Source: Lachnospiraceae bacterium (GTDB taxonomy: Bacteria; Bacillota; Clostridia; Lachnospirales; Lachnospiraceae). From it: a stretch of 64,000 nucleotides of DNA. Every line of letters starts with the position of its first letter. The stretch's first letter is position 1. The stretch covers positions 1 to 64,000 of the forward strand of contig SVFB01000062.1 of assembly GCA_015057085.1 (NCBI GenBank), in the 5' to 3' direction. The notes under the pieces are model-generated. The model saw only the letters and a list, made by a program, of their open reading frames with translations, was not told the DNA's origin and did no database searches. Both the position numbers and the translations under genes were made by a program. This document shows positions 1 to 64,000 of the stretch, in pieces.

Positions 1-2
1 GC

Positions 3-65
3 GCAGCGAGCCCCGATTTTGTGCGGGAAGAGGGATGTGGCTGTGGTTGCCCAAATCCGTACTGA
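3..65 (+). CDS. Possible 3' end of a protein gene entering from the left edge
   Basis: One frame stays open from the window edge to a TGA at 63-65. It would encode a short tail ending in the cysteine-rich motif EEGCGCGC followed by PNPY. A similar CGCG-coding stretch recurs at about 220-270, which suggests this end is real coding sequence, but only 20 codons are visible. I do not recognise the family, and no function can be given. Confidence 0.25.
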   Translation, partial: AASPDFVREEGCGCGCPNPY

Positions 66-432
66 GTAAGTAGCGGAGCCTGCACAAGCGAAAAAGTTCG
101 AAGACCTGTTGCTGATGAAAGTGTTTGGACGTGGACTTATGACTGTGAGGCGGAGAAATATCGCCCTCGTACCCCGGCGAAAAATTCGTGATAGAAGCGA
201 AACACTTGCTTGGGCAATTTTTGCGCAGTCGCATCTTTTCGCTGAGGGAGGTGGATGTGGCTGTGGTCTGTTCAAAAGGGGCATTCTAAGTGTATGTGGT
301 CTGCACATCGCGATATGTAAAGAGGCTTGTTGACAAATCGAAATGCTTTGGGTGGCGGTGCCTGAGGCGGTTGCAACAGCGCTTGTTCATAGGCGGGGGG
401 AATTTGGTTTGGGAGCGGGTAAACGTTGCATT
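66..432. other. G-rich stretch without a confident gene
   Basis: About 370 bases upstream of the argS promoter carry no reading frame with a ribosome-binding site and a recognisable product. The stretch looks richer in G than the neighbouring genes. It holds a second copy of the 14-mer GGATGTGGCTGTGG (253-266; first copy 33-46), in a frame that again reads GCGCG. It may be a decayed partial duplication of the left-edge gene. No rho-independent terminator, T-box motif or tRNA is visible. Confidence 0.4.
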
Positions 433-461
433 TTGAAGATAAATCTGATAAACTCTATAAA
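433..461 (+). promoter_or_regulatory. Promoter of argS
   Basis: TTGAAG at 433-438 and TATAAA at 456-461 are separated by exactly 17 bases. They lie about 50 bases upstream of the argS start. This is a good match to a housekeeping sigma-A promoter. Confidence 0.65.
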
Positions 462-510
462 GTTGCACAATGCCTATGGTATGGCATTATGAAATTACAA
501 AGGAGGAGAC

Positions 511-2298
511 ATGAAGAAATTAATTGACGAAATCACTGAGGTTGTCACAAAAGCCTTCGTGGAGAACGGATATGACGAAAAATATGGAAAGGTCACCGTA
601 TCAAACAGACCTGACCTTTGTGAATATCAGTGCAATGGTGCAATGGCAGCTGCAAAAGAATATAAATGTGCACCGTTTATGATCTCAGACAAAATTGCAG
701 AAAGTCTTTCCGGAAGCGAAATGTTTTCAGCCGTAGAATCTGTAAAACCGGGATTCTTAAATATGACATTATCACCGGAATATGTTGCAAAATATATGAA
801 CCGTATGAAAGAAGATGATCGATTTGGATGCGAAAAAGATCCAAATCCAAAGACTATCATTGTAGATTACGGTGGACCAAACGTGGCAAAACCACTTCAT
901 GTAGGACATTTGCGTTCTGCAATCATAGGAGAATCCATTAAGCGTATCGCACGTTATATGGGACATAATGCCATTGGAGATGTACATCTGGGTGACTGGG
1001 GTCTTCAGATGGGATTAATCATTACTGAATTAAAGGAAAGAAAGCCGGATCTTTGCTATTTTGATGAAGCTTATGAAGGAGAATATCCGGAGGAAGCTCC
1101 GTTTACCTTATCTGAATTAGAGGAAATCTATCCGACCGCAAGCGGAAAGTCAAAAGAAGATGAGACATTTAAGAATGCAGCATTGGATGCAACAAATGAG
1201 CTCCAGCAGGGAAGACGCGGCTATCGTGCATTGTTAAAGCATATTTTAGATATTTCTATTCCGGATTTAACAAAAAACTATGCGAACTTAAATGTATCAT
1301 TTGAACTTTGGAAGGGAGAAAAGGACGCTGCGCCTTATATTCCGGATATGGTTCAAATGTTAAAGGATAAGGGATTTGCCCATATCAGCGAAGGCGCATT
1401 GGTTGTGGATGTCAAAGAAGAGACAGATTCAAAAGAAATCCCGCCTTGCATTATCTTAAAAAGCGATGGGTCTTCTCTTTATGCCACCACAGATTTGGCA
1501 ACAATGGTTTGGAGAATGCAAGATTATAACCCGGATGCAATGATTTATCTTGCCGACAAGAGACAAGAACTTCATTTTATTCAGTGCTTCAGAACCGCTA
1601 AGAAGACAGGAATCGTAAATGAGGACACTGATTTAACATTTATCGGATTTGGTACCATGAACGGAAAAGACGGAAAGCCTTTTAAGACAAGAGAAGGTGG
1701 CGTTATGCGTCTTGAAAATCTGGTCAATGATGTGAATGAGGAAATGTATCAAAAGATTTCCGAAAACCGTAAATCCAAAGAAGATTTGGATATTTCAGAG
1801 GAAGAAGCAAGAGAGACTTCAAAGAAAATTGCCCTTGCTGCGATTAAGTACGGAGATTTATCAAACCAGACAGTCAAGGATTACATCTTTGATATTGACC
1901 GTTTCACTTCGTTTGAAGGAAACACAGGACCATACATTTTGTATACCATCGTTCGTATCAAATCAATTCTGGCGAAATATGAGGCAACCGGAAAGAATCC
2001 GGATGCTGCAGGCGAGATTCTCCCGAGCGTAAATGCAAGTGAAAAGAAATTAAATCTTGCAATTGCCGGATTTGCCGGAGCAATTCAAAGTGCCTATACA
2101 GAAAAGGCTCCGCACAAGATTTGTGCATATATTTATGAGCTGGCAGAGGCCTTTAACGGTTTCTACCACGAGACAAAGATTTTATCCGAAGAGGACGAAG
2201 CACGTCAGCTTTCTTTCATCAAAGAATTGCAGCTGACAAGAGATATTCTCTTGACCTGTATTGATTTACTGGGCTTCGAAGCTCCGGAAAGAATGTAA
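511..2298 (+). CDS. argS: Arginyl-tRNA synthetase
   Basis: Class I aminoacyl-tRNA synthetase that charges tRNA-Arg with arginine in the cytoplasm. The 595-residue length is normal for the family. Visible landmarks are the N-terminal Arg-S additional domain (about residues 1-85), the signature block with HVGH in place of HIGH (PLHVGHLRS), the conserved GDVHLGDWG downstream of it, the TREGG segment that stands in for KMSKS in many ArgRS, and a C-terminal DALR anticodon-binding domain. The start is fixed by AAAGGAGGAG just upstream of the ATG. It has its own promoter at 433-461 and is followed by prfC after 21 bases, so the two are probably cotranscribed. A tRNA-Arg gene lies elsewhere in the window, at 10185. 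Confidence 0.97.
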   Translation: MKKLIDEITEVVTKAFVENGYDEKYGKVTVSNRPDLCEYQCNGAMAAAKEYKCAPFMISDKIAESLSGSEMFSAVESVKPGFLNMTLSPEYVAKYMNRMKEDDRFGCEKDPNPKTIIVDYGGPNVAKPLHVGHLRSAIIGESIKRIARYMGHNAIGDVHLGDWGLQMGLIITELKERKPDLCYFDEAYEGEYPEEAPFTLSELEEIYPTASGKSKEDETFKNAALDATNELQQGRRGYRALLKHILDISIPDLTKNYANLNVSFELWKGEKDAAPYIPDMVQMLKDKGFAHISEGALVVDVKEETDSKEIPPCIILKSDGSSLYATTDLATMVWRMQDYNPDAMIYLADKRQELHFIQCFRTAKKTGIVNEDTDLTFIGFGTMNGKDGKPFKTREGGVMRLENLVNDVNEEMYQKISENRKSKEDLDISEEEARETSKKIALAAIKYGDLSNQTVKDYIFDIDRFTSFEGNTGPYILYTIVRIKSILAKYEATGKNPDAAGEILPSVNASEKKLNLAIAGFAGAIQSAYTEKAPHKICAYIYELAEAFNGFYHETKILSEEDEARQLSFIKELQLTRDILLTCIDLLGFEAPERM

Positions 2299-2319
2299 AA
2301 TCTTTGATGAGGAAAAGAA

Positions 2320-3912
2320 ATGAAAGACTTGCGTAAAGAAATTGAAAAACGCCGTACCTTCGCGATTATTTCCCATCCGGATGCGGGTAAGACGACTTTG
2401 ACAGAGAAATTTTTGCTCTATGGAGGAGCAATCAATCAGGCTGGATCCGTAAAAGGAAAAGCAACTGCGAAACATGCGGTTTCTGACTGGATGGAAATCG
2501 AGAAACAGCGTGGTATTTCCGTTACATCATCCGTTTTGCAGTTTAATTATGATGGTTATTGCATCAATATTTTGGATACACCGGGACATCAGGACTTCTC
2601 TGAGGATACATATCGTACCTTGATGGCTGCTGACTCTGCTGTCATGGTAATTGATGCATCAAAAGGTGTCGAGGCACAGACCCGTAAATTATTTAAAGTC
2701 TGTGTAATGCGTCATATTCCAATCTTTACTTTTATTAACAAGATGGATAGAGATGCAAATGACACTTTTGAATTGCTTGATGATATTGAAAACGAGCTTG
2801 GGATTGCAACTTGTCCGATTAACTGGCCGATTGGCTCAGGTAAGGAGTTCAAAGGTGTTTATGACTTGAAATCGAAAAAGGTTATGACCTTCTCTGATAC
2901 CTTAAAGGGAACAAAGGAAGGAAACGAAACCTTAATTGATATTGATGACCCGGCTTTGGACGAAGAAATCGGTAAGGAGAAAAAAGCTCAGTTATTAGAG
3001 GAAATTGAACTCTTAGAAGGTGCCGGTGCTGAGTTTGATCAGGATCTTGTTACAAAGGGAGAACTATCTCCGGTATTCTTTGGATCTGCTTTGACAAACT
3101 TTGGTGTTGAGACATTTCTTCAGCATTTCCTGCAGATGACTTATGCACCGCTTGCGAGAAATTCCAATCAAGGTGTTATTGATCCTTTTAATCAGGATTT
3201 TTCGGCATTTGTATTTAAAATTCAGGCAAATATGAATAAAAACCACCGCGACAGAATTGCTTTTATGCGTATCGTGTCAGGCAAGTTTGAAGCGGGAATG
3301 GAAGCTTACCATGTGCAGGGTGGCAAGAATATTAAGCTTGCGCAACCGCAACAGATGATGGCAGATGAGCGAAAGATGGTAACGGAGGCTTGCGCCGGTG
3401 ATATCATCGGATTGTTCGATCCGGGTATTTTTTCAATCGGTGATACGTTAACCACTGCAAAGGAAAAGTTTGCATTTGAAGGAATTCCTACCTTTGCACC
3501 GGAACATTTTGCAAGATGTTCTCTGGTTGATTCCATGAAGCGTAAGCAGTTTGTCAAGGGAATCACGCAGATTGCTCAGGAAGGTGCGATTCAGATATTC
3601 CAGGAATACAAAGGTGGAATGGAAGAAATCATTGTAGGTGTAGTTGGTGTCTTACAGTTTGATGTCTTAAAATTCCGTCTGCAGAGCGAATATAATGTGG
3701 AAATTCGTCTGGAGAATCTGCCGTATGAATACATTCGTTGGATTAAAAATCCGGAAACCGTGGATATGGACCGTTTGGTTGGAACCAGCGATATGAAGAA
3801 AGTAAAAGATATGAAAGACCGTCCGCTTTTGATCTTTATCAACGAGTGGAGTATCGGAATGGTTCTGGATCGTAATGATGGTCTTGAACTGGAAGAATTC
3901 AGTCGAAATTAA
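2320..3912 (+). CDS. prfC: Peptide chain release factor 3
   Basis: Translational GTPase that recycles release factors RF1 and RF2 from the ribosome after termination. The 530-residue protein shows the ordered G motifs: the P-loop HPDAGKTT near residue 20, DTPGHQDF and NKMDRD. The RF3-type domains II and III follow. The length matches RF3 rather than EF-G, and the opening segment EKRRTFAIISHPDAG is typical of RF3. The ATG follows GAGGAAAAG. It lies 21 bases after argS and ends just before a rho-independent terminator, which closes the argS-prfC unit. Confidence 0.96.
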   Translation: MKDLRKEIEKRRTFAIISHPDAGKTTLTEKFLLYGGAINQAGSVKGKATAKHAVSDWMEIEKQRGISVTSSVLQFNYDGYCINILDTPGHQDFSEDTYRTLMAADSAVMVIDASKGVEAQTRKLFKVCVMRHIPIFTFINKMDRDANDTFELLDDIENELGIATCPINWPIGSGKEFKGVYDLKSKKVMTFSDTLKGTKEGNETLIDIDDPALDEEIGKEKKAQLLEEIELLEGAGAEFDQDLVTKGELSPVFFGSALTNFGVETFLQHFLQMTYAPLARNSNQGVIDPFNQDFSAFVFKIQANMNKNHRDRIAFMRIVSGKFEAGMEAYHVQGGKNIKLAQPQQMMADERKMVTEACAGDIIGLFDPGIFSIGDTLTTAKEKFAFEGIPTFAPEHFARCSLVDSMKRKQFVKGITQIAQEGAIQIFQEYKGGMEEIIVGVVGVLQFDVLKFRLQSEYNVEIRLENLPYEYIRWIKNPETVDMDRLVGTSDMKKVKDMKDRPLLIFINEWSIGMVLDRNDGLELEEFSRN

Positions 3913-3929
3913 TAAGAAAATCAAGAAAA

Positions 3930-3955
3930 GGCAAAGCGCGCTTTGTCTTTTTTTG
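3930..3955 (+). terminator. Rho-independent terminator after prfC
   Basis: A 7-bp stem (GGCAAAG / CTTTGTC, one G-T pair) with loop CGCG is followed by seven T residues. It sits 18 bases downstream of the prfC stop. Confidence 0.8.
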
Positions 3956-3971
3956 TGCTCTTTAAACGATG

Positions 3972-4001
3972 TTGACAAGGCTTTAAAGAAATAATTATAA
4001 T
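3972..4001 (+). promoter_or_regulatory. Upstream recA promoter
   Basis: TTGACA (3972-3977) and TATAAT (3996-4001), both perfect consensus, are spaced by 18 bases. They lie about 135 bases before recA and upstream of a second promoter that carries the LexA box. Confidence 0.65.
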
Positions 4002-4027
4002 AAAACCGTCGTTTGGAGAAAAATCGG

Positions 4028-4056
4028 TTGACATCCGATAAAAAGTATATTAGTAT
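4028..4056 (+). promoter_or_regulatory. Proximal, SOS-controlled recA promoter
   Basis: TTGACA (4028-4033), a 17-base spacer and TAGTAT (4051-4056). The LexA box at 4065-4078 begins at the expected transcription start, so LexA would block this promoter and could also roadblock transcription from the upstream one. Confidence 0.7.
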
Positions 4057-4064
4057 GAAATAAA

Positions 4065-4078
4065 CGAACAGATGTTCT
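4065..4078. promoter_or_regulatory. LexA (SOS) box of recA
   Basis: CGAACAGATGTTCT contains the Gram-positive SOS half-sites GAAC-N4-GTTC without mismatch. Its position right after the -10 element is as in other Firmicutes recA genes. lexA itself is not in this window. Confidence 0.85.
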
Positions 4079-4134
4079 GAAAGTTTGTTCGACTGCCCGA
4101 GATAATTGAAATTACTAGATGAAAGGAAATAAAA

Positions 4135-5187
4135 ATGGCAAAAGAAGATAAATTAAAAGCATTAGATGCTGCAATTGCACAGATTGAAAAGCAATATGGT
4201 AAAGGATCGGTAATGAAGCTTGGCGATAATGCAAGCAATATGAATGTAGAGACAGTTCCAACCGGTTCCCTTAGTCTGGATATCGCATTGGGATTGGGTG
4301 GACTTCCAAAGGGCCGTATCGTTGAGATTTACGGACCAGAATCTTCAGGTAAGACAACAGTTGCCCTTCATTGCGTAGCTGAGGTACAGAAGCGTGGCGG
4401 AATTGCAGGATTTATTGATGCAGAGCATGCTTTGGATCCTGTATATGCAAAGAATATCGGTGTAGATATCGATAATTTATATATTTCACAGCCGGATTGC
4501 GGTGAACAGGCATTGGAAATCACCGAAACCATGGTTCGCTCAGGCGCTGTGGATATTGTGATTGTCGATTCTGTAGCAGCACTTGTTCCAAAGGCAGAAA
4601 TTGATGGTGATATGGGCGATTCGCATGTGGGACTTCAGGCCAGACTTATGAGCCAGGCACTTCGTAAGCTTACAGGTGTCATCAGCAAATCAAATTGTAT
4701 TGTTATATTCATTAACCAGTTGCGTGAAAAAGTTGGTATTATGTTCGGTAATCCGGAGACCACAACAGGTGGACGAGCATTAAAGTTTTATTCTTCCGTT
4801 CGCTTGGATGTGCGCAGAGTAGAAGCATTAAAGCAGGCCGGTGAAGTAATCGGTAACCATACACGTGTTAAAGTTGTAAAGAATAAGGTTGCACCTCCAT
4901 TCCGTGAGGCTGAATTTGATATTATGTTTGGTCAAGGAATCTCAAAGGAAGGCGATATCCTTGATTTGGCAGCAAATGCCGGAATTATCAATAAATCCGG
5001 AGCATGGTATGCTTATGAAGGCGAAAAGATTGGTCAAGGTCGCGAGAATGCGAAGACTTATCTGAGAGAGAATGCGGATTTCTGCGATATGATTGAAGCA
5101 AAGGTTCGTGATCATTATTTGAATCTGTCTGAGGAAGAAGTACAGGAACCGCAGACTGAGACAGAGGATATTTCACCGGAGGAATAA
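4135..5187 (+). CDS. recA: Recombinase A
   Basis: ATP-dependent DNA strand-exchange protein. Its filament on single-stranded DNA drives homologous recombination and stimulates LexA self-cleavage. The 350-residue sequence has the normal length, the Walker A motif GPESSGKTT at residues 67-75, the Walker B region [11 protein letters not shown], and the conserved INQLREK loop followed by the [10 protein letters not shown] block. The C-terminal tail is acidic, as usual. The start is supported by GAAAGGAA upstream of the ATG. Two tandem promoters and a perfect LexA box precede it. recX follows after 16 bases, a classical regulatory pair. Confidence 0.98.
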
Positions 5188-5203
5188 TTTGAAGGTGTAG
5201 ATT

Positions 5204-5821
5204 ATGGAGAATGGATTTTTTGTCAAAGAAATTAAAACAAAGACAAAAGGTAAATATGAGGTTTCCCTTGAAGGAGGGGAACCTCTCATTCTATACGGAA
5301 AAGAATTGAATCATTACAATGTAAAAGAGGGCCAGATTCTTCCGGAACAGGTGCATGAACAAATCATTTCGGAGGTCCTTTCAAAGCGTGCGATTAAACG
5401 TGCAATGCATTTGATGGAAAAGATGGACCGAACAGAGCATGATTTGCGGGATAAACTTCGCAAAAATGGTTATCCGACCTGCTGTATCGATGCTGCTGTT
5501 GCTTATCTTGAGTCTTATCATTATTTGGATGATCGCCGATATGCCGAAAATTATATTCGCTATCGCCAAGAGAAAGAAAGCAAACGCATCATGAAGCAGA
5601 AATTAATGCAAAAAGGTGTGGACAGCCGGTTGATTGATGAGTGTTTGGAAGAATATTGCGAATCGGATGAACTTGAATTAGTTTTGTACTGGCTTCGCAA
5701 GCGCAAATATGATCCGAAAACCGCAGATTTAAAGGAAAAACAAAGGACGTATGCCTTTCTGATGCGAAAGGGATTTTCTTCTTCTTTAGTGGCAACTGCA
5801 ATGCGCGTGGATGCAGAATGA
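5204..5821 (+). CDS. recX: Regulatory protein RecX
   Basis: Binds RecA filaments and limits their extension and ATPase activity. The 205-residue protein is built of small three-helix repeats, with the family signature around YLDDRRYAENYIRYR near residues 108-122 and the preceding segment R(T/A)EHDLRDKLR. It follows recA by 16 bases and shares its SOS-controlled transcript, which is the usual arrangement and supports the assignment despite the low sequence conservation of RecX. The ATG at 5204 is preceded by GAAGGTG. Confidence 0.93.
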   Translation: MENGFFVKEIKTKTKGKYEVSLEGGEPLILYGKELNHYNVKEGQILPEQVHEQIISEVLSKRAIKRAMHLMEKMDRTEHDLRDKLRKNGYPTCCIDAAVAYLESYHYLDDRRYAENYIRYRQEKESKRIMKQKLMQKGVDSRLIDECLEEYCESDELELVLYWLRKRKYDPKTADLKEKQRTYAFLMRKGFSSSLVATAMRVDAE

Positions 5822-5835
5822 TTGTGGTGCATTTC

Positions 5836-5864
5836 TTGACATAAAGTATCAAAAAGGATAATAT
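5836..5864 (+). promoter_or_regulatory. Promoter of rny
   Basis: Perfect TTGACA (5836-5841), a 17-base spacer and TAATAT (5859-5864). It starts 15 bases after the recX stop, giving rny a promoter of its own. Confidence 0.6.
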
Positions 5865-5933
5865 TAAATTGTTGTATTTATAGACATTAATTTAAGTAAT
5901 TTCTTTTGTTATATGTACAATGAAAATTTAATA

Positions 5934-5946
5934 AGGAGGTGCTCCT
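5934..5946 (+). promoter_or_regulatory. Self-complementary ribosome-binding site of rny
   Basis: The strong Shine-Dalgarno AAGGAGG is followed at once by GTG and CTCCT, so AGGAG (5934-5938) can pair with CTCCT (5942-5946) across a three-base loop. The short hairpin would mask the ribosome-binding site of the ATG at 5949. It may tune translation or be a fortuitous dyad. Confidence 0.4.
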
Positions 5947-5948
5947 AG

Positions 5949-7505
5949 ATGATGCCAATAGGAATAGCGATTGGTGCGATTCTGGGTGCCGTTGTTGTAA
6001 CTGCTCTTGTAGTTTGGTTTGTTACAAGTTCAGTCTTAAAAAAGTCCGCTAATTCAAAAATTGCAAATGCGGATAAGAAAGCGCTCGAGATTATCGATGA
6101 GGCTGTTAAGACTGCTGAGACAAAGAAACGTGAAGCTTTGCTCGAAGCAAAAGAAGAGAATATTCGTGCAAAGAATGACCTTGATAAAGAAATCAAGGAA
6201 CGTAGAAATGAAATGCAACGAAACGAGCGAAGAGTAGTGCAGAAAGAGGAATCTGTAGACAAGAAATTAGAAGCAGTTGAAAAGAAAGAAGCTTCTCTTG
6301 CACAAAAAGAAGATGCCCTCAATAAGCAAAAGGCACAGGTCGCAAAATTGAATGAGCAACGCATTCAGGAACTGGAAAGAATTTCGGGACTTACCTCTGA
6401 ACAGGCAAAAGAATTTCTCTTAAAAACCATTGAAGAAGACGTAAAACTTGATACTGCAAAAATGATTAAAGAAGCGGATGCCAGAGCAAAGGAAGAGGCG
6501 GATAAGCGCGCTAAGGATTATGTTGTAACCGCAATCCAGAAATGTGCTGCTGATCATGTATCTGAAACTACAATTTCCGTTGTTCAGCTTCCAAATGATG
6601 AAATGAAGGGACGTATTATCGGTCGTGAAGGTCGAAATATCAGAACCCTTGAGACAATGACAGGTGTAGATTTGATTATCGATGATACACCTGAGGCTGT
6701 TATTTTATCCAGCTTTGATCCGATCCGCCGTGAAGTTGCAAGAATCGCTCTCGAGAAGTTGATTGTGGATGGACGTATTCATCCGGCACGCATCGAAGAG
6801 ATGGTCGAAAAAGCACAGAAGGAAGTGGACCAAATGATTCGAGAAGCAGGAGAATCTGCAACTCTCGAAGTCGGTGTTCATGGAATTCATCCGGAATTGG
6901 TTAAATTACTTGGAAAGATGAAGTTCCGTACAAGTTACGGACAGAACGCATTAAAGCATTCAATTGAAGTTGCACAGATTTGCGGTCTGTTGGCAGCTGA
7001 GGTTGGCGAAGATGTGAGAATGGCCAAGAGAGCAGGCTTATTACATGATATCGGTAAGTCTGTTGACCATGAAATGGAAGGATCACATATTCAGCTTGGT
7101 GTTGAATTATGTAAGAAATACAAGGAGTCACGTCTTGTGATTAATGCAGTAGAATCACATCACGGTGATGTTGAAGCGGAATCAATTATCGCATGTCTTG
7201 TACAGGCTGCTGATACAATCAGCGCAGCTCGTCCGGGCGCGAGAAGAGAGACGATTGAGACATATTCTAATCGCTTACAGCAATTAGAAGATATTACAAA
7301 TGGTTATAAGGGAGTCGAAAAATCTTTTGCTATTCAGGCAGGTAGAGAAGTTCGAGTAATGGTAGTTCCTGAGCAAATCAGTGACGCAGAGATGGTTCTT
7401 ATGGCGAGAGATATTTCAAAGCAGATTGAATCGGAATTGGAATATCCTGGTCAGATTAAGGTAAATATTATCAGAGAGTCACGTGTAGTTGATTATGCAA
7501 AGTAA
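5949..7505 (+). CDS. rny: Ribonuclease Y
   Basis: Membrane-anchored endoribonuclease that starts mRNA decay in Firmicutes. Domains in order: one N-terminal transmembrane segment (about residues 4-26), a long charged coiled coil (about 30-150) that accounts for the Lys/Glu/Ala-rich stretch, a KH RNA-binding domain with the GREGRNIR loop, and a metal-dependent HD domain with the HD dyad in LLHDIGK. The 518-residue length is typical. Two adjacent ATGs occur at 5949 and 5952, and the spacing from AAGGAGG favours either. It has its own promoter and terminator. Confidence 0.97.
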
Positions 7506-7513
7506 TTAAGATT

Positions 7514-7545
7514 GAGCCGACAGATTTTTTCTGTCGGCTCCTTTT
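7514..7545 (+). terminator. Rho-independent terminator after rny
   Basis: A strong stem (GAGCCGACAGA / TCTGTCGGCTC, 7514-7524 and 7530-7540) with a T-rich loop is followed by CTTTT. It begins nine bases after the rny stop. Confidence 0.88.
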
Positions 7546-7569
7546 CATATAAACAGAAAGGTAATCATC

Positions 7570-8103
7570 ATGGTGATACATCAGAAAAGATTAAAAAGAG
7601 AATTAGTACATAAAGGAGCAATTCTTGATATCTACAAAGATACAATGGAATTGCCGAATGGAAAAACGGAGGAATGGGATTTTGTATCACATCGAATGGG
7701 GGCTGCATGTGTACTTCCGGTATTGCCGGATGGAAGAATTATATTGGTTCGTCAATACAGAAATGCTCTTGAACGCGAAACCTTGGAAGTTCCTGCCGGC
7801 TGTAGGGATTCTAAAACAGAAGATACAAAGGTAACAGCACGACGAGAATTAAAAGAAGAAACAGGCTATGACTCAAATCAGATTACATTCCTGGCATCTC
7901 TTAGGACGACGGTTGCTTTTTGCGATGAACGTGTGGATGTTTATATGGCAGAAAATCTGATTCCGGGGGAGCAACATTTAGATGAGGCAGAATCCATCGA
8001 TATAGAGATATTTGATCTGGATACCTTAAAAAAGATGATTTATGAGGGGACAATTCAAGACAGCAAGACGGTTGCAGCAATTATGGCTTATGCAGCCAGA
8101 TAA
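7570..8103 (+). CDS. NUDIX hydrolase, probably ADP-ribose pyrophosphatase
   Basis: Hydrolyses nucleoside diphosphate derivatives, most likely ADP-ribose, to nucleoside monophosphate plus sugar phosphate. The 177-residue protein carries a complete Nudix box, G-x5-E-x7-RELKEETG, around residues 77-99. The upstream segment with VRQYRNAL and the LEVPAG motif just before the box are typical of the ADP-ribose pyrophosphatase (NudF) subgroup. The ATG at 7570 has only a modest AAAGG upstream. A GTG one codon further on is the alternative. It stands alone between two terminators, so it probably uses a promoter hidden in the short preceding gap. Substrate is inferred from subgroup similarity only. Confidence 0.88.
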   Translation: MVIHQKRLKRELVHKGAILDIYKDTMELPNGKTEEWDFVSHRMGAACVLPVLPDGRIILVRQYRNALERETLEVPAGCRDSKTEDTKVTARRELKEETGYDSNQITFLASLRTTVAFCDERVDVYMAENLIPGEQHLDEAESIDIEIFDLDTLKKMIYEGTIQDSKTVAAIMAYAAR

Positions 8104-8104
8104 A

Positions 8105-8139
8105 AAAACAAAGAGTCACGTTTCGTGACTCTTTGTTTT
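8105..8139. terminator. Bidirectional terminator between the NUDIX gene and aroF
   Basis: A perfect 12-bp stem (CAAAGAGTCACG / CGTGACTCTTTG, loop TTT) is flanked by A and T runs. It can therefore terminate both the plus-strand NUDIX gene and the convergent minus-strand aroF. Confidence 0.88.
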
Positions 8140-8156
8140 AAAATTCTTTATTTGGA

Positions 8157-9185
8157 TTATGCTTGCTCAGCAATATCATAAATTAATCGTTCGGAATCAG
8201 CCCATCCAAGACATGGATCCGTGATGGATTTTCCATAGATTCCTTCGCCAATCTTTTGTGCGTCTTCTTCGATATAACTTTCAATCATCAATCCCTTTAC
8301 CAGACGATGGATGTCAGTTGATACTTTACGATTGTGCATCACTTCTTTTGCAATACGAATCTGCTCCTTGAATTTCTTTCCGGAGTTGGAGTGGTTGGTA
8401 TCAATGACAGCAGCCGGATTTACCAAATCCATTTTTTCATACATTTCATTTAAGCGAATCAAATCTTCGTAGTGATAATTGGTTGTGGTATTACCATGCT
8501 TAGAAACCGCGCCTCTTAATACCACATGAGTCAAAGGATTTCCGGTTGTTTCAACTTCATATCCGCGATATACAAATTGATGTGGATGCTGTGCTGCATA
8601 TACAGAATTCAACATAACAGAGAAATCTCCACTGGTTGGATTCTTCATACCGCTTGCAACATCAAATCCGCTGACAGTTAAGCGATGCTGTTGATCTTCG
8701 ACAGATCTTGCTCCGATGGCAACATAGGAGAGCAAATCTTCTACATAGCCCCAGTTTTCCGGGTAAAGCATCTCATCTGCTGCAGTTAATCCGCTTTCGG
8801 AAATTGCGCGGATATGCATTTTTCTCATGGCAATCAAGCCTTCGACCAGATCCGGTGCTTTTTCCGGGTCAGGCTGAGATGCAATTCCTTTATAACCTTC
8901 TCCGGTTGTACGTGGCTTGTTGGTATAGATTCGTGGAATGATAATTAATTTATCTTTCACCTTTTCTTGAATTGGAGCAAGGCGGCTGATATAATCACAG
9001 ACAGAATCTTCATTATCGGCAGAGCATGGACCAATGATTAACAAAAATCGGTCGTCTTTTCCGGTGATGACATCGGAGATTTCTTTGTCACGTGCTACTT
9101 TAAGGGCAGTTAACTGATCGCCAAGTGGATAGTCATGCTTAATCTCAGCCGGTGTAGGCAGCTGATTTTTGAAAATAAAACTCAT
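8157..9185 (-). CDS. aroF: 3-deoxy-7-phosphoheptulonate (DAHP) synthase, class I alpha
   Basis: Condenses phosphoenolpyruvate and erythrose 4-phosphate, the first step of the shikimate pathway. The 342-residue sequence matches the E. coli AroF/AroG/AroH type: LLIIGPCSADNED near the N-terminus, PRIYTNKPRTT, the GARSVEDQQHR region and the metal-binding DTNHSNSGKK. The start is supported by AAAAGAGG upstream on the minus strand. It is divergent from aroD, the third enzyme of the same pathway, across a 172-base region holding one promoter for each. Which feedback inhibitor acts cannot be read from the sequence, so the F, G or H symbol is a convention. Confidence 0.94.
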   Translation of the reverse strand: MSFIFKNQLPTPAEIKHDYPLGDQLTALKVARDKEISDVITGKDDRFLLIIGPCSADNEDSVCDYISRLAPIQEKVKDKLIIIPRIYTNKPRTTGEGYKGIASQPDPEKAPDLVEGLIAMRKMHIRAISESGLTAADEMLYPENWGYVEDLLSYVAIGARSVEDQQHRLTVSGFDVASGMKNPTSGDFSVMLNSVYAAQHPHQFVYRGYEVETTGNPLTHVVLRGAVSKHGNTTTNYHYEDLIRLNEMYEKMDLVNPAAVIDTNHSNSGKKFKEQIRIAKEVMHNRKVSTDIHRLVKGLMIESYIEEDAQKIGEGIYGKSITDPCLGWADSERLIYDIAEQA

Positions 9186-9241
9186 TTTCCAATTCCTCTT
9201 TTCTTACTTTTTGAAATTAAAGTGTTAAACTTTTAGTTGAT

Positions 9242-9270
9242 ATCATAACGGAAATATTAAAATATGTCAA
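9242..9270 (-). promoter_or_regulatory. Promoter of aroF
   Basis: On the minus strand, TTGACA (9265-9270) and TATGAT (9242-9247) are separated by 17 bases, about 57 bases before the aroF ATG. It is back to back with the aroD promoter. Confidence 0.6.
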
Positions 9271-9280
9271 TTTCAAATCG

Positions 9281-9309
9281 TTGCTTTTTTGTAATGATTT
9301 CGCTAGTAT
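9281..9309 (+). promoter_or_regulatory. Promoter of aroD
   Basis: TTGCTT (9281-9286), 17 bases, TAGTAT (9304-9309), about 48 bases before the aroD ATG. The -35 elements of the two divergent promoters lie only ten bases apart, so one regulator could affect both. Confidence 0.5.
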
Positions 9310-9357
9310 TAAAAAGAAAAAACAATTTTTATGAATGTTTGAGAAGGCAAATAGATT

Positions 9358-10131
9358 ATGAAAACAGAGATGAAAACGAAACAGTTTTGTATAAAGGGGA
9401 AAACATTTGGCACTGGAAGACCATTAATTTGTCTTCCTGTTACGAAAAAAGTAAAGAGTGAAATTATTGAAGAAATTGCTCGTTTGGTGGAGCTTCATGC
9501 GGATGTGATTGAGTGGCGTGTAGATGCATATGAAGAAGCACGCAATTTAAATGCAATTCGTCAGCTCTTGCGTGAAGTAGAACCGATTGTAAAGGATACA
9601 CCGTTTTTGTATACTTTTCGATCCAAAATGCAAGGCGGCTTGCTGGAACTATCAGAGGAGGAAGCCTATGATATCCGCCTTGTGGGGGCAGAAACAAAGA
9701 TTCCGGATCTGATCGATTTGGAATTTTTTGCAGTGGATAATCTGGCAAAAGAAATTAAGCAGATTCAAGAACTTGGCAGAAAGGTCATCACTTCTCATCA
9801 TGATTTTAATCAGACACCTGACACAAAAGTGATGGAAATGATTCTTTCGCAAATGAGAGAGAACGGTGCGGATATTGTAAAACTTGCGGTAATGCCAAAT
9901 CAGGCGGCGGATGTGATTCGCCTTCTGGAAGTGACAGAAGATTTTCATAAGCGTTTTCCGGATTCTTTATTGATTACAATGTCGATGGGAGATTTGGGAA
10001 AGGTATCACGAATTACAGGAGAAGTCTTTGGCTCCTGCATGACATTTGGAAGCGCCGGAGAAGCAAGTGCACCGGGGCAAATTGAACTTGAACAATTATC
10101 AAAAATGCTTGAGATTCTGAGCGTGGAGTAG
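9358..10131 (+). CDS. aroD: 3-dehydroquinate dehydratase, type I
   Basis: Dehydrates 3-dehydroquinate to 3-dehydroshikimate through a Schiff base. The 257-residue TIM barrel has the expected catalytic surroundings: EWRVD (general acid/base region), the SHHDF histidine pair and the Schiff-base lysine in VKLAVMP, followed by the ITMSMG and GSCMTFG phosphate-binding loops. The start at 9358 follows GAGAAGG. A second ATG four codons later is possible. Its divergent neighbour aroF encodes the pathway's first enzyme. Confidence 0.95.
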   Translation: MKTEMKTKQFCIKGKTFGTGRPLICLPVTKKVKSEIIEEIARLVELHADVIEWRVDAYEEARNLNAIRQLLREVEPIVKDTPFLYTFRSKMQGGLLELSEEEAYDIRLVGAETKIPDLIDLEFFAVDNLAKEIKQIQELGRKVITSHHDFNQTPDTKVMEMILSQMRENGADIVKLAVMPNQAADVIRLLEVTEDFHKRFPDSLLITMSMGDLGKVSRITGEVFGSCMTFGSAGEASAPGQIELEQLSKMLEILSVE

Positions 10132-10143
10132 TGCGAAGTTCCC

Positions 10144-10172
10144 TTGACCGAACATGCGTTATGTGGTATAAA
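10144..10172 (+). promoter_or_regulatory. Promoter of tRNA-Arg
   Basis: TTGACC (10144-10149), 17 bases, TATAAA (10167-10172), ending 13 bases before the tRNA. It starts 13 bases after the aroD stop. Confidence 0.65.
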
Positions 10173-10184
10173 TTTATAATGCAT

Positions 10185-10256
10185 GCGGCCGTAGTTTAAT
10201 GGATAGAACGCAGGACTCCGACTCCTGTGATGCGGGTTCGATTCCCGCCGGGCGCA
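10185..10256 (+). tRNA. tRNA-Arg (anticodon CCG)
   Basis: A 72-base cloverleaf can be folded by hand: D stem GTTT/GAAC, anticodon stem CAGGA/TCCTG around the loop CTCCGAC (anticodon CCG, reads CGG), T arm GCGGG-TTCGATT-CCCGC and discriminator A. CCA is not encoded. The acceptor stem GCGGCCG / CGGGCGC has a G-G mismatch at position 4:69, where the pairing partner would require C. It has its own promoter. Confidence 0.92.
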
Positions 10257-10350
10257 TCAGATGATGCGAACTAAAATTTGATAGAGATATCAAAAACTAA
10301 ATTTTTAATCTAAAAATTAAAAAATGAGAGATAAACATTCGGAGGTTATA

Positions 10351-11487
10351 ATGGATAATTCTTCTAATCATACACCAAATCAATCTAACGGAGATAATAA
10401 TTCTAAGAAAATTTTTAATAAAAAGAATTGGGAAGCAGTTAAGACTTTTTGTGTTGAAAAGCAACGCTATTTTTATGCTGCAGTTTTGTTTATTGTACTT
10501 GTGATTGTTTTAATCTGCTGTACCGGTCCAAAGTGGACCAAGAATCAGGTGGATGGAACCGAAAGCAGTACAGAGACCGGAACTGCCACATTGGAAGATT
10601 TCGAATTGGATTCTGAATATAAGCAGGATGAAGTTGTAGATGTAACTTCTTTGGTTAGTCAATATTTAAAGGCTTATGCAGATAATGATATCGATACATT
10701 AAAGCAATGTGCAACTCCGATATCCGAACATGAAATTGGATATATCGGTGTCTTAAGCGAGTATATTGAGAGCTATGAAAATGTATCTTGCTATACCATG
10801 GCAGGTTTGACAGAAGGTTCCTATTTGGTATCAGCCTATTATGATATCAAATTTGTAGATGTTAAGGCGACTGCACCAACTCTTGATTTCTTCTATGTAG
10901 AAACAAATGAGGATGGAGAACTTTATATCAATAACCTCTATAGCAATTACAATTACAGTCATCGCGATAATTCTTTGGATCCTACCATTGATGAGTTGAT
11001 TCAGATGTTTATGGAACATGATTCAGTTGGAACTTTAAGAAGCCAGGTTACTGAAGCATACAATAAGGCTGTTGCTGAAGATGAAGATTTGAATACCATG
11101 ATCACATCTACTTTGCCAGCCGCAATTCGTGTATGGGCTGAGCAAGTTGCAGCTGAAGAAGCAACAGAGAGTACCGAAAGTACTGAATCCACAGAATCCA
11201 CAGAAGCAACTGAATCCACAGAAGCAACAGAGTCGACAGAGACAACTGAGTCGACGGAGGCAACTGAAGAAACAGAATCAGAGGAAGAAGAAAAAGTAAC
11301 TGTTTCGATTACAGGCGATAAGGTAAATGTTCGTAAGAAGGCAGACAAGGATGCAGATGTTCTTGGTAAAGCTTATGAAGGAAATACTTATACAAAGCTT
11401 GGTGAAGAAGGCAACTGGACAAAAATCGATTACAATGGTAAGACCGGATATGTATCCAGTGACTATGTAAAAGTCGTAACCGAGTAA
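10351..11487 (+). CDS. Membrane-anchored extracellular protein with a Thr/Glu/Ser repeat and a C-terminal SH3b domain
   Basis: Start chosen at the ATG at 10351 because GGAGG lies at 10341-10345; an upstream ATG at 10324 has no such site. The 378-residue product has a polar cytoplasmic N-terminus, one transmembrane segment (about residues 41-60), an extracellular domain of about 180 residues without a recognised family, a low-complexity repeat of TEST/TEAT units (about 270-312) and a bacterial SH3 domain (about 316-378) with the typical VNVRKKAD, GNWTKI and GYVSSDYV segments. SH3b domains usually bind peptidoglycan peptides, so a cell-wall role is likely but unproven. The repeat looks like a flexible, glycosylatable stalk. 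A terminator follows. Confidence 0.8.
   Translation: MDNSSNHTPNQSNGDNNSKKIFNKKNWEAVKTFCVEKQRYFYAAVLFIVLVIVLICCTGPKWTKNQVDGTESSTETGTATLEDFELDSEYKQDEVVDVTSLVSQYLKAYADNDIDTLKQCATPISEHEIGYIGVLSEYIESYENVSCYTMAGLTEGSYLVSAYYDIKFVDVKATAPTLDFFYVETNEDGELYINNLYSNYNYSHRDNSLDPTIDELIQMFMEHDSVGTLRSQVTEAYNKAVAEDEDLNTMITSTLPAAIRVWAEQVAAEEATESTESTESTESTEATESTEATESTETTESTEATEETESEEEEKVTVSITGDKVNVRKKADKDADVLGKAYEGNTYTKLGEEGNWTKIDYNGKTGYVSSDYVKVVTE
11158..11290 (+). repeat. Short tandem repeat coding for the TEST/TEAT stalk
   Basis: Units of 9-12 bases, variants of ACAGAATCC and ACTGAAGCAACA, repeat for about 130 bases inside the SH3b protein gene and encode Thr-Glu-Ser-Thr or Thr-Glu-Ala-Thr steps. Such arrays can change unit number between strains. 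Confidence 0.7.
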
Positions 11488-11500
11488 TTAGAATTTGATC

Positions 11501-11531
11501 GGGGAGTTCCGGAACGGGACTCCTCTTTTTG
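11501..11531 (+). terminator. Rho-independent terminator after the SH3b gene
   Basis: A stem of about 8-9 bp (GGGAGTTCC pairing with GGGACTCC, with G-T wobble) is followed by CTTTTTG, 14 bases after the stop codon. Confidence 0.75.
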
Positions 11532-11557
11532 TTTAAAAGGTTTAATTGAGGTTGATT

Positions 11558-12277
11558 ATGGCTGAACAAAAAGAATCAATTAGAATAAATAAATATTTGT
11601 CAGAGGCCGGGATTTGCTCCAGAAGAGAGGCAGACAGAGAACTTGAAAGCGGACATATCCTGATTAACGGAGTTGTCGCAAAGCCCGGAGATCGGGTGTT
11701 TCCTGAAGATGAAGTGATTTATAACGGGATTGCAGTTCATAAAAAGGATCATCCGGTGCTTCTTGCAATGTATAAACCGGTGGGAATCGTATGCACTGCG
11801 GAAAAGAAAGAGAAAAATAATATCATCGACTATTTGAATTATGAATGTCGCGTATATCCTGTGGGAAGGTTGGATAAAGATTCCGAAGGTCTTATTTTAT
11901 TAACCAATCAAGGCGAATTGAGCAATCGGATTCAAAAAGCCAGAAATTATCATGAAAAAGAATATATTGTTACGGTGAATAAAAATATCAGCGATTCTTT
12001 TATCAGGGGAATGGCCGGTGGTGTGCCTCTTGTGGAATTGGGCACCACCACCAGAAAATGCAAAGTAAAACAAATCGACAAAAGGACATTTTCAATTATT
12101 TTGACACAGGGACTAAATCGCCAGATCAGACGTATGTGCGAATATTTTGGATATCGTGTGGTAGAGCTAAAGCGCATTCGAGTTATGAATATCACATTGG
12201 GTGATTTAAAAGCTGGAGAATACAGAAAAATCGAGGGAGAAGAGTATCAAAAGTTATGTTCACTTTTGGACTTGTAG
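11558..12277 (+). CDS. rluF: 23S rRNA pseudouridine synthase, RluF type
   Basis: Isomerises a uridine of 23S rRNA (U2604 in E. coli numbering for RluF) to pseudouridine. The 239-residue protein has an N-terminal S4 RNA-binding domain (about residues 6-65, INKYLSEAGICSRREAD) and the RsuA-family catalytic domain with GRLDKDSEGL, whose Asp is the nucleophile. The block QGLNRQIRRMCEYFGY is characteristic of RluF rather than RluB. The start is the ATG at 11558, with GAGG six bases upstream; an in-frame TTG at 11546 is less likely. It lies nine bases before ligA and is probably cotranscribed with it. Confidence 0.9.
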   Translation: MAEQKESIRINKYLSEAGICSRREADRELESGHILINGVVAKPGDRVFPEDEVIYNGIAVHKKDHPVLLAMYKPVGIVCTAEKKEKNNIIDYLNYECRVYPVGRLDKDSEGLILLTNQGELSNRIQKARNYHEKEYIVTVNKNISDSFIRGMAGGVPLVELGTTTRKCKVKQIDKRTFSIILTQGLNRQIRRMCEYFGYRVVELKRIRVMNITLGDLKAGEYRKIEGEEYQKLCSLLDL

Positions 12278-12286
12278 GAGGCTATC

Positions 12287-14248
12287 GTGGAACAGAAGAA
12301 ACGTATGCAGGAATTGGTGGACCAATTAAATCAGGCATCTGAGAAATATTATAATGGCGCAGATGAAATTATGTCCAATTATGAGTGGGATGCGCTATTT
12401 GATGAACTTTCGCAGTTGGAGCAGCAAACAGGTGTGATTCTGCCGGATTCTCCGACACAAAAGGCGGGATACGAAGAAACTGCAGGAAATAAGGAAGAAC
12501 ACGAATTTGCAGCGCTTTCGCTTGCGAAGACAAAGAGTGTAGAAGAATTGAAGAATTGGGCAGGGGAAAGAGAAATCTGGCTTTCCTGGAAGCTGGATGG
12601 TTTGACATTGGTTTTGACCTATGACAATGGCTCATTGACCAAGATTTTAACACGTGGAAATGGCACGGTAGGAACGAATATTACTTTTTTACAAAATTCC
12701 ATTTCCGGCTTCCCGAAAAAAATCGCAGAAAAAGGGCATCTTGTAGTGCGCGGCGAGGCTGCCATTTCTTATACTGATTTTAAAAAGATGAATGACTTAA
12801 TCGAAGATGAAGATGAAAAGTATGCGAATCCGAGAAATCTTGCCGCAGGAACGTTGAATTTAGATGATCCAAAGGTTGTAAAAGAGCGTCATGTAGGTTT
12901 TCATGCATTTACGCTGGTATATACACAGCAGGAGATTGTATCATGGGGAAAGCGCATGGATTATCTGGACGAACTTGGATTTGATACCGTAGATCGTGAG
13001 CCTTGTAATGCTTCTTCTGTGGCATCGGTTGTGGAAAAATGGACCAAGCGCGTAGAAAACGGCGAGATGGATATTCCTGTGGATGGACTTGTGATTTGTT
13101 ATGATGATACGGAATATGCTGCAGGAGGAACGGTAACGGGGCATCATGCCACAAGAGGCGGTTTTGCATTTAAATGGCAGGATGAAGCAGTGGATTCTAG
13201 ATTAAAATATGTGGAATGGTCATGTGCGGCATCTACGATTTCGCCGGTTGCTGTTTTTGAGCCGGTTCAGATTGAAGGAACTACCGTCAGTCGTGCCTCT
13301 CTTTGCAATATCAGCGAAATGGAGCGATTGGGAATTGCGGATGATTGTGTCGTATCTGTGATCAAGGCAAACAAAATTATTCCAAAGTGTATCAAAGTAA
13401 AGGATGCAAAAGGAACTTTTCAGATTCCGGAAGTCTGTCCTGTTTGCGGTGCGAAAACACAGATTCATATTTCGCAGAAGAGCAATACGAAGACCTTACA
13501 TTGCACGAATCCTGATTGCATAGCAAAAAATATGAAGAATTTCAGCCGCTTCGTCAGTAAAGACGGAATGGATATGGAAGGCCTTTCGCAACAAACAATG
13601 TTGCGATTTATCAATGAAGGCTTTATTCATCAATTTGCAGATTTGTATCATTTGAGTGAGCATGCGCAGGCAATTTCTCAGATGGATGGCTTTGGCGAAA
13701 AGTCTTGCGAAAATATGTTGCGCGCCATTGAAGAAAAAAGAAAAGTGACTCCGGAGCATTTTATTTATGCACTTTGTATTCCGATGATCGGAACGGATGC
13801 TGCCAAAAAGATTGTGGCAAATATCGGCTTTGAAGAATTTTGCAATCGTATGAAAGCAGGTCTGGATTTTTCGGATATTGATGGAATCGGAGAAGAAAAG
13901 TCAAAAGCAATCGAGAACTGGTATGCAAAAAAGCAGAATCAGGATGGTTTTGAAGCGCTTTTGCAGGAAGTGGAAATCGATGATACCAAGTCCGCAATGT
14001 CCTTAGAAGGCAGCTTAAAGGGACTGACATTTGTCATCACGGGAGATGTGCACACCTTCAAAAATCGAAATGAATTTAAGGCATATGTGGAAAGCAATGG
14101 AGGAAAGGTGGCAGGCTCTGTTTCCGGAAAAACAGATTATCTTGTGAACAATGATATCAATTCCACTTCATCGAAAAATGTAAAGGCCAGATCCTTAAAT
14201 GTTCCGATTATCAGTGAGGACGAGTTTATAGCGAAGTTTGCTCGATGA
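12287..14248 (+). CDS. ligA: NAD-dependent DNA ligase
   Basis: Seals nicks in DNA using NAD as adenylate donor. It starts with GTG at 12287, preceded by TAGGAGG. The 653-residue protein shows an Ia-type N-terminus, the adenylated lysine in KLDG at residues 102-105, an OB fold, a four-cysteine zinc finger (CPVCG followed by CTNPDC), helix-hairpin-helix motifs and a C-terminal BRCT domain beginning near LKGLTFVITG. The family average is about 670 residues. The sequence diverges somewhat from the commonest LigA (for example SWKLDGLTL), so another ligA copy elsewhere in the genome is possible. It follows rluF by nine bases. Confidence 0.93.
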   Translation: MEQKKRMQELVDQLNQASEKYYNGADEIMSNYEWDALFDELSQLEQQTGVILPDSPTQKAGYEETAGNKEEHEFAALSLAKTKSVEELKNWAGEREIWLSWKLDGLTLVLTYDNGSLTKILTRGNGTVGTNITFLQNSISGFPKKIAEKGHLVVRGEAAISYTDFKKMNDLIEDEDEKYANPRNLAAGTLNLDDPKVVKERHVGFHAFTLVYTQQEIVSWGKRMDYLDELGFDTVDREPCNASSVASVVEKWTKRVENGEMDIPVDGLVICYDDTEYAAGGTVTGHHATRGGFAFKWQDEAVDSRLKYVEWSCAASTISPVAVFEPVQIEGTTVSRASLCNISEMERLGIADDCVVSVIKANKIIPKCIKVKDAKGTFQIPEVCPVCGAKTQIHISQKSNTKTLHCTNPDCIAKNMKNFSRFVSKDGMDMEGLSQQTMLRFINEGFIHQFADLYHLSEHAQAISQMDGFGEKSCENMLRAIEEKRKVTPEHFIYALCIPMIGTDAAKKIVANIGFEEFCNRMKAGLDFSDIDGIGEEKSKAIENWYAKKQNQDGFEALLQEVEIDDTKSAMSLEGSLKGLTFVITGDVHTFKNRNEFKAYVESNGGKVAGSVSGKTDYLVNNDINSTSSKNVKARSLNVPIISEDEFIAKFAR

Positions 14249-14371
14249 AAATGAACTAAATAATTAGACGATGATATAAAATTTGTCAGAAAAATGGCAT
14301 GATTTTGGTTTACTTAAGGTGAAAATATGATACGATATTAGTATAATATTTTTACCAAAGGGGGAATATTT

Positions 14372-15583
14372 ATGGGTAAAGAGATTGTAGCCATGCTATT
14401 GGCAGGGGGACAGGGCTCCCGCCTTTATGCACTGACACAAAAGCTGGCAAAACCGGCTGTTCCATTTGGCGGAAAATACAGAATCATTGATTTTCCGTTA
14501 TCAAATTGCGTCAATTCCGGGATAGATACCGTTGGTGTGCTGACACAGTATCAGCCATTTGTTTTAAACGAATACATCGGCAATGGACAACCTTGGGATT
14601 TAGACAGACTCTATGGTGGTGTTCATGTACTTCCTCCGTATCAGCGTGCTTCAGGGAGCGACTGGTATAAGGGAACCGCGAATGCAATCTATCAAAATAT
14701 TTCATTTATCGAGCGATATGATCCGGAATATGTGATTATTCTTTCCGGTGACCAGATTTGTAAGCAGGATTACAGCGAATTTTTGGCTTTTCATAAGGCT
14801 AAGGGCGCTGAATTTTCTGTTGCGGTTATGGAAGTTCCGTGGGAAGAGGCCTCTCGATTCGGATTAATGGTCACTGATGAAAATGATAAAATCACTGAAT
14901 TCCAGGAGAAGCCGAAGGAGCCTAAGAGCAATCTTGCTTCTATGGGAATTTATATTTTTAATTGGGATATTTTAAAGAAATATCTTGAGGAGGATGAGGC
15001 AGATCCAAATTCCGAGAATGATTTCGGAAATAATATTATTCCGAATCTTTTAAGAGATAAACGTCAGATGTATGCATTCCGTTTTGACGGATATTGGAAA
15101 GATGTAGGAACCATCCCATCTCTGTGGGAAGCAAATATGGAAGTGTTGGACCCTGAGCATAGTGGTATTAACTTATTTGACGAGAATTGGAAGATTTATT
15201 CCCGAAACAGTGGTATGACAGGACATTATGTTTCCGGAGATGCTTTGATTCAGAATTCTATGGTGACAGATGGTTGCCGCATTAAAGGAACGGTTAAGCA
15301 TTCGATTTTATTTGCAGGTGTAGTCATTGAGCAGGGAGCCGTTGTTGAGGATGCCGTTATCATGGGCGGTACTGTGATTAAGAGCGGTGCACATGTGAAG
15401 CATTGCATCATTGCAGAGGATGTAACAATCGGAGAAAATGCCATCATTGGGGATGAGCCGGAAGATGGCGGAGTTGGTGACGTGGCTACCATTGCCTCTT
15501 ATGTCACAATTGGTGCAGGTGCGAAAATCGGACCGAAAGCCATGGTTTATGAAAGTGTCAAGGAGGGTGAAGAACAATGGTAA
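14372..15583 (+). CDS. glgC: Glucose-1-phosphate adenylyltransferase, catalytic subunit
   Basis: Makes ADP-glucose from ATP and glucose 1-phosphate for glycogen synthesis. The 403-residue protein opens with the nucleotidyltransferase signature [10 protein letters not shown], has the [14 protein letters not shown] block, and ends in a left-handed beta helix of hexapeptide repeats (about residue 290 onward). The start follows AAAGGGGG. glgD begins inside its last codons, a 7-base overlap, so the two products are made together and probably form a heterotetramer as in other Firmicutes. The 123-base gap upstream holds an AT-rich region with TATAAT at 14342 but no clear -35 element. Confidence 0.96.
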
Positions 15584-16719
15584 ATACACAGGCAGAAGCA
15601 TTAGGAATCATTTTCCCGAACAGTTATGACAGTCTCGTACCGGAACTGGTATCGGACAGAAGCATGTCTTCCATTCCATTTGCAAGCAGATATCGTCTTT
15701 GCGATTTCTTGATTTCAAGTATGGTTCATGCGGGAATCAGCAATATTTCTTTGTTGGTGCGCAATAATTATCATTCACTTATGGACCACCTGGGAAGCGG
15801 AAGAGAATGGGATTTGGCGCGCAAGAAAGGCGGACTGAATATTTTCCCTCCGTTTGCGCAAAAGAATTTAAAGATTTATACCGGTCGAATTGAGGCACTC
15901 GAAAGCATTAAAGGCTTTTTGGCAACACAGCATGAGAAATATATTATTATGGCGGATGCCAATATGGCCATCAATATAGATTTCAAGGAGTTGATTCAGG
16001 CTCATATTGATAGTAAAGCAGATATGACAATGGTTTATCGCAAACAGGAAATTCCTGAGGCTTTATTATATCCGAATTCCAATTTCCATGAATTCTATTA
16101 TACATTTGATCTCGATGGAACCCGTGTGAAAAAGATTTATGTAAATCCGAAGGAACACGGTGAGCAAAATTTCTCCTTCAATATCTATGTTTGCGAAAGA
16201 GAGACTTTGATTCGAATTATTGACGAATCATATGTTCATGGATATAGCTATTTCACCAGAGATGTGATTGCACGTCATTTGAGTGATATGAATGTTCAGG
16301 CTTATGAATATGACGGCTATGTAGCTCAGATTAATAGCGTAAAGAGTTATTTCGAAGAGAATATGCGCTTATTACAGGAAGAGAATCTGGATCAATTATT
16401 TAAGGGTAATTCTATTTATACAAAGGTCCGTGATGATAATCCAACTCGCTATGTGAACGGTTCTTGCGTGAAAAACTGTCTGGTTGCCGATGGTTGTGTC
16501 ATCGAGGGCGAAATCGAAAACTGTGTCTTATTCAGAGGTGTTAAAATCGGAAAAGGCGCAAAGGCTAAGAATTGCGTATTGTTCCAGGATACAAAGGTTG
16601 GAGATGGCGCTTCGCTTGAATATATTATCACCGATAAAAATGTTACCATTTCTCCGAATAAATACTTATCCGGCAATGATTCTTTCCAGGTTTATGTGGC
16701 AAAAGGACAGACTGTATAA
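15577..16719 (+). CDS. glgD: Glucose-1-phosphate adenylyltransferase, GlgD subunit
   Basis: A GlgC paralogue, usually non-catalytic, that raises the activity of the GlgC/GlgD complex. The 380-residue protein keeps the fold ([12 protein letters not shown], the SGREWDL region, a C-terminal beta helix) but lacks the GGQGSRL nucleotide-binding loop of GlgC; the N-terminus reads [12 protein letters not shown] instead. That loss of the catalytic loop is the hallmark of GlgD. It overlaps glgC by seven bases. The glycogen synthase gene glgA is about 9 kb downstream, in another operon. Confidence 0.95.
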
Positions 16720-16786
16720 TTAAAAGTATTCAATTCCGAAAGTTTTTGGTATAATAGGAGATACGAATTGTAAGGAGGCTTAAACA

Positions 16787-17158
16787 ATGGCTGAAGGAAA
16801 GAAAGTTTTAAACATAAAGTCAGATGAAACCGGAGAAATCAAAGTGGCCGAAGACGTGGTTGCGGTTATTGCAGGTCTTGCGGCAACAGAGGTAGAGGGC
16901 GTAAGCTCTATGGCCGGAAATATCACCAATGAAATTGTTTCCAAACTTGGAATGAAGAATTTATCAAAAGGCATTCAGATTGATCTTTTGGACGATCATA
17001 TTTTGATTGATGTAGCAATCAATATCGGTTATGGATTCTCTATTCCGGAAGTATCTCAAAATGTACAAGAGAAGGTTCGTTCTGCTGTAGAGACAATGAC
17101 AGGCGTAACTGTTTCGGAAGTCAATGTCAGAGTGGTAAGTGTTGCAATGAATGAGTAA
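16787..17158 (+). CDS. Asp23/Gls24 family protein
   Basis: A small (123-residue) protein of the alkaline-shock/Gls24 family. Evidence is the GEIKVAEDVVAVIAGLAATEVEGV opening in 16-18-residue blocks and the C-terminal EVNVRVVSV. These proteins sit near the membrane and are linked to envelope stress, but the biochemical role is not settled. The start is supported by AAGGAGG. Its position just upstream of nusB is conserved in many Clostridia and Bacilli. A strong terminator separates the two here. TATAAT occurs at 16750 without a convincing -35 element. Confidence 0.92.
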   Translation: MAEGKKVLNIKSDETGEIKVAEDVVAVIAGLAATEVEGVSSMAGNITNEIVSKLGMKNLSKGIQIDLLDDHILIDVAINIGYGFSIPEVSQNVQEKVRSAVETMTGVTVSEVNVRVVSVAMNE

Positions 17159-17210
17159 GTCAAAAGACCGAAAGTTTCACTTTTTTAATTGCATAATTTG
17201 TAGTATAATG

Positions 17211-17246
17211 AGGATGTCTATAGCCTTTTATAGACATCCTTTTTTC
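17211..17246 (+). terminator. Rho-independent terminator between the Asp23-family gene and nusB
   Basis: A perfect 12-bp stem (AGGATGTCTATA / TATAGACATCCT, six-base loop) is followed by six T residues. A TATAAT box at 17204-17209 directly abuts its 5' arm. Confidence 0.88.
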
Positions 17247-17290
17247 GTATTGAAAAAATACTTAAAAAATCTTGGTATACAGGAGTTAAT

Positions 17291-17746
17291 ATGACCAGAA
17301 GAGAATTAAGAGAAAACGTATTTTTATTATTGTTTAGAGCAGAATTTCATAATCCAACCGATATGAAAGAACAATTGTCTTTGTTTGATGAGGCATCTGA
17401 AACTTTAAAGAATACAGATCCGGAAGAGACAATTAAACTTTTAAATGACAAGGATCGCACATATATTGAGCACAAAGTGGAGGATATTTTATCAAAGATT
17501 GATTTGCTTGATTCTGCGATTAATGAAGCAGCCGACGGATGGAAGACATCACGTATGGGTAAGGTTGATTTGACATTAATCAGATTGGCTGTATATGAAA
17601 TCAAATTTGAAGAGGAAATCCCATTCAAAGTATCTGTCAATGAAGCAGTAGAACTTGCAAAGCATTACGGAGCGGATAATTCGGCAAGCTTTGTAAATGG
17701 AGTACTTCACAAATTCGAGAAAGAATCTGCAGAATCAGATGAATAA
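17291..17746 (+). CDS. nusB: Transcription antitermination factor NusB
   Basis: Partner of NusE (S10) in the antitermination complex that keeps RNA polymerase processive on rRNA operons. The 151-residue all-helical protein opens with TRRELRENVFLLLF and has the C-terminal VNEAVELAKHYG and SFVNGVL blocks of the family. The start follows AGGAG. It heads a long operon, and xseA begins within its last eight bases. Linkage with xseA, xseB, ispA and dxs is conserved in Firmicutes. Confidence 0.96.
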   Translation: MTRRELRENVFLLLFRAEFHNPTDMKEQLSLFDEASETLKNTDPEETIKLLNDKDRTYIEHKVEDILSKIDLLDSAINEAADGWKTSRMGKVDLTLIRLAVYEIKFEEEIPFKVSVNEAVELAKHYGADNSASFVNGVLHKFEKESAESDE

Positions 17747-18947
17747 GAATATATATTCGGTTGCACAATTAAATAAATATGTGAAGAATATGTTTGCACA
17801 GGATTTTATGTTGAATCATATCAGCATAAAAGGGGAAGTATCGAACTGTAAATATCACTCGACAGGACATATTTATTTCACGTTGAAGGATCAAAGTGGT
17901 ACGCTAAGCTGCGTTATGTTTCGTGGAAACAGGTCCGGGCTGAACTTCCAGATGAAGGAAGGGGACAAGGTGATTGTAACCGGAAATGTTGATGTATACG
18001 AAAAGACCGGCTCTTATCAGTTATATGCAAAGGAAATTCAGTTAGATGGAGCTGGAAATTTATATCTTCAGTTTGAAGCTTTGAAAAAGCAATTGCAAGA
18101 GATGGGCATGTTTGCAGAGGAATACAAGCAGCCGATTCCAAAATATGCAAGAACTGTTGGTATTGTCACAGCGAAAACAGGTGCTGCAATTCAAGATATT
18201 CGCAATGTCGCTTCCCGAAGAAATCCCGGTGTGCAGTTGATTCTATATCCGGCCACAGTTCAGGGGGAAGGCGCGGCTGAGACCATTGTTGCCGGAATAG
18301 AGGCATTGGATCGATATGGAGTTGATGTCATCATTGTCGGAAGAGGTGGTGGTTCCATCGAAGATCTATGGGCTTTTAACGAAGAAATCGTGGCACGGGC
18401 AATTTTTGAATGCAAAACACCGATTGTATCTGCTGTGGGACACGAAGTGGATTGGACCATTGCGGATTATGTTTCTGACTATCGTGCACCAACACCGTCT
18501 GCGGCTGCAGAAATCTGTGTGTTTGAACTTGCCTTGGCACAGCAGAATCTGATGCAGTATCAAATTCGTATGGAGCGTGTTCTTCGTCATCATATTTCGA
18601 CTATCCGTGAAAAGCTATTATTTCACTCAAAAAGAATTACACTTTTGAGTCCGCAACACAAGATGCAGGAGATGGCACGAAGATTGTCGGATTTATATGA
18701 TAAGATGCGTTATTCCATTGAAAACAGATTTAAAGATCGTCGGAATCGATTGATGCTTTTGGCAAAATCATTGGAAAGCAATTCACCTTTACGAAAGATG
18801 GAAAGCGGCTTTGCCTATGTAGAAGATGCAAAGGAGAGGCGCTTAGTGAGTGTAAGTGATGTGAAAAAAGGCGATACACTTGCAATCCATTTAAAAGATG
18901 GAAAAATTGATGCAACAATTGATGAGGTTACAATAAAACATGAGTGA
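17739..18947 (+). CDS. xseA: Exodeoxyribonuclease VII large subunit
   Basis: Catalytic subunit of a single-strand-specific exonuclease. Start chosen at the ATG at 17739 (reading NKNIYSVAQLNKYVK), which overlaps the nusB stop by eight bases and fits the family's N-terminus; an upstream ATG at 17697 would extend far into nusB. The 402-residue protein has an N-terminal OB fold (about residues 3-100, with GEVSNCKYHSTGHIYFTLKD), then the nuclease domain with GIVTAKTGAAIQDI, GRGGGSIEDLWAFN and SAVGHEVDWTIADYV, and a helical C-terminus. xseB overlaps its end. Confidence 0.96.
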   Translation: MNKNIYSVAQLNKYVKNMFAQDFMLNHISIKGEVSNCKYHSTGHIYFTLKDQSGTLSCVMFRGNRSGLNFQMKEGDKVIVTGNVDVYEKTGSYQLYAKEIQLDGAGNLYLQFEALKKQLQEMGMFAEEYKQPIPKYARTVGIVTAKTGAAIQDIRNVASRRNPGVQLILYPATVQGEGAAETIVAGIEALDRYGVDVIIVGRGGGSIEDLWAFNEEIVARAIFECKTPIVSAVGHEVDWTIADYVSDYRAPTPSAAAEICVFELALAQQNLMQYQIRMERVLRHHISTIREKLLFHSKRITLLSPQHKMQEMARRLSDLYDKMRYSIENRFKDRRNRLMLLAKSLESNSPLRKMESGFAYVEDAKERRLVSVSDVKKGDTLAIHLKDGKIDATIDEVTIKHE

Positions 18948-19161
18948 TCAAACAAATGAGAATCGTTCATTGGAACAAAGAATGGACGACCTGGATTTAT
19001 TAATTGAAAAGATGGAGGCCGATGATGTGTCATTGGACGAATCCTTTGCGTTATATAAGCAAGGTTTAAATGAAATCAAAGAAGCAAATGATATGCTTGA
19101 TGCGATGGAAAAAGCGATGCTTGTATTGACCGAGGATGGCGAGACGGAGGAATTCTCATGA
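18940..19161 (+). CDS. xseB: Exodeoxyribonuclease VII small subunit
   Basis: A 73-residue helical protein whose copies bind each XseA chain. The signature LEKMEADDVSLDESFALYKQG is nearly canonical. It overlaps xseA by eight bases and the next gene by four (ATGA), so translation of the three is coupled. Confidence 0.95.
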   Translation: MSDQTNENRSLEQRMDDLDLLIEKMEADDVSLDESFALYKQGLNEIKEANDMLDAMEKAMLVLTEDGETEEFS

Positions 19162-20051
19162 ATTTTTCCGAGATGCTAGCACAAAAGACAACTGAAATCG
19201 AAGCGGTTGTATATAGATATCTTCCGGAGGAAAAGGGATTTCAAAAAGAAATCTTTTCGGCGATGAAATATTCTGTTTCATCAGGAGGAAAGCGTTTGCG
19301 CCCTATGTTGATGCAGGAAGTGTATCAGATGTTTTCTGGAGAAAGCAAAGCAATCGGGCCTTTTATGGCAGCTTTGGAAATGATTCATACCTATTCGTTG
19401 ATTCATGATGATTTGCCGGCGATGGATAATGATGATTATAGAAGAGGCCGTTTGACAACACATAAGGTATATGGCGAGGCGATTGCAATTCTTGCCGGAG
19501 ATGCATTACTCAATTACGCATTTGAAATTGCTGCCGGTGCATTTGACGTGGAAGAAAATGCACAGATGGTCGGAAAGGCATTACAAATATTGACAGCAAA
19601 AGCCGGTGTATATGGCATGATTGGCGGACAGGTTGTGGATGTGCTTTCTGAAAAGAAGCAAGAGCAAATCACAAAAGAAAAATTGGATTTTATTTATGAA
19701 TTAAAAACCGGTGCTTTAATCGAATGTGCGATGACAATAGGTGCTGTTTTGGCCGGTGCTTCAGACGAAGAGGTTCGTCAGGTGGAAGCAGTTGCAAAAA
19801 AGGTTGGTCTTGCTTTCCAAATTCAGGATGATATTTTAGATGTCATTGGAACCATGGAAGAATTGGGCAAGCCGATTGGCAGCGATGAAAAAAACGAAAA
19901 GTCTACATATGTTTCATTTGTTGGAATAGAAGCTGCGCAAAAAGAAGTGCAGAAATTATCGGAAGAGGCAGTCGAAATCTTAGATTTATTACCTGCCGAC
20001 AATCCGTTTTTGAGAGAGCTGATTCTTTCTTTGATTCATCGAAAGAAATAA
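19158..20051 (+). CDS. ispA: Polyprenyl synthetase (probable farnesyl diphosphate synthase)
   Basis: Condenses dimethylallyl and isopentenyl diphosphate into geranyl and farnesyl diphosphate, precursors of undecaprenyl phosphate and quinones. The 297-residue protein shows both aspartate-rich motifs, DDLPAMDND (first) and DDILD (second), plus GGKRLRP for diphosphate binding. The two extra residues in the first motif (DDxxxxD) are typical of bacterial FPP synthases. It overlaps xseB by ATGA and is followed by dxs, which supplies the same pathway. Confidence 0.95.
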   Translation: MNFSEMLAQKTTEIEAVVYRYLPEEKGFQKEIFSAMKYSVSSGGKRLRPMLMQEVYQMFSGESKAIGPFMAALEMIHTYSLIHDDLPAMDNDDYRRGRLTTHKVYGEAIAILAGDALLNYAFEIAAGAFDVEENAQMVGKALQILTAKAGVYGMIGGQVVDVLSEKKQEQITKEKLDFIYELKTGALIECAMTIGAVLAGASDEEVRQVEAVAKKVGLAFQIQDDILDVIGTMEELGKPIGSDEKNEKSTYVSFVGIEAAQKEVQKLSEEAVEILDLLPADNPFLRELILSLIHRKK

Positions 20052-20072
20052 GAATCAGGAGGAAAGTTGCAT

Positions 20073-21926
20073 ATGGTCCTGGATAAGATTCAACAGGAAA
20101 ATGATATAAAAAAGTTAACAAAAGAAGAATTGGAAACGCTCCGATTCGAAATCCGCGATTTTTTGATAGATTCTATTTCAAAAACAGGCGGACATTTGGC
20201 ATCTAATCTTGGCGTGATCGAATTGACCATGGCACTGCATTTATGTTTTGATTTGCCAAAAGATAAAATCATTTGGGATGTGGGACATCAATCCTATACC
20301 CATAAGATTTTGACGGGACGAAAAGACGCTTTTGATACACTTCGTCAACACGGTGGATTGAGCGGATTTCCAAAACGAAAAGAAAGTGATTGTGATGCTT
20401 TTGATACAGGACATAGCTCCACATCGATTTCAGCCGGACTTGGACTTGCAGAAGCAAGAGAAATCCTTGGAGAAGATTATCATGTGATTTCCGTAATCGG
20501 AGACGGCGCTATGACCGGTGGTCTGGCCTTTGAGGCGCTGAATAATGCATCACATATCAAGAAAAATTTTATTATTGTATTAAATGATAATGAAATGTCC
20601 ATTTCGGCCAATGTGGGTGGAATGAATAATTATCTTTCGAATTTCAGAACCGCAAATGCATATCGCGGACTGAAAAATGATGTGGTAGATTCTTTGAACA
20701 GGATTCCGGGTGGAGAGCGAATGGTACGCAAGATTCGGAATGCAAAGAATTCGGTAAAGCAAATGTTTGTGCCGGGAATGTTATTTGAGCAAATGGGTAT
20801 CATCTATCTTGGCCCTGTGGATGGCACAAATATTTCTGAATTGTGTCGTGTTTTTCGAGATGCGAAACGTGTGGATAGACCTGTTTTGGTTCATGTATTG
20901 ACCAAAAAGGGAAACGGATATCTTCCGGCAGAACGTCATCCGGCCAGATTTCATGGAACAGAACCCTTTGATATCAAAACCGGCCTACCAATGAAAAAAC
21001 GCACAAAATCAAATTATACGGATGTGTTTGCCACTGTTATGAAAAAAATGGGTGAACGCGAGCCGAAATTGGTTGCGATTACTGCAGCTATGGAGACCGG
21101 AACCGGATTGAAACGATATCATCTGGCTTATCCGGAACGGTTTTTTGATGTTGGAATTGCGGAAGGTCATGCTGTTACATTTGCGGCAGGATTGGCGCAG
21201 GCAGGATTAAAGCCGTTGTTTGTTGTATATTCTTCGTTTTTACAACGTGCTTATGACGAAATATTGCATGATGTCTGCTTGCAGAATTTGCCGGTGGTAT
21301 TTGCCATCGATCGAGCAGGACTTGTAGGCAGTGATGGAGAAACGCATCAAGGCATTTATGATATTTCCTACCTTTCTACCATCCCGAATATGACCGTGAT
21401 GGCGCCTAAGAATAAATGGGAATTATCTGATATGCTCAAGTATGCCATTCGTTACGGCGGTCCGATTGCCATTCGATATCCGAAGGGAGAAGCCTATGAT
21501 GGCTTAAGAGAATATCGCGCTGCAATTTGTTATGGACAGGCGGAAATCATTCAAAACGGACGTGATGTGGCATTATTCGCTCTGGGAAGTATGGTTTCAA
21601 CTGCAGAGGTCATTGCGAAAAACCTGGAGCAAAAGGGCTTCCATCCAACAATTATCAATGCCAGATTTGCAAAACCTTTTGATCAGGATGCAATTCGACA
21701 GCTTGCCGAACACCATCGTTTGATTGTAACAATGGAGGAAAATGTGGCAAGCGGCGGTATGGGAGAACATATCTCAGATTTTGTGCAGAAAGAAAAGCTT
21801 TCTGCTTCCGTGTTACCGATTGCAATTCCGGACGGTTTTGTGGAACATGGAAATATTGCGCTTTTAAAAGAAGAACTCGGTATCAGCGCAGATAAAATTA
21901 CCGATCGAATTTTGGAGGAACTATGA
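20073..21926 (+). CDS. dxs: 1-deoxy-D-xylulose-5-phosphate synthase
   Basis: Thiamine-diphosphate enzyme that joins pyruvate and glyceraldehyde 3-phosphate, the entry to the MEP isoprenoid pathway. The 617-residue protein has the TPP motif (GDGAMTGG then NDNEMSIS), the GHSSTSIS block and a transketolase pyrimidine domain with RAGLVGSDGETHQG. The start is the ATG at 20073, ten bases from AGGAGG; a TTG at 20067 is too close to that site. It lies 21 bases after ispA and overlaps tlyA by four bases. Confidence 0.96.
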   Translation: MVLDKIQQENDIKKLTKEELETLRFEIRDFLIDSISKTGGHLASNLGVIELTMALHLCFDLPKDKIIWDVGHQSYTHKILTGRKDAFDTLRQHGGLSGFPKRKESDCDAFDTGHSSTSISAGLGLAEAREILGEDYHVISVIGDGAMTGGLAFEALNNASHIKKNFIIVLNDNEMSISANVGGMNNYLSNFRTANAYRGLKNDVVDSLNRIPGGERMVRKIRNAKNSVKQMFVPGMLFEQMGIIYLGPVDGTNISELCRVFRDAKRVDRPVLVHVLTKKGNGYLPAERHPARFHGTEPFDIKTGLPMKKRTKSNYTDVFATVMKKMGEREPKLVAITAAMETGTGLKRYHLAYPERFFDVGIAEGHAVTFAAGLAQAGLKPLFVVYSSFLQRAYDEILHDVCLQNLPVVFAIDRAGLVGSDGETHQGIYDISYLSTIPNMTVMAPKNKWELSDMLKYAIRYGGPIAIRYPKGEAYDGLREYRAAICYGQAEIIQNGRDVALFALGSMVSTAEVIAKNLEQKGFHPTIINARFAKPFDQDAIRQLAEHHRLIVTMEENVASGGMGEHISDFVQKEKLSASVLPIAIPDGFVEHGNIALLKEELGISADKITDRILEEL

Positions 21927-22729
21927 AGGAACGATTAGATGTCCTTTTAGTACAGCGAAATCTTGCCCCTTCCAGAGAAAAAGCAAAGACAATGATTCTC
22001 GAGGGCAATGTGTTTGTAAATAACAATCGGGAAGACAAGGCCGGAAGTATGTTTCCGGATGATTGTCAGATTGAAATACATGGCAGTACTTTAAAATATG
22101 TCAGCCGTGGAGGCTTGAAATTGGAAAAAGCAATGGCAGAATTTGATATTTCCCTGGAGGGATGCGTTTGCATGGATATTGGCGCCTCCACCGGTGGATT
22201 TACAGACTGTATGTTGCAGAATGGCGCACAGAAGGTATATTCCGTTGACGTGGGATATGGACAGTTCGCTTGGAAATTGCGTACGGATCCGCGAGTGGTA
22301 TGTATGGAGAAGACAAACATCCGCTATGTGACACCTGAAGATATTGCAGATGCATTGGATTTTGCATCCGTAGATGTGTCTTTTATCTCGCTGACAAAGG
22401 TATTACCTGCGGCACATGATTTGCTGAAAGACAACGGTGAAATGGTTTGCCTGATTAAACCGCAGTTTGAGGCCGGTCGTGAAAAGGTCGGAAAGAAAGG
22501 TGTGGTTAGAGATCCCGAAGTACATAAAGAAGTGATTGAAAAGGTCATGGGATTTGCACTTGAAAATGGATTTTCGATATTACATCTTTCATTTTCTCCG
22601 ATTAAGGGACCGGAAGGCAATATCGAATATCTTGTCCATATCAGAAAAGATCATAAAGGGGAGTGTGCGGAAGGTATTTCCGTAGATAGAATTGTGGCTG
22701 AAGCCCATGGGGAATTGGATAAAAAATGA
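21923..22729 (+). CDS. tlyA: TlyA-family rRNA 2'-O-methyltransferase
   Basis: Predicted to methylate ribose 2'-OH groups in ribosomal RNA, as shown for mycobacterial TlyA (16S C1409 and 23S C1920). It is often annotated as hemolysin A for historical reasons. The 268-residue protein has an N-terminal S4 domain (RLDVLLVQRNLAPSREKAK) and an FtsJ/RrmJ-type methyltransferase domain with the SAM motif DIGASTGGFTDC. It overlaps dxs and nadK by four bases on each side, the usual Firmicutes order. Methylation sites in this organism are inferred. Confidence 0.93.
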   Translation: MKERLDVLLVQRNLAPSREKAKTMILEGNVFVNNNREDKAGSMFPDDCQIEIHGSTLKYVSRGGLKLEKAMAEFDISLEGCVCMDIGASTGGFTDCMLQNGAQKVYSVDVGYGQFAWKLRTDPRVVCMEKTNIRYVTPEDIADALDFASVDVSFISLTKVLPAAHDLLKDNGEMVCLIKPQFEAGREKVGKKGVVRDPEVHKEVIEKVMGFALENGFSILHLSFSPIKGPEGNIEYLVHIRKDHKGECAEGISVDRIVAEAHGELDKK

Positions 22730-23550
22730 AGCACTTTTTTTTGATAACAAATAGCAAAAAGGATCCAAATTGCGCAATGTCAAATGATATCGCGCAATAT
22801 ATCATAGATAAAGGCGGCAGTGCTTCGGTGATGGATCACAATGAGGCAGAGCCGAAAGATGTTCCGAAGAATACGGAATGTATCATTGTCTTAGGCGGAG
22901 ACGGAACCATGATTCGTGTCTCTACCAGGATGGAAAGTCTTGGAATTCCAGTGATTGGAGTGAATCTCGGAAATCTTGGCTATCTATGTGAATTGGAAAG
23001 AAATACAATTTATCCTGCAATTGATCAGTTGTTTGATGATGATTATTTGCTGGAAAATCGCATGATGTTGAAAAATACAGGGGGATGCGACCAAGCGGTT
23101 CATCTGGCATTAAATGATATCTTCTTTACCAGTGCCGGAGAACAGAAATTTATTCATCTGAATGTATATGTCAATGGTGCAAAACTCAATACCTATCATG
23201 CGGATGGAATCATTGTCTCAACGCCCACCGGTTCCACCGGCTATAATTTGTCTGCCGGAGGTCCGATTGTCAATCCAAAAGCGGAGTTAATCCTTTTAAC
23301 GCCGATTAATGATCATAATTTAAGTTCCAGAAGTATCGCACTGGATCGGGATGACATTGTGGAAGTGGAATTGGATTCGCGTAGGGATGAACGAGATGAG
23401 AAAGCAACTGTTAGTGTAGACGGGGATCAGGTTTATACAATGTGTGTGGGTGAGCGTTACCAAATCGGCCGCGCACGGGAAACAGTTCTGATATGTAGGC
23501 TTAGCAGAATCGGTTTTTTGGAAAATCTGCGTAAAAAAATGGAACAGTAG
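22726..23550 (+). CDS. nadK: NAD kinase
   Basis: Phosphorylates NAD to NADP with ATP or polyphosphate. The 274-residue protein shows the GGDGT motif (LGGDGTMIR), the glycine-rich NLGNLGYL, and the NAD-binding block with DGIIVSTPTGSTGYN. It starts in the tlyA stop (ATGA overlap). argR follows after 13 bases. Confidence 0.96.
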   Translation: MKHFFLITNSKKDPNCAMSNDIAQYIIDKGGSASVMDHNEAEPKDVPKNTECIIVLGGDGTMIRVSTRMESLGIPVIGVNLGNLGYLCELERNTIYPAIDQLFDDDYLLENRMMLKNTGGCDQAVHLALNDIFFTSAGEQKFIHLNVYVNGAKLNTYHADGIIVSTPTGSTGYNLSAGGPIVNPKAELILLTPINDHNLSSRSIALDRDDIVEVELDSRRDERDEKATVSVDGDQVYTMCVGERYQIGRARETVLICRLSRIGFLENLRKKMEQ

Positions 23551-23563
23551 AATAGGAGCGATT

Positions 23564-24013
23564 ATGAAACAGAAAAGACATTTAAAAATTCTTGAATTGA
23601 TTGACCAAAATGATGTAGAAACACAGGAAGACCTTTTGGAAATGCTGAAAAAATGCGGATTCTCAGTGACACAGGCAACTGTATCAAGAGATATTCGCGA
23701 ATTGAATTTAACAAAATTGACAACCGGATCCGGTCGTCAGAAATATGTTCCGTTTTATGATCGTGCAACATTATCAAAAGATAAATATGTGCGCGTTTTA
23801 AAAGACGGCTTTATCTCTATGGATGTGGCAATGAACCTGGTTGTTTTACAAACAGTTTCAGGTATGGCAAGTGCGGTTTGTGCTGCGATTGATGCACTGG
23901 AATTATCAGGAATCGTAGGTTCTGTGGCGGGCGACGATACCATTATGTGCGCAACGAAGTCGGAGGAAGCTGCAAATCATTTAAAGGATGAACTTCAACA
24001 TCTCATTTTTTAG
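23564..24013 (+). CDS. argR: Arginine repressor
   Basis: Hexameric, arginine-responsive regulator of arginine synthesis and breakdown. The 149-residue protein has an N-terminal winged helix (TQATVSRDIRELNLTK as recognition helix) and a C-terminal oligomerisation and arginine-binding domain with GIVGSVAGDDTIMC. TAGGAGCG precedes the ATG. Placement between nadK and recN is conserved in Firmicutes. argS and argH in this window are plausible targets, but I did not find a convincing ARG box in front of either. Confidence 0.95.
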   Translation: MKQKRHLKILELIDQNDVETQEDLLEMLKKCGFSVTQATVSRDIRELNLTKLTTGSGRQKYVPFYDRATLSKDKYVRVLKDGFISMDVAMNLVVLQTVSGMASAVCAAIDALELSGIVGSVAGDDTIMCATKSEEAANHLKDELQHLIF

Positions 24014-24036
24014 TGCGAGAGAGTGGAAGGAGCTAT

Positions 24037-25716
24037 ATGTTACAAAGTTTACAGGTGAAAAATTTGGCCCTGATAGAAGAAGAAGAGGTATTCTTTTCCG
24101 ATGGCCTGAATATTTTGACCGGAGAAACGGGCGCCGGAAAATCCATTTTGATTGGTTCAATCAATCTGGCGCTCGGCGAAAAAGTATCAAAGGAAATGCT
24201 TAGAGAAGGCACGGACTCAGCCTTCGTAGAATTGGTTTTTCATGTGGAGGACGAAAAGACCCTCCTTGCGCTTCGGGAAATGGATATTGAACCTGAAGAT
24301 GGAGAAGTGATTTTAAGCAGAAGAATCACTGCGCAAAGAACCGTAGCAAAAATTAATGGTGAAAGTGTCCCAGGGAAAAAATTAAAAGAGGCGGCTGCCG
24401 TTTTGATTGATATCCACGGACAACACGAACATCAAAGCTTATTATCCAAGAAAAAGCATCTCGAAATTCTAGATTCCTATGCAAAGGAAGAATTGGCAGA
24501 GAAAAAGGCCAAACTGGCCGAATCCTACAAAACCTATCGCAAATTGCATGAGGAATTTGAACAAGCGGATATCGGAGCCGAAGAAAGAGAAAAGGAGCTT
24601 TCTTTTTTGAATTATGAGGTTTCCGAAATCGAAGCTGCCGATTTAAAAGTAAATGAAGATGAGGAACTTGAAGCTGAATATCGTCGCATTGCCAACGGAA
24701 AGAAGATTCTGGAGGCAATGGGAAATGCTTATCAATCCACAGGTTCGGATGGAGCCTCCGGAATGGTAGGTCATGCAGTAAGAGAGCTGATGAGTATTGC
24801 ATCTTATGATCAAAAAGCGGAAGAAATCTTAAATCAGGCTTCTGAATTGGATGATTTATTAAATGATTTAAATCGAGAGATGTCCGATTATCTTTCTGCT
24901 GCGGATTTTAATGAGGCACATTTTTATGAAGTGGAAAGCAGGCTGGATTTGATTAATCATATCAAGAGCAAATTCGGCAGTTCTATCGAAGCTGTTCTTT
25001 CGGCCTGTGAAGAAAAGAAAACTCGTATTGAAACATTACTCAATTATGATCAATATTTAAGTCAGCTTAAGAAGCAAACCGAGCTTGAAGAAGCGAATTT
25101 GCGCAAACTTTCGGATGAAGTTTCAAAGATTCGACAAGAAAAAGCGAAAGAGCTGACCGAGAAAGTGAAAAATGAGCTGTTGGAACTGAATTTCCTGGAT
25201 GTTTCATTTACAATGGATTTTCAAAAGACAAAAGATTTTACCGCAAATGGAATGGATGATTGTGAATTTATGATTTCGACCAATCCGGGAGAACCTGTTA
25301 AGCCTCTTTTGAAGGTGGCATCAGGCGGTGAACTTTCGAGAATCATGCTGGGAATCAAGACGGTGCTCGCAAAAGAAGATGAGATCGATACTTTGATTTT
25401 TGATGAAATCGATACCGGAATCAGCGGCAGAACTGCGCAAAAGGTATCTGAAATGTTAAAAATCCTGGGAAAAAGCCATCAGATTATCTGCATCACTCAT
25501 TTGCCGCAGATTGCTGCAATGGCAGATCATCACTTCTTGATTGAGAAGTCTGTGGATCAGGCGACAACGCATACACATATTGAAGAATTATCAGATGAGG
25601 CATCAGTAGAAGAACTTGCACGCATGTTGGGAGGCGTGGAGATTACAGATGCTGTAATCATGAATGCAAGAGAAATGAAGAAATTGGCTGTGGAAAAGGG
25701 GGACTATGGCTTATGA
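24037..25716 (+). CDS. recN: DNA repair protein RecN
   Basis: SMC-like ATPase recruited early to double-strand breaks. Start placed at the ATG at 24037, after AAGGAG; a GTG at 24013 is in frame but poorly placed. The 559-residue protein has the Walker A motif GETGAGKSIL near residue 30, a central coiled coil with the DIHGQHEHQSLL block before it, and the C-terminal signature ASGGELSRIMLG and Walker B LIFDEIDTGISG. It overlaps glgA by four bases. Confidence 0.96.
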   Translation: MLQSLQVKNLALIEEEEVFFSDGLNILTGETGAGKSILIGSINLALGEKVSKEMLREGTDSAFVELVFHVEDEKTLLALREMDIEPEDGEVILSRRITAQRTVAKINGESVPGKKLKEAAAVLIDIHGQHEHQSLLSKKKHLEILDSYAKEELAEKKAKLAESYKTYRKLHEEFEQADIGAEEREKELSFLNYEVSEIEAADLKVNEDEELEAEYRRIANGKKILEAMGNAYQSTGSDGASGMVGHAVRELMSIASYDQKAEEILNQASELDDLLNDLNREMSDYLSAADFNEAHFYEVESRLDLINHIKSKFGSSIEAVLSACEEKKTRIETLLNYDQYLSQLKKQTELEEANLRKLSDEVSKIRQEKAKELTEKVKNELLELNFLDVSFTMDFQKTKDFTANGMDDCEFMISTNPGEPVKPLLKVASGGELSRIMLGIKTVLAKEDEIDTLIFDEIDTGISGRTAQKVSEMLKILGKSHQIICITHLPQIAAMADHHFLIEKSVDQATTHTHIEELSDEASVEELARMLGGVEITDAVIMNAREMKKLAVEKGDYGL

Positions 25717-27167
25717 AACAGATTTTATTTGCATCTTCAGAAGCAATTCCATATATAAAAACCGGTGGACTGGCCGATGTGGTCGGCTCTCTGCCAAAAT
25801 ATATTCAAAATGATGAATACGAAGTTCGTATTATCCTGCCGAAGTATGCATGTATGGATGAAAAGTTTCTTTCAGAATTGAACTATGTGTGCCACTTTTA
25901 TGTGGATTTAAATTGGCGCAAGCAATATGCAGGAATTTTTGAGACGACCCATGAAGGGGTCAAATACTATTTTGTAGATAATGAATACTATTTTGCAGGA
26001 CCAAATCCCTATAATAATATTCATGAAGATGTAGAAAAGTTTGCTTTCTTTTCCAAAGCCGTTTTAAGCGCATTACCTTATCTGGATTATTCACCGGGAA
26101 TCATCCATTGCCATGATTGGCAGACAGGATTGATTCCGGTATTTCTACACACATCCTATGGCTCGGATGTGTTCTATAGCGGCATAAAGACCATATTCTC
26201 GATTCATAATTTGAAGTTCCAGGGAAGATGGAAAATTCGAGAAGTCATGGATGTGACAGGTCTGCCGGAATATATCTTTGACCATCGAGGAATTGAATCC
26301 TATGGCGAAGCAAATTTGTTAAAAGGCGGATGCGTCTATGCAGACGCAATTACAACAGTCAGCCCGACTTACGCATCCGAAATCCTGACCCAAGAAGGTG
26401 GAGAGGGATTGGAAGGCGTATTTTCAATGCGTAAGGCAGATTTGCATGGCATTTTAAATGGATTAGATTATCAGCTCTATAATCCAAAAACGGACCCGTA
26501 TATCTATGAGCCTTTTACGGTTGAATCCGCAATAGAAGGCAAAAAAAAGAATAAGACCGCATTGCAGAAGGAATTCGGACTTCCGGAAAGGGAGGATGTT
26601 TTTGTCCTGGGAATTGTATCACGTATGACAGATCAAAAAGGATTTGATTTGATTGCATATATTATGGACGAATTGCTGAATTCAATGGATGTGCAACTTA
26701 TCGTTCTCGGAACAGGAGAGATTCGTTATGAGCATATGTTCCATTATTTCCAGAATGCATATCCGCAAAAGGTTGGCTCTTATATCGGTTATTCCGAGGA
26801 GAGAGCGCATCATATTTATGCCGGTGCAGATGCATTTTTGATGCCTTCGCTGTTTGAACCTTGTGGATTGTCACAGATGATGAGTATGCGTTATGGTACG
26901 CTGCCGATTGTTCGTGAAACAGGCGGTCTGCGTGATACTGTCATTGCCTATAATGAATATAATCATACAGGAACAGGTTTTTCTTTTACAGAATATAATG
27001 CATTGGATTTTCTGCATGTGATTCAATATGCCAATGAAGTTTATGAAAAGCAAAGACCACATTGGGATGATATGGTAAAGCGTGCGATGGAAGTGGATTA
27101 TTCCTGGGATGCTTCAGCAGAAGAATATCGCAAGATTTATGATGGTCTATTGGATGTGGAAGATTAA
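25713..27167 (+). CDS. glgA: Glycogen synthase (ADP-glucose)
   Basis: GT5-family glycosyltransferase that extends alpha-1,4-glucan from ADP-glucose made by GlgC/GlgD. The 484-residue protein has the ADP-glucose-binding KTGGLADVVGSLPK at residues 15-28 and the C-terminal EPCGLSQMMSMRYG block. The start overlaps recN by ATGA, so this metabolic gene has joined the tail of the nusB-recN operon. A strong terminator follows. Confidence 0.96.
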   Translation: MKQILFASSEAIPYIKTGGLADVVGSLPKYIQNDEYEVRIILPKYACMDEKFLSELNYVCHFYVDLNWRKQYAGIFETTHEGVKYYFVDNEYYFAGPNPYNNIHEDVEKFAFFSKAVLSALPYLDYSPGIIHCHDWQTGLIPVFLHTSYGSDVFYSGIKTIFSIHNLKFQGRWKIREVMDVTGLPEYIFDHRGIESYGEANLLKGGCVYADAITTVSPTYASEILTQEGGEGLEGVFSMRKADLHGILNGLDYQLYNPKTDPYIYEPFTVESAIEGKKKNKTALQKEFGLPEREDVFVLGIVSRMTDQKGFDLIAYIMDELLNSMDVQLIVLGTGEIRYEHMFHYFQNAYPQKVGSYIGYSEERAHHIYAGADAFLMPSLFEPCGLSQMMSMRYGTLPIVRETGGLRDTVIAYNEYNHTGTGFSFTEYNALDFLHVIQYANEVYEKQRPHWDDMVKRAMEVDYSWDASAEEYRKIYDGLLDVED

Positions 27168-27181
27168 AATTTTAGATTTTT

Positions 27182-27217
27182 GAAAGCTGTGGATTTTTTT
27201 TTAAATCCACAGCTTTC
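27182..27217. terminator. Bidirectional terminator between glgA and the convergent DUF5688 gene
   Basis: A perfect 15-bp stem (27182-27196 with 27203-27217) around a T-rich loop. The A/T-rich ends let it act in both directions; the minus-strand gene ends at 27223. Confidence 0.8.
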
Positions 27218-27222
27218 ATACT

Positions 27223-28122
27223 TTACAGAACGATATATGGCTCTGAGTGCAGTTTATGATCAACACGAGAATAGAAATACGGATGATCGGATAAGATTTC
27301 GGTCTCTGTTAATTCTAATTCATTTACTTCTTGAATCATGGCAGTTAAAGTGACCGGATCCGGATGCTGATCCGGAATGATAATTACTTCATGAACGCTG
27401 CTTGGGATAATGGTCAGATCGCTTTCGAAATCCTCAGCTAAATCGTCCAGAAAATCAGGATATAATATGACGGAAGCACCGTAAATATTGCGGGCATTGG
27501 ATGCCACATACATAGGAATCGGAGATTCAAAATCCTTAGGAAAATCTGTAAATGTCATTTTCATCAGCAAATCTTCCATTGAATGAATTTGAACCGGTAA
27601 CAGGCGCGGCGAATTGATGATGGCTTGCTGAAACAATTGCTCCGCAGTGACATTCCATAACATGGTATGCGTGCGGCGAACCGGAATGGAAGCGCTGGTA
27701 TCTGATTCCATCGGAAGCAGATAGGAGAATACAACTGCCAAATCCTCGATTCGAATATGAGGAGTTTCACGTAGCAGCTCGCGATTTCTTTCATAATGAA
27801 TTAGCCGCATACAAATGGACTTCTTTGCCTGAGCATAATCCGTATATTTGCTTACATCAAAATCCCTACATGGGGCAGATTTTTCGTATGTTCTTCTAAT
27901 ATCAAATAAAATATCTTCCATGCTGACACCGTCGAGATGTCTTGCATAATAGGGATTTAGATAAATAGTAGGAGCGATATTATATTTGGGATTTCGAATT
28001 GTAATCGAATCCATTTCTACGCTGTTATTTTTCAGATGATGATCCAGTGTGATTTCGACAGGAGCGCAAAATAATTGCTCCAATTCTGTTTTTACAGTTT
28101 TGATAAATGTTTGATATTCCAT
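27223..28122 (-). CDS. DUF5688 family protein of unknown function
   Basis: The 299-residue product matches the DUF5688 pattern that I know from Lachnospiraceae genomes: an opening tail (MEYQTFIKTVKTELEQ), the block PTIYLNPYY, then ERNRELLRETPHI, and the conserved C-terminal SDLTIIPSSVHEVIIIPD. No catalytic motif, transmembrane segment or signal peptide is visible, so it should be cytoplasmic. The start is supported by AAGGAGTC on the minus strand. It lies downstream of the polyamine operon but behind that operon's terminator, and a perfect 8-bp inverted repeat lies 48 bases upstream (28170-28188). No function is proposed. Confidence 0.82.
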   Translation of the reverse strand: MEYQTFIKTVKTELEQLFCAPVEITLDHHLKNNSVEMDSITIRNPKYNIAPTIYLNPYYARHLDGVSMEDILFDIRRTYEKSAPCRDFDVSKYTDYAQAKKSICMRLIHYERNRELLRETPHIRIEDLAVVFSYLLPMESDTSASIPVRRTHTMLWNVTAEQLFQQAIINSPRLLPVQIHSMEDLLMKMTFTDFPKDFESPIPMYVASNARNIYGASVILYPDFLDDLAEDFESDLTIIPSSVHEVIIIPDQHPDPVTLTAMIQEVNELELTETEILSDHPYFYSRVDHKLHSEPYIVL

Positions 28123-28169
28123 GTGACTCCTTCATGGAAATCATTCAATTGTTTAACAGCACAGGGAAA

Positions 28170-28188
28170 TTTGCACGAATCGTGCAAA
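28170..28188. promoter_or_regulatory. Inverted repeat upstream of the DUF5688 gene
   Basis: TTTGCACG and CGTGCAAA flank a three-base centre. It may be an operator for the DUF5688 gene or an extra stem in the intergenic region. No clear -35/-10 pair for that gene is visible. Confidence 0.35.
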
Positions 28189-28225
28189 GAAAAAATCACG
28201 ACACCTGACCGGGATGTCGTGATTT
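28189..28225 (-). terminator. Terminator of the polyamine transporter operon
   Basis: Read on the minus strand, an 11-bp stem (AAATCACGACA / TGTCGTGATTT) with an 11-base loop ends in a run of T residues, about 35 bases after the potC-potD stop. Confidence 0.75.
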
Positions 28226-28259
28226 CACTTTATCAAAAATATTTTGATTTTTCAATAGG

Positions 28260-30146
28260 CTATTGTGACTTGATTTGCTGCCAAAGAGTATTCACATAAG
28301 CGGCGATTTCGTCATCAAGTGCAGAATAGACTTCGCAATTTAAAATAATATCAGAAGATGGATTGATTGCACTATAAAGGCGGTCATCAATATCCATATT
28401 TTCCTGAACATAGAGAATCGGAGAAGCATAATAAACATAATCAAAGTTAACTAGTGCTTCCTCATCTCCACAGAGGAAATCTAAAAAGGCGATGGCTTCG
28501 TCGTAGTTTTCGCAACTCTTTGGAATAAACCATGAATCAATCCAGAGATTGGAGCCTTCATCAGGAACATAATAATTCAGGTTTTCGTTCTCATCCATTG
28601 CCAGGGCTGCCTCTCCGGAGTAGCATACTGCCAGGGCCGCATTTTCAGCAATCATTTCATCCGCAGTTTCATCTACGTAATAAGCACTCACCTGAGGCTT
28701 TTGCTCAAGCAGCAGCTTTTGCGCTTGCTCAAGATGCTCAGGGTTCGTATCATTTAAGGAATAACCAAGTGTAATCAAGGCCGGAGCAAATGCGTCGCGG
28801 ACGGAATTGGTCATAATTAAATCCTCAGTCAGATTGGTATCCCAAATCAAATCCCATGTTTTGACATCTTCTTCGCTATAGACCTTTGTATTGTACAGAA
28901 TTCCTAAGGTACCGTAGAAATAAGGAACGGTATACTCATGAGTTGGATCAAAGGTCGACATATCAATGATGGTTTGATCGATATTGCCATAGTTTTCCAT
29001 CGCCTGATAATCGATGGTCAGAAGCTCATCTTCATCAATTAATTTCTCGATAATATAATCAGAGGTACAAATCAAATCATAGGAGATGGAGCCTGCTTTA
29101 TATTTCGTATACATTTCCTCAGGCTCTTCGTATTCTTCATATTTTACGATGATACCTGTTTCTTCTTCGAATTGTTTTACAAGTCCTTCATCAATATATT
29201 TTCCGTAATTTAATACGGTTAAAGTCTTTGAACCTTTTCCGGAAAGATTTTTCTTTTCAACAAAGACAAATACGGAACCAATCACCAAAATGAAGATGAT
29301 AGCAACGCTGACAATACGTCTTGTGATATTGCCTCGCTTGATGCGTCTGATTTTGCGTTCAGATGCCTTTGGATCCATTATAGGTTCTTTTTGACTGTTT
29401 AAGTTGACCGCAATCAAAAGCAAAAGCACGGTAAAGAACAGGATCGTGGACAGTGCGTAAATTTCCGGTTTGATACCTTTTCGTAACTGTGCATAAAGCA
29501 TGGTTGAGAGCGTATTCACACCTGCTCCTTTTGTGAAATAGGTGATGGAAAAGTCGTCTAAAGACATTGTGACTGCCATCAAAAATCCTGAGAATACACC
29601 TGATCTGATTTCAGGCCAGGTTACTGTGAAAAAGGCTTTCAACGGGCTTGCACCAAGGTCTAAGGCTGCTTCATAGGTGGAGCGGTTTGCCTGCTTTAAT
29701 TTCGGTAGAACATTTAAAATGACATACGGAATATTAAAGGTAATATGCGCAATCAAAACAGTGACAAATCCTAAATTTGTAAATTTTACAAATAAAAGCA
29801 TCATGGAAATACCGGTTACAATATCCGCATTGAGCAACGGAATATTTGTGGCACCAAGATAAATTGTCTGGTTACGCTTTTTCATTGCGCTGATTCCGAT
29901 GGCAGCAAGTGTACCAATCAAGGTTGCAACAATTGCCGAAATCAAAGTGATTTCCAATGTGGTTGCAAAGGCTGTCATAATCGTTTCGGAATGGAAACAA
30001 TTGACATATCTTGAAAGTGTAAATCCACCCCAATTCACACGGGAATCGGAATTGTTAAAGGATAATACAATCAAGACGAAAATCGGCATATACAAAAATA
30101 AAAAGATGAGTGCCATATAAAAGCGGGAGAGTATTTTCTTTACCAT
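28260..30146 (-). CDS. potCD: Spermidine/putrescine ABC transporter: permease PotC fused to substrate-binding PotD
   Basis: One 628-residue reading frame carries two proteins that are usually separate. Residues 1 to about 262 are the PotC permease, with several transmembrane segments and the EAA loop EAALDLGASPLKAFF. Residues about 278-298 are an extra transmembrane helix. Residues about 305-628 are a PotD-type substrate-binding domain (LTVLNYGKYID, SYDLICTSDYII, LWIDSWFIPKS). The fusion tethers the binding protein to the permease, replacing the usual lipid anchor. No stop codon or frame change interrupts the join. It overlaps potB by seven bases. Polyamine specificity is inferred from family and operon. 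Confidence 0.92.
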   Translation of the reverse strand: MVKKILSRFYMALIFLFLYMPIFVLIVLSFNNSDSRVNWGGFTLSRYVNCFHSETIMTAFATTLEITLISAIVATLIGTLAAIGISAMKKRNQTIYLGATNIPLLNADIVTGISMMLLFVKFTNLGFVTVLIAHITFNIPYVILNVLPKLKQANRSTYEAALDLGASPLKAFFTVTWPEIRSGVFSGFLMAVTMSLDDFSITYFTKGAGVNTLSTMLYAQLRKGIKPEIYALSTILFFTVLLLLIAVNLNSQKEPIMDPKASERKIRRIKRGNITRRIVSVAIIFILVIGSVFVFVEKKNLSGKGSKTLTVLNYGKYIDEGLVKQFEEETGIIVKYEEYEEPEEMYTKYKAGSISYDLICTSDYIIEKLIDEDELLTIDYQAMENYGNIDQTIIDMSTFDPTHEYTVPYFYGTLGILYNTKVYSEEDVKTWDLIWDTNLTEDLIMTNSVRDAFAPALITLGYSLNDTNPEHLEQAQKLLLEQKPQVSAYYVDETADEMIAENAALAVCYSGEAALAMDENENLNYYVPDEGSNLWIDSWFIPKSCENYDEAIAFLDFLCGDEEALVNFDYVYYASPILYVQENMDIDDRLYSAINPSSDIILNCEVYSALDDEIAAYVNTLWQQIKSQ

Positions 30147-30964
30147 ATCTGTGTTCCCTCCCCATCTTTATCAAATAAATTTGTAATTGCCATAGAAATC
30201 AGGACGAATACCATCAAAACCAAAGACAAGGCACTTCCGGCATTCCACTGGTTTCCCTGCATAAAGTCCTGTTCGATTACATTTCCAATCAATAATACCT
30301 TTCCACCGCCGAGAATTTGCGAAATTGCGAAAGAGGTCAGTGAAGGGACAAAAACCATAACGATTCCGCTGATGATACCGGATACTGTAAGCGGAACGAT
30401 GATTTTAAAGAGGATTGTAAAGTTATTTGCACCTAAATCCTTGGCTGCTTCAATCCAGTCCTTACGAATGCGATTCATAGAGTTATAAATCGGAAGAAGC
30501 ATAAACGGCAGGAAATCATAGACCATACCAAATACCACCGCAGCCGGTGTGTTTAAAATATCAATTCCCGGTAAACCGATTGAAGTTAATACGGTATTCA
30601 AAACACCGTTTTTGTTTAAAATCTGTTTCCAGGCCAAAATGCGGAGCATAAAATTCATCCACATTGGCAACATAAAGATAAATACAATAAAGCTGTGGCT
30701 TTTGATGTGCAATCCATTTAAAATCATGGCAAGCGGATAGGCAAGCAAAAGGCAAATGAGGGTTGTCAAAATGCCAAGTTCAAAAGAAAGCAAGATTGCT
30801 TTACCGTTTGTGGCTGTAAAAATATTTTGGAAAGCGGACAAATCAAATCCACCTTCGGAATTCGTAAAGGCATAGACGAATATCATGATCATTGGAAGTA
30901 TGATAAATCCAATCATCCAAAGAAGATAAGGTCCGGCCAAAAGCTGTCTCTTAATCTTACTCAT
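30140..30964 (-). CDS. potB: Spermidine/putrescine ABC transporter permease PotB
   Basis: Inner-membrane permease partner of PotC. Start set at the ATG at 30964 ([15 protein letters not shown]), which overlaps the potA stop by eight bases; longer in-frame starts would run far into potA. The 275-residue product has about six transmembrane segments and the EAA motif [17 protein letters not shown] used to dock on the ATPase. It overlaps potA upstream and potCD downstream, so the three are translated together. Confidence 0.94.
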
Positions 30965-32033
30965 CAATTTCCACCGCCTTTTCATCAGAAGATTCCGGCT
31001 TGTGCATAATTTGAATGTTAAAAGGAATGACTTTGATGCCAACCTTTTGTCCGACTTCATAATATTTTGTGGTATGTACCAGCCATTCATAGCCGTTTGC
31101 CATTACATCAAGTTCGTAATGTACACCTTTAAAAATGTTGGAGGTTACTTCACCTTGCATATATCCATCCTGCGGATCTACAAGTTCCACATCTTCAGGT
31201 CGAATGACTACGTCGACAGGCTTATTACTTCCAAATCCTTTATCTACGCAATCCATTTTGACGCCAAGGATTTCAACCAATTCATCATGAATCATGATTC
31301 CGTCAATGATATTACTGTGTCCGATAAAGTCGGCAACAAAAGCATTTTCAGGCTCATTGTAGATATCTTCAGGAGTGCCAATCTGCTGGATGTATCCCTG
31401 GTTCATAACCACGATGGTATCGGACATGGTGAGGGCTTCTTCCTGATCATGTGTAACATAGACAAATGTGATGCCTAATTCTTCTTTTAAGCGCATCAGT
31501 TCATATTGCATGTTTTGGCGAAGCTTTAAATCCAAAGCGCCAAGAGGCTCATCCAAAAGCAATACCTTCGGCTCATTTACAATCGCACGGGCGATGGCGA
31601 TACGCTGTTGCTGTCCGCCGCTTAAAGAATCTACGGAACGGTTTTCGTATCCGTCAAGGTTTACAAGCTTTAAGGCATACTGAATCTTATCCTTAATATA
31701 TGCGTCGCTTTTTTTGGCAATCTTAAGTCCGAATGCAATATTTTCAGCGATGGTCATATGAGGAAATAAAGAATATTTTTGAAATACTGTATTTAATTTA
31801 CGTTCATTTGCAGGAATGTTAGTAATATCTATATCATCAAATAATATTTTTCCGGTGTCAGGCTTCTCAAATCCGCCTAAAAGACGAAGCGTAGTTGTCT
31901 TTCCACAGCCGGAAGGTCCAAGTAAGGTGACAAATTCATTTTCGCGAATGTATAAATTAAATTCGTCCAATACAGTGGTGTGGTTGTATGACTTTGAAAT
32001 ATCAATAAAGTCAATTAAGTGTTTCTTTCCCAT
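30957..32033 (-). CDS. potA: Spermidine/putrescine ABC transporter ATP-binding protein PotA
   Basis: ATPase that powers polyamine import. The ATG at 32033 is preferred; an in-frame TTG at 32054 overlaps the probable AAAGGG ribosome-binding site. The 358-residue protein has Walker [10 protein letters not shown], the signature LSGGQQQR, Walker [13 protein letters not shown], and a C-terminal TOBE domain (about residues 275-350) typical of the MalK/PotA group. It stands second in the operon, 26 bases after the regulator gene. Confidence 0.95.
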
Positions 32034-32059
32034 AATCAATAAAATCCCTTTCAAACAAT

Positions 32060-32599
32060 CTAGAAAAATGGTGGGTTTTTGACCCAGATTAAAACAGCTG
32101 TACGTTCACCGGGGTTTTCGATAAAGTGCTCACTGTTTCCCTTGAAGTAAAACGATTCTCCACTTTTAACCGTGTGGCTTTTGCCTCCTAAATGCAGTCG
32201 CACGGAACCCTTTAACACATATCCGAAATTCTCGGTATCCTGAGGTTGATAAATGGGAGATGTCCCCTTGCTTTCCAATGTCAAACGAACAGGTTCCATC
32301 GTGTTTTTTTGCGCGTTTGGAACAATCCATTCGATTTTTGAATGTGTTTCAGAGTCTGCTTTTTCAAAATAATCATTTGCGGCAAAAACCACCTGCTCGG
32401 GGGCTGCATCGGAGAAAAATTCTGCCGGCGTAGTTCCCAGACATTGTATGATATCAAGCAATGTACCAACGGAAGGACTGTTTTGATTGCGCTCCAGTTG
32501 AGAAATGAATCCCTTGGTTAATTCTGCACGATCCGCCAGTTCCTGTTGGGTTAATCCGTATAACATACGAAGGTCTTTCATGCGTTTACCGATGTCCAT
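32060..32599 (-). CDS. XRE-family regulator with a C-terminal cupin domain, likely controlling the pot operon
   Basis: The 179-residue protein has an N-terminal helix-turn-helix (about residues 1-62, [21 protein letters not shown]) and a C-terminal cupin (about 110-176, with [19 protein letters not shown]). This architecture is shared with PuuR, the E. coli putrescine-responsive repressor, and the gene heads the polyamine transporter operon in many Firmicutes. Binding of a polyamine by the cupin is inferred. A palindrome at 32628-32644, between promoter and start codon, is a candidate operator. Upstream of the ATG is GGAGGG, rather near a strong start. Confidence 0.9.
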
Positions 32600-32627
32600 T
32601 TTTGGTAACCCTCCAACTTGATTTTTT

Positions 32628-32644
32628 GTTTACTAAAAATAAAC
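32628..32644. promoter_or_regulatory. Candidate operator of the pot operon
   Basis: GTTTA-N7-TAAAC forms an inverted repeat just downstream of the -10 element of the pot promoter. A repressor bound there would block initiation. The likely binder is the XRE-cupin protein encoded by the first gene. Confidence 0.45.
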
Positions 32645-32654
32645 TTCGAATTGT

Positions 32655-32682
32655 ATTTTATTAAATCTATATCAAATGTCAA
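32655..32682 (-). promoter_or_regulatory. Promoter of the pot operon
   Basis: On the minus strand TTGACA (32677-32682) and TAAAAT (32655-32660) are spaced by 16 bases, about 55 bases before the regulator's start codon. Confidence 0.6.
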
Positions 32683-32764
32683 TATACAAAATAAAAAATG
32701 ATTTAAAAATAGTTCTAATTTCATAATAGGCATCAAACTTGATGCAAATAAAGGGAAAAATCCC

Positions 32765-32793
32765 TTGATTTTATAGGGATGGTTTGGTATAGT
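32765..32793 (+). promoter_or_regulatory. Promoter of tRNA-Thr
   Basis: TTGATT (32765-32770), 17 bases, TATAGT (32788-32793), 23 bases before the tRNA. It may also drive the small membrane protein gene downstream. Confidence 0.6.
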
Positions 32794-32816
32794 TATTTTT
32801 GCTTTGGGAAAAGTAT

Positions 32817-32889
<73 letters not shown>

Positions 32890-32916
32890 TTGGTTTTGAT
32901 AGGAGGACAAATTTTT

Positions 32917-33270
32917 ATGGATCAATTTAAGAAATTAAATTTGAAAGATAGCAAAAACCTCATTTTTATTGCGGCTTTTGCAGTTGCCTTTATTGCCGCA
33001 GTTTTGGTGGGAGCGCTTGCTTTTCGTCAGCCAGTGGTGGCAATCGCCTTGATTATGCTTTTGCAGGTGGCAATAGCGGTTTGTCTTCATAATGCAGAAT
33101 TGTGGCTTCACGGTTCCGTCATCATTATCGAGTTAATTATTGGAATTTTAGCATCCAGAATCAGCACGGTGATTATCGGCGCAGTTTTATATGCAGTTAC
33201 AATCGTGATTCTTCGATTCCTCATGGAAGAGAAAAATGAAGGACCTGCCTCGACACAGGCAGCACAATAA
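32917..33270 (+). CDS. Small integral membrane protein of unknown function
   Basis: The ATG at 32917 has AGGAGG at 32901-32906. An in-frame ATG at 32854 lies inside the tRNA and is rejected. The 117-residue product has about four hydrophobic segments (roughly residues 15-35, 40-58, 68-84 and 86-107) and a charged C-terminus. No family is recognised. Placed 27 bases behind tRNA-Thr and ahead of a terminator, it probably comes from a transcript shared with the tRNA. Confidence 0.72.
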   Translation: MDQFKKLNLKDSKNLIFIAAFAVAFIAAVLVGALAFRQPVVAIALIMLLQVAIAVCLHNAELWLHGSVIIIELIIGILASRISTVIIGAVLYAVTIVILRFLMEEKNEGPASTQAAQ

Positions 33271-33284
33271 TATAATCATAAAAA

Positions 33285-33314
33285 GAGTTTCGATGTTCGA
33301 AACTCCTTTTTTTT
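33285..33314 (+). terminator. Rho-independent terminator after the small membrane protein gene
   Basis: A 9-bp stem (GAGTTTCGA / TCGAAACTC, loop TGT) is followed by eight to nine T residues. Confidence 0.88.
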
Positions 33315-33351
33315 AACTCAGACAGCGTTTAATGTTTCATTGGAGAGAAAA

Positions 33352-34005
33352 ATGAATCGAATCAATTATCAGTCTGTCATGGAGCAGGAAATCGCCATGC
33401 TGCAAGAACAAAATAGGGTTCCGAGATTATTGCTGCACAGCTGCTGCGGACCATGCAGTAGTTTTTGCATCAAAAGTTTGAGCGATTATTTTTATGTGAC
33501 AGTTTATTATTACAATCCCAATATTTATCCTCCGGAGGAATATGCGCTAAGAGCAAAGGAGCAGGAGCGTTTTATTAAGGAATTTCCGACAAAATATCCG
33601 GTATCCTTTGTAGAAGGCAGGTTTGATCCTCAGGAGTTCTATCAATGCGTAAAAGGATTAGAGAATCTTCCGGAAGGAGGAGAGCGATGTTTTCGCTGCT
33701 ATCAATTGCGTCTGGAAGATACCGTAAAATATGCAAAAGAAAACAAATTTGATTATTTTACGACTACATTATCCATCAGTCCTTTGAAGAATGCGCAAAA
33801 GTTAAACGAAATCGGCGGAGAATTGGCAAATGCCTACGGAGTCCCGTATTTGTTTTCAGATTTTAAGAAAAAAGATGGATATAAGCAATCGACTTTGATT
33901 GCAAAAGAATATGATATGTATCGACAGTATTACTGCGGTTGCATATTTTCAAAAAAGCAAAGAGATGAAGAGATTGCTAAGAAACAAAGCGAAACAACAG
34001 CTTAA
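33352..34005 (+). CDS. queH: Epoxyqueuosine reductase QueH
   Basis: Reduces epoxyqueuosine in tRNA to queuosine; it is the non-homologous substitute for QueG. The 217-residue protein (DUF208) contains the cysteine clusters [21 protein letters not shown] and YYCGCIFS, which bind the iron-sulfur and second metal centre. The ATG at 33352 follows TTGGAGAG. argH comes after 17 bases, so the two may be cotranscribed, although they have no metabolic link. Confidence 0.93.
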
Positions 34006-34022
34006 AGAAAGGAAGTATTATT

Positions 34023-35402
34023 ATGGCACAGTTGTGGGGAGGCAGATTCACAAAAGAAACAGATCAGTTGGTTTATAATTTCAATGCATCCATTTCTTTT
34101 GATCAGAAGTTTTATAAAGAAGATATTACAGGAAGCATAGCGCATGTGAAAATGCTGGCCAAGCAGGGAATTTTGACAGAAGAGGAAGGCAAGCAGATAG
34201 AGAAGACTCTTGGAGAAATCCTTGCCGAAGTAGAAAGCGGATCTTTGGAAATTTCCCCTAAATATGAAGATATTCACAGCTTTGTTGAAGCAACATTGAT
34301 TGATCGATTAGGAGATGTGGGTAAAAAATTACATACAGGACGAAGCCGTAATGATCAGGTGGCTTTGGATATGCGTATGTATACCAGAAATCAGGTGAAA
34401 GAAACAGATGGTCTTTTGAAAGAATTGCTTGAAACAATCCTGAAAATCATGAAGGAAAATACAGAAACCATCATGCCTGGATTTACCCATTTACAAAAAG
34501 CACAGCCGATTACCCTTGCGCATCATATGGGGGCATATTTTGAAATGTTTAAGCGCGATCGCGGTCGCATGCATGATATTTATGAGCGTATGAATTATTG
34601 CCCATTGGGATCCGGTGCTCTTGCAGGCACAACTTATCCGCTGGACAGAGAGTATACAGCATCTCTTCTGGATTTCTACGGCCCTACATTAAATAGTATG
34701 GATGGAGTATCTGACCGCGATTATTTAATTGAGTTTTTAAATGCATTATCCATTATCATGATGCATCTTTCCAGATTCTCTGAGGAAATCATCATTTGGA
34801 ATTCCAATGAGTATCAGTTTGTGGAAATTGATGATGCCTACAGTACCGGAAGTAGTATCATGCCACAAAAGAAAAATCCGGATATTGCGGAATTGGTTCG
34901 TGGCAAGACCGGTCGTGTATACGGCGCATTGATGTCTCTTTTGACAACGATGAAAGGAATTCCGTTGGCATATAATAAAGATATGCAAGAAGATAAGGAA
35001 CTTTCATTTGATGCCATGGATACTGCAAAAGGTTGCATAGCCCTATTTAACGGAATGCTGGCTACATTATCTTTTAAGAAAGAAAACATGCGCTTGTCAG
35101 CAAATAATGGATTTACAAATGCAACAGATGCTGCAGATTATTTGGTTAAACATGGTGTGCCATTCAGAGATGCCCATGGTATCGTAGGTAGATTGGTGCT
35201 GTATTGCATTGATAAAAATTGTGCAATTGATGATTTGTCTCTTGAAGAGCTCAAATCCATCAGTCCTGTCTTCGAAGAAGATCTCTATGATGCGATTTCC
35301 ATGGAGACCTGTGTCAATACCAGACTTACGATTGGAGCACCTTCTAAAGCCTCTATGGATAAAGTTATTTCACTTAACGAGGCTTATCTTGAAAAAAACT
35401 AA
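34023..35402 (+). CDS. argH: Argininosuccinate lyase
   Basis: Last step of arginine synthesis: splits argininosuccinate into arginine and fumarate. The 459-residue protein has the fumarase/aspartase signature [12 protein letters not shown] near residue 278, plus [13 protein letters not shown] and the FTHLQKAQP segment with the catalytic His. AAAGGAAG precedes the ATG. argG is not in the window. A terminator follows. Confidence 0.97.
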
Positions 35403-35424
35403 ATACGCATTGTGCAAATGTTAC

Positions 35425-35455
35425 AGAAAATCCGTAAATCTTTACGGATTTTCTA
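35425..35455 (+). terminator. Rho-independent terminator after argH
   Basis: A long stem (AGAAAATCCGTAA pairing with TTACGGATTTTCT) is followed by ATTTTC. It begins 23 bases after the argH stop. Confidence 0.7.
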
Positions 35456-35467
35456 TTTTCGTATTCC

Positions 35468-35496
35468 TTGTTTTTTTAAAGTCGTTCCATTAATAT
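35468..35496 (+). promoter_or_regulatory. Promoter of asd
   Basis: TTGTTT (35468-35473), 17 bases, TAATAT (35491-35496), about 55 bases before the asd start. Confidence 0.45.
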
Positions 35497-35516
35497 ATAT
35501 CTAGCAGAAAAACAAA

Positions 35517-35535
35517 TGTCCGCAAGAGACGGACA
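35517..35535 (+). promoter_or_regulatory. Leader hairpin before the asd ribosome-binding site
   Basis: TGTCCG and CGGACA pair around a seven-base loop, ending four bases before GAGGAG. It is too short for a known lysine or SAM riboswitch. It may affect translation or have no role. Confidence 0.3.
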
Positions 35536-35550
35536 AGGAAGAGGAGAAAA

Positions 35551-36642
35551 ATGAGCGAAAAATTAAGAGTCGGTATTTTAGGTGGAACTGGAATGGTTGG
35601 ACAGAGATTTATTTCTTTACTGGAAAACCATCCTTGGTTTGAGGTGACAACAATTGCTGCCAGCCCAAGAAGTGCCGGAAAAACATATCAGGAAGCAATC
35701 GGCGATCGTTGGAAAATGGATACTCCAATGCCGGAGGCTGTTAAGAATATCATTGTAAAGAATGTAAACGAAGTAGAGCAGGTTGCATCTGAAGTTGACT
35801 TTGTTTTCTCTGCAGTAGATATGTCAAAGGATGAAATTAAGGCAATTGAAGAGGCATATGCGAAGACCGAGACCCCTGTTGTTTCAAACAACAGCGCTCA
35901 TCGTTGGACACCGGATGTACCGATGGTTGTTCCGGAAATCAATCCTCAGCATATGGAAGTAATCAAATATCAGAGAGAGCGTCTTGGTACAACAAGAGGA
36001 TTTGTGGCAGTTAAGCCGAATTGTTCAATTCAGTCTTACGCACCGGTTTTAACCGCATGGAAAGAATTTGAGCCATATGAAGTTGTGGTATCTACTTATC
36101 AGGCAATTTCAGGAGCAGGAAAGACCTTTAAGGATTGGCCGGAAATGGTTGGAAATATCATTCCTTATATCGGCGGCGAAGAGGAAAAGTCAGAAAAGGA
36201 ACCACTTCGTGTTTGGGGTTATGTGGATGATCAGAAGAAGGAAATTGTTCCTGCAACATCTCCTGTCATCACTGCACAGTGCATCCGTGTACCTGTATTA
36301 AATGGTCATACAGCATCTGTATTTGTTAAATTTAAGAAAAAGCCTACCAAGGAGCAGTTAATCGAAAAACTTCGTTCTTATTCAGGTGTACCTCAGGAAT
36401 TACAGCTTCCAAGCGCACCAAAGCATTTCATCCAGTACCTAGAAGAGGATAATCGTCCTCAGGTTACAGAAGATGTTAATTATGAGCATGGTATGGGTGT
36501 TTCTGTTGGACGTTTGAGAGAAGATACCGTATATGACTGGAAGTTTGTCGGACTTTCTCATAACACCGTTCGAGGTGCTGCAGGCGGAGCAGTTCTCTGT
36601 GCAGAATTATTGAAGGCACAAGGATATATCACCAAGAAATAA
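35551..36642 (+). CDS. asd: Aspartate-semialdehyde dehydrogenase, archaeal/fungal type
   Basis: Reduces aspartyl phosphate to aspartate semialdehyde for lysine, threonine, methionine and diaminopimelate synthesis. The 363-residue protein has the NADP-binding [13 protein letters not shown] at the N-terminus, the active-site cysteine in KPNCSIQ, and the C-terminal [13 protein letters not shown]. The length and the LENHPWF and [13 protein letters not shown] segments fit the archaeal-type branch common in Clostridia rather than the E. coli type. GAGGAG precedes the ATG. Confidence 0.96.
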
Positions 36643-36676
36643 AATCATCTTTGGGTACTTTATATTAAAAAATTTC

Positions 36677-36706
36677 AAGGAAACTTCGAAAGAAGTTTCC
36701 TTTTTG
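36677..36706 (+). terminator. Rho-independent terminator after asd
   Basis: A 9-bp stem (GGAAACTTC / GAAGTTTCC) capped by a GAAA tetraloop is followed by TTTTT. Confidence 0.88.
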
Positions 36707-36708
36707 CA

Positions 36709-36737
36709 TTGTATCAGAAATTAAAAAATGATATAAT
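36709..36737 (+). promoter_or_regulatory. Promoter of the ATPase-like/topoisomerase unit
   Basis: TTGTAT (36709-36714), 17 bases, TATAAT (36732-36737), directly after the asd terminator and about 40 bases before the next start. Confidence 0.65.
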
Positions 36738-36777
36738 TTTCGTTGCGTTAAGCAAGTCGTTTGGAGGAAATGAAATA

Positions 36778-38139
36778 ATGGTTGTAAAAGGTACAGACTT
36801 AAAAGTTTTAGAAACGGAATACGAAGAAAATGAGAACCGGATTGTCTTTTTATATGGCAAAAAGGATAGTGAAAAGGAAGAACTGATTCGAGCATTTTTG
36901 AAGGACAAAAAGTTCTTTTATTATCGTGCGCGTCAGGCTTCCGAAAAAGCGCAGCTTAAAATGATGGGAGAAGAAGTTTCCAGACAATACGGAGTGAATA
37001 TTCAGGACTTAAGTTACGAGGAATATTTCAAACGTGTGAAAAGCAACGGACCGAGCAAACTTGTCGTTGTTGTAGAGGAAGTACAATATATTCTCAAAAA
37101 GGATGACGACTTTTTTGATGCAATTTGTGCATTAAAAGATAAGCAGTTATATCCGGGTCCTGTTATGATTATTTTGACCTCATCTTCCATTGTTTGGTCA
37201 GAGCAGACTTTTCTTGCAGATGGTGCAAAATATTCCTCTGCAATTGATGCAGTTCATAAGATGGAAGAGTGGAGCTTTTTGGATGTGGTTCGCGCATTCC
37301 CGGAATTTTCTGTTGCTGATTCTGTATCCCTCTTTGGTGTACTGGGTGGTGTACCGGGCTATATGAGCCGCTGGAACAAGAAGAAAAACTTTAAGCAAAA
37401 TATTTGTGATTTGGTTCTTTCTGAGAATGGATATCTCTATGGAAAGGCAGAAGAGATTATTTCTTATGAACTTCGCGAACTTGCTGTATATAATACAATT
37501 CTTTCCACCATTGCATCCGGCAAGGATAAATTAAATGATCTTTATACTGAGACAGGTTTCTCACGCGCGAAAATCAGCGTATATATGAAGAATCTGGGGC
37601 AATTTGATATTGTTGAAAAGCTAGTTTCTATGGAGACCGGTGGCTGGGAAAATGCCAAAAAGGGTGTATATCAGATTAAGGATACGTTTGTTCATTTCTG
37701 GTATCGTTTTGTATATCCGCATCTTTCAGATCTTTATATTCTGACACCGTCAGAGTTTTATGACCGTTATATTGCGAAGGATCTGGATGCATATTTAGAC
37801 AGATATTTCATTGATGTCTGCAAAGAATATTTATCATTGTTAAATCAAATGAATCGTTTGCCAATCAATATTTCTAAAATGGGATCATGGATTGGAAAGA
37901 ACGGAAATATCGATATTATCGCAAAGAGCGCAGATCGCAGAATGATTGTCGGCCTTTGCAATTGGGGAAAATTGGTGCTTTCCGAGGCTATGGTGGAGGA
38001 ATTGCAGGAAAATATGAAACTTGCAAAAGTGACTCCGGATCATATTTATCTTTTCTCGGCAAAGGCCTTTGATCCGAAGCTTGTAAAATTAGCAGAAACA
38101 GATCCTAAGCTTGAACTAATTGATATGAAAGAACTTTAA
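36778..38139 (+). CDS. ATPase_2/DUF234-family protein with a degenerate P-loop
   Basis: The ATG at 36778 lies behind TTGGAGG. The 453-residue protein has the layout of the archaeal-type ATPase_2 family with a C-terminal DUF234 nuclease-like domain: an N-terminal ATPase fold, a VVVVEEVQYI strand at about residues 96-105 in the Walker B place, the family block LGGVPGYMSRW, a winged helix (about 260-300) and the FVHFWYRFVYPH motif. The Walker A loop, normally GRRRVGKT, reads GKKDSEKE at residues 27-34: glycine and Thr/Ser are lost and only a lysine remains. ATP hydrolysis is therefore doubtful. topB follows after 21 bases. Function is unknown. Confidence 0.82.
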   Translation: MVVKGTDLKVLETEYEENENRIVFLYGKKDSEKEELIRAFLKDKKFFYYRARQASEKAQLKMMGEEVSRQYGVNIQDLSYEEYFKRVKSNGPSKLVVVVEEVQYILKKDDDFFDAICALKDKQLYPGPVMIILTSSSIVWSEQTFLADGAKYSSAIDAVHKMEEWSFLDVVRAFPEFSVADSVSLFGVLGGVPGYMSRWNKKKNFKQNICDLVLSENGYLYGKAEEIISYELRELAVYNTILSTIASGKDKLNDLYTETGFSRAKISVYMKNLGQFDIVEKLVSMETGGWENAKKGVYQIKDTFVHFWYRFVYPHLSDLYILTPSEFYDRYIAKDLDAYLDRYFIDVCKEYLSLLNQMNRLPINISKMGSWIGKNGNIDIIAKSADRRMIVGLCNWGKLVLSEAMVEELQENMKLAKVTPDHIYLFSAKAFDPKLVKLAETDPKLELIDMKEL

Positions 38140-38160
38140 TCAGAATCAAAGAGGAAGCGA

Positions 38161-41100
38161 ATGGGTAAAAAATTAATTATCACCGAGAAACCGTCCGTTG
38201 CGAGGGAATTCGCGGCTGTCTTGCATGTAAACGGAAGACAGGACGGTTATATCGAAAATGAAGATTATGTCATTTCCTGGTGCGTAGGCCACCTTGTAGG
38301 GATGGTTTATCCTGAGGATTATGACATCAAATATAAGGAATGGAAATTAGAGGACCTTCCATTTCTGCCAAAAGAATATAAATACAATGTAATAAAGAAC
38401 GTTTCAAAGCAATATGACATCGTGCATGGTCTACTGCAAAGAGAAGATGTAGACACGGTTTATTGGGCCGGTGATGCCGGAAAAGAAGGACAGACCATAG
38501 AGGAAAATATCCGTAATTTCGGTGGCGTGCGCGAAGGCATGGAAGAACTTCGTGTCTGGATTGACTCCCAGACCGAGGAAGAGATTCTGCGTGGGATAAA
38601 AGAAGCAAGGCCGATGTCGGATTATGCGAATCTCGGCCTTTCCGGAATTATGCGTACAATAGAAGATTATGCAATGGGAATTAATTTCTCCCGTGCAATG
38701 TCTGTCAAGTACGGAAAGCTACTAAATGATGCGGCAGCAACAAAGAAGTATTCGGCAATCGCAGTGGGACGTGTTATGACCTGCGTGTTAGGTATGGTCG
38801 TCATTCGCGAGAGGGAGATTCGCAATTTCAGCGGAACTCCTTTTTATCGTGTGCTTGGAAGCTTTTCGGATGCAGGTATTTTAGGCGAATGGAAAGCTGT
38901 GGAAGGCTCTCGTTATTTTGAGTCACCGCTTCTGTACAAGGAGAATGGATTCAAGGAGCAGGAGAATGCACAAAAGCTGATTGATGATTTAACCGGAAAA
39001 CCTGCAGTGGTAGATTCTATTGAGCGATTTGTCTCTAAAAAGAAGGCGCCACTTTTGTTTAACCTTGCTGAACTTCAGGCAGAATGTACTAAGCGGTTTA
39101 AAATCTCGCCGGATGAGACCTTGACAGTCGCACAATCTTTATACGAAAAGAAGCTTACCACTTATCCGAGAACAGATGCGCGTGTACTTTCCACCGCCAT
39201 CGCCGGAGAAATCGGAAAGAATATCAATCGATTAAAGGGGTATGAGCCAACAGCAAAATTTTGTGAAAATATTATGGCAATCCGATTGGCGGCAAATATT
39301 GCAAATACCCAGTATACAGATGATAGCAAAATTACGGATCACTATGCCATTATTCCAACCGGTCAGCTGACGGAATTAAAGTCCTTAAATGAGTTGGAAG
39401 CAAAGGTCTTCGACATGATTGTCAGAAGATTTTTGAGTATTTTTTATCCGCCTGCAGAATTTGATAACGTAAAACTGGTTGTGAAAGTAGATGGAGAAAG
39501 CTTCTTTTCTTCTGCCAAGAAACTTGCAAAACCGGGCTATATGGAGATTGCCGGAATCCCGAAGAAAAAATCAAATGTCCGAGATGGAAATGAGCGCATC
39601 ATGGGCGCTTATTCGGAAGGAGAAAAGGATTCTGAGGGAGAAGGCGAGGAGGAGCAGGAACAGGATCCGGAAGCACTCCTTAAAATCGCTGATACATTGC
39701 AAAAAGGAGCAGAAATCAGCACAAAGGGATACAGCATCGGATTTGGTAAAACTTCTCCACCGAAGCGTTATACATCCGGATCTATGGTTCTTGCAATGGA
39801 AAACGCAGGACAGTTAATCGAAGATGAAGAATTGCGTGCCCAGATCAAAGGCTCCGGTATCGGAACTTCCGCAACTCGTGCGGAAATCATTAAAAAACTT
39901 GTGGATATTGGCTATTTGCATCAGAATAAGGCACAGATTTTGACACCGGAACGTTTTGGTGAAATGGTTTATGAAGTGGTGGAAATGACGGTTCCTGCAC
40001 TTTTAAACCCAAAGATGACCGCCTCCTGGGAAAAGGGATTGGATGGCATTACCAACGGAACGGTGGATTACTGGGATTATCGTAATAAATTAGAGGAATT
40101 TATTCGAAACGAAACCCAGCGCATGATTGGACAGGATATCCATACGGAGCTTGCAGATCGCATCAGCCATTTCGCCGGAAGAGATGGAAGAGGCGCCGGA
40201 GCCCGTAGAAAAGTCGGCGTGAAATGCCCGATGTGCGGCGGGGAACTGGTGACCACATCCTTTGGATTTGGTTGTACGAATTATAAGTCTGATAAAAGCG
40301 GATGTAATTTCAATGTGGGTGAAATCGCAGGCGTGATTTTGTCGGATGAACAGTTGAAGGATTTGATTGAAAAGGGCCGGACAGAAGTGATTTCCGGATT
40401 CAAATCAAAAAAAGGAAATAAGTTTGATGCAGCATTAAAATTTGCATTGACAGCGGATGATAATCCTTTTGAAGAGGGCGAAAATCAGCAATCTACAAAA
40501 AAGAATGACCGGGGATACCGGATTGATTTTGAATTCGCAGAAAGCGAGCCGGAACTAATCGAAGGTCTGAAATGTCCTTGGTGCGGCGGCGCAATCAAAA
40601 AGACTGCATTCGGTTTCGGCTGTACAAATTACAATCGAAATGATGAAAATAGTTGCAAGTTTGCCATCGGAAAAATTGCAGGGAAAAAACTCTCCGAAAG
40701 CGATGTGTTTACACTTTTGACGCAAAAGCGTACGCAAACCCTTCGTGGATTCAAAGGCAAGTCCGGCAAAAAGTTTGATGCTTGCCTCGAACTAAAGCCG
40801 GATGAAAGCGGAAAAGAGCAAATTGTCTTCGACTTTGAGCATGTTGAGGATAAGGTTGTGGAAGATGTGAAATGTCCGGTCTGCGGCGGAAAGATTATTG
40901 TTACAAGCTATGGCTTCCGTTGCGAGAATTATTCGAAAGAAGAGGGCGGATGTATCTTTTCCATCGGAGAACTGTGTCAAAAAAGCATTAATGAAAAGCA
41001 AGTCAAGCAACTTTTGACAGAAGGTAGAACGGAAACGATTCGCGGTTTTAAGTCAAAAGCAGGAAAGAAGTTTGATGCACGAATCACACTTGCAAAAAAT

Positions 41101-41877
41101 GAAGAAGACAAGGTGACCGGATTAAAATTTGACTTTGATGACGTGGAACCAAAGATTGTAAAGGATGTGGTATGTCCGAAGTGTAAAGGCGCAATTGCTG
41201 TCACAAATTGGGGGTATGCTTGCGTGAATAGAAAGCGCAATCCTGAGGAATCCACCTGTGATTTTGCTGTGGGAGAAATTGCATCCGTAAAATTAAAGGA
41301 AAATCAGCTGAAAGAACTATTGATTCGAAAGAAAACTGCGCCGATTGACGGATTTGTGGCAAAGACCGGTATGAAGTTTTCAGCTGCTTTGAAGTTGACG
41401 GAAGAGGGAGAAGTGAAATTTGACTTCCCTGAAAAGCCTAAGCCTGTGGAATCGGAAGTGGTTTGTCCGAAATGCCAAAAGAAGATGATGCGCGGCCAGT
41501 GGCAATATGAATGCGAATGTGGATTTAAGTTCTGGCATACAGTTGGAAAAATTCCTCTTGCGGAATCTGTTATCATGCAACTTTTGAAGGAACATAAGAC
41601 CGAGAAAAAAGTTGTTGGCTTCACTTCAAAAGCGGGAAATGAATTTGATGCTTGCCTGAAATGGGAAAATGATCAAATCTCTTATGATTTCGAAAACGAA
41701 GGCAATGGATATATGGATGGCAATGGAAATGAAGTAAAAAGAGATGTGAAAGCGGAGACTACTCCATTTGGCCCGGTGGAGCAGAATGATATGGATGAAA
41801 TTTCCAAGATAATCGAGGAAATGCATCAGGAAGAAGCAAAGGAAGAAGCAAAGGAAGAAGAAGGGAAGGAAGCATAA
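38161..41877 (+). CDS. topB: DNA topoisomerase III with five C-terminal zinc-ribbon repeats
   Basis: Type IA topoisomerase, predicted to relax or decatenate DNA through a 5'-phosphotyrosine link. The 1238-residue protein is far longer than TopB (about 650-730). Residues 1-150 are a Toprim domain with the catalytic glutamate in ITEKPSVA and an altered acidic motif, DAGKEGQ at 105-111 instead of DxDxEGE. The catalytic tyrosine is Tyr335 in LTTYPRTD. An acidic insert lies near residues 485-505. Five repeats begin at Cys 689, 805, 905, 1005 and 1102, each opening with CPxCxG and closing with GFxSKxGxKFDA. The C-terminus is acidic. It is 21 bases behind the ATPase-like gene. Confidence 0.9.
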   Translation: MGKKLIITEKPSVAREFAAVLHVNGRQDGYIENEDYVISWCVGHLVGMVYPEDYDIKYKEWKLEDLPFLPKEYKYNVIKNVSKQYDIVHGLLQREDVDTVYWAGDAGKEGQTIEENIRNFGGVREGMEELRVWIDSQTEEEILRGIKEARPMSDYANLGLSGIMRTIEDYAMGINFSRAMSVKYGKLLNDAAATKKYSAIAVGRVMTCVLGMVVIREREIRNFSGTPFYRVLGSFSDAGILGEWKAVEGSRYFESPLLYKENGFKEQENAQKLIDDLTGKPAVVDSIERFVSKKKAPLLFNLAELQAECTKRFKISPDETLTVAQSLYEKKLTTYPRTDARVLSTAIAGEIGKNINRLKGYEPTAKFCENIMAIRLAANIANTQYTDDSKITDHYAIIPTGQLTELKSLNELEAKVFDMIVRRFLSIFYPPAEFDNVKLVVKVDGESFFSSAKKLAKPGYMEIAGIPKKKSNVRDGNERIMGAYSEGEKDSEGEGEEEQEQDPEALLKIADTLQKGAEISTKGYSIGFGKTSPPKRYTSGSMVLAMENAGQLIEDEELRAQIKGSGIGTSATRAEIIKKLVDIGYLHQNKAQILTPERFGEMVYEVVEMTVPALLNPKMTASWEKGLDGITNGTVDYWDYRNKLEEFIRNETQRMIGQDIHTELADRISHFAGRDGRGAGARRKVGVKCPMCGGELVTTSFGFGCTNYKSDKSGCNFNVGEIAGVILSDEQLKDLIEKGRTEVISGFKSKKGNKFDAALKFALTADDNPFEEGENQQSTKKNDRGYRIDFEFAESEPELIEGLKCPWCGGAIKKTAFGFGCTNYNRNDENSCKFAIGKIAGKKLSESDVFTLLTQKRTQTLRGFKGKSGKKFDACLELKPDESGKEQIVFDFEHVEDKVVEDVKCPVCGGKIIVTSYGFRCENYSKEEGGCIFSIGELCQKSINEKQVKQLLTEGRTETIRGFKSKAGKKFDARITLAKNEEDKVTGLKFDFDDVEPKIVKDVVCPKCKGAIAVTNWGYACVNRKRNPEESTCDFAVGEIASVKLKENQLKELLIRKKTAPIDGFVAKTGMKFSAALKLTEEGEVKFDFPEKPKPVESEVVCPKCQKKMMRGQWQYECECGFKFWHTVGKIPLAESVIMQLLKEHKTEKKVVGFTSKAGNEFDACLKWENDQISYDFENEGNGYMDGNGNEVKRDVKAETTPFGPVEQNDMDEISKIIEEMHQEEAKEEAKEEEGKEA
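40221..41700 (+). repeat. Five tandem coding repeats of about 300 bases in topB
   Basis: The cysteine pairs opening each unit lie at about 40225, 40573, 40873, 41173 and 41464, a period of 348, 300, 300 and 291 bases. Each unit encodes two cysteine pairs followed by a GFKxKxGKKFDA tail. The last unit is the most divergent (CPKCQKKMM, CECGFKF). The DNA copies have diverged enough that recent recombination between them is unlikely. Confidence 0.8.
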
Positions 41878-41882
41878 CGAAA

Positions 41883-42557
41883 ATGGAAAATGCAAAAATC
41901 GAGAATTTATATGATTTGACAAAAACCATTGCAGCGGATTATCTGAAACAGTTTTCCTATCCGTGGGAAGCTTTGGCCGGAATTTCCGATTTTATCCGTG
42001 AAATCGGACCTGCTTTGGATCAAACTCGTTTTGAACAAAGAGGAGAAGATATTTGGGTTGCAAAAAGTGCCAAGATTGCGCCAACAGCATGTTTGAACGG
42101 CCCGTTGATTATTGATGAGGAAGCCGAAATCAGACATTGCGCATTTATTCGAGGAAGCGCAATCATCGGAAAGGGATCCGTGGTTGGAAATTCAACAGAA
42201 ATTAAGAATGATATTATATTTGATAGCGTTCAGGTTCCTCATTATAATTATGTGGGTGATTCGATTTTAGGATACAAATCCCATATGGGAGCCGGCTCTA
42301 TCACCTCGAATGTAAAGAGCGACAAAACCCTTGTGGTTGTAAAAGACCGATATGATACAAAAGAAGAAATTGCCACAGGACGTAAAAAGTTCGGCGCAAT
42401 GCTGGGAGATTATGTGGAAGTCGGATGTAATTCTGTATTAAATCCGGGAACTGTAATCGGACGAAATTGTCAAATCTACCCACTTAGTAACGTCAGAGGT
42501 GTAATTCCTGCAAATCGAATTTTCAAGGATGCCACCAATGTTGTGAAAAAAGCCTAG
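41883..42557 (+). CDS. Left-handed beta-helix (hexapeptide repeat) protein, GlmU C-terminal-like
   Basis: The 224-residue product has a helical N-terminus (about residues 1-60) followed by hexapeptide repeats (about 60-215), with ACLNGPLIID, HCAFIRGSAIIGKGSVVGNSTEIKN and NSVLNPGTVIGRN. This resembles the acyltransferase half of bifunctional UDP-GlcNAc pyrophosphorylases (GlmU-like), but without any nucleotidyltransferase domain. The histidine-containing VPHYNYVGDSILG segment matches GlmU's acetyltransferase active region. The substrate is unknown. It starts five bases after topB, and the promoter of the next operon overlaps its stop codon. Confidence 0.82.
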   Translation: MENAKIENLYDLTKTIAADYLKQFSYPWEALAGISDFIREIGPALDQTRFEQRGEDIWVAKSAKIAPTACLNGPLIIDEEAEIRHCAFIRGSAIIGKGSVVGNSTEIKNDIIFDSVQVPHYNYVGDSILGYKSHMGAGSITSNVKSDKTLVVVKDRYDTKEEIATGRKKFGAMLGDYVEVGCNSVLNPGTVIGRNCQIYPLSNVRGVIPANRIFKDATNVVKKA

Positions 42558-42583
42558 ACAGACAAGGAAAATAAAAGTATAAT
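42555..42583 (+). promoter_or_regulatory. Promoter of the NifU-like/GGGtGRT pair
   Basis: TAGACA (42555-42560, overlapping the previous stop codon), 17 bases, TATAAT (42578-42583). An untranslated leader of about 45 bases ends in AAAGGAG. The near-consensus match agrees with high expression. Confidence 0.65.
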
Positions 42584-42634
42584 ATCCACAGTCTGTTAAA
42601 AAGATAACAACATAATATTGAAAGGAGTCTTAAC

Positions 42635-43336
42635 ATGATTTACACAAAAGAAGTTGAGAACATGTGCCCAGTTGCTAAGGGCGCTAAGCATGAGCCTGCT
42701 CCGATTCCTGAAGAGGGTAAGTGGGTCCACGCAAAGAAGATTGAGGACATCTCCGGATTTACACATGGTGTAGGCTGGTGTGCACCACAGCAGGGTGCCT
42801 GCAAGCTTTCATTAAATGTAAAGAACGGTGTAATTGAAGAAGCTCTTGTAGAGACAATCGGATGCTCAGGAATGACTCATTCTGCAGCTATGGCAGCAGA
42901 AATCCTTCAGGGCAAGACCATTCTCGAGGCTTTAAATACAGACTTAGTATGTGATGCAATTAACACTGCTATGAGAGAATTATTCTTACAGATTGTTTAC
43001 GGTCGTACACAGTCTGCATTCTCTGATGACGGACTTGCAGTTGGTGCCGGACTCGAAGATCTTGGTAAGGGACTTCGTTCTCAGGTTGGTACAATGTACG
43101 CAACAAAGGAGAAGGGTGTTCGTTATCTTGAAATGGCAGAAGGTTATGTAACCGGTATTGCACTTGACAAAGACAATGAAGTAATCGGCTATCAGTTTGT
43201 TTCCCTTGGAAAGATGACTGACTTTATCAAGAAGGGTGACGATGCAAACACAGCATGGGAGAAGGCTTCCGGATCATACGGACGTGTAACTCCTGAGCAG
43301 GGTGCAGTTAAGATCATCGACCCTCGTGTAGAGTAA
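42635..43336 (+). CDS. NifU_N-like iron-sulfur cluster scaffold domain protein
   Basis: The 233-residue protein resembles the NifU/IscU scaffold domain in the region NGVIEEALVETIGCSGMTHSAAMAAEILQGKTILEAL, with the GCSGMTHSAA cysteine in the place of the second cluster ligand and a WCAPQQGAC pair upstream. It lacks some residues of classical IscU, so cluster binding is inferred. It is always found with the GGGtGRT gene in the genomes I know, and here it precedes that gene by 19 bases. Codon use (GGT, CTT, GAC, AAG, GTT) is strongly biased, indicating abundant protein. Confidence 0.85.
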   Translation: MIYTKEVENMCPVAKGAKHEPAPIPEEGKWVHAKKIEDISGFTHGVGWCAPQQGACKLSLNVKNGVIEEALVETIGCSGMTHSAAMAAEILQGKTILEALNTDLVCDAINTAMRELFLQIVYGRTQSAFSDDGLAVGAGLEDLGKGLRSQVGTMYATKEKGVRYLEMAEGYVTGIALDKDNEVIGYQFVSLGKMTDFIKKGDDANTAWEKASGSYGRVTPEQGAVKIIDPRVE

Positions 43337-43355
43337 TCGGAAAGGAGAGACAAAA

Positions 43356-44366
43356 ATGGCATTATTTGAATCATATGAAAGAAGAATCGACCAGATTAAC
43401 GCTGTATTAAACAGCTATGGTATTGCTTCTATCGAAGAAGCTGAGAAAATCACAAAGGACGCCGGACTTGATGTATATGAGCAGGTTAAGAAGATTCAGC
43501 CAATCTGCTTCGAAAACGCTTGCTGGGCCTACACTGTAGGTGCTGCAATCGCAATCAAGAAGGGCTGCAGAAGAGCTGCTGATGCTGCAGCTGCAATCGG
43601 TGAAGGACTTCAGGCATTCTGTATCCCTGGTTCTGTAGCTGACCATCGTAAGGTTGGTCTTGGACATGGTAACCTTGGAAAGATGTTATTGGAAGAAGAA
43701 ACTGAGTGCTTCTGCTTCTTAGCAGGACATGAGTCTTTCGCTGCTGCTGAAGGTGCAATCGGTATTGCAGAGAAGGCAAACAAGGTTCGTAAAAAACCTC
43801 TTCGCGTTATCTTAAACGGTCTTGGAAAAGACGCAGCACAGATTATTTCTCGTATCAACGGATTTACTTATGTTGAGACAAAATATGATTACAAGACAGC
43901 TCAATTGAATGTAATCTATGAGAAGCCATACTCTGACGGACTTCGTGCAACTGTTAAGTGCTACGGCGCTGATGATGTTCAGGAAGGTGTTGCAATCATG
44001 CACAAGGAGAATGTTGGTGTTTCTATTACCGGTAACTCAACAAACCCAACACGTTTCCAGCATCCGGTAGCAGGAACATACAAGAAGGAATGCATTGAGC
44101 AGGGTAAGAAATACTTCTCAGTTGCTTCAGGTGGTGGTACAGGTCGTACCCTTCATCCGGACAACATGGCAGCAGGTCCTGCTTCTTACGGTATGACCGA
44201 TACCATGGGACGTATGCACTCTGATGCGCAGTTCGCTGGATCTTCATCTGTACCGGCCCATGTAGAAATGATGGGATTAATCGGTATGGGTAACAACCCT
44301 ATGGTTGGTGCAACTGTTGCAGTCGCTGTTTCCGTAGAGGAAGCTGCAAACGCAGGCAAGTTCTAA
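43356..44366 (+). CDS. GGGtGRT family protein
   Basis: The 336-residue product carries the motif that names the family, SGGGTGRTLHPDN, at about residues 250-262. Other conserved parts are ACWAYTVGAAIAIKKGC, SVADHRKVGLGHGNLGKMLL and GHESFAAAEGAIGIAEKA. The function is not established. Conserved cysteines and the NifU-like neighbour suggest a role around metal clusters or redox chemistry. It is cytoplasmic, with no signal or membrane segments. Codon bias is as extreme as in the upstream gene. AAAGGAGAG precedes the ATG, and a strong terminator follows. Confidence 0.9.
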   Translation: MALFESYERRIDQINAVLNSYGIASIEEAEKITKDAGLDVYEQVKKIQPICFENACWAYTVGAAIAIKKGCRRAADAAAAIGEGLQAFCIPGSVADHRKVGLGHGNLGKMLLEEETECFCFLAGHESFAAAEGAIGIAEKANKVRKKPLRVILNGLGKDAAQIISRINGFTYVETKYDYKTAQLNVIYEKPYSDGLRATVKCYGADDVQEGVAIMHKENVGVSITGNSTNPTRFQHPVAGTYKKECIEQGKKYFSVASGGGTGRTLHPDNMAAGPASYGMTDTMGRMHSDAQFAGSSSVPAHVEMMGLIGMGNNPMVGATVAVAVSVEEAANAGKF

Positions 44367-44418
44367 GACTTCTTTTGTGCGCCTTTGGCGCGATAGTTAT
44401 AGAATGGATAGATTTAAA

Positions 44419-44466
44419 ACGGGGGATTTTCTTGTGGATTTCACAAGAAAAATTCTCCGTTTTTTC
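44419..44466 (+). terminator. Rho-independent terminator after the GGGtGRT gene
   Basis: A long, imperfect stem (ACGGGGGATTTTCTTGTG pairing with CACAAGAAAAATTCTCCGT, GATTT loop) is followed by TTTTT. A smaller stem GCGCC-TTT-GGCGC lies just before it, at about 44379-44391. Confidence 0.85.
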
Positions 44467-44495
44467 TTGAATTGTCTGAAAAAACATGCTATAGT
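44467..44495 (+). promoter_or_regulatory. Promoter of codY
   Basis: TTGAAT (44467-44472), 17 bases, TATAGT (44490-44495), about 50 bases before the codY start. A CodY-like box covers the -35 element and half of the spacer. Confidence 0.65.
44470..44484. promoter_or_regulatory. CodY box in the codY promoter
   Basis: AATTGTCTGAAAAAA matches the consensus AATTTTCWGAAAATT at 12 of 15 positions and lies across the -35 element. This is the geometry expected for autorepression. Confidence 0.55.
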
Positions 44496-44546
44496 TTTGT
44501 TAAAATTCGATTTGAAAAGAATCTGAGGTGCAAAAAGGAGAAATTT

Positions 44547-45320
44547 ATGAGCGTTCAGCTTTTGGATAAAACGCGTAAAATCAATCAGCTGTTACATAAT
44601 AACAGTTCATCAAAGGTAGTATTTAATGATATTTGCCAGGTTTTAACAGGCGTTTTGGATTCAAATGTACTTGTAATCAGCAAAAAAGGAAAGGTACTTG
44701 GTTGTAAGAATACCAAGGGAGTAGAGATAATCGACAATCTTTTAACCGGTGAAGTCGGAGGATATATTGATGCCACATTAAACGAGAGATTGCTTGGAAT
44801 TCTTTCTACAAAAGAAAATGTCAATTTAGAAACATTGGGATTTGACGAAAATAGTAGAAAATATCGTGCTATCATCTGTCCGATTTATATTGCAGGCGAA
44901 AGACTTGGCTCTTTGTTTGAATATCGAGAGGAAAATGAATATGGCATCGATGACATCATTTTGACAGAGTATGCGACCACAGTTGTTGGTCTGGAAATGA
45001 TGCGTTCTGAGAATGAAGAAAGCGAAGAAGAGGCACGTAAGCTGCAAATCGTTCGCAGTGCAATCGGCACATTGTCATTCTCCGAATTAGAAGCAATCAT
45101 TCATGTATTTGACGAGATGGAAGGCACAGAAGGTATTTTAGTTGCCAGCAGAATTGCTGACAAAGTCGGAATTACCCGTTCAGTAATTGTTAATGCATTG
45201 AAGAAATTCGAAAGTGCAGGGGTAATTGAGTCTCGTTCTTCAGGAATGAAGGGAACCTATATTAAGGTTTTGAATGATGTGGTATTTGAGGAGCTTGAAG
45301 CACTCAAAGATCACAAATAA
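44547..45320 (+). CDS. codY: GTP- and branched-chain-amino-acid-sensing repressor CodY
   Basis: Global regulator of the shift to nutrient limitation in low-GC Gram-positives. The ATG at 44547 is preceded by AAAAAGGAG; longer in-frame starts have no such site. The 257-residue protein has the N-terminal GAF domain (about residues 1-155; LLDKTRKINQLLHN is typical) and a C-terminal winged helix (about 200-257, ASRIADKVGITRSVIVNALKKFESAGVIESRSSGMKGTY). It has its own promoter with a CodY box and its own terminator. The flagellar genes directly downstream are known CodY targets in other Firmicutes, which I note as context only. Confidence 0.96.
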   Translation: MSVQLLDKTRKINQLLHNNSSSKVVFNDICQVLTGVLDSNVLVISKKGKVLGCKNTKGVEIIDNLLTGEVGGYIDATLNERLLGILSTKENVNLETLGFDENSRKYRAIICPIYIAGERLGSLFEYREENEYGIDDIILTEYATTVVGLEMMRSENEESEEEARKLQIVRSAIGTLSFSELEAIIHVFDEMEGTEGILVASRIADKVGITRSVIVNALKKFESAGVIESRSSGMKGTYIKVLNDVVFEELEALKDHK

Positions 45321-45360
45321 AATTTCGTAATTGAATATCTCACGGATTGAGATTTATATA

Positions 45361-45392
45361 AAAGGACTTATCTATGATAAGTCCTTTTTTGT
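45361..45392 (+). terminator. Rho-independent terminator after codY
   Basis: A perfect 12-bp stem (AAAGGACTTATC / GATAAGTCCTTT, loop TAT) is followed by TTT and further T-rich sequence. Confidence 0.9.
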
Positions 45393-45460
45393 ATTTTTTT
45401 AGTCTAGATTTAGACGAGAACAAAAAATAATTTCTATATCTAGTATGGTAATTTAGTACT

Positions 45461-45496
45461 ATCTGCAATCGCAAGAAATGCGAAAAAGTTGCAGAT
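45461..45496 (+). promoter_or_regulatory. Hairpin in the region upstream of the flagellar operon
   Basis: ATCTGCAA (45461-45468) pairs with TTGCAGAT (45489-45496), and inside it TCGCA pairs with TGCGA, giving 13 bp with one bulge and an AGAAA loop. No T run follows, so it does not look like a terminator. Within the 306-base gap 45321-45626 it is the main structure besides the codY terminator and the promoter at 45555; a small dyad GTCTA-GATT-TAGAC lies at about 45401. It could be an operator or part of an RNA leader. Confidence 0.35.
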
Positions 45497-45554
45497 ATTG
45501 TATAAAATGAGAATTCAAAACACTATATTTGGTGATTTTTTTGCGGTCAGATAC

Positions 45555-45582
45555 TTGTGTTTTTTTTGAGATATCTTATAAT
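45555..45582 (+). promoter_or_regulatory. Promoter of the flagellar operon
   Basis: TTGTGT (45555-45560), 16 bases, TATAAT (45577-45582), ending 44 bases before the flgB start. This is sigma-A-like; no sigma-28 (TAAA-N15-GCCGATAA) element is visible here. Confidence 0.6.
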
Positions 45583-45626
45583 AAATTATGATTGAGTACA
45601 GTCTGTTGTACAGGGAGGGGAAACCT

Positions 45627-46016
45627 ATGCTTAATTCAAATGCATTTAATTATGTTGACGTATTAGACAAAGCGGCTGATGCCAGTTGGACAAGAGAATC
45701 TTTGATTACCAACAATATTGCAAATGTCGATACTGTCGGCTACAAGAGAAAGGACATAGACTTTGAATCTGTATTGCGTGAGCAATTGGGTCAGGGCGAT
45801 TATGATTCTTTGGATGACAAAATCAATAATGTCAATCTTTCAAAATTGAATGCAAAAGTTTTTACGGATTATGAGAACTATTCCTACAGACTCGATGACA
45901 ATAACGTAGACATCGACAATGAACAAGTGGAACTCGCATCTGAGCAATTGAAATATCAGACCCTGACACAATCATTGACCAATGAATTTAATCGTATGAA
46001 AGACGTACTCATTTAG
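45627..46016 (+). CDS. flgB: Flagellar proximal rod protein FlgB
   Basis: Component of the rod that links the MS ring to the hook. The ATG at 45627 has GGGAGGGG six bases upstream; a possible ATG at 45588 is less well placed. The 129-residue protein carries the rod-protein signature near the N-terminus, LITNNIANVDTVGYKRKDIDFE, and a C-terminal heptad region. It is the first gene of the fla/che cluster, 15 bases before flgC. Confidence 0.96.
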   Translation: MLNSNAFNYVDVLDKAADASWTRESLITNNIANVDTVGYKRKDIDFESVLREQLGQGDYDSLDDKINNVNLSKLNAKVFTDYENYSYRLDDNNVDIDNEQVELASEQLKYQTLTQSLTNEFNRMKDVLI

Positions 46017-46031
46017 TGAAGGAGGAATCGT

Positions 46032-46472
46032 ATGGGATTGTTTCAAGCCTTTAACATTTCGGCAACCGGTATGACAGCTGAGCGTTTTCGAACAGATATC
46101 ATCGCCGAGAATATCGCAAATGTAAATACCACATCCACGGAGGATGGTGGTCCATATCGCAGAAAAATCGTAACTTTCTCCGAAAAGCAAGTCACACCGT
46201 TTTCGCAGTTTTATTCGCATTCACTGAATGCTGCTGTTGGAAATGGTGTAAAAGTATTTTCTGTCAAGGAAGATACGGAGACTGATTTTACCATGACCTA
46301 TGATCCGGCAAATCCGGATGCAAATGAAGACGGATATGTATTATATCCAAATGTAAATGTTGTAACAGAGATGACAAACCTGATTGATGCGACCAGAGCT
46401 TATGAAGCAAATGCAACCGCATTTGACGCCAGCAAACAGTTGGCCCAGGCCGGACTTCAGGTTGGACAATAA
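46032..46472 (+). CDS. flgC: Flagellar proximal rod protein FlgC
   Basis: Rod component. The 146-residue protein has the N-terminal SGL/NIAN-type motif IIAENIANVNTTSTEDGGPYRR and the C-terminal rod motif NLIDATRAYEANATAFDASKQ. GAAGGAGG precedes the ATG. It lies 15 bases after flgB and 14 bases before fliE. Confidence 0.97.
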   Translation: MGLFQAFNISATGMTAERFRTDIIAENIANVNTTSTEDGGPYRRKIVTFSEKQVTPFSQFYSHSLNAAVGNGVKVFSVKEDTETDFTMTYDPANPDANEDGYVLYPNVNVVTEMTNLIDATRAYEANATAFDASKQLAQAGLQVGQ

Positions 46473-46486
46473 TCAGGAGGTAGCCA

Positions 46487-46798
46487 ATGGATATCACAAA
46501 TCTGACCGGGATTACCTCAGACTATTTAAACGACTATGCGCTTGATAAATCTTTGGTTGCAGCCGAGGATAACAGCTTTTCTGCTGTATTGAATTCTATG
46601 ATTAGCGCAATTGATGAAACCAATGATTTGCAGAATCAAGCAGAAGAGGAAGAGATTCGCTTCGCATTGGGATATTCAGAGAATACCCATGACTTGACTG
46701 TTGCAGCAGCCAAGGCAGAGGTGGCATTGCAATATACGGTTGCAGTGAAAGATAAAATCATTGATGCATACAAGGAAATTATGCAGATGTCAATTTAA
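46487..46798 (+). CDS. fliE: Flagellar hook-basal body complex protein FliE
   Basis: Small adaptor between the MS ring and the rod. The 103-residue helical protein has the family's C-terminal half, THDLTVAAAKAEVALQYTVAVKDKIIDAYKEIMQMSI. TCAGGAGG precedes the ATG. Its position between flgC and fliF is the standard one. Confidence 0.95.
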   Translation: MDITNLTGITSDYLNDYALDKSLVAAEDNSFSAVLNSMISAIDETNDLQNQAEEEEIRFALGYSENTHDLTVAAAKAEVALQYTVAVKDKIIDAYKEIMQMSI

Positions 46799-46848
46799 TT
46801 CAAACCGCTAAAACTTTTAATAATGGATGATAAAAGGAGTTGTGGAAG

Positions 46849-48456
46849 ATGCCGGAAAGACTTCGTAAGATTCTCGATCGTATTATCGAGTGGTGGAAAA
46901 AATTTAATACTAAGCAAAGAGCACTGTTAATCAGTATTACTGCAGTTGTGCTTGTGGCACTTTCTATACTTGCTTATGTGGCAACCAGACCGACCTATGT
47001 GGCGCTTGTTACCTGCGAAACAGCAAAGGAAGGAGCCGAAGTCAAAGATCTTTTGGATTCGGACGGTAGCATTCATTATACCGTAAGCTCCGACGGACTG
47101 GTATTTAAGGTGCTTGATAAGGACGAAGCAAATGCTGTTATGCTTCTGGGCGCAAATGATATTTCCGCAAGCAGTTACGACATCAATAATGTTACAAGCG
47201 GAAGCTTCTCTCAGACACAGAGCGATAAAGAAAAGCTTTATAAGGATTATCTTGAGAAAAAGTTTGCTGAGCATTTGACACAGCTTGAAGCCGTAGATGC
47301 AGCAACGGTTGATATCACACTTCCGAGTGATGATGGAACCATTCTTTCAAAGGAAGAGCAGGGTTATGCATCTGTTAAATTAACTTTAAATGATCCTTTA
47401 GACAGCGATGAAGCATACGGAATCGCTCAGTTTATCGCAACAGAGTTGGGAAATGATGATACCGCAAATATCACCATTATCGATAATAATGCAAATGTGC
47501 TTTATTCCGGAGCAGATGCCGACAGCTCTATGGGAATTGTCAGCAGCCAATTAAATTATCAGGAAAAGCAAAAGGCGATTATCGAAAGTGAAATCAAGAC
47601 TGCATTGGTTGGCTCAAAGATGTTTTCCAATGTGGAAGTGCTCATGAATCTATCTGTTGATTTTGATACCACAGAAGTTGCAAAGCACGAATATTCCGCA
47701 CCGGAAGGCCAGACGAACGGAATGCTCAGTTCCGCATCCACTTATCAGTCAAAGTCATATGGAGGTTCTGCAAACACACCGGGTACGGATTCGAATGATG
47801 ATACAACTTATGTGACAGAGGATAATGCCTCAACCTATTCCGAAATCACACAGGAAGATTATCAATATCAAAACAATGAAACCATTACAAATATCACAAG
47901 TTCAGGCGGCTCAATCAAATATGATGAGTCTTCCATTGCGATTGTTTGTACAAGATATGTTGTCTATGATGAAGATTTGTTAAAAGCACAGGGCGAATTG
48001 GATGATATGACATTTGAGGAATTCAAGGCTGCAAATTCTGAACCGGTTCATGTTGAAACGGAAGAGGAATTGTTAAATACAGTAGCGATGGCAACAGGAT
48101 TATCAACGGATTCCATTTCGATTGTATGTTATGAGCAGCCGGAATTCATTGAATCATCAAAGGGCACTCCGTCAATCAGCGATATTCTTCAGATTGTACT
48201 TGCTGTATTGATTTTTGCGATGCTTGGATATGTTGTCTTTAGAAGCACAAGAAAGCAGAAAGAAGAGGAACTCGAACCGGAACTTTCTGTGGACGGTCTT
48301 TTGGAAAGTACTGCTCAAGAACCTAGTGAGGAACTTGAGAATATCGGATATTCAGAGAAGTCCGAAACACGTCTTTTGATCGAAAAGTTTGTGGAGGAGA
48401 ATCCGGAAGCTGCCGCATTGCTATTGCGCAATTGGTTAAATGACGAATGGGATTAA
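46849..48456 (+). CDS. fliF: Flagellar MS-ring protein FliF
   Basis: Builds the MS ring in the membrane, the base on which the rest of the flagellum is assembled. The start is the ATG at 46849, nine bases after AAAGGAG. The 535-residue protein has an N-terminal transmembrane segment (about residues 25-45), ring-building motifs (about 50-225), a variable Ser/Asn/Thr-rich periplasmic insert (about 280-350), a second transmembrane segment (about 445-463) and a cytoplasmic tail that binds FliG. The length is typical. Confidence 0.96.
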   Translation: MPERLRKILDRIIEWWKKFNTKQRALLISITAVVLVALSILAYVATRPTYVALVTCETAKEGAEVKDLLDSDGSIHYTVSSDGLVFKVLDKDEANAVMLLGANDISASSYDINNVTSGSFSQTQSDKEKLYKDYLEKKFAEHLTQLEAVDAATVDITLPSDDGTILSKEEQGYASVKLTLNDPLDSDEAYGIAQFIATELGNDDTANITIIDNNANVLYSGADADSSMGIVSSQLNYQEKQKAIIESEIKTALVGSKMFSNVEVLMNLSVDFDTTEVAKHEYSAPEGQTNGMLSSASTYQSKSYGGSANTPGTDSNDDTTYVTEDNASTYSEITQEDYQYQNNETITNITSSGGSIKYDESSIAIVCTRYVVYDEDLLKAQGELDDMTFEEFKAANSEPVHVETEEELLNTVAMATGLSTDSISIVCYEQPEFIESSKGTPSISDILQIVLAVLIFAMLGYVVFRSTRKQKEEELEPELSVDGLLESTAQEPSEELENIGYSEKSETRLLIEKFVEENPEAAALLLRNWLNDEWD

Positions 48457-48477
48457 TAAAACGAACGGAGTAAAAGA

Positions 48478-49485
48478 ATGGCCATGGAGGAGTACAGTGG
48501 AATTCAAAAAGCGGCAATCTTATTGATTACCCTTGGTCCTGAAAAGGCATCCACAATCTTTCAGCACCTGAAAGAGGATGAAATTGAAGAACTGACCTTG
48601 GAAATTGCGAATACCAGAAGTGTGTCGCCGCAGGACAAGGAAGATGTACTAAATGAATTCTATCAGGTCTGCCTTGCACAACAGTATATTGCAGAAGGTG
48701 GTATCGGCTATGCGAAAGAGCTTTTGGAAAAGGCTTTGGGACAGGATCGTGCCCAGGGCGTTATTGCGAAGCTGACGGCTTCTCTTCAGGTGCGCCCGTT
48801 TGAATTTGTCAGAAAGACAGAACCATCCCAGCTTTTGAACTTTATTCAGGATGAACATCCGCAGACCATTGCTATGATTTTGTCTTATTTGTCTGCAAAT
48901 CAGGCTTCTTTGGTTTTGGGGGCGTTGCCGCCGGATAAACAGGCGGATGTTGCAAAACGTATTGCAATGATGGATCGAACATCGCCGGATGTCATCAAAG
49001 AAGTAGAGCGAGTATTGGAAAAGAAACTTGCTTCCCTTGTAAATCAGGATTACACCATTGTCGGCGGTGTAGATGCAATCGTCGAAATTTTGAATTCGGT
49101 AGACAGAGGAACCGAGAAACATATTATGGAATCTTTGGAAATCGAAGAGCCGGAATTGGCAGACGAAATCAGAAAGAAGATGTTCGTGTTCGAAGATATT
49201 CTTCTTTTGGACGATCGTGCAATTCAGCGTGTGCTGCGTGATGTCGATAATGCTGATTTGGAATTGGCAATGAAGAGTACAGGAGAAGATGTTCAGAATG
49301 CAATCTTCAGAAACCTGTCAAAGCGTCTTGCTGCTATGATTAAGGAAGATATGGACTTTATGGGTCCTGTACGTATGAAGGATGTTGAAGAAGCACAGCA
49401 GAAGATCGTTGGAGTTATCAGAAAGCTCGAAGATCAGGCTGAAATCGTAATTTCCCGTGGTGGAGGTGACGATATCGTTGTCTAA
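48478..49485 (+). CDS. fliG: Flagellar motor switch protein FliG
   Basis: Rotor protein that receives torque from the stator. The 335-residue protein shows the N-terminal FliF-binding part (QKAAILLITLGPEKAS), the middle domain with EHPQTIAMILSYL, and the C-terminal torque helix with charged residues around DDRAIQRVLRDVDNADLELAMK. Two start codons are possible, ATG at 48478 and 48484. Its end carries a nested ribosome-binding site for fliH. Confidence 0.97.
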   Translation: MAMEEYSGIQKAAILLITLGPEKASTIFQHLKEDEIEELTLEIANTRSVSPQDKEDVLNEFYQVCLAQQYIAEGGIGYAKELLEKALGQDRAQGVIAKLTASLQVRPFEFVRKTEPSQLLNFIQDEHPQTIAMILSYLSANQASLVLGALPPDKQADVAKRIAMMDRTSPDVIKEVERVLEKKLASLVNQDYTIVGGVDAIVEILNSVDRGTEKHIMESLEIEEPELADEIRKKMFVFEDILLLDDRAIQRVLRDVDNADLELAMKSTGEDVQNAIFRNLSKRLAAMIKEDMDFMGPVRMKDVEEAQQKIVGVIRKLEDQAEIVISRGGGDDIVV

Positions 49486-50302
49486 TTTTATCAAATACAA
49501 CTATGTGCAGCAAAAACCGCAAACGAAAGCCAGGGTTATCAACTCAAATCCGAAAATGCAGGAGGTTTTGAGAGGGCTTGGTTCTGCACAAAATTTTGAA
49601 CCACAGAATTTTGATAAAGACGGAATGTCTGAATCGCCGGATGGATTTGAAACGGGAATTGAAGCAGATGTGGTAGAGCAGGTGCCTCAAATTACCCCGG
49701 AGGAACTTTTGGCAAATGCACAGGAAGAAGCAAATCGTATTTTAGAAGATGCGCAAAATCAGGCGAATAAGATTCTAAAGCAGGCGGATGCCCAGGCCCA
49801 GGAGCTATTTGATGAGCAAAAAGAGGCGGCAATCGCAGAGGGACAGGCTCAAATCGAGAGTCTCCTGCAAGAACAGAAACAAGCCTTAAATGCTCAATTG
49901 GAACAGCAAAGCGCGCAATTGCAAGAACAATACAACGAACGCGCAAATGAAATGGAAGAAGAAATCGTCAATGCACTCTGTCAGGTGATTGCAAAGACAT
50001 TTGGAATATTTATGGATGACAAGAAAGAAGTGCTTGTCTATCTGGTGCAAAAGACAATTTCCGGAATTGAAAATGGCAAGAATTTCAGAATCCGTGTTTC
50101 GCCGGAAAATGCAAAATGGATTGGAGAGAAGCTTCCGGAGATTCGCGAGGAATTCTCTTCGGATATGACGATAGAGGTGCAACATGATGCTTCTTTGGAT
50201 GATACGGCTTGTATCATCGAAACGGAATATGGCATCTACCACTGTGGCATTGATTTACAACTGAAAAATCTTTTGAAGCAATTAAAAGCTCTTAGTATAT
50301 AA
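49478..50302 (+). CDS. fliH: Flagellar export ATPase regulator FliH
   Basis: Peripheral stalk that holds FliI at the export gate. Start placed at a TTG at 49478: GGAGGTGA lies eight bases upstream, inside the last codons of fliG, and the overlap with fliG is eight bases. The 274-residue protein has a long Gln/Glu/Ala-rich helical section (about residues 75-165, repeated GxxxG-free coiled coil) and a C-terminal FliH/HrpE domain (about 165-270). The non-ATG start is inferred from spacing; a GTG at 49457 is the alternative. Confidence 0.9.
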   Translation: MSNFIKYNYVQQKPQTKARVINSNPKMQEVLRGLGSAQNFEPQNFDKDGMSESPDGFETGIEADVVEQVPQITPEELLANAQEEANRILEDAQNQANKILKQADAQAQELFDEQKEAAIAEGQAQIESLLQEQKQALNAQLEQQSAQLQEQYNERANEMEEEIVNALCQVIAKTFGIFMDDKKEVLVYLVQKTISGIENGKNFRIRVSPENAKWIGEKLPEIREEFSSDMTIEVQHDASLDDTACIIETEYGIYHCGIDLQLKNLLKQLKALSI

Positions 50303-50328
50303 AATATGCATATTAAGAGGTGAGCAGG

Positions 50329-51639
50329 ATGTTGCAGGAAGCAAAAAAATACTATCAGCTGCTTGATCGGACCTTTTATAAAAGTTATGGAAAGGTTTCT
50401 ACGGTAGTTGGACTTACAATTGAATCAATTGGACCGGAAGCAAAGATGGGAGATTTGTGTAAAATCTACCAGAACAAGGATTTGACAGAATATGTGATGG
50501 CGGAGGTCGTAGGATTCCGTGAATCGCAGTTAATCTTAATGCCTGTAGACCGTGTGGATGGTGTTGGAGTTGGATGTATCGTTGAAAACACGGGACATCC
50601 ATTATCTGTCTTAGTGGGAGAAGAACTTCTGGGGCATACACTCGATGGAATCGGCAGACCAACAGATGGATTTTCACTTCATACCGGAAAAAATTATCCA
50701 ATCAATCAAAATCCACCGGATCCGATGAAACGAAAAATTATCAGCGAAGTTCTTCCTCTTGGAGTCAAGGCAGTAGATGGATTGATAACAGTTGGAAAAG
50801 GACAGCGTATCGGCGTATTTGCCGGCTCCGGAGTCGGTAAGAGTACGTTGCTGGGAATGTTTGCAAGAAATACGAAAGCTGATATCAATGTCATTGCATT
50901 AATCGGAGAGCGTGGACGTGAGGTTCGCGAATTTATAGAGCGAGATTTGGGACCGGAAGGTATGGCGCGGTCGGTTGTTGTGGTAGCAACTTCCGATAAG
51001 CCGGCATTGATTCGAAATAAGTGCGCCAAAACGGCAACCGCTGTTGCAGAATATTTTAGAGATCAAGGGAAGGATGTCCTTTTGATGATGGACTCTTTGA
51101 CCCGATTCTCTCAAGCGCAAAGAGAAATTGGTTTGGCATCCGGAGAACCTCCGGTTACAAGAGGATATCCGCCAAGCGTATATTCTGAAATGCCGAAACT
51201 GCTAGAGCGCGCAGGAACCAGTGATAAGGGATCCATTACCGGATTGTATACTGTCCTCGTAGATGGAGATGACTTTAATGAGCCAATCACTGATACGGCC
51301 AGAGGAATTTTGGATGGACATATTATGCTTGATCGACGATTGGGCCAGAAGAATCATTATCCGGCAATCGACGTATTGCAATCTATTTCCAGAGTAATGT
51401 CCTCCATCGCTGCAAAAGAGCACAAAGCCCTTGCCGGTAAGTTGAAAAATGTAATGGCAACTTACAATGAGGCTGAGGATTTGATTAATATTGGTGCTTA
51501 TAAGAATGGCTCAAATCCTGAAATTGACTATGCGATTAAAAAGATTCGAGCAGTCAATGAGTTTCTGTGTCAGGGAACAGATGAGAAATATGATTTTGAG
51601 GAAGAAGTCAAACTCTTAGAAGAAGTATTCTCGGACTAA
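50329..51639 (+). CDS. fliI: Flagellum-specific export ATPase FliI
   Basis: Hexameric ATPase that unfolds and feeds substrates into the type III export gate. The ATG at 50329 has AAGAGGTGA five bases upstream; a GTG at 50320 falls inside that site. The 436-residue protein has the P-loop GSGVGKST, the export-ATPase region GERGREVREF, and Walker B LLMMDSLTRFSQAQREIG. It follows fliH by 26 bases. Confidence 0.97.
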   Translation: MLQEAKKYYQLLDRTFYKSYGKVSTVVGLTIESIGPEAKMGDLCKIYQNKDLTEYVMAEVVGFRESQLILMPVDRVDGVGVGCIVENTGHPLSVLVGEELLGHTLDGIGRPTDGFSLHTGKNYPINQNPPDPMKRKIISEVLPLGVKAVDGLITVGKGQRIGVFAGSGVGKSTLLGMFARNTKADINVIALIGERGREVREFIERDLGPEGMARSVVVVATSDKPALIRNKCAKTATAVAEYFRDQGKDVLLMMDSLTRFSQAQREIGLASGEPPVTRGYPPSVYSEMPKLLERAGTSDKGSITGLYTVLVDGDDFNEPITDTARGILDGHIMLDRRLGQKNHYPAIDVLQSISRVMSSIAAKEHKALAGKLKNVMATYNEAEDLINIGAYKNGSNPEIDYAIKKIRAVNEFLCQGTDEKYDFEEEVKLLEEVFSD

Positions 51640-51670
51640 TCTTTGTGGATAAAAACGAAAGAGGCAGAAT

Positions 51671-52111
51671 ATGGCTAAATTTGTTTATCGAATGCAAAAC
51701 ATATTGGATATCAAGCAAAAGCTTGAATCACAGGCGAAAATCACATACGGTCTTGCGGCACAAAGATTTGCAGAGGAACAGCAAAAGCTGCAGGAACTTA
51801 TGATTCGGCGTATGCGATATGAGAAAGCATTGCGTCAAATGATGGAAGGCCCTTTGAATTTAAAAGAAATTCACAATGCAAAGTCAGATGTTACGATGAT
51901 AAAAACATTGGTGCGTGCGCAAACAATTAAGACAAGACGTGCGGAAGCACAGATGAATGATGCGAGACGCGCTTTAAACGAGGTGATGCAGGAACGCAAA
52001 ATTCAGGAGAAACTCAAAGAAAAAGCCTTTGAGGAATTTAAGCGGGAAATTGCGGCACAAGAAGCAAAGGAAATTGACGAACTTGTAAGTTATACTTACA
52101 ACGGTAATTAG
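51671..52111 (+). CDS. fliJ: Flagellar export chaperone FliJ
   Basis: Coiled-coil protein that sits in the FliI ring like the gamma subunit in F1 and escorts export chaperones. The 146-residue, almost entirely helical product opens with FVYRMQNILDIKQKLE, the usual FliJ start. Its position after fliI supports the call. AAAGAGG precedes the ATG. Confidence 0.93.
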   Translation: MAKFVYRMQNILDIKQKLESQAKITYGLAAQRFAEEQQKLQELMIRRMRYEKALRQMMEGPLNLKEIHNAKSDVTMIKTLVRAQTIKTRRAEAQMNDARRALNEVMQERKIQEKLKEKAFEEFKREIAAQEAKEIDELVSYTYNGN

Positions 52112-52122
52112 GGAGAAGTCTT

Positions 52123-52958
52123 ATGCCTGAAGATGAAGAATTAAAAGAAAAAGAAGAAGAAAACGAAAGAAAAAAAAGAAAAAAGATAAGAAAAGCAAAA
52201 AGGATAAAACGGATAAGCAAGGGGATTCGCCCGATGGGGAAGAAGAAGAGGAAAGCATCGGAAGCAAAATTCTGTTGGTATTTGTCACCATTATTATCAT
52301 TGCGATTTGGCTTGGCATTTTCGGAATTTTGATTAAGTTTGATGTCGGAGGCTTTGGCTCTACCGTTTTATATCCATTACTGAAGGATGTTCCTGTTGTG
52401 AATCGGGTTCTTCCGGATGTGGATGTGACCGAAAGCACGGAAGCAGATGCTTATGGATTTGATTCTTTGGATGAAGCAACTGCTTATGTGAAGGAATTGG
52501 AAGTTCAGTTGGCAGATGCACTGGATAAGAATTCTGAGTTGACTTCAAAGGTGGATGAATTAAATGCGGAGCTGGCGGAATTAGATACTTTGCGTCAGGA
52601 ACAAGCAGAATTTGAAACTTTAAAAGAAAAATTTTATGAAGAGGTTGTTTTTTCGGACGAAGCACCCGATATAAATGAATATAAGACCTACTATGAGAGC
52701 ATTGATCCTGAAAATGCCGAGGTTTTATATAAACAGGTGGTTGAGCAAATTCAAGAAGACGAAGAGGTTGCGGCCTATGCAAAGCGGTATTCATCAATGG
52801 ATCCGGAGAGCGCTGCAGCAATCTTTGATACCATGACAGATGATTTTAATTTGGTTGCGAAAATTCTTGGAGCGATGTCGACACAAGCAAGTTCAGACAT
52901 CCTTGCAGCAATGGATTCGAAAAACGCAGCTACTTTAACAAAAATTATGGAACCATAA
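52123..52958 (+). CDS. MotE/YlxF-like flagellar protein, coding sequence split by an apparent -1 frameshift
   Basis: GGGAG and the ATG at 52123 start a Lys/Glu-rich reading frame that runs only to 52332. The conserved part continues in the -1 frame, which is open from 52137 to the stop at 52958. The switch falls on A-runs at 52170-52185 containing two slippery heptamers in the correct phase. Joined by one -1 shift, the product has about 278 residues: a charged cytoplasmic tail, one transmembrane segment (about residues 48-70), a coiled coil (about 110-150) and a C-terminal MgtE_N-like domain with YSSMDPESAAAIFDTM. B. subtilis has ylxF at this place. Without a shift, the only visible start in the second frame is a TTG at 52275, inside the membrane segment. 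Confidence 0.75.
52170..52185 (+). other. Tandem slippery heptamers in the motE/ylxF-like gene
   Basis: In the frame set by the ATG at 52123, A AAA AAA lies at 52170-52176 and A AAA AAG at 52179-52185; the second is the same heptamer as in E. coli dnaX. A -1 slip at either leads to the codon GAT at 52185 and into the downstream conserved frame. I see no strong Shine-Dalgarno-like stimulator or stable hairpin nearby. Confidence 0.6.
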
Positions 52959-53013
52959 CTTGATTCAAGGCTTATTCCACCCGATATAATATTTTAGAAA
53001 GGAGGAATAGGCC

Positions 53014-54525
53014 TTGGATTTTTTTAGTATTACAAATCTTAGTCGGAATATGATGCCGGAAACAGATTTGGCTGCTACGATTTCTGAAAAAAAAGAAAAC
53101 ATTGATTTCTCAATGATGCTTTCAAATCTATCAGACAATGTATCGAACCTCAACCACCCGATGCAAAATACTGGTGCTGAAATCACAAGTGGCAAAACAG
53201 AAAGTCTCAAGGTAGATCAAAGCGGAATCGAAAAGCGAAACATCAAAGATGCAACTGTTACGGATAACAGTGCGGATGCAAAAGTGGATGATGAAACGGT
53301 CAAAGATGTGGTCGAATTCAAGGATGATGTGGTTTCGGCAATCAGTGAAGAGACCGGAGTGGATGTGGAAGACGTAGAAAAAGCCATGGAAGTGCTTGGT
53401 CTTTCAATCGCAGATTTATTGAATCCACAAAATCTTGCCAATCTGGTTCAGAACCTGACCCAGGCGGAAGATGTGACAGCACTTTTGCTGAGCGATGATT
53501 TCAGTCAGCTTTTAAGTGAGATTACAGATCTTGCATCACAGCTTTCAGAATCTCTTTCCATGGACGGGGATGAGATGACGCAATTGCTTTCGCAATTTGA
53601 TTTCAATGTAAGTGAAAATGATCTGCCGGAGATGAACTTAGAAAACTTGCTGGGACAGGAACCGGCAGGAGATAAGGTCGAACAAGCAACAGCAAACACA
53701 ATTATGGATCAGGAGGGACAAGCTCTAAGTCCACTGCAAGAAGCAGAGGGAATGAAAGAGGCTGCGACAGTGGAAGTTGCAGTGACCGATGAAGTTCCTG
53801 TGGATGCGAAAAAAGATGTAGACCTTAGCGAGACAACTGTTTCCGAAAATGATCAGGAGCCGGAAGCAAACTTACAGGCAACTGTGACAAAAGAGAAGGC
53901 TGATACAACAGAAGAAGATGGATTTATGAAGGAATCTTCTAATCAAGAGGAATCCAATCCAATGCTTCATCAGCATAATCCGGAAGTCCAGGTACAAAAT
54001 TCTGAATCGGTTAGTTTTTCAGAGAGCACTGCATCTTATGTAAGCAGTTATACTTCAGTTGATGCAACACAGATTTTAGAACAGATTACCTCAAATCTGA
54101 AATTGACATTGGCTGCAGATACGACCACTATGGAAATGCAGTTGAATCCGGAAAATCTCGGAAAAGTATTTCTTCAGGTATCAAGCAAGGAAGGAATTGT
54201 TTCTGCTCAGATTACAGCATCAAATGAAACGGTCAAAGAAGTTCTTGAAACTCAGATGGCAACACTCAGAGAGAATTTAAATCAGCAAGGTGTGAAAGTC
54301 GATGCAATTGAAGTGACTGTATCTTCTCACGGTTTCGAGAAAAACTTAGACAGTGGTCAGCAGAGAGAGCAGCAGGAAGGCGAAATGCAGGAAGCAAACA
54401 AGAAGACACGCAGAAGTATTCGCCTTGATTCACTTGATGAATTATCAGGACTTATGACGGAAGAAGAAATGTTGGTAGCACAGATCATGAAAGACAATGG
54501 AAATTCCATGGATCTGACAGCATAA
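53014..54525 (+). CDS. fliK: Flagellar hook-length control protein FliK
   Basis: Molecular ruler that stops hook growth and switches export specificity. It starts with TTG at 53014, eight bases from AAAGGAGG; the next ATG is 12 codons later. The 503-residue protein is acidic and repeat-poor for most of its length and ends in the conserved Flg_hook domain (about residues 360-455; MEMQLNPENLGKVFLQV and ATLRENLNQQGVKVDAIEV). A Gln/Glu-rich tail follows. flgD lies 19 bases downstream. Confidence 0.93.
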   Translation: MDFFSITNLSRNMMPETDLAATISEKKENIDFSMMLSNLSDNVSNLNHPMQNTGAEITSGKTESLKVDQSGIEKRNIKDATVTDNSADAKVDDETVKDVVEFKDDVVSAISEETGVDVEDVEKAMEVLGLSIADLLNPQNLANLVQNLTQAEDVTALLLSDDFSQLLSEITDLASQLSESLSMDGDEMTQLLSQFDFNVSENDLPEMNLENLLGQEPAGDKVEQATANTIMDQEGQALSPLQEAEGMKEAATVEVAVTDEVPVDAKKDVDLSETTVSENDQEPEANLQATVTKEKADTTEEDGFMKESSNQEESNPMLHQHNPEVQVQNSESVSFSESTASYVSSYTSVDATQILEQITSNLKLTLAADTTTMEMQLNPENLGKVFLQVSSKEGIVSAQITASNETVKEVLETQMATLRENLNQQGVKVDAIEVTVSSHGFEKNLDSGQQREQQEGEMQEANKKTRRSIRLDSLDELSGLMTEEEMLVAQIMKDNGNSMDLTA

Positions 54526-54544
54526 CACCGGAAAGGACAAAAAT

Positions 54545-55258
54545 ATGGCAATTGTAGCAAATGTAAACAACGGAGTATTGGATTATTCTTATACCGATTC
54601 AAGCAAAGATGCAACAGAGACTGCCGGATCAGACCTTGGTTACGATCAGTTCTTGCAACTGCTTTGCGCGGAAATGCAGTATCAGGATCCGCTTGAACCT
54701 ACTACAAATACCGATTATGTAGCACAGATGGCAACTTTCTCACAGTTAGAGGCAACACTTTCTCTTCAGCAGACAGAGCAGAATTCGCTTGCCAGCGCAT
54801 TGGTTGGTAAGCAGGTCATTCTTGCAACTGAAACCACAACCGGAAATACTACTTATGTGGAAGGAAAAGTGGATTATGTCATGTATGAAAACGGAGAAGT
54901 ATTTTTATCCGTAAATGACAATCTTTATCCATTATCTACTTTGGATACGGTTGCGGATGATTCTTATTACGAAGCAGCTTCGATGGCAAATACCTTTAAC
55001 AGTATGATTTCTCAGTTCCCGGATATTAACAATCTGACATTATCCTACAAGGGTGCGGTTGAGGATGCCAGAGAATTTTATGATGGTATGTCTACATATC
55101 AGCAAGGTTTCGTAGCATCATCTGATTTGAGTACATTAAAAGAACTCGAAGAACGGATTGCAGAACTTCAGGCAGCTGCTGATGCAAGTGAAAAGAATGC
55201 ATCTGACACTACAGATGAAACAACTGAAGAAACAGTGGAAGAATCGACTACCACATAG
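54545..55258 (+). CDS. flgD: Flagellar hook assembly (capping) protein FlgD
   Basis: Cap that guides FlgE polymerisation. The 237-residue protein has the family's N-terminal block GYDQFLQLLCAEMQYQDPLEPTTNTDYVAQMATFSQLE. The Thr/Glu-rich C-terminus replaces the extended FlgD Ig/TUDOR region of E. coli. The start follows GGAAAGGAC. It is followed after 14 bases by a small flagellar operon protein gene. Confidence 0.95.
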   Translation: MAIVANVNNGVLDYSYTDSSKDATETAGSDLGYDQFLQLLCAEMQYQDPLEPTTNTDYVAQMATFSQLEATLSLQQTEQNSLASALVGKQVILATETTTGNTTYVEGKVDYVMYENGEVFLSVNDNLYPLSTLDTVADDSYYEAASMANTFNSMISQFPDINNLTLSYKGAVEDAREFYDGMSTYQQGFVASSDLSTLKELEERIAELQAAADASEKNASDTTDETTEETVEESTTT

Positions 55259-55272
55259 GAGGATGAAGCGCA

Positions 55273-55680
55273 ATGAATAAAATAGCAGGCCAGTTTTCCT
55301 CTATTGAACAAATCTCGGATCAGTATTTATCAAAAAAAAGTGTTAACAATTCCGAGCAAACATCCGATATATCATTTGAGAGCGTTTTAAAACAACAATT
55401 ATTTGGAATCGAACCGACTTCGACATCCAATATTAAGTTTTCAAAACATGCGGAAAATCGCCTGGCAGAACGAAATATCACTTTGACAGAAGAGCAAACT
55501 GTTCGACTTGAGGATGGAGTCAATCAGGCGGACGAGAAAGGAATCAAAGATTCTCTCGTATTAGTGGATTCCCTTGCATTCATTGTGAATGTACCGAACC
55601 GTACGGTTGTTACAGCAATGGATCAGGCTGAAACACAAAGTAACATTTTTACAAATATAGACGGCGCTGTGATTAATTAG
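55273..55680 (+). CDS. Flagellar operon protein, TIGR02530 family
   Basis: The 135-residue product matches the small family found next to flgD and flgE in Firmicutes: the core FSKHAENRLAERNITLTEEQ followed by GVNQADEKG and LVLVDSLAFIVNVPNRTVVTAMD. The molecular role is not known; hook assembly is a guess from position. AGGAGGAT precedes the ATG. An 84-base gap with a GATTCC/GGAATC dyad (55701-55724) separates it from flgE. Confidence 0.88.
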   Translation: MNKIAGQFSSIEQISDQYLSKKSVNNSEQTSDISFESVLKQQLFGIEPTSTSNIKFSKHAENRLAERNITLTEEQTVRLEDGVNQADEKGIKDSLVLVDSLAFIVNVPNRTVVTAMDQAETQSNIFTNIDGAVIN

Positions 55681-55764
55681 CTGGACCTTATGGAAGCTAA
55701 GATTCCCGACTGACAGAAGGAATCAAAGCCACAGGCGCCCAACACAACAGGAGGGCTATGCCTT

Positions 55765-57240
55765 ATGATGAGATCACTTTATTCTGCTGTGTCCGGACTT
55801 AAGACACATCAGACAAGAATGGATGTTATCGGTAACAACATTGCGAACGTTAATACCGAAGCATTTAAAGCAAGCTCTGTTACATTTTCTGAAATTATGT
55901 ATCAGACAACTTCCGGAGCAACTTCCGGAAATGGTGCAACCGGTGTCGGTGGTACCAATGCTCACCAGATCGGTCTTGGTGTTGCTACCGGATCGACTAC
56001 AATCAGTATTGAAACAGCAGGTGCTGCTGAGTCAACAGGAAATCCTTTTGACTTAAAACTTTCTGATGCACAGTCTACCAATTTCTTCATTGTATCAGAC
56101 GGAACCAATACAATGTTTACTCGTGCAGGTTCATTTTACGTAGATGGTAACGGATACCTTTGCATGAGCTCTACAGGATATACACTTCAAGGTTGGCAGG
56201 TTGACGAGACAACCGGAGATATCAGAAAAGATATCGTATCTCCACTCCAGGTTATGTCTCCAGAAAACTCTACTTCTGCACCGGAAGCTACTACAAAGGC
56301 TTATATGTCAGGTGTTTTGGATAAGAATGATACCAACGTAACCGGTAGCGGATATGTAATCACTTTGGGTCTCTATGATGATCTTGGATATTCTTATACT
56401 GCAAAATTTAATGTTTCTCCATACAATGTAAATGGTGAAGCACAGGACGGACAGTATGTAATCACTTTGGAAGATATTATTAATTCTGATTCGGAGTCAA
56501 TTCTTGGAAACCTCGATCAGGCTACAAAGAATGCTTTATTCGGAGCAGCAATCGATACAAACCAGGATGGAACACCGGAAGATCAGTATGGATATATCGT
56601 AACTTACGATCAGAACAAAGGTACATTTATTAACATTGGAGATAGCCCAGTCAGCAGTGATGCGGCAGCTGAGAACAATGTTTCAGTTAGAAATTTAACT
56701 TTGTCTGCATTGAATACGCAGTTTATCACAAACTATGATGATGCAGGAAATCAGATCAACAGTAATTTCGCTGATATTGAAATCGACTTTTCACGTACCA
56801 TGAACTATGACAATAGTGGAACTTCTACAATGAAGGCTATGAAAGGTGATACAAACGGAGATGGCGCAGGAAAGAAACTTGGTGCATTGACAGGACTTTC
56901 CGTAAACTCAGATGGTAAGATTTACGGATCATATGACAATGGTAATACAGTTCTTCTTTGCCAGATTGCTGCTGCACAGTTTGCAAATGCATCCGGTCTT
57001 GAAAAGGTAGGAGATAACTGTTATATGACAACCTTAAACTCCGGAGAATTCGACGGAATCGGTATTGATATTTCAGCAGATGGTTCTTCTATTTCTACAG
57101 GACAGTTGGAAATGTCAAACGTTGATCTTTCAGGCGAATTCACAAGTATGATTGTTACACAGCGTGGATTCCAGGCAAATTCAAGAGTTATCACAACTTC
57201 TGATACCTTGCTTGAGGAATTAATCAACCTGAAGAGATAA
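55765..57240 (+). CDS. flgE: Flagellar hook protein FlgE
   Basis: Subunit of the hook, the universal joint. The 491-residue protein has the N-terminal rod/hook signature LYSAVSGLKTHQTRMDVIGNNIANVNT and the C-terminal NVDLSGEFTSMIVTQRGFQANSRVITTSD. CAGGAGGG lies ten bases upstream; ATGs at 55765 and 55768 are both possible. Its codons are biased, as expected for a major structural protein. A terminator follows, so the genes downstream form a separate unit. Confidence 0.97.
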   Translation: MMRSLYSAVSGLKTHQTRMDVIGNNIANVNTEAFKASSVTFSEIMYQTTSGATSGNGATGVGGTNAHQIGLGVATGSTTISIETAGAAESTGNPFDLKLSDAQSTNFFIVSDGTNTMFTRAGSFYVDGNGYLCMSSTGYTLQGWQVDETTGDIRKDIVSPLQVMSPENSTSAPEATTKAYMSGVLDKNDTNVTGSGYVITLGLYDDLGYSYTAKFNVSPYNVNGEAQDGQYVITLEDIINSDSESILGNLDQATKNALFGAAIDTNQDGTPEDQYGYIVTYDQNKGTFINIGDSPVSSDAAAENNVSVRNLTLSALNTQFITNYDDAGNQINSNFADIEIDFSRTMNYDNSGTSTMKAMKGDTNGDGAGKKLGALTGLSVNSDGKIYGSYDNGNTVLLCQIAAAQFANASGLEKVGDNCYMTTLNSGEFDGIGIDISADGSSISTGQLEMSNVDLSGEFTSMIVTQRGFQANSRVITTSDTLLEELINLKR

Positions 57241-57259
57241 AAAATAGTTTCTTATTATT

Positions 57260-57295
57260 AAGGCTTCAATCCTTACAGATTGGAGCCTTTTTGTT
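57260..57295 (+). terminator. Rho-independent terminator after flgE
   Basis: An 11-bp stem (AGGCTTCAATC / GATTGGAGCCT with one G-T pair, six-base loop) is followed by TTTTTG. Confidence 0.82.
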
Positions 57296-57312
57296 TATTT
57301 TGTATAGGAACG

Positions 57313-57341
57313 TTTCCACAAAGCACTACATATGGTATAAT
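57313..57341 (+). promoter_or_regulatory. Candidate promoter of the motA-fliR unit
   Basis: TTTCCA (57313-57318), 17 bases, TATAAT (57336-57341). The -35 overlaps a short dyad GGAA-CGT-TTCC. A leader of about 155 bases would follow. Confidence 0.5.
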
Positions 57342-57388
57342 TTAGGAAGAATTTTTACGATTTATTTGCAAAAATCGGCCAAAAGTAA

Positions 57389-57417
57389 TAGACATTATAT
57401 TTAAAGTTTAGTAAAAT
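57389..57417 (+). promoter_or_regulatory. Second candidate promoter of the motA-fliR unit
   Basis: TAGACA (57389-57394), 17 bases, TAAAAT (57412-57417). This starts transcription just before the dyad at 57438-57464. Confidence 0.4.
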
Positions 57418-57437
57418 TGTAAATAGTAGGGAAACTA

Positions 57438-57464
57438 TGTCTATTTTTTGTACAAAAATAGGCA
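57438..57464 (+). promoter_or_regulatory. Long inverted repeat in the motA leader
   Basis: TGTCTATTTTT and AAAAATAGGCA form an 11-bp dyad (one mismatch or G-U pair) around TGTAC. It lies 41 bases before the motA start. It could be an operator for the second promoter or an RNA hairpin. The rest of the 265-base gap holds no gene. Confidence 0.45.
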
Positions 57465-57505
57465 TTTCGCGTTAGAAAATAGTTCGAAATGGAGAGTGAA
57501 GTTCA

Positions 57506-58300
57506 TTGGATATTGCATCTTTAGGCGGCTTGGTAGTCGGAGTAGTAATGGTTATATTCGGTATTGTTTCCAGTGGTGGTGTTAAAGCGCTGGGTAACTT
57601 CGTCGATGTACCATCGGTCATCATCACAATTGGTGGTTCTTTGTCCAGTACTTTGGCATCTAACAAAATGTCGGATTTCATTAATGGTTTTAAAGGAGTC
57701 ATCCTTTCAATAAAGGGCGGGAATTACGATCCGTCAGAGACAATAAAGCAAATCATCGATCTTTCCAATGTTGGACGAAAAGAAGGTCTTCTTGCTTTGG
57801 AAGAGGCTGCAAACGGAATCGAGGATCAATTCTTGAAAAAAGGCATCATGCTTGTTGTAGATGGTACGGATGCGGAATTAGTTCGAGGAATTCTTGAAAC
57901 AGATTTGGTTTGTTTGGAGTCCAGACATAAAACCGTTATGGGTTTCTGGGATAAATGGGCTGAAATGGGTCCTGCCTGGGGTATGATTGGTACTCTGGTA
58001 GGTCTTGTAAATATGTTAAAGAACCTTGAGGATGCTTCTTCAATCGGACCAAACATGGCAGTCGCACTTCTTACCACGTTATATGGTTCGCTGATTGCGA
58101 ACTGGCTTTGCTCGCCGACATCTGCAAAATTAAAAGTAAACAACGATTTGGAAGTGACGCAAAAGACCATTGCAATCGAAGGATTACTTTCCATTCAGGC
58201 TGGTGAAAACCCGCGTGTAATCGAAGAAAAGTTGAAATCCTTCCTTTCTCCTAACCAGAGAGACGGCGTTGGTTCAGATGCAGGAGGAGGTGAGGAGTAA
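57506..58300 (+). CDS. motA: Flagellar stator protein MotA
   Basis: Proton- or sodium-channel component of the stator. The probable start is the TTG at 57506 (GGAGAG nine bases upstream). The 264-residue protein has four transmembrane segments and the conserved cytoplasmic-to-channel region GPAWGMIGTLVGLVNMLKNL with the channel proline. Family members usually have the acidic GxDx residues at the cytoplasmic loop. motB follows with a one-base overlap. Confidence 0.95.
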   Translation: MDIASLGGLVVGVVMVIFGIVSSGGVKALGNFVDVPSVIITIGGSLSSTLASNKMSDFINGFKGVILSIKGGNYDPSETIKQIIDLSNVGRKEGLLALEEAANGIEDQFLKKGIMLVVDGTDAELVRGILETDLVCLESRHKTVMGFWDKWAEMGPAWGMIGTLVGLVNMLKNLEDASSIGPNMAVALLTTLYGSLIANWLCSPTSAKLKVNNDLEVTQKTIAIEGLLSIQAGENPRVIEEKLKSFLSPNQRDGVGSDAGGGEE

Positions 58301-59127
58301 TGGCAAAGCAGAAGCAAGAGGATCCACCAAAAGGATCGCCGGCATGGATGGCGACCTTCTCGGATTTGATGAATCTTCTGTTATGTTTCTTCGTACTTTT
58401 GTTTTCCATGTCAACTGTCGATGCTGAAAAATTTCAGGAAGTTGTTGCTTCTTTACAGAGTGCCATGAGTATCCTTCCGGCAGGTGGAAACTCCATCGGT
58501 GACGGACAACTGATTTCAGCAGGTGTGCGTCAGTTGGAATTTTTGGATGCTTATTATAACCAGATGGCAAATTCTGCTTCAGAAGATGAAAATTCAGAAA
58601 ATGACGGCGAATCGGATGTGGAGGAAGCCTATGAGAAGCAAAGCCTTGAAGAATCGGAGTCGATGGCTGAGGCTATGCAAAACCAGATAGAAGCCTACGG
58701 CATTCAGGATATGGTTGAAGTGGACTTTAATGCACAATATGTTCAATTAAGTTTGAGCGGAGCCGTATTATTTGAATCTGCGCAGGCTGAATTGGTGGAA
58801 GATGCATATCCGATTGTGGATAAGATTTGTTTGATTCTGGCAAATTACGATAAGAATATTATTGAAGTTGAAGGACATGCAGATAATGTTCCTCTGGTAA
58901 ACAGTAAATACGAGGACAATGATGTACTTTCCATGTATCGAGCTCTCAATGTCGCTAATTATATTCGATCTAAAACCAGTGACAAAATCGACCCGGCACA
59001 TATCAAATCTTCCGGACGAGGCTCATATGTTCCGATTGCAGATAATTCCACTGCAGAAGGAAGAGCACGAAATCGTCGCGTAGAGATTAAGATTTATAAT
59101 TCATATAATTCAGATGTTGATGAGTAA
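58300..59127 (+). CDS. motB: Flagellar stator protein MotB
   Basis: Peptidoglycan-anchored stator subunit. The 275-residue protein has a short charged N-terminus, one transmembrane helix with the channel aspartate (ATFSDLMNLLLCF) and a C-terminal OmpA-type domain (about residues 140-268, VEGHADNVPL and STAEGRARNRRVEI). Between them is a Glu/Ser/Gln-rich linker. The start overlaps motA (TAATG). Confidence 0.95.
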   Translation: MAKQKQEDPPKGSPAWMATFSDLMNLLLCFFVLLFSMSTVDAEKFQEVVASLQSAMSILPAGGNSIGDGQLISAGVRQLEFLDAYYNQMANSASEDENSENDGESDVEEAYEKQSLEESESMAEAMQNQIEAYGIQDMVEVDFNAQYVQLSLSGAVLFESAQAELVEDAYPIVDKICLILANYDKNIIEVEGHADNVPLVNSKYEDNDVLSMYRALNVANYIRSKTSDKIDPAHIKSSGRGSYVPIADNSTAEGRARNRRVEIKIYNSYNSDVDE

Positions 59128-59141
59128 GTGAGGAAACGTTT

Positions 59142-59657
59142 ATGAAAAAGAATTTGATGAGTGTGTTAATTTTAGTATTATGCCTTGTTAACCTGGTTTT
59201 TAATGCATTGATTGTTTTCACACTCCTACCACAGTCAAAGCAATTAAATAAAGTGATTACAGATGTCTGCCAGGCAATTAACCTGAATTTAAAGAGTGGA
59301 TCTGCCACCGGTGCGGATAGTGTGCCTCCTGAAGAAATAGAGGTTTATAATGTTTCCGAAGGTGAGAAACTTACAGTCAGCGTATCCGGAGGTGGATATG
59401 TGGTATTTACGGTTTCACTTTCGTTGAACACAAATAGTGATAATCATGCTGTATATACCAGTGAAGTCTTGGCTTCACAGGATTCAATTATCGCATCAGC
59501 CATCAGAGATATTATTTCCGGCTATACGCTTGAGGAAATCCAGGATAAGGATAAATTTGCAGATATCACGGATGAAATGCTCGCTGAATTGCAGACAATG
59601 TATGGCAAGGATTATGTAATCTCAGTGAATATTGCTTCATTGATGTATGACAAGTAA
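59142..59657 (+). CDS. fliL: Flagellar basal body protein FliL
   Basis: Forms rings around the stator and supports torque generation. The 171-residue protein has one N-terminal transmembrane segment (about residues 5-27) and a periplasmic FliL domain. It is followed after 38 bases by fliM. The sequence is weakly conserved, and position is part of the evidence. Confidence 0.87.
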   Translation: MKKNLMSVLILVLCLVNLVFNALIVFTLLPQSKQLNKVITDVCQAINLNLKSGSATGADSVPPEEIEVYNVSEGEKLTVSVSGGGYVVFTVSLSLNTNSDNHAVYTSEVLASQDSIIASAIRDIISGYTLEEIQDKDKFADITDEMLAELQTMYGKDYVISVNIASLMYDK

Positions 59658-59695
59658 AACGCATTTATAATCCTAAAAAGGTGGTGAGAACTTAA

Positions 59696-60676
59696 ATGGG
59701 AGACGTGTTATCTCAGAACGAGATAGACAGTTTGCTTGCAGCATTAAGCAGCGGTGAATTAGATGTAGAAGAAATTAAAGAAAGTGACGAGAAACAGGTC
59801 AAGGAATATGATTTTGCCCGCCCTTCAAAGTTCTCCAAGGAACATTTAAGAACCCTGGAAATTATTTTTGAGCATTACGGACGATTACTTTCCACGAACC
59901 TTCCTGTTTATTTGAGAAAGACCGTCAGTGTCGATGTGATGAACTCGGAAGCTGTAACCTATCAGGAATTTGCGAATGCACTTTCCAATCCTGTGTTACT
60001 TGGAATCGTAAATTTTGCTCCGTTAAACGGTAATATTATTATCGAAATGGCTTCCAACCTGGGATTTGCGATTGTGGATCGTATGCTGGGTGGTCAGGGC
60101 GGAACACTGGAACGTATCCGTGATTTCTCGGAAATAGAACTTTTGATTATTGAACGAATTTTTGTGGTTTGCGTTAATTTGTTGGCAGAACCATGGGCCA
60201 GTGTGTTGGATTTGCATCCGCATCTGGAACGTATCGAAACAAATTCTCAGTATGCGCAGATTGTATCGCCGAGCGAAATGATTGCGATTGTCACAATGAA
60301 TATTAAAATCGGCGATGTTGAAGGACTTATGAATATCTGTTTGCCGTATATTACGGTAGAAGATGTGATTGATAAGTTGAATACAAAATATTGGTATTCT
60401 AATATGCAAGCAATGGACGATACCGATTATTCGGAGAATATCGAAGCCTTGATTCGAAAGGCGCAGATTCCTGTCAAAGCGGTTTTGGGAACCAGTATTA
60501 TTTCAGTCAGCGATTTCTCAATGTTGCAACCGGGCGACATTATTCGATTGGATCGCAATGTTGATGATGAACTTGATGTATATGTTGGAAATATTCGTAA
60601 ATTTACTGCATTGCCTGGTTCATCGGGAGATGATTATGCAGTAAGGGTCACTTCGGTGATCAGAGAGGAGCAATAA
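59696..60676 (+). CDS. fliM: Flagellar motor switch protein FliM
   Basis: Middle part of the C ring that binds phosphorylated CheY. The 326-residue protein has the CheY-binding N-terminal peptide (LSQNEIDSLLAAL), the pseudo-CheC middle domain (VDVMNSEAVTYQEFANAL, GFAIVDRMLGGQGG), and the C-terminal SpoA domain (about residues 245-325). GGTGGTGAG precedes the ATG. fliY follows after four bases. Confidence 0.97.
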   Translation: MGDVLSQNEIDSLLAALSSGELDVEEIKESDEKQVKEYDFARPSKFSKEHLRTLEIIFEHYGRLLSTNLPVYLRKTVSVDVMNSEAVTYQEFANALSNPVLLGIVNFAPLNGNIIIEMASNLGFAIVDRMLGGQGGTLERIRDFSEIELLIIERIFVVCVNLLAEPWASVLDLHPHLERIETNSQYAQIVSPSEMIAIVTMNIKIGDVEGLMNICLPYITVEDVIDKLNTKYWYSNMQAMDDTDYSENIEALIRKAQIPVKAVLGTSIISVSDFSMLQPGDIIRLDRNVDDELDVYVGNIRKFTALPGSSGDDYAVRVTSVIREEQ

Positions 60677-60680
60677 AGGT

Positions 60681-61853
60681 ATGGATGGAGTATTGTCACA
60701 GGAAGAAATCAATGCCCTGCTAAACGATCCGGGAAGTGCCGGCGGTGGCGGGGATAATGAGACTTTTTCCGAGTCAGAAAAAGACGCCATCGGAGAGATT
60801 GCCAATATCAGCATGGGAACAGCGGCCACAACCTTGTTTTCCCTTGTGAATCGAAAGGTTGAGATTTCGACGCCTGTTGTTTCGCTGACCAATTGGGATG
60901 ATATCGTTGAATCTTATGAGAAACCATGTGTGTTTATTAAGATTGCATACACGGTCGGTCTCGATGGAAGCAACATCCTTGTTTTAAAAGAGCATGATGT
61001 TAAAGTTATCACTGACTTGATGATGGGCGGTGATGGAACCAATACAGATGGGGAACTGGGCGAATTACATTTGAGCGCTATTAGTGAGGCGATGAACCAG
61101 ATGATGGGTTCTTCTGCAACATCCCTTTCATCAATGCTGAACAAGACCATCGATATCAGCCCGCCTTCAGCAAATTTGATTGATTTGCATGATAATGTAA
61201 GCGGCATCGAAATCGATGAGTTTTTGTCCAACGAATTTGTTAAAATTTCTTTCCGTATGGAAATTGGAGATTTAGTAGACAGCGAAATTATGCAGTTGTA
61301 TCCGATTTCCTTTGCGAGAGAAATGTGCGCAGGTGTTTCTGCGAACATGGAAATGGATTCTAATAGTCTTTCTGAGGATAAAGCACCGGCACCGGCGCCG
61401 GCTCCTGCTCCGCAAGCGGCTCCACAGGCAGCTCCACAGGCTACACCTCAACCGGATCCAAATGCAATGGGTATGGGTATGGGCCAGCCGATGATGGGGC
61501 AACCAATGATGGGCCAGCCGATGATGATGCAACAGCCGGTCAATGTACAGGCTGCGCAATTCTCACCATTCAGTGGTCAGATGGCAGGCGTATATCAGCC
61601 GGAGAACATCAACTTGATTATGGATGTTCCGCTTGAGGTTACAGTTGAGCTTGGAAGAACATCCAAGTCAATTTCAGAAATCCTTGAGTTTTCACCGGGA
61701 AAGATTATTGAATTAAATAAGATTGCAGGTGAGCCGATTGACGTTCTTGTAAACGGCAAGAATGTTGCAAAGGGTGAAGTAGTAGTCATTGAAGAAAGTT
61801 TCGGTATCCGAATTACAGAAATTGTCGGACAGCCGGTCGTAACAGAACAGTAA
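60681..61853 (+). CDS. fliY: Flagellar motor switch phosphatase FliY
   Basis: Gram-positive counterpart of FliN that also dephosphorylates CheY. The 390-residue protein starts with a CheY-binding peptide (LSQEEINALL), then a CheC-type domain with both active-site motifs intact (DAIGEIAN and SAISEAMN, each with the downstream proline), a low-complexity linker of Ala/Pro and Gly-Gln-Pro-Met-Met repeats (about residues 232-290), and a C-terminal SpoA domain. It lies between fliM and cheY, as in B. subtilis. Confidence 0.95.
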   Translation: MDGVLSQEEINALLNDPGSAGGGGDNETFSESEKDAIGEIANISMGTAATTLFSLVNRKVEISTPVVSLTNWDDIVESYEKPCVFIKIAYTVGLDGSNILVLKEHDVKVITDLMMGGDGTNTDGELGELHLSAISEAMNQMMGSSATSLSSMLNKTIDISPPSANLIDLHDNVSGIEIDEFLSNEFVKISFRMEIGDLVDSEIMQLYPISFAREMCAGVSANMEMDSNSLSEDKAPAPAPAPAPQAAPQAAPQATPQPDPNAMGMGMGQPMMGQPMMGQPMMMQQPVNVQAAQFSPFSGQMAGVYQPENINLIMDVPLEVTVELGRTSKSISEILEFSPGKIIELNKIAGEPIDVLVNGKNVAKGEVVVIEESFGIRITEIVGQPVVTEQ

Positions 61854-61871
61854 AAGGAGTGTTTGGGAGAA

Positions 61872-62234
61872 ATGGGAAACAGAGTAATGATTGTAGATGA
61901 TGCAGCTTTTATGCGCATGATGATTAAGGATATTTTGACAAAGAATAACTTTGAGATTGCGGCTGAGGCTGAAAATGGTGCGGTTGCGGTAGAAAAATAC
62001 AGCGAGGTAAATCCGGATTTGGTATTGCTTGATATTACAATGCCTGAGATGGATGGAATTCAGTGCTTAAAAGCAATTAAGGCAAAAGACCCGAATGCCA
62101 ATGTCATTATGTGTTCCGCAATGGGACAGCAGGCAATGGTTATTGAGGCTATTCAATCTGGTGCGAAGGACTTTATTGTAAAACCATTCCAGGCTGATCG
62201 TGTTTTGGAAGCTGTGAAAAAAGTATTAGGATAG
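61872..62234 (+). CDS. cheY: Chemotaxis response regulator CheY
   Basis: Phosphorylated messenger that sets the direction of rotation. The 120-residue receiver domain has the acidic pair in MIVDDA, the phospho-acceptor aspartate in LVLLDITMPEMDG and the lysine in FIVKPF. The start is taken as the ATG at 61872; an in-frame TTG at 61863 lies closer to AAAGGAG. fliO follows after one base. No other che gene is visible. Confidence 0.95.
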   Translation: MGNRVMIVDDAAFMRMMIKDILTKNNFEIAAEAENGAVAVEKYSEVNPDLVLLDITMPEMDGIQCLKAIKAKDPNANVIMCSAMGQQAMVIEAIQSGAKDFIVKPFQADRVLEAVKKVLG

Positions 62235-62235
62235 T

Positions 62236-62634
62236 ATGGATATTTTATTAAATGCGAAAACTTTAGATAGTGCATTACAATTGATTGGTGTTTTGGTTAT
62301 TTTTGTCTTCGTCCTTGTTATCACATGGCTGACGACCAAGTGGATGGCCAATTTTCAAAGGGGTCGTACCACCAATCGCAACTTGAATGTCATTGAATCC
62401 ACACGAGTGGGAACGAACAAGACCATCAATCTTGTGAAAGCCGGCAAAAAATATTTTGTGGTTTCAGCGGGAAAGGATGAAGTGCATTTGATAGGAGAAC
62501 TCTCAGAAGAGGATCTGACGGATTTTTCTTTTCAAAATCCTGATTATGGAACGCCGAAAGAGAGCTTTTCGAATATGTTATCAAAATTCCGGAATGTGAT
62601 TCCGGAGCGGCAGGACAAAGATGAACAAGATTAA
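62236..62634 (+). CDS. fliO: Flagellar biosynthesis protein FliO
   Basis: Small membrane protein that helps assemble the FliP ring of the export gate; named FliZ in Bacillus. The 132-residue product has one transmembrane segment (about residues 15-37) and a cytoplasmic domain with the family pattern LNVIESTRVGTNKTINLVKAGKKYFVV. It overlaps fliP by 14 bases. Confidence 0.92.
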   Translation: MDILLNAKTLDSALQLIGVLVIFVFVLVITWLTTKWMANFQRGRTTNRNLNVIESTRVGTNKTINLVKAGKKYFVVSAGKDEVHLIGELSEEDLTDFSFQNPDYGTPKESFSNMLSKFRNVIPERQDKDEQD

Positions 62635-63463
62635 GAAAAGATACTGTGCAGGCTCTATTATTTTTGCCTGCGCAGTTGTGCTATTTACAATTTTTATAAC
62701 TTTATCAAATCCACATGTGGTTTATGCTGCGGATCCGGACTCAATCGGAGAGTTTGACGGTGGTGGTGATGGAACAGTTGCAGATGCAACAAATGACGGA
62801 ACCGATGGTTTGGTCATCAGTTACAGCAATGATGAAGGAAACCTTTCCACCCCGATTCGAATGCTGTTGGTGCTTACGGTTTTGGCACTTGCTCCTTCGA
62901 TTTTGATTATGCTGACTTCTTATACGCGAATCATTATCGTATTGCATTTTGTGCGAACTGCCATAGGTACGCAAACGGCTCCGCCGAACCAGGTATTGAT
63001 TGGTCTGGCTTTGTTTTTGACAGTATTTATTATGTGGCCAACCTTTGTGACGGTCAATGATAATGCGATTAAACCACTTGATGAAGGCACTATTACACAG
63101 GCAGAAGCTTTAAAAGCTGCAGAGGAACCTTTCCGTGAATTCATGTATGGACAGACTCAGACAAAAGATATTGAGATGTTCGTGGATATCTCCGGAGAAG
63201 AATACGAGTCCTATGATGATATTCCATTTACGACTTTAGTTCCTGCATTTATTTTAAGTGAATTGCGAACAGCCTTTATCATTGGATTTTTAATTTATAT
63301 TCCGTTCATTGTAATCGACATGGTTGTATCGAGTGTCCTGATGTCCATGGGTATGATGATGCTGCCGCCGACCACGATATCGCTGCCCTTTAAGATACTT
63401 TTGTTTATTCTGGCAGACGGATGGGATTTGGTAATACAAGGTTTGGTAAAGACTTTTATGTGA
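62621..63463 (+). CDS. fliP: Flagellar export gate protein FliP
   Basis: Core ring of the type III export gate. The 280-residue protein has a cleavable signal peptide (about residues 1-36, ending VYAA), then four transmembrane segments and the family blocks LTSYTRIIIVLHFVRTAIGTQT and ILSELRTAFIIGFLIYIPFIVIDMVV. It starts inside fliO. Confidence 0.97.
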   Translation: MNKIKKRYCAGSIIFACAVVLFTIFITLSNPHVVYAADPDSIGEFDGGGDGTVADATNDGTDGLVISYSNDEGNLSTPIRMLLVLTVLALAPSILIMLTSYTRIIIVLHFVRTAIGTQTAPPNQVLIGLALFLTVFIMWPTFVTVNDNAIKPLDEGTITQAEALKAAEEPFREFMYGQTQTKDIEMFVDISGEEYESYDDIPFTTLVPAFILSELRTAFIIGFLIYIPFIVIDMVVSSVLMSMGMMMLPPTTISLPFKILLFILADGWDLVIQGLVKTFM

Positions 63464-63487
63464 TAACAGAAAAAAGGAGTTGTGACT

Positions 63488-63769
63488 ATGATTACGGAAG
63501 ACGCGGTCCTCGACATTGCGAGGGAGGCAATCTATACCATTATCATTACAGCGGCACCGCTTTTGCTGGTTTCGTTAATCATCGGTTTGATTGTCAGTAT
63601 TTTTCAAACTGTAACATCCATTCAGGAACAGACATTGACTTTTGTTCCAAAGATTTTAGGAGTGTTTGCCACTTTGATGATTGCAGGTTCCTGGATGTTA
63701 AATAATATGACAGGGTTTATGACAGACCTTTGGTCTAATTTTAGTTATTATGTAAGCCTTGGTAAATGA
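63488..63769 (+). CDS. fliQ: Flagellar export gate protein FliQ
   Basis: Small gate subunit with two transmembrane segments. The ATG at 63488 lies nine bases from AAAAAAGGAG; a GTG at 63482 is too close to that site. The 93-residue product has the signature LDIAREAIYTIIITAAPLLLVSLIIGLIVSIFQTVTSIQEQTLTFVPKI. fliR follows after six bases. Confidence 0.96.
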   Translation: MITEDAVLDIAREAIYTIIITAAPLLLVSLIIGLIVSIFQTVTSIQEQTLTFVPKILGVFATLMIAGSWMLNNMTGFMTDLWSNFSYYVSLGK

Positions 63770-63775
63770 TAACAC

Positions 63776-64000
63776 ATGGTAGATATTACTTTTAACCTAA
63801 AGAATTTTGAATATTTTCTTTTGATACTCGTCCGGATATCGGCATTTATCTATATTGCTCCATTTTTTGGACAATCCGGAATTCCGAATCAGGTAAAGAT
63901 TGCGGTCTCCATGGTTTGTACGATTTTAATGTACAATGTGGTGGATTTCCCGGAACTTGAATATGCCAGCGTAATCGGATATGCAGTCATTGTGGTTCGA
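63776..64000 (+). CDS. fliR: Flagellar export gate protein FliR, 5' part
   Basis: The first 75 codons are present; the rest lies beyond the right edge. The opening (FEYFLLILVRISAFIYIAPFFGQSGIPNQVKI) is typical of FliR, including the first two transmembrane segments. There is a stop codon two codons before the ATG, so this is the first start. The ribosome-binding site is weak, which suggests translational coupling to fliQ. Confidence 0.93.
   Translation, partial: MVDITFNLKNFEYFLLILVRISAFIYIAPFFGQSGIPNQVKIAVSMVCTILMYNVVDFPELEYASVIGYAVIVVR

Follow-up and report, generated by a model that had tools for sequence, protein, structure and literature searches.

A probable private single-base frame break in the flagellar ylxF gene of a Lachnospiraceae bacterium

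In the flagellar cluster of this Lachnospiraceae bacterium, a gene lying between fliJ and fliK has its start in one reading frame and its conserved part in another, which raises the question of whether the two frames are joined by ribosomal or transcriptional slippage, are switched by changes in tract length, or are the outcome of a plain indel or sequencing error. The window, by which we mean the whole stretch of 64000 nucleotides that was analysed, holds a long flagellar cluster with Pfam matches for fliF, fliJ, fliK, a small flagellar protein, motA, motB, fliL, fliM, a CheC/FliN-type switch protein, a response regulator, fliO and fliP; putative fliG, fliH, fliI, flgD and flgE genes were named by sequence and gene order, without a family match. 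The features of the locus are:

51671..52111, + strand: fliJ, the intact 5' neighbour (Pfam FliJ, 4e-13; NCBIfam TIGR02473 above cut-off)
52110..52115, + strand: AGGGAG, the Shine-Dalgarno motif of ylxF (from the sequence; comparable layout in Agathobacter ruminis)
52123..52332, + strand: ylxF frame 0, the true start followed by out-of-frame codons to a TGA
52170..52177, + strand: A8 run with A_AAA_AAA in slippery phase, judged the likeliest break site
52179..52185, + strand: A_AAA_AAG heptamer in X_XXY_YYZ phase
52185..52958, + strand: conserved part of ylxF in the -1 frame (end of the lysine-rich lead, membrane-type helix, coiled coil and MgtE_N-like helical domain)
53014..54525, + strand: fliK, the intact 3' neighbour (Pfam Flg_hook, 2e-19)

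The Shine-Dalgarno motif overlaps the fliJ stop, which is followed after 11 bases by the ATG at 52123, and the frame opened there runs for 69 codons to the TGA at 52330-52332. The open stretch of the -1 frame extends from 52137 to 52958, and the first ATG, GTG or TTG in it is the TTG at 52275, which we rejected as a start codon, as it has no Shine-Dalgarno motif and lies inside the membrane helix. As the frame 0 start, including an N-terminal EDEELKE common to both genes, and the -1 part each match A. ruminis, we take both parts to be the coding sequence of one gene. The frame changes within a lysine-coding, A-rich stretch (52158-52185), where the sequence confirms that both heptamers reported in the first-pass annotation, A_AAA_AAA at 52170-52176 and A_AAA_AAG beginning with the A6 run at 52179-52184, stand in the X_XXY_YYZ phase.

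Codon usage gave the same picture. Against a table of 105379 codons from the same genome, a single switch from frame 0 to the -1 frame was favoured by 31.5 nats, with approx. 97% of the posterior on a switch after bases 52158-52185. Over the 30 codons from 52186 to 52275 the -1 frame scored -115.0 compared with -127.8 for the upstream frame, in agreement with the earlier remark that the latter uses rare codons there; ATA, CGG and AGG occur at 5.9, 2.1 and 1.6 per 1000 in this genome. These data clearly show that ylxF is split beyond chance, and the coordinates first proposed, the ATG at 52123 and the placing of the conserved part in the -1 frame all stand, on the sequence, the codon usage and the match to A. 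ruminis. In comparison with A. ruminis the -1 part has a dN of 0.144 and a dS of 1.1, from which the downstream frame appears undamaged and under purifying selection; either the change is recent, therefore, or product is still made.

We identify the gene as ylxF, which in the Bacillota corresponds to the flagellar E-ring proteins FlgY/FlbB/MotE. The B. subtilis ylxF is named as such a homologue, and a fliJ/fliK neighbourhood described as typical for E-ring genes, in PMC13023049. The first-pass identification as a motE/ylxF-like gene is upheld by the fliJ/fliK neighbours, the layout and a weak domain match, the three lines on which the family assignment rests. PF03448 (MgtE_N) matched the -1 part with an E value of 6.9e-5 and 23.8 bits, below its cut-off of 25.9, and it matches 23 of 28 aligned family members at E 0.001. 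The best NCBIfam match was FlbB, a weak one at 19.4 bits, far under the cut-off of 110, and a PDB sequence search returned a weak match to the magnesium transporter 2oux (E 0.0069) and FliG at E 0.089. In the predicted structure (overall pTM 0.33) a disordered lysine-rich lead is followed by a single long hydrophobic helix, a coiled coil and, at the C-terminus, a helical domain, with a membrane-type helix modelled at residues 25-52, a segment hydrophobic by sequence too, and helices at 163-255 (pLDDT 62-75 for residues 161-190 and 86-94 beyond). The arrangement by which E-ring genes are recognized, a fliJ and/or fliK neighbour together with an N-terminal membrane helix, is thus seen here, and the place between fliJ and fliK, the membrane-type helix, the coiled coil and a putative C-terminal MgtE_N-type helical domain are shared with the E-ring proteins described in PMC13023049; the difference is that in this genome the lysine-rich lead and the remainder of the gene are in different frames.

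We then examined the reading frame of ylxF in other bacteria. With the own genome counted in each search, 40 relatives gave 35 matches, 397 family genomes gave 174 and 62 genus genomes gave 60, and the DNA was read for 29 of the 34, 129 of the 173 and all 59 of the other matches respectively; a scan of genome contigs added 80 further loci. The 275 loci tested, which include the window's own, reduced to 247 distinct loci plus one shortened locus (L107). Apart from the window's own, 243 of 246 distinct loci are continuous, one (L040) starts at a contig edge and two (L074 and L198) are split. Start picking by Shine-Dalgarno motif went wrong in a few relatives (L026, L123 and L127), which were checked by eye, and a test anchored on fliJ was used instead. 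This test was passed by 145 of the 246; in a further 97 the search for the fliJ end motif gave nothing, but a start with a Shine-Dalgarno-like motif, by a loose definition, stands in the conserved frame, and L073 is intact on inspection by eye. Of the 59 other loci from the genus, 57 are intact, the exceptions being one at a contig edge and the split L198. In addition, the C-terminal part of ylxF yielded no two-frame case in 243 loci, and a scan of viral contigs found no relative. The comparison with related genomes suggested in the first-pass annotation thus shows a continuous frame in nearly all the relatives examined, the nearest of which, A. ruminis JK623, has a continuous ylxF that is just 78% identical.

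In L074 and L198, ylxF is likewise split by -1, in the same lysine-rich stretch. L074, from the Butyrivibrio fibrisolvens 16/4 draft, also has fliI and fliK in two frames, and L198 has fliJ in two frames, and these further breaks in neighbouring flagellar genes indicate that both loci sit in stretches that are decaying or full of errors. Within the window, the same flagellar genes show no second break of this kind.

The heptamers themselves proved to be common. Among 135 distinct relatives whose start could be read, with the start picked wrongly in a few, 71 carry an in-phase A_AAA_AAA or A_AAA_AAG, and 70 of these 71 are continuous, the other being the locus at the contig edge; as lysine-rich leader coding brings such heptamers with it, those of our gene are unremarkable. 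When 145 family N-termini were compared with synonymous shuffles, A_AAA_AAG was found about as often as expected (49 compared with 47.5) and A runs of at least six bases were in slight excess (212 compared with 195.0, z 2.0). A_AAA_AAA was depleted (46 compared with 68.0), as were A runs of at least eight bases (22 compared with 53.5, z -6.1), and runs of at least nine numbered 0 compared with 21.0 expected, an absence that points to selection against poly-A in the lysine-rich leader of ylxF.

The state of the assembly was assessed on 20 stretches of the same genome (325852 bases), which with the window make 389852 bases. Among 93 gene-to-contig matches to the A. ruminis sample (29502 residues) there was one flagged break, in a test that is blind to breaks near gene ends and left ylxF itself unflagged. 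We rejected the flagged break, as it runs antisense to two adjacent intact plus-strand genes that match A. ruminis fully, at 76 and 79%. An initial ORF comparison with A. ruminis had flagged three rows in L147, one of which was left with non-overlapping ORFs; all were antisense to plus-strand genes and were likewise discarded. A scan for starts found that 10 of 269 ORFs with a strong coding signal had no early start, nine of which we judged to be normal neighbouring genes starting later; the tenth is ylxF, which stands alone among the 269 coding ORFs sampled in having no credible start. The same scan flagged 6 of 270 in the A. ruminis sample. Matched genes contain five runs of at least eight A or T, and all five are in frame, which argues against a general homopolymer fault. 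The clean sample around ylxF tips the balance somewhat from a sequencing fault to a real base loss. This genome gave no SSU rRNA in a search whose control was positive in just 9 of 14 genomes, which is why we do not rely on the hint of a metagenome assembly that its absence gives. The missing SSU rRNA and a missing tRNA-Lys(UUU), which was absent among the 30 tRNAs reported for the draft assembly, are probably assembly gaps.

Taken together, these data make it very probable that the locus is an ordinary ylxF gene with a private single-base frame break, whether a real contraction or a consensus error, and of the options first raised it is the plain indel or sequencing error that fits best. Singleton frame breaks with intact homologues are ascribed to indels or sequencing error in PMC3711429, and the singleton frameshifted genes of that GeneTack survey resemble ours in having intact homologues, one broken copy and a break at a poly-A heptamer; those genes come from complete genomes, whereas our ylxF is in a draft with an unknown error rate. 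DNA slippage in the A-rich lysine stretch, most plausibly at the A8 run (52170-52177), would have shortened the tract by one base in the population that was sequenced. We regard a real base loss as modestly favoured, and a consensus error at the same run as a plausible though less probable origin. Ribosomes starting at 52123 would then make a 69-residue lysine-rich peptide that has neither the membrane helix nor the C-terminal domain, and no more than a minority may return to the conserved frame by slipping on the A runs, giving only residual product; such leaky slippage could yield some YlxF protein.

A useful share of full-length YlxF might alternatively be made by a -1 slip on A_AAA_AAA or A_AAA_AAG, or by RNA polymerase slipping on the A8 run. 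The two heptamers stand in phase, nothing interrupts the downstream frame, and reporter cassettes with seven and nine A residues gave 10 and 40% frameshifting respectively in PMC3711429. A further point in favour of this rescue is that A_AAA_AAG is depleted in the slippery phase in sampled genes of this genome (31 compared with 48.5 expected, z -2.4) and of A. ruminis (28 compared with 43.8, z -2.6), with no depletion in the other phases, whereas A7 is depleted in all phases in the sampled genes at large. On these counts the heptamer would seem to cost these bacteria something, which suggests that leaky rescue may occur; the ylxF site may really slip, and this counts against our preferred explanation. 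The criteria for stimulators in PMC4066793 are a Shine-Dalgarno motif 6-17 nt upstream or a hairpin starting 4-10 nt downstream. However, we found no Shine-Dalgarno-like motif in the 30 nt upstream of the ylxF heptamers and no hairpin starting 4-10 nt downstream, the first helix lying approx. 24 nt after the heptamer in a region of ordinary folding (z -0.83). Strong slipping at A_AAA_AAG in E. coli is tied in PMC5009743 to its sole tRNA-Lys, and by that reasoning AAG should be less slippery here, as this genome has a gene for tRNA-Lys(CUU); the slippery-phase depletion is seen in this genome despite that tRNA. With no split in any relative free of other breaks nearby, we consider a functional rescue of this kind unlikely. 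For dedicated programmed -1 frameshifting, conserved for regulation in the manner of the E. coli dnaX and IS elements (PMC5009743 and PMC4066793), the site offers the same heptamer in the same phase. In contrast with those systems, neither a Shine-Dalgarno-like motif nor a nearby hairpin was found for it, it is not conserved, and tRNA-Lys(CUU) is present. The conserved frame transition expected of programmed frameshifting is not seen, with 243 of 246 loci continuous, and the unslipped product has no conserved domain, all of which makes this reading extremely improbable. The built-in ribosomal or transcriptional slippage put forward in the first-pass annotation thus finds no support, given a private split, stimulators that were sought and not found, heptamers that are common in continuous relatives and the presence of tRNA-Lys(CUU).

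The tract might instead be a contingency locus, at which slipped-strand mispairing would switch the E-ring and motility on and off. Motility genes with a poly(A) run close to the 5' end are known (PMC2831843), and for L. monocytogenes inlA as well as B. subtilis swrA it is described there that a one-base change in a 5' A run turns the gene off. However, a selected tract should be kept, whereas the family shuns long A runs at ylxF, the one split copy without other breaks nearby is our own, and no length variants were seen with one genome per species. We therefore hold phase variation to be quite unlikely, and selected tract-length switching, as first proposed, is unsupported at the family level. 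In short, neither a built-in recoding site nor a conserved switch nor a selected phase-variation tract is supported.

The case shows that slippery heptamers in the lysine-rich leader are the usual state of the ylxF family and that, on their own, they do not signal recoding. We found no paper joining ylxF and frameshifting among open-licence PubMed Central papers. It is conceivable, and in our view improbable, that this Agathobacter lineage has the shorter A tract either as a fixed or as a reversible state, and that the frequency with which ribosomes or RNA polymerase slip at the tandem A runs sets the level of YlxF and hence of the E-ring and motility, a part of the flagellar motor being tuned in this way by homopolymer length. 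Were mixed tract lengths to prove true, the finding would matter more, since ylxF is described in PMC13023049 as an overlooked motor gene in B. subtilis.
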